Origin: a virus
IMG/VR virus record: IMGVR_UViG_3300042503_000717
Span: 1 to 28,835 of that record
Direction: 5' to 3' (one strand)
DNA: 28,835 bases
The notes below the pieces were generated by a model that had not been told where the DNA came from, did not search any database, and saw nothing but the letters and a program-made list of their open reading frames with translations. Every line of letters begins with the position of its first letter. Position 1 is the stretch's first letter. Shown here piece after piece: positions 1 through 28,835 of this stretch. The translations under genes and the position numbers were made by a program.

Positions 1-27
1 ATGGTGGTGCAATTCCACCCGCCTTTG
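1..27 (+). tRNA. 3' fragment of a tRNA (cut by window edge)
   Basis: A five-base-pair stem (GGTGG 3-7 with CCACC 15-19) encloses a seven-base loop (TGCAATT), the geometry of a T arm. It is followed by a seven-base stretch (CGCCTTT) that could be the 3' acceptor strand, and then G27 as discriminator. The loop has G where tRNAs normally have the second T. The anticodon lies outside the window, so identity cannot be told. It sits 13 bases before tRNA-Gly, consistent with a small tRNA cluster. A chance hairpin is the alternative. Confidence 0.4.
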
Positions 28-40
28 CTTAATTAAATTT

Positions 41-111
41 GCGTGTGTAGTTCAATGGTAGAACCTTTGATTTCCAATCAAATGACGAGAGTTCGATTCT
101 CTCTACACGCT
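41..111 (+). tRNA. tRNA-Gly (anticodon TCC)
   Basis: Full cloverleaf: acceptor GCGTGTG (41-47) pairs with TACACGC (104-110) with one G-T pair. The anticodon stem TTTGA/TCAAA closes the loop TTTCCAA, giving anticodon TCC. The T arm is GAGAG-TTCGATT-CTCTC. The 3' CCA is not encoded (TCA follows), so a CCA-adding enzyme is needed. It reads GGA, a glycine codon common in the genes around it. Confidence 0.93.
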
Positions 112-137
112 TCAAGAAATAAATATTGAGATAAAAT

Positions 138-377
138 ATGCTTTGGAAAGAAGTAAAAACTTGGGCAACTTCTCATGGTTATAAAGTAGATAGAACGCAA
201 GCAAAAGACAAAGAGAATAGCTATAATTATACATGGGAGTCATCCAGTTGTTCTGGAAGTGCAACTAGTACGTTTGATCTTGCGAAAGATATATACAATA
301 ATATAACACAAGATCAACACGTAGAACATCAAAAAAACTATCAAAAAGATTGCGTAGTAAACAATGCCATACATTAA
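138..377 (+). CDS. hypothetical protein, 79 aa
   Basis: Small soluble protein rich in polar residues, with a Ser/Thr/Cys-rich centre (SSSCSGSATS, about residues 34-43). The N-terminal KEVKTWATSHGYKVDR resembles a short helix followed by a turn. No domain recognised. First gene after tRNA-Gly; its 3' end overlaps the next gene by 14 bases, so the two are probably translationally coupled. Ribosome site weak (TTGAGA upstream). Confidence 0.7.
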   Translation: MLWKEVKTWATSHGYKVDRTQAKDKENSYNYTWESSSCSGSATSTFDLAKDIYNNITQDQHVEHQKNYQKDCVVNNAIH

Positions 378-690
378 ACAAGAAGATAGAGTATTCTTAG
401 ATCCATATATAAATAACTTATCAGATGCAATTAATACTCAAAGGCAAACAAATAAAGAATGTAATAACGAAGAAGTAATTGAAATGCTTGGGCAGTTAAA
501 TTATTCTATTACAAGACTGTGTGTTAGAACTATGTGCAATCCAACTTATCCAAAAATTGCAATGATTGTTGGAATGTTAGAAAATGTTAAGCAAGAATTT
601 TACAGAAGATTAGCGGCCCCTTATGAAGAAAATAAAATCGTACAAAATGGAGATGTGAGAGAATATAAAAATCTCGACGTATGGAAATGA
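364..690 (+). CDS. conserved phage hypothetical protein (MPYIKQ family)
   Basis: 108-residue protein beginning MPYIKQEDR, with GQLNYSITRL near residues 43-52 and EFYRRLAAPYEENKI near residues 79-93. This pattern (an opening MPYI, a central LNY-ITRL, a closing FYRR-AAPYE-K) matches a small family widespread in phages and prophages that I recall as a domain of unknown function. No catalytic motif is visible. It overlaps both neighbours (14 bases upstream, 4 bases downstream if the next gene starts at 687), typical of a coupled operon. Confidence 0.85.
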   Translation: MPYIKQEDRVFLDPYINNLSDAINTQRQTNKECNNEEVIEMLGQLNYSITRLCVRTMCNPTYPKIAMIVGMLENVKQEFYRRLAAPYEENKIVQNGDVREYKNLDVWK

Positions 691-1022
691 TATACGAAAT
701 AAAAGACTTGAATGAGTTTGCTAAAAAATTAGGCAAATTAGTAGCAAAAGACGCTGGTTTTACCCAAAAAGAACTAAAAGAGTCTATCAAGGTTGTTCAT
801 ATTAAAAATTTGATATGTCAATATTGCAATGGGCGTAAGAACGGCAAGCTATTTATAGACGAGAAAAACACTTCTATTATTTGCAGTGAAATTTTCAGTT
901 GGTTAATTGGCGTAGGTTTAGCAAAAATGGCAGCACAGGATATCTTAGATTGTTATTGGGATGACAATCTTAATGAAATGGTTTTTAAACACAAGGACAA
1001 AAATAATGGCAAAAAAGTATAA
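687..1022 (+). CDS. hypothetical protein, 111 aa
   Basis: Unrecognised soluble protein with a CQYCNG motif (cysteines 44 and 47) and a third cysteine at 66, which might bind a metal. Two ATG codons are possible (681 and 687). I chose 687 because it forms the usual ATGA overlap with the upstream stop. The 3' end overlaps the next gene by 17 bases. Confidence 0.72.
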   Translation: MIYEIKDLNEFAKKLGKLVAKDAGFTQKELKESIKVVHIKNLICQYCNGRKNGKLFIDEKNTSIICSEIFSWLIGVGLAKMAAQDILDCYWDDNLNEMVFKHKDKNNGKKV

Positions 1023-1284
1023 TATTCCAAAACACGCAGTTGGTAAAGTTATTACAACAAAGTCTGCATTTGGGTCACACTCAGAAATGATTGTTAGCTG
1101 TGAAGACCCACACATTCAAATACTGAAGATTGACGATGATCAAGTTATCTGTAAAGATGACACCGGTTATTATATTACCAATAAAAATCGAATAGATTCT
1201 GGATTAGCCGATCCTAATAGATACGCAAGTCAGAAGGCTAGATTTTTTCCTAAAGAGCTTGACAAAGAAATACCGAAGGAGTAG
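1006..1284 (+). CDS. hypothetical protein, 92 aa
   Basis: Small basic protein without a recognised domain. The predicted pattern is mostly beta strands (VGKVITTKS, HIQILKIDDDQVICKD), which could be a small barrel. Start at ATG 1006 is preceded by an AAGGAC ribosome site; earlier in-frame ATGs lie deep inside the upstream gene. The C-terminus is charged and probably flexible (PKELDKEIPKE). Confidence 0.72.
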   Translation: MAKKYNIPKHAVGKVITTKSAFGSHSEMIVSCEDPHIQILKIDDDQVICKDDTGYYITNKNRIDSGLADPNRYASQKARFFPKELDKEIPKE

Positions 1285-1289
1285 AATAG

Positions 1290-1523
1290 ATGACGCAAAT
1301 GACACTATTCGATGATTACGGGCCAATTACAACAATTGAAAAGGAAAAAAAGATGACTTGGCTAGAACTCTATGATTTTCTTAATAAGAACACGAACGGT
1401 GAAATGTCACAATTTTGGAATCAGACGGTTTGCGTCTATGATGTTAATACCGGCAATGAGTATGATTGCGATACGATGATTCTTGATGATTCTAAACTGG
1501 TACTTAGTATTAAAGAAGACTAA
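1290..1523 (+). CDS. hypothetical protein, 77 aa
   Basis: A short acidic protein whose second half (MTWLELYDFL followed by a strand-rich VCVYDVNTGNEYDCD) looks like small phage and bacterial proteins of unknown function that share the MTW-ELY-FL opening. A second possible start is the internal ATG before TWLELYDFL at 1353, but GAAGGAG lies just upstream of 1290 and supports the longer form. One base separates its stop from the next gene. Confidence 0.78.
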   Translation: MTQMTLFDDYGPITTIEKEKKMTWLELYDFLNKNTNGEMSQFWNQTVCVYDVNTGNEYDCDTMILDDSKLVLSIKED

Positions 1524-1524
1524 T

Positions 1525-1950
1525 ATGAAAATAGAACTAGAAAACCAGCTTTACGATAAATATCCAGATTTTTTCTCAAACAAAGATAAATCTATACAAG
1601 AAAGTTGTATGGCTTGGGGGATAGAGTGTGGAGATGGTTGGTTTGATATATTGTCTAGTTTATGTTTTCAAATACATCAGCATGAAGAAAATATTAATAG
1701 GCAAATTAAGTGGAAGCAAGAACAAGATCCAGAATACAATAGTGATTATTTTTCCTTCAAATTCGATCAAATTAAAGAAAAGTTTGGAGGACTACGCATT
1801 TACTTTAGTGGTGGCGATGAATATGTTAAGGGTTTGATTAGTATGGCTGAAGATTTTAGTTGTCAAATTTGCGAAGTTTGCGGTCAACGTGGTAAGCCAA
1901 ATAAGGGTGGGTGGATAAGCACACTGTGTGAAAACTGTAAAAACAAATAA
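1525..1950 (+). CDS. phage protein with C-terminal zinc-ribbon-like motif
   Basis: 141-residue protein with a central EKFGGLRIYFSGGDE segment and a C-terminal cysteine cluster (CQICEVCGQRG, then LCENC), which looks like a four-cysteine zinc ribbon. I recognise the KFGGLR-Y---D segment joined to a CE-CG/LC-NC tail as a family recurrent in phages, of unknown function. Start at ATG 1525 follows the upstream stop directly; an in-frame start at 1483 would overlap that gene by 41 bases and is less likely. Confidence 0.85.
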   Translation: MKIELENQLYDKYPDFFSNKDKSIQESCMAWGIECGDGWFDILSSLCFQIHQHEENINRQIKWKQEQDPEYNSDYFSFKFDQIKEKFGGLRIYFSGGDEYVKGLISMAEDFSCQICEVCGQRGKPNKGGWISTLCENCKNK

Positions 1951-1965
1951 ATTTTGGAGTAAATG

Positions 1966-2187
1966 ATGAAAGCAACATTTGAATTTAATTTACCAGAAGA
2001 TCAACATGAATACGATGTTATGAATCAATCAAGTAAAGTTCAGTCTTTTTTATGGGATTTTAGCCAGCAACTTAGATCTTGGTACAAATATCATAACGAC
2101 TTCAAAGACGCAAACGACGCTTTAGATAAAATTCGTGAAGAATTTCATAGACTTCTTAATGAGCATCAAGTAAACATAGACCTTTAA
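1966..2187 (+). CDS. conserved phage hypothetical protein, 73 aa
   Basis: Opens MKATFEFNLPEDQHEYD and has an LWDFSQQLRSWYKYH-like central segment (here FLWDFSQQLR) and a C-terminal helix (LDKIREEFHRLL). This layout matches a small phage family of unknown function that often sits in early operons. Two adjacent ATGs exist; 1966 is preferred because GGAG (1956-1959) is six bases away, against three for 1963. Its stop overlaps the phosphoesterase start in TAATG. Confidence 0.83.
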   Translation: MKATFEFNLPEDQHEYDVMNQSSKVQSFLWDFSQQLRSWYKYHNDFKDANDALDKIREEFHRLLNEHQVNIDL

Positions 2188-2789
2188 TGAGCCTAACAAT
2201 AATTGGTGACGTTCACGGTAAGTATGAACGTTACTATAAAATAATTCGTCAGTCAGATATTCATCCGCATACTATACAATTAGGTGATTTTGGCTTTAAG
2301 TATAACACTTTAGCCAACCTTGATCCCAACAATCATAAAATATTAGGAGGTAATCATGATAACTACGATATTATTCATAAATATCCTCATTATACTGGCG
2401 ACTATGGTATTAGTATTGTTGGCGAGGTAGAATTTTTCTACTATCGTGGAGCATATAGTATTGATCGTCAATATAGAACAGTTGGTATAGATTGGTGGGA
2501 ACAAGAACAGGTTAGTATTGATCAGTTTATGAAAGCTAGAGAGTTTTATAGACAAACTAAACCTAAAATTGTAATAACTCACGATTGTCCACAGAATATT
2601 GCTGCAATAATGTTAAAGCCGGATCAAAGATTATATGAAAACACAACAGGATGGGCACTGCAAGAGTTATTAAATATACACGAACCAGAGTTTTGGTTTT
2701 TTGGACATTGGCATAGGTCACAAACTATAAAATATGGTAGCACAACTTTCATGTGTCTTGATGAACTAGAGACTTATATTATTAAATAA
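2187..2789 (+). CDS. calcineurin-like metallophosphoesterase
   Basis: 200-residue single-domain enzyme carrying the two-metal phosphoesterase motifs in order: D8-x-H10 (GDVHG), GD at 33-34 (QLGDFG), GNHD at 55-58, H132 in THDCP, and GHWH at 173-176. These residues bind the two metals and the phosphate in this superfamily, so it is probably catalytically active. Substrate cannot be read from sequence; relatives include phosphoprotein, dinucleotide and nucleic-acid phosphatases. No signal peptide, so it acts in the cytoplasm. Coupled to the preceding gene through a TAATG overlap. Confidence 0.93.
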   Translation: MSLTIIGDVHGKYERYYKIIRQSDIHPHTIQLGDFGFKYNTLANLDPNNHKILGGNHDNYDIIHKYPHYTGDYGISIVGEVEFFYYRGAYSIDRQYRTVGIDWWEQEQVSIDQFMKAREFYRQTKPKIVITHDCPQNIAAIMLKPDQRLYENTTGWALQELLNIHEPEFWFFGHWHRSQTIKYGSTTFMCLDELETYIIK

Positions 2790-2818
2790 TCGATATCGAA
2801 TTTTTGTAGGAGGCAAAT

Positions 2819-3160
2819 ATGGCTAAGTTAAGAAAACAAGTGTCTGTAGATTTTATTAATCACACAAAGCAAACCATTAATGATTTGCTAGGATCTAAAA
2901 TTCCACAATATGCAAAATACAAACTGTGTGTTACTATGGAAAAACTTCTTAGAGATACAAAAGAAGATGCTTCTTATAGATATTTATATTGGCAGAAATA
3001 TGGCAAGCTTGATTGGGAAGCAGAAAAGCACAAGCACCTTGCAAAACTTTCTTTGGGCGATACAATCAATATTCCCAAGGAGTACGTTGTCGGGCCAGAA
3101 GCAATAGACGATCCTAGCTTTGTAAGTGATATACAGGGCGAATTCTCAAGGGTTTACTAA
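2819..3160 (+). CDS. hypothetical protein, 113 aa
   Basis: Mostly helical, basic N-terminal half (MAKLRKQVSVDFINHTKQTINDLL region) and a Tyr/Trp-rich middle (YRYLYWQKYGKLDWEAEKH). No recognised domain. A good ribosome site (AGGAGG) precedes ATG 2819. The stop overlaps the next start in TAATG at 3160. Confidence 0.8.
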   Translation: MAKLRKQVSVDFINHTKQTINDLLGSKIPQYAKYKLCVTMEKLLRDTKEDASYRYLYWQKYGKLDWEAEKHKHLAKLSLGDTINIPKEYVVGPEAIDDPSFVSDIQGEFSRVY

Positions 3161-3435
3161 TGTATTGGCAATGGCTTAAAGAGACTTTTATAGGTAAATA
3201 TGAGTTTACTATATATGTTCCACTAGTATGGCTTGGTAAATTAAATGAATTTCATGGACATACTGATTGGAATTATTATGGATTTGAAGTAAGAAACTGC
3301 GAAACTGGAATAATTTTTGCTCTTATTAAAGAAACAGGATGGCAGTTGACGATAAAAATATTCGGAACTGGAGTTTCGATACGAAAGATGGAAGATTGGG
3401 AAGATACCACGATAGAAAAATACCCACTAGATTAA
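3160..3435 (+). CDS. hypothetical protein, 91 aa
   Basis: Aromatic-rich protein (six tryptophans in 91 residues), with beta-rich stretches such as KYEFTIYVPLVWLG and WQLTIKIFGTG. No signal peptide and no recognised family. Translationally coupled to the gene before it by TAATG overlap; followed nine bases later by an exported protein gene. Confidence 0.78.
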   Translation: MYWQWLKETFIGKYEFTIYVPLVWLGKLNEFHGHTDWNYYGFEVRNCETGIIFALIKETGWQLTIKIFGTGVSIRKMEDWEDTTIEKYPLD

Positions 3436-3444
3436 GGAGCAACA

Positions 3445-3738
3445 ATGAAGACGATACTATGTGCGACTTTGATATTTTATTCTAGTATATGTTTAGGTGC
3501 ATCAGAATGGATTCCATATGTTGAAAGTGTTCCTACGTATCCAACAGTAGAAGTTCAAAGAGTCCCGTCTGTAGTTTTAAGTAATATAGTTGTGAACCCA
3601 AACGTAGTTAGATATCAATGGGTTCCAATGTTTATCAATCGACCAGTTATTATTAATGAGAGTGGATGTTTTATCAAGAGGCAGCACATTATTTATCAAC
3701 CCACTATTGAGTGGATCATTCAGCCGGTTTATCGTTAA
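3445..3738 (+). CDS. exported hypothetical protein, 97 aa
   Basis: The N-terminus MKTILCATLIFYSSICLGA is a Sec signal peptide with a probable cut after CLGA or nearby. The mature part is rich in Val, Pro and aromatic residues (WIPYVESVPTYPTVEV; YQWVPMFINRPV) and looks like an extended beta protein. No recognised domain. AAGGAG precedes the start. One of several proteins in this window predicted to enter the host envelope. Confidence 0.82.
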   Translation: MKTILCATLIFYSSICLGASEWIPYVESVPTYPTVEVQRVPSVVLSNIVVNPNVVRYQWVPMFINRPVIINESGCFIKRQHIIYQPTIEWIIQPVYR

Positions 3739-3752
3739 AAGGAGAAATGTTT

Positions 3753-4085
3753 ATGAGTTGTAAGAAAAATTGCAATAAAAGTTACGCTAATGTAGATTTT
3801 GATTTTGGTAGTCCAAATAGATTTGATTTGGAAATAGCTATAACTAATAACATGAACGTCACAGATAATCTCAAGACTATTATTGAAGATGTTCTAGATG
3901 GTAATGGAATAGCTCTTGATCCAGATCAGCTTGTCAATACGCTACAAGGGGTCATTAATCTACACACTATGCAACACAATAAGTTGTGGGACACGTTTAT
4001 AAACCTTTTTCAGCTTGACAAGAGTCTTGACGAGTTGTATAATGATGAAACAGAAAGCGAAGACGAGGAGGAATATAATGGTTAA
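3753..4085 (+). CDS. hypothetical protein, 110 aa
   Basis: Short N-terminal CKKNC motif, then a helical region and a strongly acidic C-terminus (DETESEDEEEYNG). ATG 3753 is preferred over ATG 3747 because the AAGGAG site (about 3740) is eight bases from 3753 but only two from 3747. The last eight bases overlap the next gene. Function unknown. Confidence 0.76.
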   Translation: MSCKKNCNKSYANVDFDFGSPNRFDLEIAITNNMNVTDNLKTIIEDVLDGNGIALDPDQLVNTLQGVINLHTMQHNKLWDTFINLFQLDKSLDELYNDETESEDEEEYNG

Positions 4086-4269
4086 AAAACGTAAGAATGT
4101 AAAGATTACCTTGTGTGATCCACCAAATAGTTTTGGTAGTGACAATGCTTTTGAGGTAAAGAAAGTTGTTAATACATTACATGTTAAAGTTGGAGAATAT
4201 GTTGATGAAGAACTTGTAAAACAGTGGATTAAAGAACACGAGAATTGGACTATAGAATTCGTTAGGTAG
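4078..4269 (+). CDS. hypothetical protein, 63 aa
   Basis: Small protein starting MVKKRKNVKITLCDPP, with a charged C-terminal helix (EELVKQWIKEHENWT). A strong GAGGAGG site within the end of the upstream gene sets the start at 4078. Unrecognised. tRNA-Leu begins five bases after its stop, so mRNA and tRNA are likely cut from one transcript. Confidence 0.76.
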   Translation: MVKKRKNVKITLCDPPNSFGSDNAFEVKKVVNTLHVKVGEYVDEELVKQWIKEHENWTIEFVR

Positions 4270-4274
4270 AACGT

Positions 4275-4347
4275 GGGAGTGTAGTCCAAAGGCAGAGACA
4301 GTGGACTTAAAATCCATCCAGTGTGAGTTCGATTCTCACCACTCCTA
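4275..4347 (+). tRNA. tRNA-Leu (anticodon TAA), short variable loop
   Basis: Cloverleaf: acceptor GGGAGTG/CACTCCT with a G-T end pair, anticodon stem GTGGA/TCCAT with loop CTTAAAA giving anticodon TAA, five-base variable loop CCAGT, T arm GTGAG-TTCGATT-CTCAC, and discriminator A. The anticodon reads UUA (Leu). Bacterial leucine tRNAs normally have a long variable arm, absent here, which is odd. CCA is not encoded (CTA follows). Confidence 0.88.
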
Positions 4348-4377
4348 CTATTTTATATTTGTAACCAAGGAGATGCT

Positions 4378-4635
4378 ATGAGTAGTGATGAATGGGAAGG
4401 TATGAAAGAATGGAGAAAGCAATATAGGGGCTGGAATTATAAAGCTATGGCTAATGGCGTTATAAAATACAATATTAGTCATAGAACAAAATATATCAAC
4501 GATGGTACAATTTTGGTAGACGATAAGTATTATTTTTACTGTCAAAAAAAGATAGTGAGAATTAAAGGCACACAGGAAAAACACGAAGTCAAAAGCTTTA
4601 AGCATTTTTATGATCAATTCTTAAGGAATTACTAA
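4378..4635 (+). CDS. hypothetical protein, 85 aa
   Basis: Basic, Lys/Tyr-rich protein (MSSDEWEGMKEWRKQY opening, then ILVDDKYYFYCQKKIVRI). No recognised domain. AAGGAG lies just upstream of ATG 4378, directly downstream of tRNA-Leu. The stop overlaps the next start in TAATG. Confidence 0.78.
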   Translation: MSSDEWEGMKEWRKQYRGWNYKAMANGVIKYNISHRTKYINDGTILVDDKYYFYCQKKIVRIKGTQEKHEVKSFKHFYDQFLRNY

Positions 4636-4832
4636 TGAAAACCTCTAACCAGAAAACATTCAATATCAGCAAAGATCAGTTATTGCAATTAAGCTTAGAG
4701 ACAATTAAAAAGGATCACTTCCTATTTGAAATAAGTGACGCGACTGACGATAAAACTTTTTGGTTTAGTATTAGCCGTAAGAAACTTGAAGAGATGGTTA
4801 ATTTTATTAATCAGTATTTAGAAAATAACTAA
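4635..4832 (+). CDS. hypothetical protein, 65 aa
   Basis: Short protein with an alpha-beta pattern: FNISKDQLLQLSLETI, then strand FWFSISR, and a C-terminal helix LEEMVNFINQYLE. Unrecognised. Joined to both neighbours by TAATG overlaps (4635 and 4832), a sign of strict translational coupling. Confidence 0.76.
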   Translation: MKTSNQKTFNISKDQLLQLSLETIKKDHFLFEISDATDDKTFWFSISRKKLEEMVNFINQYLENN

Positions 4833-4921
4833 TGGCAGGACTTATATTATTTGCTCTATTAGGATATATGGCTTGTGTACGAATTTATGATTGGTGGAAA
4901 GGGTATGGAGATTTATTTTAA
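4832..4921 (+). CDS. 29-aa membrane miniprotein
   Basis: A reading frame of 29 codons opening MAGLILFALLGYMACVRIYDW. The first 17 or so residues form one hydrophobic segment followed by a charged, Trp-rich tail (YDWWKGYGDLF). Its start overlaps the upstream stop, and its own stop overlaps the downstream start, both in TAATG. This double coupling is the main evidence that it is translated. Probably a single-pass inner-membrane peptide; function unknown. Confidence 0.65.
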   Translation: MAGLILFALLGYMACVRIYDWWKGYGDLF

Positions 4922-5112
4922 TGGCTAATATATTCCAAAAACTAAGATCACTTTTTAGCAAACAAACCTATACTGTAGGATCAATCGCTAAAGTATTTGC
5001 TCGCCAAGCAGGTTCGCCTTGGAAACAAAACCTAGTATTAGAATTCAAGGATGGTACAATAATAGAATTATGTATAGAAATCAACGATTCTAACGATGTA
5101 CGACTAGTGTAA
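4921..5112 (+). CDS. hypothetical protein, 63 aa
   Basis: Opens MANIFQKLRSLFSKQ (amphipathic, basic) and continues as a beta-rich domain (NLVLEFKDGTIIELCIEI). Start taken at 4921 because it overlaps the preceding miniprotein stop in TAATG; an upstream ATG at 4891 lies inside that gene. No recognised family. Confidence 0.74.
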   Translation: MANIFQKLRSLFSKQTYTVGSIAKVFARQAGSPWKQNLVLEFKDGTIIELCIEINDSNDVRLV

Positions 5113-5156
5113 CCACAGTGCGGTCTAGTCAGAAACCTATCGAACAGGAGTGTAAA

Positions 5157-5381
5157 ATGCAAACATACCAAGAAGAGTTTATTAAAGCTGCTCAAAAATG
5201 CGCACAATATATATATAACAATGATGCCGTTCGGAAACAATATAATCTAGATATTGCGTTTAGACACAATCCAAGAGACAATGTTTATTATTATGCTGCA
5301 TATATATTGAATAAAGATGAGGAACTAGATATAGATATTGAAGAGTATATGGATAAAAAAGATGAAAACATACAAAAATAA
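5157..5381 (+). CDS. hypothetical protein, 74 aa
   Basis: Starts MQTYQEEFIKAAQKCAQYIY, a helical segment, and ends in an acidic, Lys-rich tail. An ACAGGAG site supports ATG 5157 rather than an upstream ATG at 5118. Unrecognised. Its last 20 bases overlap the next gene. Confidence 0.74.
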   Translation: MQTYQEEFIKAAQKCAQYIYNNDAVRKQYNLDIAFRHNPRDNVYYYAAYILNKDEELDIDIEEYMDKKDENIQK

Positions 5382-5661
5382 AACAGTTAAAGTACACGAT
5401 AAAACATTTTGCGATTGTTGCGGCAAGCAGTGTACTGACGATTTTTACAACGATCATGAAAACGCAACAATAGAGGCAGTTTGGGGATATAATAGTAGAA
5501 GCGATGGCAAGAAATTTGAACTTGAATTGTGTGAGGATTGCTTTTATCAGATGATTCAATTCTTAAAAGAGAAAAGGTTTTCCCATTTTGAAGCAGACTT
5601 TAATGAAGAGTGGGGGTTAGGCAAGAACGATCCGTTTGATGGCACATGTTATATGAAATAG
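5362..5661 (+). CDS. hypothetical protein with paired CxxC motifs (zinc-ribbon-like)
   Basis: 99-residue protein with FCDCCGKQC near residues 15-23 and ELCEDCF about 35 residues later, a layout expected for a small zinc ribbon. The middle (AVWGYNSRSDGKKFEL) resembles treble-clef or ribbon proteins in which strands separate the two cysteine pairs. Function unknown; could bind nucleic acid or protein. Start 5362 overlaps the upstream gene by 20 bases. Confidence 0.8.
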   Translation: MKTYKNKTVKVHDKTFCDCCGKQCTDDFYNDHENATIEAVWGYNSRSDGKKFELELCEDCFYQMIQFLKEKRFSHFEADFNEEWGLGKNDPFDGTCYMK

Positions 5662-5753
5662 TTGATGCCGAAAGGTAGGGGTCGCGGGTATCCCCATAAT
5701 CAACTTCCGTAGACTTTTAGCGTGGTTTTGTGTAATACTGAAAATCACGTTTT
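5661..5753 (+). other. structured intergenic RNA: three-way-junction-like fold plus 3' hairpin
   Basis: GTTGAT (5661-5666) pairs with ATCAAC (5699-5704), and enclosed between them are a GCC-GAAA-GGT minihairpin and a GGGG...CCCC hairpin, giving a possible three-way junction. Next, CGTGGTTTT (5721-5729) pairs with AAAATCACG (5741-5749) with one G-T pair and is followed by TTTT, a weak terminator shape. The gap of about 108 bases is long for this region. It may be a small RNA, an RNA-processing signal or a leader of the next gene. Confidence 0.45.
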
Positions 5754-5769
5754 GAATTAGGAGAATCGA

Positions 5770-6015
5770 ATGAGCGGCTGGAATTACAGAGTATTTCAAA
5801 GAATTTATAATCACAAGTATTTACCAGAGCCAGAAACTCTGTACGAGATAAGGGAAGCTTATTATGATGAGAATGGAGATATAAGTGGCTGGACACAAAC
5901 TCCAGATGTAATCGCTCATAGTCTAGAAGATTTAAAGTTGACTTTGAATAAAATGCTTGAGTCTTGCGATAAACCAATGATTGATGAAAATACCGGAGAG
6001 GAAGTTGATGAATAA
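5770..6015 (+). CDS. conserved phage hypothetical protein (MSGWNYR family), 81 aa
   Basis: Opens MSGWNYRVFQ, then EIREAYYDENGDISGWTQTP and a helix SLEDLKLTLNKMLE followed by KPMID. I recognise this layout (MSGWNYRV, EAYYDE-G-I-GWT-P, SLE-L---L--ML, KP-ID) as a small family seen in phages and bacteria, with no function known to me. A clear TAGGAG site precedes the start. The 3' end overlaps the next gene by eight bases. Confidence 0.86.
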   Translation: MSGWNYRVFQRIYNHKYLPEPETLYEIREAYYDENGDISGWTQTPDVIAHSLEDLKLTLNKMLESCDKPMIDENTGEEVDE

Positions 6016-6250
6016 TCTAATACAAAAATGGCTAATATGGAATAAACAAAAACAGAAGTTTATCTCAGGTGGTGCATTTCAATATACTACTGATCCTAAT
6101 TTAGCACGATTATATCATAACTATTCCGATGCTTTGATGGCTTGTCAGAATGTTTATGACGAAAAATTTGAAATACAACATTACCCCATTGAATTAAGAA
6201 TGCATTTTAACACAGATACTCTTATAGGACAAGTAAGGAAAGAATCATGA
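6008..6250 (+). CDS. hypothetical protein, 80 aa
   Basis: Starts MNNLIQKWLIWNKQKQKFIS, then GGAFQYTTDPNLARLY and a helix YSDALMACQNVYDE. The content looks like small phage proteins describing a fill-in of a display or ruler domain, but no function can be assigned. ATG 6008 lies within the end of the upstream gene (overlap eight bases). Ends four bases into the next gene. Confidence 0.74.
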   Translation: MNNLIQKWLIWNKQKQKFISGGAFQYTTDPNLARLYHNYSDALMACQNVYDEKFEIQHYPIELRMHFNTDTLIGQVRKES

Positions 6251-6366
6251 GTGAAGAACTACCAGATAGTAAAATACCTTGGTGGGATAATGAATATGAA
6301 GGCGTTTATAGTGAAGATCCAGACAACGGCTATCCCTACGATGTTGGGACGAAAGTACAGGAATAA
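6247..6366 (+). CDS. 39-aa acidic miniprotein
   Basis: Short frame opening MSEELPDSKIPWWDNEYEG, rich in Asp/Glu and aromatic residues. It starts in an ATGA overlap with the previous stop, has an AAGGAAAG ribosome site, and ends two bases before the next start, so it fills exactly the space between two genes. A different frame through here could extend the downstream gene to 6251 but would lack this operon geometry. Function unknown. Confidence 0.68.
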   Translation: MSEELPDSKIPWWDNEYEGVYSEDPDNGYPYDVGTKVQE

Positions 6367-6367
6367 T

Positions 6368-7150
6368 ATGTGGCTAAGACCAAAAACAAGAATGGATTAC
6401 TGGAGTTGTTCTAGGTTTGCCGATTTGATTCGCGGAGTAAAGAAACCATTTGCTTTAGAGTGGGGGAAGTGGGACAAGTGGAAAAAAGAACAACAAAAGA
6501 AAAGTCCAATTAGGTTTTGGTTAGCAGAAACAGGTCTTTCAAAACTTCAGGATTTTGTAATGTTTCCATTTGACATTTACGATGAGATCAGATACTATGT
6601 GAGGAATCGCTGGATAGATAAAACTCATTATCTAAAAACCGGATTAAAGCCGGGATATTACTATGAGTTTGACTATAGAATTCTTCATGGATTATTCAAT
6701 GAACTCGTAGATTTTGTAGAGATTGAATACGCACACTTGATGAAGTGGTCACTAAGAGAAGATGCTAAAAACTATAAATTCAAACATGGTCGGTCAGCGG
6801 AAGCTGGATTAGCTTATATGGATTGGTCTTGTAATCTTAAATATGATGAAAATTGGGGTGTAGACAAGAAAGATAAAAAATACGGGAAGCCAACAGATCA
6901 AGCAATTACGTCTCAACAAATTAAAAATCTATACCTATGGTGGAAAGATCGCCCTAATAGACCAGACCCTAAGAAAGTTATTGGTTTAGATTGGGATAAT
7001 AAAAAAGAAGACAATCTATTTGCTGGCAAAATATCAAAAAAAGAATTATTAGAATTTAGAAAGATAGCAAAGATTGAAGCTGAATATGAAAAAGAAGATA
7101 CAGACAAACTCATTGAGTTAATCAAAATAAGAGCAGAGCTATGGTCATGA
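6368..7150 (+). CDS. conserved phage hypothetical protein, 260 aa
   Basis: Largest protein in the left part of the window. It contains WSCSRFADLIRGVKKP (about residues 12-27), a middle FNELVDFVEIEYAHL, and EAGLAYMDW, with many Trp, Lys and charged residues and a helical C-terminus. I recall the W-CSRFADW--G--KP and ELVDFVE-E-A motifs from large phage proteins of unknown function. No catalytic motif is evident. Start at ATG 6368 follows the miniprotein stop; the reading frame stays open upstream to 6251, but that would overlap it entirely. Ends with ATGA into the next gene. Confidence 0.84.
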   Translation: MWLRPKTRMDYWSCSRFADLIRGVKKPFALEWGKWDKWKKEQQKKSPIRFWLAETGLSKLQDFVMFPFDIYDEIRYYVRNRWIDKTHYLKTGLKPGYYYEFDYRILHGLFNELVDFVEIEYAHLMKWSLREDAKNYKFKHGRSAEAGLAYMDWSCNLKYDENWGVDKKDKKYGKPTDQAITSQQIKNLYLWWKDRPNRPDPKKVIGLDWDNKKEDNLFAGKISKKELLEFRKIAKIEAEYEKEDTDKLIELIKIRAELWS

Positions 7151-7353
7151 AAAATAAAATATCCGATCCGCTATTTGATATAGATACTTATATCAATAAA
7201 CTAGAACGAACAATAGAGTTTCAGCAACACACTATTAACTCTTTAAAAACAGAGATTAGAACTCAAAGAAAAGAAATAGGAGCTTTACGAGAAGAACGTA
7301 AACGTTTCCTGCAAGATGATAATCCACCAAACTTTGATTATGATCTAAAATGA
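7147..7353 (+). CDS. coiled-coil hypothetical protein, 68 aa
   Basis: About residues 17-55 form a charged heptad-like helix (LERTIEFQQHTINSLKTEI, then RKEIGALREERKRFL), typical of a coiled-coil oligomeriser. The tail is acidic and probably disordered. Start chosen at 7147 (ATGA overlap with the preceding stop); ATG 7141 two codons earlier is possible. Its own stop overlaps the next ATG. Confidence 0.76.
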   Translation: MKNKISDPLFDIDTYINKLERTIEFQQHTINSLKTEIRTQRKEIGALREERKRFLQDDNPPNFDYDLK

Positions 7354-7691
7354 TAGAAGAGTACGAAAATTGGGAAGATAGTATACGACACACGTTTATA
7401 GAAATGGCAAACCACATGAATAAAAATGCTAATCCGCTAGATTCTATTATTGATTATGCTTGGTCATCTGGTGCTGATTTATTCTTTGTGAACAATGCCA
7501 AGGATGAACTAAGGAAACTGCGAGAAGAAGTCGATAATCTACATAGGCAGCTTGACAAGCCAGTTGCATGGGCTAGAATAAACAAACGTGGCGACCTGTA
7601 TGACCCTAGACTTTGTTTAAATCCATACATTAACACGCAAGAGGTAGTTCCACTTTATGCATATAGAAAAGGACATCACAATGAAACTTGA
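7350..7691 (+). CDS. conserved phage hypothetical protein, 113 aa
   Basis: A short coiled-coil (AKDELRKLREEVDNLHRQLD, about residues 49-68) leads into KPVAWARINKRGDLYDPRL and VVPLYAY. The last part (WARIN-RGDLYD-RL-NPY---VPLY) recurs at the ends of many phage proteins of unknown function, where it is attached to a helical stalk. Starts within the preceding stop (ATGA) and overlaps the next start at 7681. Confidence 0.83.
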   Translation: MIEEYENWEDSIRHTFIEMANHMNKNANPLDSIIDYAWSSGADLFFVNNAKDELRKLREEVDNLHRQLDKPVAWARINKRGDLYDPRLCLNPYINTQEVVPLYAYRKGHHNET

Positions 7692-7887
7692 AGTATATAA
7701 TATTGGCAGTAAGGTTAAGTTGACAGAAGACGTTGAGGGCAGTATAATTGGTATTGCCATAAATGGCGAAAACAATATAACTTATGAATGCGGATGGTGG
7801 AATGGTCGATCTTACGATACACGGTGGTTTCATGCTAGTGAAATTGAAGTCATTACAGCTAAAAAAACTAAAATAGGATTTGTGTGA
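7681..7887 (+). CDS. small SH3/KOW-like hypothetical protein, 68 aa
   Basis: Begins MKLEVYNIGSKVKLTEDVEG and continues IIGIAINGENNITYECGWWNG, then WFHASEIEVI. The pattern (G-KV-L------G-I--I-----I-Y-V-W--G----W----EIE) is that of small barrel proteins often found in phage operons. The start at 7681 overlaps the upstream stop region. It ends seven bases before tRNA-Arg. Confidence 0.8.
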   Translation: MKLEVYNIGSKVKLTEDVEGSIIGIAINGENNITYECGWWNGRSYDTRWFHASEIEVITAKKTKIGFV

Positions 7888-7894
7888 TTGATAT

Positions 7895-7968
7895 GCTCGC
7901 GTAGCTCAATTGGATAGAGCAAGCGGTTTCTACCCGCTAGGTTGGGGGTTCGACTCCCTCCGCGAGTA
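7895..7968 (+). tRNA. tRNA-Arg (anticodon TCT)
   Basis: Acceptor GCTCGCG pairs with CGCGAGT (one G-T end pair). D arm AGCTC...GAGC, anticodon stem AGCGG/CCGCT with loop TTTCTAC giving anticodon TCT, and T loop TTCGACT. Reads AGA, a frequent arginine codon in these AT-rich genes. CCA is not encoded. Confidence 0.95.
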
Positions 7969-7987
7969 TTTAGATTGGAATAAGTAT

Positions 7988-8290
7988 ATGTTTGAACCAG
8001 AGTGGATGGAATATTTTCAAAGAGAAGCACCGTTCTCATATTACTGTATTTTATTTTTACAGTTTTTGTTAACAGTGTTATCTTATTTTTCCTATGTTGT
8101 ATTATTAATTGTTATTGCTGTTCCTATATTTATGATTTATTCTGGTACTAAAGCGATTAAAATTAAATTTATAGAAGACAAGCATCATAAGAAATTAAGA
8201 AAAGAACACGAAAAACAAAAAAACAACGATCAGCAAATTTATTTAGACAGACTAAGTAAAAATCTTAAAAAAAAGAAAAAACACCAATGA
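7988..8290 (+). CDS. membrane protein, 100 aa
   Basis: A short polar N-terminus (MFEPEWMEYFQREAPF) is followed by one or two hydrophobic segments (YYCILFLQFLLTVLSYFSY and VVLLIVIAVPIFMIYSG) and a long, very basic C-terminal tail (KKHQ end), consistent with an inner-membrane protein with a cytoplasmic tail. ATG 7988 lies 19 bases after tRNA-Arg. An in-frame ATG at 7910 lies inside the tRNA and is rejected. Function unknown. Confidence 0.8.
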   Translation: MFEPEWMEYFQREAPFSYYCILFLQFLLTVLSYFSYVVLLIVIAVPIFMIYSGTKAIKIKFIEDKHHKKLRKEHEKQKNNDQQIYLDRLSKNLKKKKKHQ

Positions 8291-8469
8291 AAATTATAAC
8301 ACTGATAATTATCATAGGATTGTGTACTCTTACAGGATGTAATAAAACAAAGTGTACTTGCGGATGTGTCCAGTGTGGACTTGAATGCTACAATAAATGT
8401 GAAGACAACAGATGTTATCCCGGCGTACAGTGTTGCGATAAATGTATTTGTAGATTTTTATCTAAGTGA
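8287..8469 (+). CDS. cysteine-rich lipoprotein, 60 aa
   Basis: The N-terminus MKIITLIIIIGLCTLTGC is a lipoprotein signal with lipobox LTGC; Cys18 would carry the lipid. The remaining 43 residues hold 12 cysteines (including Cys18) in CxC, CxxC and CC spacings (CTCGCVQCGLEC; VQCCDKCICRF). Such density suggests a disulfide-knotted or metal-binding mature peptide on the outside of the inner membrane or in the outer membrane. No family recognised. Starts in an ATGA overlap with the membrane protein gene. Confidence 0.82.
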   Translation: MKIITLIIIIGLCTLTGCNKTKCTCGCVQCGLECYNKCEDNRCYPGVQCCDKCICRFLSK

Positions 8470-8474
8470 ATAAT

Positions 8475-8750
8475 ATGAAGATACACGAATACGAATATGA
8501 TTTAGTCCGAACATGCTTTGCTTGCCCAGAGCAATACGATGTTTATGATAAGAACAATAATAAGGTTGGGTATCTAAGGCTCAGGCATGGAAAATTCAGA
8601 GCAGATTACCCAGACTGTGGTGGAGAGACTGTATATGAATCATCTCCAGATGGAGATGGTATGTTTACAGATTACGAAAGAATGTACGAACTAACTAAAG
8701 CTTTAGAGTCTATTCATGCTAAATTAGTGATAGACAATAAAATATTTTAA
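8475..8750 (+). CDS. hypothetical protein, 91 aa
   Basis: Contains CFACPEQYDVYDKNNNKVGYLRLRHGKF (described in pieces: CFACPEQYDVYD then GYLRLRHGKFRADYP), a pattern seen in phage proteins of unknown function in which a strand-rich domain ends in a helix. Start set at ATG 8475; a GTG at 8466 would make a four-base overlap and three more residues. No zinc site beyond the single CxxC. Confidence 0.76.
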   Translation: MKIHEYEYDLVRTCFACPEQYDVYDKNNNKVGYLRLRHGKFRADYPDCGGETVYESSPDGDGMFTDYERMYELTKALESIHAKLVIDNKIF

Positions 8751-8765
8751 TTCATGAGGACTTAA

Positions 8766-8918
8766 ATGGATAAAAAAATTATACTATGTTTGTTTCTATT
8801 TTGTTTAGGAACTTTTCTAACTTGTTATTACAGTAGTATTGCTACGTTTTTAGGAGTATTTGCTTTGCTTTGGGCAAACAATATCTCTTTTTCTGATCAA
8901 TTAAAGAAAGGTAAATAA
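8766..8918 (+). CDS. small membrane protein, 50 aa
   Basis: Opens MDKKIILCLFLFCLGTFL and then CYYSSIATFLGVFALLWAN, giving two hydrophobic segments separated by a short turn, and ends in a basic DQLKKGK tail. GAGG lies upstream, and it fills the gap between neighbouring genes, ending two bases before the next ATG. Probably a two-helix membrane hairpin; function unknown. Confidence 0.65.
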   Translation: MDKKIILCLFLFCLGTFLTCYYSSIATFLGVFALLWANNISFSDQLKKGK

Positions 8919-8920
8919 TT

Positions 8921-9178
8921 ATGTATCACGTTAAAACTGTAGATGATCTGAGAAACATTGGATATAAAGTAAGAGTAAGGCATTACAGGAACTTGGACAA
9001 GTTTAACAACATACTACCAAGGGGTGGTAAGACCGTTGTAAGCATCACTGACGAACATGGGCATACCGTAGAGGGTCTATCTAGATGCTCTAGCGAGGAT
9101 GGCTTTAATAAGAAAATAGGCGTTGCTATCGCTATTGGAAGAGCTTTGAAAAACGAAGAAAGTTATGTAAATAGGTAA
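8921..9178 (+). CDS. conserved phage hypothetical protein, 85 aa
   Basis: Opens MYHVKTVDDLRNIGYKVRVRHYR and continues GGKTVVSITDEHGHTVEGLSRCS, then a C-terminal helix (KKIGVAIAIGRALK). A V-V-H-R pattern before a G---T-V-I and an A-GRAL helix is familiar from small phage proteins that may bind nucleic acid, but I cannot assign a function. AAAGG precedes the start. The last gene before a 149-base gap. Confidence 0.82.
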   Translation: MYHVKTVDDLRNIGYKVRVRHYRNLDKFNNILPRGGKTVVSITDEHGHTVEGLSRCSSEDGFNKKIGVAIAIGRALKNEESYVNR

Positions 9179-9327
9179 TGTTTTTTGTTTGTTGAAGACC
9201 TATAATATATTGGGCGGGCGTGATGCAAGCCCACATTGAAAGTCACTGAGGACAATCGCCACTTTCTTTTTACAAGGGGCGAATGTAATCATAGGCGAAG
9301 TTTTACTTTACCCTATGGAGGTGATTT
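9179..9327 (+). promoter_or_regulatory. intergenic leader: possible promoter, hairpins and strong ribosome site
   Basis: No gene fits this 149-base gap. It holds a TATAAT (9201-9206) without a good -35. A GC-rich hairpin follows (TGGGC 9211-9215 with GCCCA 9229-9233), and then GAAAGT (9238-9243) pairs with ACTTTC (9261-9266) with five T after it, shaped like a weak terminator or attenuator. CATAGG (9289-9294) can pair with CCTATG (9311-9316) just before the full-length ribosome site GGAGGTGAT. A structured leader is likely; its role is unknown. Confidence 0.45.
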
Positions 9328-9570
9328 ATGAGTTGCTTTTTTGTTGATCGTATTGATTCCTGTAATCGTGAAGATATACAACAAAAGTATATACAAGCGA
9401 TTATAGCTCATATGGATTTTATGGAAATTAGGGAAGCTCTACGTGAATATCTAACTAGAGAAAAAAATAGATATACACACAAGCATCTCTATAGAGAAAT
9501 TAAGAATCAAAATCCAGAAATCCTAAGAGAAATGTTTCAAGACGATTACGTAGACACTCTCACATATTAA
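9328..9570 (+). CDS. tandem paralog 1, hypothetical protein, 80 aa
   Basis: Helical protein whose core (KYIQAIIAHMDFMEIREALREY, here given in two parts: KYIQAIIAHMD and EIREALREYLTREKNRY) matches the next gene product (RYVDYIVSHMD; LESLKDYIYREKFNY). The pattern Y-----I--HMD---E-L--Y--REK--Y continues to PEIL in both. A perfect ribosome site GGAGGTGAT precedes it, unusual in this window, so it is probably strongly translated. Function unknown; possibly a small regulator that acts through helix packing. Confidence 0.82.
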   Translation: MSCFFVDRIDSCNREDIQQKYIQAIIAHMDFMEIREALREYLTREKNRYTHKHLYREIKNQNPEILREMFQDDYVDTLTY

Positions 9571-9585
9571 GAACTAGGTGATATC

Positions 9586-9834
9586 ATGAAAAACTTAAAA
9601 GTTACAATTGATAATAAAGCTTATCTATCTAGGAGATATGTAGACTATATAGTTTCACATATGGACGAAATAGATATGCTTGAAAGTTTGAAAGACTACA
9701 TTTACAGAGAAAAATTTAACTATCCAAATGCCACACTTGAGGTTGAGATCGGAAGGCACTGTCCAGAGCTTTTACAAGATCACACAACTGAAGAGCTAGT
9801 TGGTAAAGGAGGAGAATATGCAAAAGCAATTTAA
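9586..9834 (+). CDS. tandem paralog 2, hypothetical protein, 82 aa
   Basis: Paralog of the preceding gene: shared core Y---I-SHMDEID/E-L--Y--REK--YP----EI---PELL. It differs at both ends (N-terminal MKNLKVTIDNKAYL and C-terminal TEELVGKGGEYAKAI). AGGTGAT lies upstream of ATG 9586. The end overlaps the next gene by 17 bases. Likely a tandem duplication that has since diverged. Confidence 0.82.
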   Translation: MKNLKVTIDNKAYLSRRYVDYIVSHMDEIDMLESLKDYIYREKFNYPNATLEVEIGRHCPELLQDHTTEELVGKGGEYAKAI

Positions 9835-10060
9835 AAGAATCATATCTTTCGAAGTCGAGGGAGAGATATACGACAATGAAACTAAACCAGAAGACATATT
9901 GAAGAACTATGAATGGAACTTCAAGGACTATAATGATGGAAAAGATAAGTGCTTTTTAGTATTTGAGCATAAAGATAGCAGGGGCAAAATCACCAAAATG
10001 ACCAAGCTATCTAAAATAAATAAAGCCAAAAAACCAGACACTGAATACTTTATAGTTTAA
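9818..10060 (+). CDS. hypothetical protein, 80 aa
   Basis: Basic beta-rich protein (RIISFEVEGEIYDNE; KCFLVFEHKDSRGKI) with no recognised family. ATG 9818 is preceded by a strong GGAGGAG site that lies within the end of the upstream gene; an upstream in-frame ATG at 9800 has none. Confidence 0.75.
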   Translation: MQKQFKRIISFEVEGEIYDNETKPEDILKNYEWNFKDYNDGKDKCFLVFEHKDSRGKITKMTKLSKINKAKKPDTEYFIV

Positions 10061-10071
10061 AGAGGTGACTT

Positions 10072-10188
10072 ATGACTACTATACCTTTGATTTATTGGAT
10101 TGGTGGAGCGGTGACACTTTTAACATTAGTGTCTTTGTTTTACTTGTACTCACATAATTTCTTTTTCTGTAAAAATACTAAATTGTAA
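10072..10188 (+). CDS. 38-aa membrane miniprotein
   Basis: Frame opening MTTIPLIYWIGGAVTLLTLV, then SLFYLYSHNFFFCKN. About residues 4-27 are one hydrophobic helix. AGAGGTGACT lies just upstream of ATG 10072, close to the ribosome sites of its neighbours, which supports translation. Probably single-pass in the inner membrane. Function unknown. Confidence 0.62.
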   Translation: MTTIPLIYWIGGAVTLLTLVSLFYLYSHNFFFCKNTKL

Positions 10189-10219
10189 GTAAACAATAGA
10201 TTTTCATTACCCCAATGCT

Positions 10220-10254
10220 ATGCCGTTAGGTTGGTTCTACTAGCCTAACGGCAT
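10220..10254 (+). terminator. 11-bp hairpin (terminator or RNA-processing site)
   Basis: ATGCCGTTAGG (10220-10230) pairs perfectly with CCTAACGGCAT (10244-10254) around a 13-base loop. The bases that follow are AT-rich but have no run of T, so it is not a textbook intrinsic terminator; it may stall polymerase, protect a 3' end or mark a cleavage site. Lies between the 38-aa gene and the thioredoxin gene. Confidence 0.55.
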
Positions 10255-10256
10255 TA

Positions 10257-10263
10257 GTGTATA
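10257..10263 (+). promoter_or_regulatory. candidate GTGTATA promoter-like element
   Basis: GTGTATA followed by TATTAAGGG lies just after the hairpin, 40 bases before the thioredoxin start. The same heptamer occurs in three other intergenic gaps (11039, 13575, 26975), each overlapping a TATAnT-like box. No -35 element is seen. Weak on its own. Confidence 0.3.
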
Positions 10264-10302
10264 TATTAAGGGATTAATATATTAGCCAAATAAGGGGGTT
10301 AT

Positions 10303-10647
10303 ATGAAAAATTCTAGCACAATAAGTGTACTCCTAATATCGTGTTTGATATCAATTTCTTCAGTCTTAGCATTTGACGCTCAATCAAAGAAAACATTGCT
10401 TATTTTTTCAGCAAAATGGTGCCATTATTGCAAAGTAGCACAAAAAGATCTATTAAATGATCGCAATTTATCAAAAATCATTAAGGATTACGATATCATA
10501 GAATTGGATTACGACGTTGACAAAGACGTTGTGCGGGGCTATAATATCAAAGTGGTGCCATCGTTTGTCATAATGCACCAAGGCAAAGAGCTTGGACGCA
10601 AGACGGGATACAATGGACCATCATCGCTGTATAATTTTCTCAAATAG
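10303..10647 (+). CDS. exported thioredoxin-like protein
   Basis: 114 residues: Sec signal peptide (about residues 1-23, ending SSVLAFD), then a thioredoxin fold with active site W39-C40-H41-Y42-C43 (WCHYC) and the cis-proline motif VVPSF (Pro86). The family catalyses thiol-disulfide exchange. The short, exported form suggests it acts on host envelope or phage exported proteins. The CHYC dipeptide is unlike cytoplasmic thioredoxin (CGPC) and DsbA (CPHC). It lies seven bases upstream of the tmRNA, so it may share its transcript. A GGGGG site sits upstream. Confidence in fold is high; substrate is unknown. Confidence 0.92.
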   Translation: MKNSSTISVLLISCLISISSVLAFDAQSKKTLLIFSAKWCHYCKVAQKDLLNDRNLSKIIKDYDIIELDYDVDKDVVRGYNIKVVPSFVIMHQGKELGRKTGYNGPSSLYNFLK

Positions 10648-10653
10648 AATAAC

Positions 10654-11011
10654 GGGGGCGAAAGGTATCGACAGGTAGACGTAGATATAAATGGCATCCA
10701 CTGGTTAATCGACCGGCCAGTATAAAAGTCGATTAAAATGTTAGTTGGCGAAGTTTCGACTCTCGCTCTCGCTGCCTGACCTAGTTAGGTACGAGCGTGG
10801 CGGTATGAGCCATGTTGCCCAATCATACTGATGTTGATAAGTCAACTGCGTCGATCCGGCAAAGAAATCGGGTAAAATCGCGGTAGACCGCGTGACTCCG
10901 CTAAGTGTGCGGATAGCATTGGTGATTGGTGAAAAATAATCACATAAGGATGTAGATGTTTATATTGGTGTATACTCTGGACGCGGCTTTCGAATGCCGC
11001 CGCCTCCACCA
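10654..11011 (+). ncRNA. ssrA: transfer-messenger RNA (tmRNA)
   Basis: Rescues stalled ribosomes: acts as tRNA-Ala and then as mRNA adding a degradation tag. The 5' end GGGGGCG pairs with CGCCTCC at the 3' end (one G-T pair), and CCA is encoded. The 5' GGTATCGACAGG element and the 3' T arm (stem GCGGC/GCCGC around TTCGAAT plus one extra T) are typical of tmRNA. The tag frame starts at GGC 10747 after a TTAGTT sequence and reads GEVSTLALAA then TGA, ending in the usual LALAA. The middle contains several paired segments expected of pseudoknots. It sits between an exported thioredoxin and an HNH gene, an unusual phage location. Confidence 0.95.
10747..10779 (+). other. tmRNA tag reading frame
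   Basis: Ten codons from GGC 10747 to the TGA at 10777-10779 give GEVSTLALAA. The hydrophobic C-terminus ALAA is what ClpXP and related proteases recognise. The resume codon is inferred from similarity of the preceding TTAGTT to the conserved pre-tag sequence. Confidence 0.85.
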
Positions 11012-11022
11012 TATTATCGTGC

Positions 11023-11058
11023 GCCTCCACAACTTTTTGTGTATAATGTAGTGGAGGC
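11023..11058 (+). promoter_or_regulatory. hairpin sequestering the HNH ribosome site, with TATAAT in its loop
   Basis: GCCTCCAC (11023-11030) pairs perfectly with GTGGAGGC (11051-11058) across a 20-base loop. The right arm contains GGAGG, the ribosome site of the HNH gene starting at 11065. The loop contains TATAAT (11042-11047). Long transcripts from upstream would fold and hide the site. A transcript starting about seven bases after the box would begin near 11054, lack the left arm and keep the site open. This resembles T4 I-TevI and lysozyme mRNA. Confidence 0.6.
11039..11047 (+). promoter_or_regulatory. candidate promoter -10 (GTGTATAAT)
   Basis: TATAAT (11042-11047) preceded by GTG. No convincing -35 lies 16-18 bases upstream. 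It is part of the shared GTGTATA element and sits in the loop of the hairpin described above. Confidence 0.4.
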
Positions 11059-11064
11059 AAAATT

Positions 11065-11598
11065 ATGAAAACAACAGAAATAACCTGTGCGGAATGTGGC
11101 ATAAAAAGCTCTAAAAGAAAAGCAGAAATAGATAGACAGATAAAAAAAGGAAAAACTGTTTTTTATTGCAGTATTAACTGTGCTTCTAAAAATTCATGTT
11201 CACACTTAGAAAAATATCACGGATTATACAATCAAAATTTAGTATCAAATAATAGATTAGATGAGTTTACATCGTTTAAATGGTATATCAAAGTCGTTCG
11301 GAAAAATTCAAAAAGTAGAAAGCACGAATATAATATTGACTGCAAGTATTTAAAAAAGTTATGGGAAGAACAAAATGGCACTTGTCCATTTACAAACAAA
11401 AAATTGATACTAAGAACTCATTCTAATAATGATATAACAAAATCCCCATACCAAGCGTCACTAGATAGAATAGATAACTCTATTGGATATATTGAAGGCA
11501 ATGTTAGATTTGTTGCTTTGATATATAACTATGCTAAGAATACATTTTCAGATCAAGAAGTCATAGATTTTTGTAAAACTGTGGCAAAGAATTTTTAA
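11065..11598 (+). CDS. HNH endonuclease
   Basis: 177 residues. N-terminal zinc-finger-like region with CAECG (about residue 8) and CSINC (about residue 35), then an HNH-type core: CPFTNKKL, ASLDRIDNSIGYIEGNVRF, and NYAKN. The family of phage HNH nucleases uses this SLDRID-----GY--GNV segment for metal-dependent DNA cleavage. It is likely free-standing and may be a homing endonuclease; it sits directly behind the tmRNA, whose 3' end is duplicated in front of it. Its ribosome site GGAGG is inside an 8-bp hairpin. Start ATG 11065. Confidence 0.9.
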   Translation: MKTTEITCAECGIKSSKRKAEIDRQIKKGKTVFYCSINCASKNSCSHLEKYHGLYNQNLVSNNRLDEFTSFKWYIKVVRKNSKSRKHEYNIDCKYLKKLWEEQNGTCPFTNKKLILRTHSNNDITKSPYQASLDRIDNSIGYIEGNVRFVALIYNYAKNTFSDQEVIDFCKTVAKNF

Positions 11599-11608
11599 GG
11601 TTGCAAAA

Positions 11609-11668
11609 CGGAATTGACGATACTACAATGTAGTCAGTCTATCCGTAAGGAAGTGTGATAGTTTTTTT
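11609..11668 (+). terminator. terminator-like imperfect hairpin followed by T run
   Basis: CGGA (11609-11612), GAC and ACTAC pair with GTAGT, GTC and TCCG (11642-11645), interrupted by small internal loops. Seven T (11662-11668) follow 16 bases later. The distance to the T run is longer than usual, so an imperfect terminator or an RNA-processing hairpin are both possible. It lies behind the HNH gene. Confidence 0.4.
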
Positions 11669-11685
11669 AACTAAGGAGAAGTTTT

Positions 11686-11901
11686 ATGAAGACTTTGTTT
11701 ACTTGTGTTGCTTTGTGTCTTTGTGTTTCAACCGCTAATGCTGGCGAGTGCGTGAATGGTAGCTGCAATCTTCGCAGCCGTACCGTTACCGTGGCCCGTG
11801 AGCTTATTAGCGTTCCAGTTGAGGTAACACGACGTACAGTAGAGGCTACACGAAACGTTGGTCGCCGCACGGTGGCTCGCGTTCGAAGCGTTGTTCGTTA
11901 A
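11686..11901 (+). CDS. exported small basic protein, 71 aa
   Basis: Signal peptide MKTLFTCVALCLCVSTANA (cut after ANA), then GECVNGSC and a mature part very rich in Arg and Val (about 13 Arg after the signal) with no acidic run. Codon use (CGT, CGC, GTG, GTT) is far more GC-rich than in neighbours. Good AAGGAG site. Could coat nucleic acid or bind an envelope component; the GECVNGSC motif looks like a small class of secreted proteins that I associate with Planctomycetes. No function assigned. Confidence 0.78.
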   Translation: MKTLFTCVALCLCVSTANAGECVNGSCNLRSRTVTVARELISVPVEVTRRTVEATRNVGRRTVARVRSVVR

Positions 11902-11927
11902 TTAAAACCACAATACGGGAAAAGCAA

Positions 11928-11973
11928 ATCCCCGATGCCTCTCAGCGATGCACACTTTCGGGGATCTTTTCTT
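11928..11973 (+). terminator. intrinsic terminator
   Basis: ATCCCCGA (11928-11935) pairs with TCGGGGAT (11958-11965) across a 22-base loop and is followed at once by CTTTTCTT. This is close to a textbook terminator and would end the transcript carrying the small basic exported protein gene. Confidence 0.72.
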
Positions 11974-11998
11974 GTAAATAATTTCAAGGAGGAAATTT

Positions 11999-12325
11999 AT
12001 GAAAACTTGCATTTTGACCGTTATGTTTGCTATTATATGTATGAGCGTTCATGCTGATGGCAACAAGTATTATTCTAAACCAAAGACTTACAGCTATACA
12101 AATCTATTGAGCAATTCAACAGCACAGGGTGTTGCTGAAATTCAAGCAAATAGAGGTAGCATGGGTCACTGTGGTGGAAATAATGGATACGAAGGGGTTG
12201 GATTTAGTAGTTCAAGTTCCGATGCTGCAATTAGGAATTGCTGCTATTGGGGGCAAAGAACTCCAATTGAGATCGGAGTTGCCCGTGGTCGGAATGGTTG
12301 GTATGCTTGTGTAAGGTATCGATAA
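11999..12325 (+). CDS. exported hypothetical protein, 108 aa
   Basis: Signal peptide MKTCILTVMFAIICMSVHA, then mature protein with AEIQANRGSMGHCGGNNGYEG and NCCYWGQR, plus a C-terminal RNGWYACVRYR. The pattern A-I-A--G-MGH-GG--GYEG and a central NCC--G is one I associate with small exported proteins in Planctomycetes; function unknown. Strong AAGGAGG site. The gene follows a terminator, so it probably has its own promoter or read-through from upstream. Confidence 0.8.
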   Translation: MKTCILTVMFAIICMSVHADGNKYYSKPKTYSYTNLLSNSTAQGVAEIQANRGSMGHCGGNNGYEGVGFSSSSSDAAIRNCCYWGQRTPIEIGVARGRNGWYACVRYR

Positions 12326-12363
12326 ATCATAATTAAGTATTAACAACTAAAGAACATAACTCT

Positions 12364-13233
12364 GTGATAACAACAATCCAAAATATATTAGATCAGCAAA
12401 TATCAGAACAGGTTAAAAAGCCAAACGTTGAAGATATTGTTGAATACTCATGTTTGTTTTCTTACACAGAGCATGGAAACTTAGAATATACTGCTCATGA
12501 TAAGTGCTGTATCCCTAGAGTGATGGAGTTACTGTCAATTCTTAAGCACTTTAATATCAAAAATACTTCATTCTTACTATACACCCACGATTATACAAAA
12601 GACTACGAAGACAATCGTAACTACGTTTTATGTTTTGGTAAGAAAAAGAACCAATTATTTATTACAATACCGAATAATCATTTATTGAATGGGACGGTTG
12701 ACTATTTTTTGAATGAAGTTAGAATGAATGATATAGAAATCGACCACAAATCAAATCAAAGTTTATTTATTGGTGGTCCTAATGGTGGTATTAGTGGCCC
12801 TAGATCTGAATATGTTTTTTCTGGCTTAGATAATGTAAAGCATAAGATAATATTAACTAATTGCATGTTGTTTAATATTCAACAGCAATTAAAATTCAAG
12901 TTTCTCATTAACATAGACGGGAATGGGATGTGTTATGATAGACTATATTGGCAGCTTGCTAGTAATTCTATTCCAGTATATCTACAAAGAAATGAAGACA
13001 TTGTGCAGCTTCACGACTCACTCATTTTACCCAATGTGCACTATCTAAAATCCAGTATAGCAGATTGGGGTACAACATTTGAAACTTTGGGTGAAGACAT
13101 AAAGTTGAATGAAATAAGCTCTAATGGTAAATCTTTTATTAGAGAACATTTTGGCCTTTCTTCAAAAAATACTTCTATTCAAATTCTAAAATACACAATA
13201 GAACAAATATCGAAAAAACAAAATGCAAACTAA
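12364..13233 (+). CDS. glycosyltransferase, GT90 (CAP10/LpsA)-like
   Basis: 289 residues. Central GGPNGGISGPR (residues 137-147) followed by NIDGNGMCYDRLYWQL (183-198), which fits the conserved core of GT90 (CAP10-like) enzymes that transfer xylose, glucose or mannose. Acts in the cytoplasm, most likely on an LPS, capsule or phage protein substrate. The GTG start at 12364 is not supported by a ribosome site, so the N-terminus is uncertain; ATG 12523 is the next candidate but would remove about 50 residues. One of four glycosyltransferases in the window. The 3' end overlaps the next gene by 11 bases. Confidence 0.82.
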   Translation: MITTIQNILDQQISEQVKKPNVEDIVEYSCLFSYTEHGNLEYTAHDKCCIPRVMELLSILKHFNIKNTSFLLYTHDYTKDYEDNRNYVLCFGKKKNQLFITIPNNHLLNGTVDYFLNEVRMNDIEIDHKSNQSLFIGGPNGGISGPRSEYVFSGLDNVKHKIILTNCMLFNIQQQLKFKFLINIDGNGMCYDRLYWQLASNSIPVYLQRNEDIVQLHDSLILPNVHYLKSSIADWGTTFETLGEDIKLNEISSNGKSFIREHFGLSSKNTSIQILKYTIEQISKKQNAN

Positions 13234-13573
13234 AATTTGTCCAAAGTGTAGTATAGAAAAACCACTCAGCGACTTTAGGCTCAGACAAAGATCTGAAGAT
13301 AATAGCACAAGTAGAATATATACAAATTGCAAATGTTGCGAAAACAAAATCAATAATCTACTTACAAAGCTAAAAAAAGATAGCCCAGATAAGACATCTA
13401 AATGTGAATGTTGCGGAGTGGAAAGCGAAAAATTGCACCTAGACCACTCGCACGAAACAGATAAATTTCGCGGCTGGTTATGCAATAATTGTAATGTTGG
13501 GCTTAGTAGATTGGGCGATAATATTGACGGTGTAATCAAAGCGCTCAATTATTTGCTATCTAGAGATAGATAA
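13223..13573 (+). CDS. recombination endonuclease VII-like protein
   Basis: 116 residues. N-terminal CPKC (6-9) and CKCC (36-39) pair for one zinc site; then CECCG, LHLDHSHET and FRGWLCNNCNVGLSRLGD, the hallmark D-H-H...RG-LC--CN--LG of the endonuclease VII family, which resolves branched DNA. It is a minimal version (T4 gp49 is 157 aa). Such genes are also common as stand-alone homing-like elements between phage genes. Follows a glycosyltransferase and is itself followed by an HNH gene. Confidence 0.92.
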   Translation: MQTKICPKCSIEKPLSDFRLRQRSEDNSTSRIYTNCKCCENKINNLLTKLKKDSPDKTSKCECCGVESEKLHLDHSHETDKFRGWLCNNCNVGLSRLGDNIDGVIKALNYLLSRDR

Positions 13574-13574
13574 T

Positions 13575-13581
13575 GTGTATA
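13575..13581 (+). promoter_or_regulatory. candidate GTGTATA promoter-like element
   Basis: GTGTATA followed by TGATATAGG, 15 bases before ATG 13596 in a 22-base gap. Matches the shared heptamer; no -35 seen. Weak. Confidence 0.3.
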
Positions 13582-13595
13582 TGATATAGGTTATT

Positions 13596-13979
13596 ATGTT
13601 TAAATTTTTTGACAATTTTGGCAGATCTTCAAATTGGCGTAAGGTTAGGGCAGATCATCTAATTAAATTTCCTTACTGTTCCGCTTGTGGAAAAACAAAA
13701 GATTTAGAAGTACACCATATTATTCCTTATCACGTAGATAGTTCTAAAGAACTAGATCCAGATAATTTAATAACGTTGTGCGGTACATCTTGTCACTTTG
13801 TTTTTGGTCACTTTATGGATTGGAAAAGTTGGAATCCTAATATATTAGAAGATAGTAAAGCGTATTACATAGCCAAGAAGAACAAGCCTCTTAATAATAA
13901 ATATGGGTCAAGCTATGAAAATACTATGCTTAATACTATCTTTAATTATATCCTCGACTTTATACGCTGGGACAATTGA
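13596..13979 (+). CDS. HNH endonuclease
   Basis: 127 residues with a compact HNH motif: YCSACG (C28, C31), LEVHHIIPYH (H40, H41), ELDPDNLITLC with N57 and C62, and C66-H67. The two CxxC-type pairs hold the structural zinc and the two H residues and N form the HNH site. Family members nick or cleave DNA. The last 65-77 bases overlap the gene of the exported protease in another frame, so its C-terminal KYGSSYENTMLNT tail may be non-essential. Probably a free-standing homing-type nuclease. Confidence 0.88.
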   Translation: MFKFFDNFGRSSNWRKVRADHLIKFPYCSACGKTKDLEVHHIIPYHVDSSKELDPDNLITLCGTSCHFVFGHFMDWKSWNPNILEDSKAYYIAKKNKPLNNKYGSSYENTMLNTIFNYILDFIRWDN

Positions 13980-14691
13980 TCCAAATCAATCAGATTTAGC
14001 CCACATACAATACGGTGCCAAGCACGAATGTGTAGCTAAAATTACTGGCACATATAAAAAAGACAACAAAACAACTAATTTTTTTGCTTCTTCTGTTATT
14101 ATAAAACCAAGAATATTTTTGACTGCCGCACACATTGTTGACGGAGCTACAGATATATTCATAGTAGATAATAGTGGAAATAAAATACCTGTTAAATCTG
14201 CCTTATATTTAGACAGATGGGATAGTAATAAAGTTGGACCGCATGATATAGCTATAGGTCTTTTAGAGAAAGACATACAGTTAGCATTTTATCCAACACT
14301 ATACGAAAAAGATGACGAAGTTGGCAAAACGTGTAGCTTGGCTGGATTCGGCATTACTGGTAATTATATGCAAGGATCAAAAATAAGCGACGATAAAAAA
14401 AGAGCAGGATCAAATATTATAGATGAAATATTCAACGGTATGTTATCTACATCTGTTGGTAATAAAAACAAAACCTCTCTTGAATTTCTAATCGCACATG
14501 GAGATAGCGGTGGTGGTTTATTTATAGATCAAAAATTGGCTGGAATACATTCTGGAATAATGACAGAAGACGCAGACAAAAATTTGAATTCTGACTATAA
14601 AGATCAAGCAGCACACACTAGAATAAGTTCTAATAAAAAATGGATTGATGAAATGATTAAAAAACTTGAAACGCTCGACAGAAACAATTAA
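13915..14691 (+). CDS. exported trypsin-like serine protease
   Basis: 258 residues from ATG 13915: signal peptide MKILCLILSLIISSTLYAG, then a chymotrypsin-fold protease with triad H73 (LTAAH), D111 (PHDIAIG) and S198 (AHGDSGGGL). Family members cleave peptide bonds; the exported form would act in the periplasm or outside. Substrate not apparent. ATG 13903 four codons upstream is possible. The start lies inside the preceding HNH gene (overlap 65 bases), and no clear ribosome site is visible. Unusual for a phage; may degrade host surface proteins or process a phage exported protein. Confidence 0.88.
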   Translation: MKILCLILSLIISSTLYAGTIDPNQSDLAHIQYGAKHECVAKITGTYKKDNKTTNFFASSVIIKPRIFLTAAHIVDGATDIFIVDNSGNKIPVKSALYLDRWDSNKVGPHDIAIGLLEKDIQLAFYPTLYEKDDEVGKTCSLAGFGITGNYMQGSKISDDKKRAGSNIIDEIFNGMLSTSVGNKNKTSLEFLIAHGDSGGGLFIDQKLAGIHSGIMTEDADKNLNSDYKDQAAHTRISSNKKWIDEMIKKLETLDRNN

Positions 14692-14696
14692 GACAT

Positions 14697-15482
14697 ATGT
14701 TTAAGGAGCATTCTCTTTTAGATTTTAAGAATACAGACCCAAAATATGTATTCCACAATAAACTATACGAAAACACTTATATAGACTATCAATATTTGAT
14801 GTCTTTTTTTGACAGCTTAGACAAAGAAATTGAACATATATTATTTTTGATGTGTGATGAATTGTTCAGACTAAATTGTCCACATCACATAAATCTATTT
14901 TGCACATCTAATGAGGGTCAGAGTAATAATGTGTTTACTTTCCCATATTTTTTAGAACCAATTAATGAATCTTATAATCCTATAAAATCTGACAAACCCA
15001 TTGTTTCATTTTGTGGTTTTATAAGTAATATATCCAGACTTTTATGTATCAAAGAGCTAGATAAAGATGATAGGATACAAACCAATTTTCTTATCAGAGA
15101 TAAGTTTTGGGCTGGGAAGCCTCACGATATAAATGTCATATCAGAATATAGAGAAAATTTACGCAACTCCCAATTTGTTTTATGCAATAGGGGTGCTGGG
15201 AATTGGTCAATGAGATTTTATCATACTTTAGAAGCCGGAAGAATTCCAATCTTAATAGATAGTGGGAACGAGCTACCTTTCAAAAAACATATAGATTACA
15301 CAAAATATATTATTATGGCACATAACGAAAAAGATATGATCAAAAAGGTTATGTACACTTGGAATCACGAAGATATAATAGAAAAACAAGCAAACTGCTC
15401 TAAGCTGTATCAAGAATGGTTTAGCCCATTATCGTTTGAAGAAAAAATAAAGTTACACATTAAAGACTATAAAGGTAGTTAA
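14697..15482 (+). CDS. glycosyltransferase, exostosin/GT47-like
   Basis: 261 residues. YRENLRNSQFVLCNRGAGNW (151-170) followed by SMRFYHTLEAGRIPILID (171-188) is the conserved core of GT47 exostosin-like transferases (Y---L--S-F-LC-RG-G--S-R-YE-L-AG-IPI). These transfer sugars from a nucleotide donor. Compact size implies a single domain. It begins five bases after the protease stop. Donor and acceptor cannot be told. Confidence 0.87.
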   Translation: MFKEHSLLDFKNTDPKYVFHNKLYENTYIDYQYLMSFFDSLDKEIEHILFLMCDELFRLNCPHHINLFCTSNEGQSNNVFTFPYFLEPINESYNPIKSDKPIVSFCGFISNISRLLCIKELDKDDRIQTNFLIRDKFWAGKPHDINVISEYRENLRNSQFVLCNRGAGNWSMRFYHTLEAGRIPILIDSGNELPFKKHIDYTKYIIMAHNEKDMIKKVMYTWNHEDIIEKQANCSKLYQEWFSPLSFEEKIKLHIKDYKGS

Positions 15483-15485
15483 AAC

Positions 15486-16121
15486 ATGAGTAGAGAAATA
15501 CCGACGTTAATTCTCTCTTTGCGTACTCCAGAAAGAGAAGCTATGGTGCAAAAAACTTTAGAATTATTTCCTAATTTTAAAGTATTCCAAGCTATTAATG
15601 GTTACGATAAAGAAGAAGTGTTTAATGAATTTGAAAAAATTGGTATAAAATATACCAGAATTCCAAACGATCCAATGCACGGATCATTTAATACTTTTGG
15701 AACTATGGCAAATAGTCTTACAAAAATTAAAGCAATGGAATTTTGCTTAAATAATAACTACGAATATTTTGCTATACTAGAAGATGATCTACAACTATCA
15801 AATATTTTTTATCGCTTTCTAAAAGTGGCAAAAGAAGCCCAACTAGAAGAATCAAGAGAAGATACATGGTTCATTAGACTTGGAGAGTGGGGAGAAGGTT
15901 ATGTCTTTAATAAAGATGGGGCGATAAAGACTATTGAAAAACTTAAACAAGTAGGATTTAGAACACAGATAGACTTTGAATTAAAGTATAATGGATATCC
16001 ACACATGTCATGTCCAAATACTCCTTGGAAATTATTAGTACCAACAAACCAAGGAGACTTGCTAAAGACAGATATGATTAACGACGAAGAAGCAGAAAGG
16101 TTTATATCATTAGTACCATGA
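15486..16121 (+). CDS. glycosyltransferase, GT25-like
   Basis: 211 residues. PTLILSLRTPEREAMV at the start and FQAINGYDKEE, then NYEYFAILEDDLQL with EDD at 99-101. The EDD triad binds the metal and nucleotide sugar in GT25 (LPS beta-galactosyltransferase) enzymes. Only weak similarity at the C-terminus. Likely part of the same sugar-decoration set as its neighbours. Its stop overlaps the ThyX start in ATGA. Confidence 0.82.
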   Translation: MSREIPTLILSLRTPEREAMVQKTLELFPNFKVFQAINGYDKEEVFNEFEKIGIKYTRIPNDPMHGSFNTFGTMANSLTKIKAMEFCLNNNYEYFAILEDDLQLSNIFYRFLKVAKEAQLEESREDTWFIRLGEWGEGYVFNKDGAIKTIEKLKQVGFRTQIDFELKYNGYPHMSCPNTPWKLLVPTNQGDLLKTDMINDEEAERFISLVP

Positions 16122-16756
16122 GTGTTAAATTTGTTTCTATTACTCCAGACGCAGAAAAACAAATGGCATATTGTGCTAGAGTGTCTAATCCGAATAATCA
16201 AGATAACGAAAATTATAGTAAGTTGTTAAGATATTGCATAGATCATAAGCACTGGTCTATTTTTGAACAAGCTTTCATAACTATGGAAATTAGCACAACT
16301 AGAGGCATAGCAGCACAGATTCTTAGACATAGATCTTTCACATTTCAGGAATTTAGTCAGAGATATGCAGATGCGTCTTTACTTTCTGAAGATATACCTA
16401 TCTTTGAATTAAGAAGACAAGATACAAAGAATAGACAAAACAGCATTGACGATATTGACAGCGAGTTAATTGTGAAGTACAATGTGCTTATACGTGAACA
16501 TTTTGCAAAAGCAAAAGCACTGTACGATCAAATGGTTAAAGACGGTATAGCTAAAGAATGTGCTAGATTTATTCTTCCGATAGCTACTCCAACTAAACTA
16601 TACGTTAGTGGAACTGTCAGAAGTTGGATTCATTATATAGATCTTAGATCATCTAATGGAACTCAAAAAGAACATATGGACATAGCTAATCAGTGTAAGG
16701 ATATTTTTATCAAATATTTACCAATTACTTCGGAGGCTTTAAGGTGGACGCTGTGA
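16118..16756 (+). CDS. thyX: FAD-dependent thymidylate synthase ThyX
   Basis: 212 residues, the usual ThyX length. Contains R70-H71-R72 followed by S80, R82 and Y83 (RHRSFTFQEFSQRY), the flavin- and dUMP-binding signature of ThyX, though the usual SxNEQS is replaced by TFQEFS. Upstream HWSIFEQAFITMEI fits the H-S--EH helix. It makes dTMP from dUMP using FADH2, NADPH and methylene-THF, so the phage can supply thymidine without thyA. Overlaps both neighbours (ATGA upstream; the next gene starts at 16744). Confidence 0.95.
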   Translation: MSVKFVSITPDAEKQMAYCARVSNPNNQDNENYSKLLRYCIDHKHWSIFEQAFITMEISTTRGIAAQILRHRSFTFQEFSQRYADASLLSEDIPIFELRRQDTKNRQNSIDDIDSELIVKYNVLIREHFAKAKALYDQMVKDGIAKECARFILPIATPTKLYVSGTVRSWIHYIDLRSSNGTQKEHMDIANQCKDIFIKYLPITSEALRWTL

Positions 16757-17172
16757 GAGTTGAGGTTACAGAAAACGATATTGTTAGGGCTATTAAAAAT
16801 ACAGAATTGTCTCCAGTAAGATTAGCCCTGTGTAGAGCGTTGAACTGTGAGGATGATAGGTTGGATGTGCAGAAAAATGAAATTAGAATATGGATTTATG
16901 ACGAGGCAGATCATTTTACTTATCAATTCAATACAGTAAAAGATAAAAATAATTTTAACAGTTTTGTAGATCAGTGGTTGATTTATACTTCTGATCAATC
17001 TATAGAATCTTTTGATGAATACCCATTTGAATTTTATCTCAAAAGAAGTTCTGACGATAAAATAGGATCTGTTTCGAGAATTGTATCTAATATAGATTAC
17101 GACCAACTTACAGATAGACCTAGCTCTGACAGAAAAAATCCAAAGTTTCGCTTGACAGATGACGATAGATAG
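16744..17172 (+). CDS. hypothetical protein, 142 aa
   Basis: Unrecognised soluble protein with a beta-rich centre (EIRIWIYDEADHFTYQF) and a highly charged C-terminus ending PSSDRKNPKFRLTDDDR. GTG start at 16744: GGAGG (16732-16736) lies seven bases upstream, inside the ThyX gene. A second GTG at 16753 would give a GTGA overlap but a worse spacing. Function unknown. Confidence 0.75.
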   Translation: MDAVRVEVTENDIVRAIKNTELSPVRLALCRALNCEDDRLDVQKNEIRIWIYDEADHFTYQFNTVKDKNNFNSFVDQWLIYTSDQSIESFDEYPFEFYLKRSSDDKIGSVSRIVSNIDYDQLTDRPSSDRKNPKFRLTDDDR

Positions 17173-17224
17173 GATAGAATCAGAGCATCAGTCACACACA
17201 AGCACTTTTTAGGAGATTAGCCAA

Positions 17225-19342
17225 ATGAAATTGCATTCCGGTACGCACACTGTTGAGAAGTCTGGTAATTTTGAAGAGTCGAAGTTTAGCATTGAAGCAT
17301 CTGCTAAAGCATTCTTTATCCTTTCTGACGGTCTTTATTCTAATAAGATTCTTGCGGTTGTTCGTGAGTTGTCTACTAATGCTTACGACTCGCACGTTGA
17401 GGCTGGCAAGGTCAGCGTTCCGTTCGATGTGCATCTGCCTACGCAGATTGATCCCACGTTCTCAATTCGTGATTATGGCACCAGCATGGATCATGATGAT
17501 TGTATGCAGCTTTACACTACGTATTTCCGTAGTACGCGAAACAATAGTAATGAGGCAGTTGGTTGCCTTGGTCTTGGTAGCAAAGCTCCGTTTGCATATG
17601 CTGATAGCTTTACTGTAGAGGCTTATCTGAATGGTCAGAAGCGTTTGTATACTGGCTATAAGAACGAAGATGGTAGCCCCACGTTTTCTTTGCTTGATGA
17701 AATGGAAACTTCTGAGCCTAACGGTATCAAGGTTTCTATCAACGTTGCTTCTAATGACGTTAGTAGGTTTGTTCATGAGGCGAAGAAAGTCTATGAATTC
17801 TTCAAAGTTAGGCCCAACTTCATTGGTGAGAAAATTCAATACACAAGCCCAGCCAAAGTCCTTGAAGGTGATAGCTGGTACTTTGATGACAATGCAAATA
17901 ACAACTTGATTATCATGGGTCAAATTGCTTACCCGCTTGATCATTATCAGATTATGAATGCTGATGCAGATAATGCTGAATCTAAGTTCGTGCAATATTC
18001 TGATGGTCTTAGAATCTTTGTTAACATTGGAGATGTGGACATTACTCCTAGTCGAGAGTCTTTGTCTTATAGCAATGAAACAAAGATCAATATTCGTAGT
18101 AAAGTAAAGAGCATCGCTAACGAAATTTCGGATAAGATTGAGCAAGAAATTAAGAGTCAGCCAACCTTGTTCAAGGCTCGTAAGAAATATGTACAGATTA
18201 GCGATCAGTGTTCTTCTATCAAGTCTGCCATTGAATCGCTCCAGAAATCTATCATGTGGAATGATATGAAGCTTTTCGATAGCATCGCTGGCGAAAGCAT
18301 TGAAATCAAGAATAAGATTACTTGCACTACATTTTCCAAGAGTACTTATCGTAAGAAGATTGATACTGAATACAATGCAGAAAGAATGCACTTTGGCAAC
18401 CACATTAAGTTTGTTGTAGACGATCTTCCGCGAGGTGGCATTAGTCGCCTCAAACAGTATATGCGAGAAGAAGAATGTGGTAGCATCTCTTGCTATGTAT
18501 ACAAGCTTGCAAGCCATGAAACTGCTGATAGTTGCTTGTTGTATGTTATGATGGGTGAAGGTACGAAGGAAGATGTTATGCTTACATCAAATCTGCCCAA
18601 GGTTGAATATAATCGTCAATCTAGTGGTGGATCGTCTTATGCTGGCCCAGCAATTCAAGCACAGGTTTTCAACGAGGAAACTGGTAAGTTTGAACAGTGC
18701 AGCATGAGCGTAAAGTATGAAAATGCGCATTACTTCATTGAGGCAAAAGATGAAGTAAAGATTGGGTATTCAGAGGTCGATACTAGTTCTCTGGAACAAG
18801 TTTTGTCTTGGGTTCATCAGAACTATAACGACGTTGTTGGTGATGCCACATTCTATATGGTTAAGCCATCAGTAGCTAAGAACCGCAATCTTAATGGGCG
18901 TAGCAATTGGACCGATGGATGCAAGTTGCTTAGTGAAGTATTCGCAGATGCAGTTGAAAAGCACCGCGATGATATCATTAGTGTCTATAGTCGATGCTCA
19001 CTGTCAAACCATCGTAATGATCGCTGGTTGGACGTTATTAAGATGACAAAGACTAACAATAGGGTAAAGCAGATCGCTGAAGAGTATAATGAGTATACCA
19101 GTAAGATTGATAGCATCTCTGGCGATATGCATATCATTCAAAATATGGCACAAAAACTTCACAATGTTACTCCCGTTAATTTTAGCAACATCAACACGCA
19201 GAAAGAAAAGTTTTCCAGCGAGTTTGACAACGAGATGAAAAAGTATACAATGCTTAAGGTTGCTTCAAGCATTTGGAGTGAAAGCGACAGGAAGATTGTG
19301 GCCGATTACATCGACAGTATTGAGAACAATAATACACTGTGA
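17225..19342 (+). CDS. rIIA: RIIA-like protein (GHKL ATPase domain)
   Basis: 705 residues, close to T4 rIIA (725). The N-terminal half is a GHKL ATP-binding domain: N box E48-x-x-x-N52-x-x-D55 (ELSTNAYD), motif DYGTSMD (83-89), G-rich motif GLGSKAPFAY (116-125). In T4, rIIA and rIIB affect host membrane/lysis timing and exclusion by lambda Rex. Domain architecture here agrees with the rIIA family rather than MutL. A second G of the usual DxGxG motif is replaced by S. Good AGGAG site before ATG 17225. Adjacent rIIB confirms the assignment. Codon use appears less AT-biased than in neighbours. Confidence 0.93.
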   Translation: MKLHSGTHTVEKSGNFEESKFSIEASAKAFFILSDGLYSNKILAVVRELSTNAYDSHVEAGKVSVPFDVHLPTQIDPTFSIRDYGTSMDHDDCMQLYTTYFRSTRNNSNEAVGCLGLGSKAPFAYADSFTVEAYLNGQKRLYTGYKNEDGSPTFSLLDEMETSEPNGIKVSINVASNDVSRFVHEAKKVYEFFKVRPNFIGEKIQYTSPAKVLEGDSWYFDDNANNNLIIMGQIAYPLDHYQIMNADADNAESKFVQYSDGLRIFVNIGDVDITPSRESLSYSNETKINIRSKVKSIANEISDKIEQEIKSQPTLFKARKKYVQISDQCSSIKSAIESLQKSIMWNDMKLFDSIAGESIEIKNKITCTTFSKSTYRKKIDTEYNAERMHFGNHIKFVVDDLPRGGISRLKQYMREEECGSISCYVYKLASHETADSCLLYVMMGEGTKEDVMLTSNLPKVEYNRQSSGGSSYAGPAIQAQVFNEETGKFEQCSMSVKYENAHYFIEAKDEVKIGYSEVDTSSLEQVLSWVHQNYNDVVGDATFYMVKPSVAKNRNLNGRSNWTDGCKLLSEVFADAVEKHRDDIISVYSRCSLSNHRNDRWLDVIKMTKTNNRVKQIAEEYNEYTSKIDSISGDMHIIQNMAQKLHNVTPVNFSNINTQKEKFSSEFDNEMKKYTMLKVASSIWSESDRKIVADYIDSIENNNTL

Positions 19343-19367
19343 AAGGTTTTAAACTAGGAGTTCAATC

Positions 19368-20231
19368 ATGAAATACATTATTGCAAATGACGGTAACGTT
19401 AGTGCCTCTGTTGGTGGTCAGACATACAGCTTTGGCAAAGATCATCCAAATTATAACAAGCTAGTCAATCATCTCAAGAATAATAATATTGAGTATTTCG
19501 AAGCTTGCTATGATATTGTGTCTCACCTTAACGCCTATTGCGAGGGCTATGTTAACTGTACTGACGGTGTTCTGAATTGGGATGGCATTAAGATGCCAAA
19601 CATGTTCACCAGCACAATTATTGATATGGTTAAGCAGGGATTTCCGTTTGAGCCAATGCTTAACTTCCTTGATAATATGAGTCAGAATCCTTCTGACCAT
19701 GCTATCGTTGAATTGTTCGACTTCATGGAAAATAAGCATATGCCTATTACTATGGATGGACATTTCTTGGCATACAAGGCTGTTCGTGGAGACTACAAGG
19801 ATATTTACTCAGGAACGTTTGATAATTCTGTAGGAAGCGTTTGCTCAGTGCCGCGTAATCTAGTTGATCACAATCGTGACAATGGGTGCGGCAAGGGTCT
19901 GCACGTTGGTGCGATTGATTACGCTAAGTCTTATGGTGGCATCGATGTTGATGAGGGCGATGACGAAGGTGGTAATCAGCTTATGATTTGCAAGGTTAAT
20001 CCACGCGACGTTGTTAGCGTTCCTACGGATCATAAATTCCAAAAGCTTCGCACATGCCGATATGAAGTAGTTGCAAAGTTTGATAGCGTCTTTGATAAGA
20101 TCATCCATATGACAGAGCAGGACAAGTCTTATATGGCAACCAAGAAGCGTAACCGCGAATGGGTTGTTGAAGTCACAGCAAAGCTGGACAAGATTAATTC
20201 TGTTCTAAATAAGAAGCTGATGAGTGTGTGA
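19368..20231 (+). CDS. rIIB: RIIB-like protein
   Basis: 287 residues (T4 rIIB 312). Contains LVNHLKNNNIEYFEA, LNWDGIKMPN, LLNFLDNM-like MLNFLDNMSQNP, LFDFMENKHMPIT and GHFLAYKAVRGDY segments that match the rIIB family pattern (FLDNM..NPS...ELF.FLE....PIT.DG.FLAYK.V). Then GCGKGLHVGAIDYA, typical of the C-terminal half. Works with rIIA; T4 rIIB is membrane-associated and its exact role is unresolved. AGGAG precedes ATG 19368. 25 bases separate the two genes. Confidence 0.93.
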   Translation: MKYIIANDGNVSASVGGQTYSFGKDHPNYNKLVNHLKNNNIEYFEACYDIVSHLNAYCEGYVNCTDGVLNWDGIKMPNMFTSTIIDMVKQGFPFEPMLNFLDNMSQNPSDHAIVELFDFMENKHMPITMDGHFLAYKAVRGDYKDIYSGTFDNSVGSVCSVPRNLVDHNRDNGCGKGLHVGAIDYAKSYGGIDVDEGDDEGGNQLMICKVNPRDVVSVPTDHKFQKLRTCRYEVVAKFDSVFDKIIHMTEQDKSYMATKKRNREWVVEVTAKLDKINSVLNKKLMSV

Positions 20232-20239
20232 TTGAATGC

Positions 20240-20285
20240 TTGAGAGTATAATGGGGATGGGGAAACCCACCCCATTTACTCTCAA
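20240..20285 (+). terminator. long hairpin with GAAA tetraloop before tRNA-Tyr
   Basis: TTGAGAGTA (20240-20248) pairs with TACTCTCAA (20277-20285). Inside it ATGGGG pairs with CCCCAT and TGGG with CCCA around a GAAA tetraloop, giving about 19 base pairs with a bulged A and a small internal loop. No T run follows; the next bases are the tRNA. It may be an RNase III-type processing site or 3' end protector for rIIB mRNA rather than a terminator. Confidence 0.6.
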
Positions 20286-20287
20286 TC

Positions 20288-20369
20288 GGTAGATTTCCCG
20301 AGCGGTCAAAGGGGTTTGACTGTAAATCAAATGCTATTAGCTTCGTAGGTTCGAATCCTACATCTACCA
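20288..20369 (+). tRNA. tRNA-Tyr (anticodon GTA)
   Basis: Acceptor GGTAGAT pairs with ATCTACC. Anticodon stem TTTGA/TCAAA with loop CTGTAAA gives anticodon GTA. A long variable arm (bases after the anticodon stem up to the T stem) is present, as tyrosine tRNAs in bacteria have. T arm GTAGG-TTCGAAT-CCTAC; discriminator A. CCA not encoded. Confidence 0.96.
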
Positions 20370-20395
20370 CTAACAAAACACAAAGGAATTACTCA

Positions 20396-21532
20396 ATGAA
20401 AATTAATAATGAGCCTAAGTTAGATTTCGATGATGTCCTACTCGTTCCACAAAGATCACAAGCGGCATCGCGTGTAAATGTTTTGGTCGATAGAAAGTTC
20501 ACATTCTATCATTCTGATCAACAGTGGGATGGCACACCAATAATGATAGCAAATATGGATACAACTGGAACATTTGCTATGGCTCAGTCTTTGCAAAAGC
20601 TAAAAGCCATCACTTGTTTGCATAAGCATTATGACGCTAAAGAATATGTTGATCATTTAGACTCAATTCCTTTAGATGTGAATTATTGTTGGCATAGCAT
20701 GGGCATCAATGACAATGAAATAAACAAGTTAAATCAAATCTGGCACCAAACAGGAATCATGCCAAATATTTGTATAGACGTTGCAAATGGCTATACTGAT
20801 AATTTCGTAGACTTCTGTGCAAAGATAAGAGATAAAGTTGGAAGCTATCCAATTATTATGGCTGGCAATGTTTGCACCCCAGAAATGGTACATGAATTAA
20901 TTCTGCATGGTGGCGTGGACATTGTTAAGGTTGGGATTGGTCCCGGATCAGCATGTACTACCAGATTAAAAACTGGCGTTGGTTATCCCCAGTTATCAGC
21001 TATATCAGAATGCGCCCATGCTGCACATGGTTTAAAGAGCGATGACAAGCAGTTGGGATTGATTTGTGCAGACGGTGGCTGTAGAGTGCCAGCAGACGTT
21101 GTAAAGGCTTTTGCGGCCAATGCAGACTTCGTGATGCTTGGTGGAATGTTTGCTGGGGCAGATGAATGCGAGGGTGAATGGGAGTATGAGTACCGCTGTG
21201 CAATTACTAACAATGACGGTACAACTAGGTCGGAATGGTGGCAACCTTTTGATCCCGGCTACAATACAGAGAAAAGAAAAAAGACACTAACATTCTACGG
21301 AATGAGTTCGCACAAGGCTCAGAATAAATATGGTGGAATTAAAGATTATAGAGCAAGCGAAGGTCGCGTTGTTAGAGTACAATATAAGGGGCGGTCTGAA
21401 GATATTATGAAAGATATTCTTGGTGGAATACGCAGTGCTTGTGCATACGTTGGGGCAGATTCTCTAAAAGACTTACCAAAGTGTGCTGAATTTATTCGTG
21501 TTAACAGAACCCATTTTGATAAAAGTATATAA
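20396..21532 (+). CDS. guaC: GMP reductase (IMPDH/GMPR family)
   Basis: 378 residues in an eight-fold (beta-alpha) barrel. Contains DFDDVLLVPQRS near the start, GPGSACTTRLKTGVGYPQLS with catalytic Cys187, FYGMSSHKAQ and DYRASEGR, and DILGGIRSACAYVGA. The GS-CTTR-KTGVGYPQ form is diagnostic of GMP reductase rather than IMP dehydrogenase (which has GS-CTT--V-GVG-PQ). It turns GMP into IMP with NADPH, drawing guanine nucleotides back to inosine and adenine. Size is near the family norm (about 345-350) with a slight extension. Clear ribosome site AAAGGAA. No CBS domain. Confidence 0.93.
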   Translation: MKINNEPKLDFDDVLLVPQRSQAASRVNVLVDRKFTFYHSDQQWDGTPIMIANMDTTGTFAMAQSLQKLKAITCLHKHYDAKEYVDHLDSIPLDVNYCWHSMGINDNEINKLNQIWHQTGIMPNICIDVANGYTDNFVDFCAKIRDKVGSYPIIMAGNVCTPEMVHELILHGGVDIVKVGIGPGSACTTRLKTGVGYPQLSAISECAHAAHGLKSDDKQLGLICADGGCRVPADVVKAFAANADFVMLGGMFAGADECEGEWEYEYRCAITNNDGTTRSEWWQPFDPGYNTEKRKKTLTFYGMSSHKAQNKYGGIKDYRASEGRVVRVQYKGRSEDIMKDILGGIRSACAYVGADSLKDLPKCAEFIRVNRTHFDKSI

Positions 21533-21693
21533 TGACAGCAATAGTTAGCATAGCAATTTCAACGACATTATATATGATTAATTCAATATCATGTTTTGTA
21601 GGAAAAGACTATTCTCACGCATTAATGTGGGCCGGATACGCTTTCGCAAACGTAGGATTATTGTGGTATGAGTTCAACAAATTGGGATCATAG
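21532..21693 (+). CDS. small membrane protein, 53 aa
   Basis: Frame starting MTAIVSIAISTTLYMINSIS and continuing FVGKDYSHALMWAGYAFANV, then GLLWYEF. Two hydrophobic segments with a short polar link. Its start overlaps the GMP reductase stop (TAATG) and its end overlaps the dCMP deaminase start by 26 bases, which supports real translation. Function unknown. Confidence 0.62.
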   Translation: MTAIVSIAISTTLYMINSISCFVGKDYSHALMWAGYAFANVGLLWYEFNKLGS

Positions 21694-22096
21694 ATTTTTA
21701 GATTTAGCCAATTTTATTTCTAGTTGGTCTAAAGATCCATCAACAAAAGTTGGTGCTGTTATTGCAGATAAAAATAATCGAATAGTTTCTGTTGGTTATA
21801 ATGGCTTTCCACAAGGTATAATAGATAATGATAGACTTGAAGACAGGGATACTAAATATAAGATTATAGTTCACGGTGAAATAAATGCTATTTTATTTGC
21901 CAATAAGTCAGTAGAAGGTTGCACTTTATACACAGTTCCATTTGAGCCATGCCCGCGATGTGCTGGTTTAATAATTCAGTCTGGCATCAAAAGGATTGTA
22001 GCTCCAAAAAATATAAATATGAGATGGGAAGAAGATTTTAAAATATCCAGAGAACTATTTGCAGAGGCTAATATTACAGTAGATTATTATGGCTAA
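21668..22096 (+). CDS. deoxycytidylate (dCMP) deaminase
   Basis: 142 residues with the zinc deaminase motifs HGE (H69, E71; IIVHGEINAI) and PCPRC (C95, C98; PCPRCAGLIIQSGIKRIV). N-terminal SSWSKDPSTKVGAVI and SVGYNGFPQG segments match dCMP deaminases of the T4 gpcd class. It makes dUMP from dCMP, which ThyX of the same genome converts to dTMP. Start at ATG 21668 overlaps the upstream membrane gene by 26 bases. Confidence 0.94.
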   Translation: MSSTNWDHRFLDLANFISSWSKDPSTKVGAVIADKNNRIVSVGYNGFPQGIIDNDRLEDRDTKYKIIVHGEINAILFANKSVEGCTLYTVPFEPCPRCAGLIIQSGIKRIVAPKNINMRWEEDFKISRELFAEANITVDYYG

Positions 22097-22304
22097 GAAA
22101 AAAAACAAAATAGAATCAACAAGAGAAGATATATATACTTTAGTAAATGAATGTATTGTTACTCATAATGAGGCTATATTGGTTGAGTTAATATACAGAT
22201 TAGAAAAAGAATATGTAGACATTGCTCTCTTATCAACAATGGGTGAATATAAGGGTGGATGGACTCATGAAGAAGTTTTAAACTATATCACACTCAACAC
22301 ATAG
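22089..22304 (+). CDS. hypothetical protein, 71 aa
   Basis: Basic start MAKKKNKIESTREDIY and a helical body (LVNECIVTHNEAILVELIYRL). No recognised domain. Overlaps the dCMP deaminase by eight bases. Function unknown. Confidence 0.72.
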   Translation: MAKKKNKIESTREDIYTLVNECIVTHNEAILVELIYRLEKEYVDIALLSTMGEYKGGWTHEEVLNYITLNT

Positions 22305-22351
22305 TGTTTTTTAGTAAAAACAGGTCTATAATAAAAGAAAGGAGGACTGAT

Positions 22352-22531
22352 ATGGTTTCATTACAGGAAATGGCAGAAGCACATCTAACAAATGTACAAA
22401 AAGCTATAATTGATCTACAAAATCAAAAAAGTAAAATTGACGAAGAGATCAAAAGATTAACTGAGTATCTACAGGGTGGTATTGAAGTTCTAAAAGTAGA
22501 AAAGCAAAAGTCTGAACAAACAAATAATTAA
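22352..22531 (+). CDS. coiled-coil miniprotein, 59 aa
   Basis: Almost entirely helical: VSLQEMAEAHLTNVQKAIID followed by QNQKSKIDEEIKRLTEYL and a Lys/Glu tail. Heptad pattern suggests a coiled-coil dimer. ATG 22352 with AAAGGAGG upstream is preferred over an ATG at 22304 that has no such site. Function unknown. Confidence 0.76.
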   Translation: MVSLQEMAEAHLTNVQKAIIDLQNQKSKIDEEIKRLTEYLQGGIEVLKVEKQKSEQTNN

Positions 22532-22548
22532 TGCAACAGGAGATTAAT

Positions 22549-22869
22549 ATGAAAGTATCTGAATTTTTAGATAAATTGTGTAATGTGTCTAGGTCTTATC
22601 ATTGGACGGTAAATGACCATAATAAGGTAATAGCTGAAATACAAAGCGGCCCATACCGTGGCTTTACTTTAAATCCTGTAACCGCTTTAGCGCATAAGGC
22701 CGGTTTTGGTTTTATTAGTGATACACGTAATGGTACTGAACATGCCGCTAGCTTACTTGGTCTACCAAGAAGTGTTGCCAGATATGTATATAGAGCCACT
22801 CTAGGCTCTGACAATCATGGGAATACTCAGGTTGTAAGAGGCAAAATCCGTTCAGTACTGGAGGTTTAA
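22549..22869 (+). CDS. hypothetical protein, 106 aa
   Basis: Unrecognised. Contains SGPYRGFTLNPVTALAHKAG and a helical segment AASLLGLPRSVARYVYRATL that could form part of a small helical domain. ACAGGAG precedes ATG 22549; an ATG at 22531 lacks one. It ends directly before ssb and carries the GGAGG site of ssb in its last codons. Confidence 0.76.
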   Translation: MKVSEFLDKLCNVSRSYHWTVNDHNKVIAEIQSGPYRGFTLNPVTALAHKAGFGFISDTRNGTEHAASLLGLPRSVARYVYRATLGSDNHGNTQVVRGKIRSVLEV

Positions 22870-23199
22870 ATGAATATTAATACTTGGCTTGGTTGTGGCA
22901 GACTTACTAAAGATGCAGATTTTAATGTTACCCAAAAGGGTACATCTATGGCAAAGTTTAGAATGGCTGTAAACGATAGGCGTAATGATGACACTCTTTA
23001 TCTTAACGTGCTTTGTTTTGGCAAAATGGCAGAAGCACTAAAAGATCATTTGAAAAAGGGTAGACTAGTTGGAGTACAAGGAAAGATCAAAGTTGAGGAT
23101 TATCAAGATAAGGAAGGTAATCCAAGGAATTCAGTCTGCGTAATGGCAGATGAAATTTCACTTGGTCCAAATAGTTCTACTGAGAAGAATGAAGAGTGA
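22870..23199 (+). CDS. ssb: single-stranded DNA-binding protein
   Basis: 109 residues, OB-fold SSB type: MNINTWLGCGRLTKDADF, then MAKFRMAVNDRR, YLNVLCFGKMAEAL and LKKGRLVGVQGKIKVEDYQD (given in pieces of the core). Binds and protects ssDNA during replication and recombination. Shorter than E. coli SSB (178) and lacks the usual acidic DDIPF-type tip, ending NSSTEKNEE. GGAGG lies inside the upstream gene. It is the last gene before a strong terminator. Confidence 0.92.
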   Translation: MNINTWLGCGRLTKDADFNVTQKGTSMAKFRMAVNDRRNDDTLYLNVLCFGKMAEALKDHLKKGRLVGVQGKIKVEDYQDKEGNPRNSVCVMADEISLGPNSSTEKNEE

Positions 23200-23221
23200 C
23201 ATTTTTCTAATGTAAACGAAT

Positions 23222-23263
23222 AAGCCCGTGGCATTTAAATAGTGCTGCGGGCTTTTTCTTTTT
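23222..23263 (+). terminator. strong intrinsic terminator
   Basis: AAGCCCGTGGCA (23222-23233) pairs with TGCTGCGGGCTT (23243-23254) as a 12-bp stem with two G-T pairs and a nine-base loop, followed by TTTCTTTTT. Ends the transcript of the nucleotide/SSB genes. The next 16 bases reach a near-consensus promoter. Confidence 0.92.
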
Positions 23264-23278
23264 ACTGAAGAGCTATGG

Positions 23279-23307
23279 TTGACATAGCCGATACAATATG
23301 GTAGAAT
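23279..23307 (+). promoter_or_regulatory. sigma70-type promoter
   Basis: -35 TTGACA (23279-23284), spacer of 17 bases, -10 TAGAAT (23302-23307). The -35 is perfect and the -10 differs from TATAAT at one base. Transcription would start about 23314, so the ATG at 23317 would be nearly leaderless. Right behind a terminator, this starts a new transcript. Confidence 0.85.
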
Positions 23308-23316
23308 AACAACATC

Positions 23317-23715
23317 ATGCTAAACGAATTCATATGTATCGGTTTGATATGTTTTGCTGTTAAGTCGTTTTACGACGCTTATACAGATCCAAATAAGCAT
23401 ATCGATTTAGATCATTTCCCAATATTAGAATATAGCCCAGCTAAAAGAAAATATGTTCCCGCTAGCCAACAAACAGTATGTCAAATTAAAGACTTGAAAA
23501 TAAAGCAAAAGGAAAAGGAAAGTCTACCCAAAAAAGAAGAACATAGAAATTCAAATGGCTACACTCAATTGCAGCAAGACTGCTTTGATGCCCTCGCGGC
23601 TCTTGGCGTAAAAACAAAGAAGGAAAGAACGTTCATAGTCAACAACACTTTCAATCAACATAATCCAAAAACAGTACAAGAATTTTTACAGTTAGCACTC
23701 ATTAGAGCATCATGA
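23317..23715 (+). CDS. membrane-anchored protein with RuvA C-terminal-like domain
   Basis: 132 residues. N-terminal hydrophobic segment LNEFICIGLICFAVKSFYD probably anchors it in the membrane; then a polar linker; then QDCFDALAALGVKTKKERTF and VQEFLQLALIRAS (residues about 88-132). This resembles RuvA domain III (the RuvB-binding UBA-like domain, pattern D---AL--LG---KEA----I...E--L-LAL). The only methionine is the first, and the predicted mRNA starts 2-3 bases before it (leaderless). Possibly tethers a DNA or helicase activity to the membrane. The RuvA similarity is moderate, not certain. Confidence 0.75.
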   Translation: MLNEFICIGLICFAVKSFYDAYTDPNKHIDLDHFPILEYSPAKRKYVPASQQTVCQIKDLKIKQKEKESLPKKEEHRNSNGYTQLQQDCFDALAALGVKTKKERTFIVNNTFNQHNPKTVQEFLQLALIRAS

Positions 23716-24125
23716 ATATAATAAATCAATCCATAGATATAGCACTTAGACTCTTGCCGTCAGCAAAATCTCAACGCAATAGTCGTAATAAATTTTTTCA
23801 TTTCGCTTTTGGTTTTGATAAGAATAGACTTGTTGGCATAGGACAAAACAATCCAGAAAAAATTAACGCAAAAGCTCTCAAATTAGCTAAAAAATTCAAT
23901 ATAGAAGCCTATCAACAATTTCCATACTTACATGCTGAAACAGACTTGATATCCAGACTGTGGGGCAAGCACTACATAGACAACTCGCTTAAGATTGTAA
24001 TATTAAGACTAAACAAGCGTGGAGAATTACGCAATAGCTGTCCTTGTGAAAAATGTTCAAAGATAATGAACGCACTCAACATTGATGACATTTACTGGAG
24101 TACCGACAATGGTTTCACGCAATAA
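23712..24125 (+). CDS. zinc-dependent cytidine/deoxycytidylate-type deaminase
   Basis: 137 residues with HAE (H74, E76; PYLHAETDLI) and PCEKC (P111, C112, C115; SCPCEKCSKIM), the zinc deaminase motifs. The N-terminal part (SAKSQRNSRNKFFHF) is basic. Sequence differs from the 21668 enzyme, so it may act on another base, on RNA or on free nucleosides; substrate cannot be read. Overlaps the membrane protein gene by four bases (ATGA) and ends 10 bases before the deoxyribosyltransferase-like gene. Confidence 0.85.
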   Translation: MNIINQSIDIALRLLPSAKSQRNSRNKFFHFAFGFDKNRLVGIGQNNPEKINAKALKLAKKFNIEAYQQFPYLHAETDLISRLWGKHYIDNSLKIVILRLNKRGELRNSCPCEKCSKIMNALNIDDIYWSTDNGFTQ

Positions 24126-24135
24126 TCTTAAAAAT

Positions 24136-24660
24136 ATGAGAACTTACTTAATAGGAGCTATGGATAGAGTTCACGATGGTGGTATTGGCTGGAGAAATAA
24201 AATAACGCCACATCTACAATCTATGAATCTAACAATACTTGATCCTTGCAATAAGCCAGTAGAATCATCTAAAGAAGATATTGACACAAGAAATACCATA
24301 GATTATCTTAAGTCTATTGGTAGTTTTGACAAAATAAGAGATGAGTATGGACATATCAGAAACGCAGACTTAAGGTGTGTAGATGTTTCAGATTTTGTAA
24401 TAGCTCATATAGATCTTTCTATACATGCTTGCGGTTCGTATGAAGAAATAGTCACAGCAAATAGGCAGAAGAAGCCAGTGCTAATTTGGTGCGAACAGGG
24501 CAAGGAATATGCTCCAAATTGGTTGTTTTTTATGCTTCCACATGAATGTATTTTTGGATCAATGAACGATCTACTGAACTATTTACAACACATCAATACC
24601 CATCAAGAATCCCACACTCTTGATAGGTGGTTCTTTTTCAACCAATTAGGTGACTCATGA
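24136..24660 (+). CDS. nucleoside 2-deoxyribosyltransferase-like protein
   Basis: 174 residues. RTYLIGAMDRVHDGGIGWR at the start, then NPCNK-type TILDPCNKP, ADLRCVDVSDFVIAHIDLS, and CGSYEEIVTANRQKKPVLIW. The DFVIAH-D-----GSYEE segment, with Glu as likely catalytic residue, and the Y-IG-M opening are typical of 2-deoxyribosyltransferases, which swap the base on a deoxynucleoside. Could salvage or reroute bases. Start at ATG 24136; an open frame up to 24082 has poorer support. The stop overlaps the next start (ATGA). Confidence 0.88.
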   Translation: MRTYLIGAMDRVHDGGIGWRNKITPHLQSMNLTILDPCNKPVESSKEDIDTRNTIDYLKSIGSFDKIRDEYGHIRNADLRCVDVSDFVIAHIDLSIHACGSYEEIVTANRQKKPVLIWCEQGKEYAPNWLFFMLPHECIFGSMNDLLNYLQHINTHQESHTLDRWFFFNQLGDS

Positions 24661-25718
24661 ATATAATTGCTCCGATAAATCAGTTAGGATATGGTATAGC
24701 TGGATTCAATATCGCAAAACACTTGGCAAGTAAAACAAAGACCGCTCTGTGGCCTATTGGTAATCCAGAATTATATACCAAGGAAGACTTCGATACCGTT
24801 AAAGCCTTAATACAGAACACGCTTATGCCTAATTTTGATGACCCCTGTATTAGAATATGGCATCAGCACGATATGTCACAATTTGTTGGTAAAGGTAAAA
24901 GAATAGGCTTCCCGTTCTTTGAACTGAATAAATTTTCTAATGTAGAAAAACACCATCTAAACAGTTTAGACACCTTGTTTGTGACTTGCGAGTGGGCAAA
25001 ACAGATATGTGTTGAAAATTTGCAGCCACAAGACATTAGAGTAATACCACTTGGTGTAGACTGTGATGTATTTAAGCCATCGATAGAAGAAACACCCAAT
25101 GATAAGACCATCTTCTTTAATTGTGGAAAGTGGGAGAAACGTAAAGGTCACGACATTCTACCACTAGTTTTTAATAAAGCTTTTAACGCAAATGACAATT
25201 TTGAGCTTTGGATGATGACAACCAATCCATTTCTATCACAAGAAGAAGAGTTGGCGTGGCAAAATCTATACAAAAACACTAAAATAGGGCACAAGATTCG
25301 CTTTCTACCAAGAGTAAAAACACACGAAGAAGTGTATACTATTATGAAGAAAGTAGATTGTGGCATATTTCCATCAAGAGCAGAAGGTTGGAATTTAGAG
25401 CTATTAGAAATGCTCGCATGTGGAAAGCATGTAATAACTACTAATTATTCAGCACACACAGCATTTTGTAATAGTGATAATTCTTTGTTATTAGAAATAA
25501 CATCTAATGAAATGGCTAAAGACGATAAATGGTTTGATGGCAAAACTGGAGAATGGGCAAACATATCTTTTTCTAATATTAATCAATTAGTAGATATGGT
25601 CAAGCATGTTCACGAACAAAAACGTCAAGGTTTGTTAAAATTAAATCAAAATGGAATAAAAACAGCCCAACAATTTACATGGAACAATACGGCTAATGAA
25701 ATTTTACAAGTTGTTTGA
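24657..25718 (+). CDS. glycosyltransferase, GT4 family
   Basis: 353 residues. GT-B fold: N-terminal GYGIAGFNIAKHL and C-terminal CGIFPSRAEGWNLELLEMLAC with the EX7E pair E243 and E251, then GKHVITTNYSAH. PLGVDCDVFKP at 131-141 matches the inter-domain PLG-D---F motif. Transfers a hexose from a nucleotide sugar. The fourth glycosyltransferase of the window. Starts in ATGA overlap with the gene before it, and its last 23 bases overlap the next gene. Confidence 0.94.
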   Translation: MNIIAPINQLGYGIAGFNIAKHLASKTKTALWPIGNPELYTKEDFDTVKALIQNTLMPNFDDPCIRIWHQHDMSQFVGKGKRIGFPFFELNKFSNVEKHHLNSLDTLFVTCEWAKQICVENLQPQDIRVIPLGVDCDVFKPSIEETPNDKTIFFNCGKWEKRKGHDILPLVFNKAFNANDNFELWMMTTNPFLSQEEELAWQNLYKNTKIGHKIRFLPRVKTHEEVYTIMKKVDCGIFPSRAEGWNLELLEMLACGKHVITTNYSAHTAFCNSDNSLLLEITSNEMAKDDKWFDGKTGEWANISFSNINQLVDMVKHVHEQKRQGLLKLNQNGIKTAQQFTWNNTANEILQVV

Positions 25719-26055
25719 TATCTTTAGAAGAAACAAAAACACAGAAAAAGAAGATATAGATAATCATCTTGCGTGTATTAAATACTATTTAGATTCAGAA
25801 TCAATCAAAATAGATATAAAAATAGAAGACATGGGCGATGAATCTATAAAATCTTTATCTACTTTGCTCAACGCTTTAGCGGCAGAAGACGCATTTAATA
25901 ATACGCTCAAAATTATAGAAAATTTCTTTATAGAAGCCAACGAGTATAAATCGCTTATCAAGCTGTACTCTTCGTTAGACCCAAAAATAATTAAACGCCA
26001 ATTACATAACAGAGAAAATAGTCCATATATCAAACCTTCAGAAATGATAAAATAG
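25696..26055 (+). CDS. hypothetical protein, 119 aa
   Basis: Helical acidic protein (SEDIDNHLACIKYYL-like start and IEDMGDESIKSLSTLLNALA). No recognised domain. Starts inside the end of the glycosyltransferase gene. Possibly a virion or assembly protein because it leads into the late region, but that is only position-based. Confidence 0.73.
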   Translation: MKFYKLFDIFRRNKNTEKEDIDNHLACIKYYLDSESIKIDIKIEDMGDESIKSLSTLLNALAAEDAFNNTLKIIENFFIEANEYKSLIKLYSSLDPKIIKRQLHNRENSPYIKPSEMIK

Positions 26056-26065
26056 AGGATATCAT

Positions 26066-26500
26066 ATGGCAAAGAAAAAACTAAAAATAGGTTGGCAGAA
26101 ATATGAAGATTTATTAGAAAAACAAATGTCTTCTCCTTTACTAAAAATGATGACAGACAAACTAAGTGAAGAATTAATGGGCGGTGAAGACGAGGAAGAG
26201 ACGAGCAACGTAGAAGAAGAATCAGAAGAATACCATCAACCATTAATCTTTCCATTCTCCGCTCAGTTTTTGGAAGATGTGACAATGACTGCCAATTTTG
26301 AGTGCTGGATGGCACATACAAATTTTGATCTCACAAATAAAATCAAAGAAATGCTAGATAGAATCGACGGAATTGAGATACTAAAAATATGTAGCAGATA
26401 TAGATTTTTTGTAGGTATAGGTAAAATGTTTAACTTTGCTGACGTAAGGCAAAATATTGAAAAAGTTCTATTTAAGGAGAATATTGATGACAAAGAATGA
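26066..26500 (+). CDS. hypothetical acidic protein, 144 aa
   Basis: MAKKKLKIGWQKYEDLLEKQ then LMGGEDEEETSNVEEESEE, an acidic linker, and a second half with FECWMAHTNFDLTNKIKEML and KICSRYRFFVGIGKMFNF. The two-part form suggests helix plus acidic linker plus folded C-terminal domain. No family recognised. Overlaps the sigma-like gene by 14 bases. Confidence 0.74.
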   Translation: MAKKKLKIGWQKYEDLLEKQMSSPLLKMMTDKLSEELMGGEDEEETSNVEEESEEYHQPLIFPFSAQFLEDVTMTANFECWMAHTNFDLTNKIKEMLDRIDGIEILKICSRYRFFVGIGKMFNFADVRQNIEKVLFKENIDDKE

Positions 26501-26972
26501 AATTGAAGCGAAGATGGATGAAGCTCTTAAGAGTAAAGATATTCAAAAAATAATGGGCAAAGCTTGTCGTAAATTTACAAATCAGCTAAATGTAGACGAG
26601 TTAGAGAACGTTAAGCTAAATGCTCTATGGAAGTGTTTTCTACATTTCGATGAAAGCAAAAATATTAAATTTACCACTTATCTATACAAGGTGGTGTTTA
26701 TAGAATGTTTGAAACACAATGGATTCAATAAGAAATATGAGAAATATAATAATGGCACCCTCCATAGCAATATTGTACATAATAATAATCTAGAACAATT
26801 GATAGTAGATATTATGGATGAGGCTAGCAATGAGGATGATAAGCAGCTTTTAATAGAAAAACTGCAAAACTACACTATTCAAGAAATGGCAGACAAACGA
26901 CCAATTAGCAGAGAAACAGTAAGAAAGAAACTGAAAAATATTAGCAAAAAAATAAGAGGCAAATTTCAGTAA
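26487..26972 (+). CDS. sigma-70-like factor (probable late transcription)
   Basis: 161 residues. FDESKNIKFTTYLYKVVFIE (54-73) resembles sigma region 2 (D---G--F-TYA---I), and LLIEKLQNYTIQEMADKRPI (121-140) followed by SRETVRKKLKNISKKIRG is a region 4-type helix-turn-helix. Length is like small phage sigma factors such as T4 gp55 (185). Probably redirects host RNA polymerase to phage late promoters. The start at 26487 has GGAG upstream; an ATG at 26457 lies inside the preceding gene. Directly upstream of the presumed structural genes. Confidence 0.85.
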   Translation: MTKNEIEAKMDEALKSKDIQKIMGKACRKFTNQLNVDELENVKLNALWKCFLHFDESKNIKFTTYLYKVVFIECLKHNGFNKKYEKYNNGTLHSNIVHNNNLEQLIVDIMDEASNEDDKQLLIEKLQNYTIQEMADKRPISRETVRKKLKNISKKIRGKFQ

Positions 26973-26974
26973 AA

Positions 26975-26983
26975 GTGTATACT
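26975..26983 (+). promoter_or_regulatory. candidate late-promoter-like element (GTGTATACT)
   Basis: GTGTATACT in the gap before the probable virion gene at 27048. TATACT would be a -10. No standard -35. Two tandem AGGACT copies follow (about 26989-27000). Shares the heptamer GTGTATA with three other gaps, so it is a candidate for recognition by the phage sigma-like factor. Confidence 0.4.
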
Positions 26984-27047
26984 AAATTAGGACTAGGACT
27001 TTACTGTGGAAATAGGAACTTGAAATTTCAATAAATGGAGACTATTC

Positions 27048-27683
27048 ATGGCTACTACTACAGCAAAAGGTTCTGGTTCAACTGTCAATAATGGTGGTAC
27101 AATTGTTAACGCTGGAAATGTTTCGGCAGATAGTAAAATAACCAAAGTAATTGGCGTAAATGAGCTTAATACAGGTTCAGAATACGGCTCTAAGGTTGTT
27201 GCAAAAACAGGCACTTCGCAGGATTATGCTGGTATAACAACTGCAAATTCCTCAAGTGCTGGCGGTTTAGCTTACTATCCAAATGCCTTATCGGGCGAAA
27301 GAAATTTCCTCTTTAGGGCTGGTGGAGACAGTTGCTCAAAAATCAACAACAGTTCATCTACCCTTCTAGCCGCTGGCTCAGAGTTTGGCAAGAGAACAGT
27401 CAATGAAGTTCACGCTACTGTTGGAACACGCAAACTAGGTGCTTACTCAGATACAGTATTTAATGTTCTAGCCAGACCATCGTCTGCTATGGTTCCCGGT
27501 CGAACAAAAGGTACTGGTGCTGGAGCCGCATCTAATTTCGTTCAGATGGACGGTTCAACTGCTGCTACTGACGATGCAGCAAATCCCACCAGAGCAGTTC
27601 CGGGTGAATTAACCTATCACTTTGGCGGTTTAGCTGCACCAACAAACGACGAATATAAAGCAAGAGATAGCTACGAAGCTTAA
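27048..27683 (+). CDS. probable virion protein, Ala/Gly/Ser/Thr-rich, 211 aa
   Basis: Opens MATTTAKGSGSTVNNGGTIV and stays rich in Gly, Ser, Thr, Ala and Asn throughout, with almost no helix or hydrophobic core pattern (NSSTLLAAGSEFGKRTVNEV and GTGAGAASNFVQMDG segments). This composition is common in decoration, head or fibre proteins of phages. Two DYAGI/ELTYHFGG-like patches may be short strands. No family recognised. Good TGGAG site; followed by a hairpin. Confidence 0.7.
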   Translation: MATTTAKGSGSTVNNGGTIVNAGNVSADSKITKVIGVNELNTGSEYGSKVVAKTGTSQDYAGITTANSSSAGGLAYYPNALSGERNFLFRAGGDSCSKINNSSSTLLAAGSEFGKRTVNEVHATVGTRKLGAYSDTVFNVLARPSSAMVPGRTKGTGAGAASNFVQMDGSTAATDDAANPTRAVPGELTYHFGGLAAPTNDEYKARDSYEA

Positions 27684-27698
27684 TCTTAATTCAAGATT

Positions 27699-27726
27699 GA
27701 ATAGTGGGTTTAAACGCCCACTATTC
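27699..27726 (+). terminator. 10-bp hairpin, terminator-like
   Basis: GAATAGTGGG (27699-27708) pairs perfectly with CCCACTATTC (27717-27726) around an eight-base loop. The bases after it (TCTCTTAATTAT) are T-rich but lack a clean T run. It may reduce read-through from the abundant structural gene into the membrane PAS gene. Confidence 0.65.
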
Positions 27727-27752
27727 TCTCTTAATTATATTTGGAAATAAAA

Positions 27753-28352
27753 ATGACACACACTGAATATGCTGAATATATTACTATTATTCTCAGTTGC
27801 TTAGGTGGAATTGGCACAATATTTACTTACCTTTGGGTCAAAGCTATCAGGCCAGTAATCAAAATAATACAATCTCACGAAAGTGTTATGAGTTCGGTAG
27901 AGTACATCAAAAAAGAACTAACAACCAACGGTGGCAATAGTCTGAAAGATACTATATTGGACTTAAAAGGCACATGTGGAAGAATAGAAGCTAGACAAAA
28001 AGTTATAGAACAAAGAACCAAAGCAGCATTGCACTATAATAATTCCATGCTTTTTGAAACTGATACTGACGGTAGGCTTGTTTGGAGTAACGAAAATTTT
28101 ACTTCTTACTTCAAATATACGCAGCAGAATTTAGAAGGGTATGATTGGCTTTCTTGTATAGACGAAGATGATAGAGAAGACTTATTACAAGAATTTAAAT
28201 CCTGTTTACAAATGAATCGTAAATTTGTAAGAAAAACCAAAACAAATGACGGCAAAATGATAAGAATGACGGGTTATCCATATAGATTAAATGATTTCGA
28301 ACAGGGAGGTTTTTTAGTAAGTGTTTCTGAATCCAACCACAAAGAGGTATAA
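27753..28352 (+). CDS. membrane protein with C-terminal PAS domain
   Basis: 199 residues. One transmembrane segment near the N-terminus (ITIILSCLGGIGTIFTYLWV, about residues 10-29), a basic helical linker, then a PAS-like domain from about residue 92 (SMLFETDTDGRLVWSNENFT; YDWLSCIDEDDREDLLQEF; FRKTKTNDGKMIRMTGYPYR shortened). PAS domains sense ligands or redox or bind partners. Start at ATG 27753; an in-frame TTG at 27741 is not needed. Sits beside a holin-like gene, so it could sense when to lyse, but that is inference. Confidence 0.82.
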   Translation: MTHTEYAEYITIILSCLGGIGTIFTYLWVKAIRPVIKIIQSHESVMSSVEYIKKELTTNGGNSLKDTILDLKGTCGRIEARQKVIEQRTKAALHYNNSMLFETDTDGRLVWSNENFTSYFKYTQQNLEGYDWLSCIDEDDREDLLQEFKSCLQMNRKFVRKTKTNDGKMIRMTGYPYRLNDFEQGGFLVSVSESNHKEV

Positions 28353-28354
28353 TT

Positions 28355-28567
28355 ATGGCAAGTGAAAAATACTCGCTAGATAAAGAAGACGTTTTAGGCT
28401 TAGTCAAAAATGCAGTTTTAGTAGGTTTAGCCGCAGTATTAACATATGTTGGCGAAAATCTTTCAAGTTTAGATCTCGGTGCTGCTGGCATCATGTTGGT
28501 TCCAGTAGTTTCAGTAGTTATTGACACAGTAGTAAAATGGGCAAAGAATAACACAGTCAAAGTATAG
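28355..28567 (+). CDS. holin-like membrane protein, 70 aa
   Basis: Charged N-terminus MASEKYSLDKEDVLG, then two hydrophobic helices (LVKNAVLVGLAAVLTYVG and GIMLVPVVSVVIDTVV), and a basic tail KWAKNNTVKV. Two-helix topology, small size and charged tail match class II holins, which form membrane lesions timing lysis. A neighbouring endolysin is not visible in the window, so a small structural membrane protein is the alternative. AGAGGT precedes the start. Confidence 0.6.
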   Translation: MASEKYSLDKEDVLGLVKNAVLVGLAAVLTYVGENLSSLDLGAAGIMLVPVVSVVIDTVVKWAKNNTVKV

Positions 28568-28575
28568 GAATTACC

Positions 28576-28835
28576 ATGTTTAAAACGCCAAGAGATATAC
28601 TAAAAGCTTATAATGAAGGATTTGTTGGGTCTTGGTGCGACTTAGAAGATCTAGATAAATTACTTGGAGAATTACCTCACCCTTTATTTGGTGCGGCTGC
28701 ATATAATTTATACGGGTCTGGCAAGGGCAAAGTTGCTCTATTACACAAATCAGTTCAAAAGTTTGATCCTACTTTTGGCGCTCATGAAAATCAATTACAG
28801 GGCGACTGCGTTTCTCACGCAACGAGAAATGCAGT
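28576..28835 (+). CDS. papain-like cysteine protease, N-terminal part (cut by window end)
   Basis: Opens MFKTPRDILKAYNEGFVGSW and reaches QLQGDCVSHATRNA at the window edge, where Q75-G76-D77-C78 matches the papain-fold active-site helix (QG-C-S---). The catalytic His and Asn would be beyond the window. Phage relatives include head maturation proteases and virion proteins with such a domain. The preceding gene ends eight bases upstream. Confidence 0.6.
   Translation, partial: MFKTPRDILKAYNEGFVGSWCDLEDLDKLLGELPHPLFGAAAYNLYGSGKGKVALLHKSVQKFDPTFGAHENQLQGDCVSHATRNA

Follow-up and report, generated by a model that had tools for sequence, protein, structure and literature searches.

An IMG/VR virus record of 28,835 bases, the whole of which we refer to as the window, carries a complete one-piece tmRNA gene that, with a probability of roughly two in three, encodes a working tmRNA that would use the SmpB of the host and whose 3' end was co-converted by a freestanding HNH homing endonuclease. 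The argument draws on a comparison set of 16 distinct loci with a thioredoxin gene (trx) next to a tmRNA (the window and 15 IMG/VR relatives), found by searches with an rIIA-like protein, the thioredoxin and T-arm patterns. Two extra loci, L392 and L393, contain a tmRNA preceded by a different ORF instead of trx. The features of the window are as follows:

10303-10647, plus strand: trx, exported thioredoxin-like protein of 114 aa with a WCHYC motif
10517-10545, plus strand: sigma70-type promoter TTGACA-17-TATAAT inside the trx ORF, the predicted tmRNA promoter (12/12 consensus match)
10654-11011, plus strand: one-piece tmRNA (ssrA) of 358 nt, 3' CCA encoded
10654-10660, plus strand: 5' strand of the acceptor stem, pairing with 11001-11007
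10685-10699, plus strand: 5' strand of H2, pairing with 10948-10965 (8/8 middle and 5/5 distal pairs, covarying in relatives)
10700-10736, plus strand: pseudoknot PK1 (S1 10700-10704/10717-10721, S2 10705-10713/10728-10736)
10747-10779, plus strand: tag frame GEVSTLALAA-stop, resume codon GGC
10775-10789, plus strand: H5 apical hairpin CCUGAC/GUUAGG, containing the stop codon
10968-11588, plus strand: putative mobile 3' cassette (T arm, acceptor 3' strand, CCA, leader hairpin, HNH), delimited by joints relative to L127 and identity to L053
10983-11000, plus strand: T arm with 8-nt loop, GCGGC UUUCGAAU GCCGC
11001-11011, plus strand: acceptor 3' strand, discriminator A and encoded CCA
11023-11058, plus strand: predicted HNH leader hairpin, GCCTCCAC...GTGGAGGC
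11065-11598, plus strand: freestanding HNH-type endonuclease gene, 177 aa

The original prediction of a complete phage-borne tmRNA, for which a covariance search had been proposed as a check, was borne out. Using cmscan, Rfam model RF00023 matched exactly 10654-11011 on the plus strand, end to end (model positions 1-374), with 86.2 bits (E 2.2e-32) compared to a gathering cut-off of 47 bits. ARAGORN made no call here, either in the original sequence or with the T loop cut in silico to 7 nt, and it does call the tmRNA of the relative L122 (tag GETQLALAA); as the miss was unchanged by the shortened loop, it reflects a limitation of the caller. All tmRNAs found in Planctomycetota and Verrucomicrobiota reach at least 108 bits, so that the window tmRNA scores lower, and related phage tmRNAs, where scored, range from 76 to 130 bits. 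The statement that few phages carry a tmRNA holds when taken as a fraction of genomes (402 of 18,146 phage genomes, 2.3%; PMC9004378), yet phage tmRNAs are an established kind, of which earlier lists exist (PMC4131195).

The predicted closed acceptor stem was recovered with 7/7 pairs (GGGGGCG/CGCCUCC, including a G3-U wobble) and is followed by an encoded ACCA. The wobble is kept in 16/16 loci, and compensatory variation at acceptor pairs 4-6 was seen in two loci. In the T arm, 5/5 stem pairs (GCGGC/GCCGC) enclose the loop UUUCGAAU with its UUCGA; these five pairs vary on both sides across the 16 loci, none becoming non-standard, and six T-stem types occur in the 16 loci and a seventh in L393. 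The extra T suspected in this loop is real: 8-nt loops are present in six other IMG/VR loci (L053, L092, L349, L340, L392 and L393), which rules out a sequencing slip, and the bacterial tmRNAs with parsable ends have a 7-nt T loop in 48/48 cases. H5, with 6/6 pairs in the window, covaries to CCUAAU/AUUAGG and CUGCUUA/UAAGCAG in relatives. The expected pairing of the pseudoknots held in full for PK1, which forms 5 + 9 pairs in the window and pairs perfectly, with compensatory changes, in five relatives; for PK2-PK4 the window offers candidate stems of tentative assignment, in a region that is replaced between relatives. In this region (tmRNA nt 190-290, window 10843-10943) the window, L350 and L349 share a wholly different variant, and other relatives with similar 5' halves differ there, as if pseudoknots had been swapped.

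The ten-codon tag ending in LALAA-stop also reads as predicted (GGC GAA GUU UCG ACU CUC GCU CUC GCU GCC UGA, GEVSTLALAA*). Five in-frame variants occur in the 16 loci (GEVSTLALAA, GETRFALAA, GEVTLALAA, GETQLALAA and GANQLALAA), which are 9 or 10 codons long, differ by changes of whole codons and all end in ALAA, as do ordinary tags. Judged from these comparisons, both the structure and the tag of the tmRNA are under selection, and the compensation in T stem and acceptor stem, the kept tag frames and the invariant G3-U pair together constitute strong comparative evidence that the window encodes a functional phage tmRNA.

The tmRNA is flanked, as had been noted, by an exported thioredoxin (Pfam Thioredoxin_2, 1.2e-10) upstream and an HNH gene downstream. 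The stop codon of trx lies 6 nt upstream of the tmRNA in the window, and the tmRNA begins 0-6 nt past the trx stop in 15 of the 16 loci; next to more distant thioredoxin relatives no tmRNA was present in the DNA examined. The sigma70-type promoter inside trx, about 110 nt upstream of the tmRNA, appears as TTGACA-17-TAYAAT across 14 close relatives. Among the 41 invariant residues of the 14 close trx genes only four are encoded by a single codon (V, D, K and N), and these are exactly the codons that encode both promoter hexamers (hypergeometric probability about 1e-5, in a test framed after the promoter had been seen). L340 has kept only TTGACA, and L350 has lost the promoter. We infer that TTGACA-17-TATAAT is the promoter of the tmRNA. 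At three other loci (L337, L392 and L393) a 229-aa ORF with no assigned function lies directly 5' of the tmRNA; in L337 this ORF separates trx from the tmRNA as an insertion, which indicates that the 5' side of the tmRNA is also an insertion point.

Transcription from this promoter would yield a precursor that host tRNA-processing enzymes could trim and that could be charged with alanine by virtue of the G3-U acceptor stem. SmpB was not found in five phage records, hence the tmRNA presumably works with SmpB of the host. The tag A-GEVSTLALAA would then be added on stalled ribosomes, keeping ribosomes free during infection, and its ALAA end suggests ClpXP-type degradation of the tagged proteins. 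Two other readings of the RNA have to be weighed against this. The score below those of bacterial tmRNAs, the ARAGORN miss, the additional T-loop nucleotide and the divergent body might point to a decaying or inhibitory molecule, which would not rescue ribosomes or would titrate SmpB like the short molecule of DS6A. However, compensatory changes preserve all stems of the tRNA-like domain across the 16 loci, which also retain their tag frames and, without exception, the G3-U pair; the promoter is conserved, and the DS6A molecule is without the mRNA part (PMC4131195, PMC11915505) that the window tmRNA possesses; decay or inhibition is thus quite improbable. Somewhat less improbable, though still unlikely, is a tag adapted to the phage's own needs, for instance one that steers host proteins towards a given protease or adaptor or keeps them from it, as was proposed for phage Melnitz (PMC9004378). 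Tags starting with GE match none of the 128 bacterial tags sampled, which would fit such adaptation, but the tags share a constant ALAA end with ordinary ones, the five variants in close phages suggest that the middle of the tag is relaxed, and the tag might simply be host-like.

Three features escaped the original prediction, which was accurate for the RNA itself: the promoter within trx, the lateral exchange of tmRNAs and the joint travel of the additional T, the CCA and HNH. The CCA is encoded at 7/7 loci with an 8-nt T loop and at 0/11 loci with a 7-nt loop, and an HNH gene follows the tmRNA at 6/7 and 1/11 of these loci, respectively, counts which are not independent samples. The link between T loop and HNH is not absolute, given two exceptions: in L340 (8-nt loop) an endonuclease VII-like gene replaces HNH, and in L348 HNH and a second HNH-like ORF lie behind a 7-nt-loop, CCA-less tmRNA. 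The first of the two tandem ORFs of L348 has a C-terminal part nearly identical to that of the L053 protein, and an N-terminal half that is not. L341, L346 and L347, from which HNH is absent, have an 87-nt tRNA gene 16-33 nt past the tmRNA.

Comparison of occupied and uninterrupted sites (L127 and L341, where HNH is absent) places the joints of the exchanged DNA. The window aligns collinearly with L127, at about 84%, as far as the first tmRNA bases and again from 11589; in between, a different tmRNA type plus HNH exactly replaces the tmRNA of L127, which sets the right edge of the cassette at 11588/11589. Its left edge is uncertain within 10946-10968: the last 66 nt of the window tmRNA are identical to those of L053, and the tmRNA bodies differ. 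Between L053 and the uninterrupted L341, homology on the left stops at the acceptor sequence CGCCTCCAC and on the right begins two bases back, at ACTTGACAATAG, which places the HNH segment immediately at the end of the tmRNA, to the base; L092 compared to L335 displays the same pattern. Phylogenies of the neighbouring parts conflict. The trx tree groups the window with L127 (97/93) and the tmRNA-body tree groups it with L350 and L349 (100/100); a constraint uniting the window and L127 in the tmRNA body was rejected (p 2e-124), as was a tmRNA-body clade of the three loci sharing T arm and HNH (window, L053 and L092; p 5e-43). This indicates three modules that are exchanged independently: trx, the tmRNA body, and the T arm with HNH. 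Together, the 8-nt T loop, the encoded CCA and HNH behave like one cassette whose insertion point coincides with the 3' end of the tmRNA.

Homing is the likely mechanism of this 3'-end exchange. When related phages co-infect a cell, the HNH enzyme would cut their tmRNA genes close to the 3' end, and repair would copy in HNH along with the adjacent T arm and tmRNA stretches of varying length; the occupied and empty sites and the conflict between the trees are consistent with homing, without being proof of it. The main rival is a mosaic generated by ordinary homologous recombination at short conserved blocks, with a working tmRNA and HNH as a passive passenger. Phage genomes are mosaic, the 5' and 3' ends of the tmRNA are its most conserved blocks and could serve as joints, and L340 and L348 break the link between T loop and HNH. 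Recombination of this kind would, however, have to account for joints that coincide with the 3' end of the tmRNA although the right flanks of several loci are unrelated, for an HNH leader with the regulatory layout of a homing endonuclease, and for an exchanged part that is the T arm adjoining HNH; we regard it as unlikely, but as a serious competitor. Genomic islands commonly integrate at the tmRNA gene (PMC11915505), and the 3' joint might accordingly represent the attachment site of an integrase-borne element. This is very improbable, as the inserted DNA comprises only the HNH gene and its leader and the far side is without an intact T arm; neither an integrase gene nor paired att repeats were seen in the flanks read.

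The protein encoded downstream of the tmRNA matches phrog_3322 (endonuclease, 4e-21) and phrog_3118 (HNH endonuclease, 1e-12) and has no match to a Pfam domain or to the sequences of solved structures; its AlphaFold model (pLDDT 43) was discarded. The canonical HNH histidine is not obvious, and His119 is invariant in four sequences. Its nearest annotated homologues are found in crAss-like phages (41%), none of them beside tRNA or tmRNA 3' ends. In five HNH-containing loci a leader hairpin of -11.6 to -19.3 kcal/mol is predicted, which in the window would cover the Shine-Dalgarno sequence of HNH and has an extended -10 element, TGTGTATAAT, in its loop (11038-11047). In I-TevI, segB and Aeh1 mobE a leader hairpin likewise masks the ribosome site and contains a promoter (PMC2988022), and the predicted HNH leader of the window resembles those of T4 homing endonucleases. 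The acceptor sequence CGCCTCCAC is repeated in the HNH leader, and one may speculate that, as with I-TevI, this repeat duplicates the target to act as an operator. More broadly, and tentatively, HNH might target the T arm and 3' end, with the 8-nt T arm and CCA as a protected allele; HNH would then be a selfish gene that brings a replacement 3' end to an RNA of essential type, the T stems of rival phages would be forced to diversify by compensatory changes (at least 7 types), and the leader CGCCTCCAC would be its operator copy. Two more consecutive endonuclease VII/HNH-like ORFs are located at 13223-13979, 1.6 kb past the first HNH gene.

Like the one-piece tmRNAs of Bacillus phage G and the mycobacteriophages Bxz1, Catera and Wildcat (PMC4131195), the window tmRNA is complete, with a tRNA-like domain and a tag frame, and a phage SmpB was likewise not found in the window group. 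It differs from them in its tag GEVSTLALAA, its 8-nt T loop, the promoter in the thioredoxin ORF and HNH at its 3' end. OM43 phage Melnitz also represents a tmRNA in a large environmental phage, but its tmRNA is permuted, in two pieces and placed under a glutamine riboswitch, in contrast to the one-piece tmRNA with embedded sigma70 promoter described here (PMC9004378). T4 SegB often adjoins tRNA genes (PMC13096335) and drives preferred inheritance of the T4 tRNA region, according to Brok-Volchanskaya 2008 as cited in PMC2988022; it and other freestanding homing endonucleases thus resemble the window element in lying beside small-RNA genes and in biased inheritance of a region (PMC2988022, PMC13096335). 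SegB, however, is a GIY-YIG enzyme acting on a tRNA intergenic region, whereas the window enzyme is HNH-type, sits at the tmRNA 3' end and, unlike SegB, appears to come with a substitute T arm and CCA. Group I introns, some with homing endonuclease genes, target the T loop of tmRNA (PMC11915505) and are alike in being mobile DNA aimed at the T arm; unlike these, the window element involves no intron or splicing, sits past the gene and remakes its 3' end. In the open-licence literature we found neither a freestanding HNH cassette remaking a tmRNA 3' end nor a tmRNA promoter inside the preceding gene with conservation at the codon level.

These observations bear on why some phages carry a tmRNA: in this phage group the gene has a predicted, conserved promoter of its own concealed in trx, encodes a tag that is under selection and is exchanged between phages as a unit. 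Homing endonucleases are known to spread phage tRNA genes, and our results suggest that they also spread and remodel tmRNA genes. If homing is true, a gene for RNA processing has become a landing site for selfish DNA. Matched allele pairs are available, with a 7-nt loop and neither CCA nor HNH on the one side and an 8-nt loop, CCA and HNH on the other.

At the nucleotide level none of 50,697 phage records gave a match, the terminase and DNA polymerase of the phage match those of known phages at only about 25-33%, and no cultured close relative was found by these terminase, DNA polymerase and nucleotide comparisons. The tag had been put forward as a pointer to the host, a link that is not established: 0/128 bacterial tmRNAs have a tag beginning with G, in a sample consisting mostly of Clostridia, Planctomycetota, Verrucomicrobiota and Desulfobacterota, without Bacteroidota and many other phyla. 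A Bacteroidota host, suggested by tags starting with GE, was not retained: literature containing such tags was not found, and conservation of TTGACA/TATAAT speaks against it. A Planctomycete host, guessed from small exported proteins, was dropped: one such window protein had no match in 199 Planctomycetota and 195 Verrucomicrobiota genomes, a search that was uninformative. Small exported Cys/Arg/Val-rich proteins without phage matches are encoded at 11686-11901 and 3445-3738 and may hint at the host envelope. Unusual phage cargo includes an exported trypsin-like protease (13903-14691) and an exostosin GT47-like glycosyltransferase (14697-15482). Three assemblies contain two tmRNA genes each, namely L166 (Geobacteraceae MAG), G010 (Desulfamplus MAG) and G007 (Neomarinimicrobiota MAG), and the second tmRNA of G007 scores only 78 bits, like phage tmRNAs.
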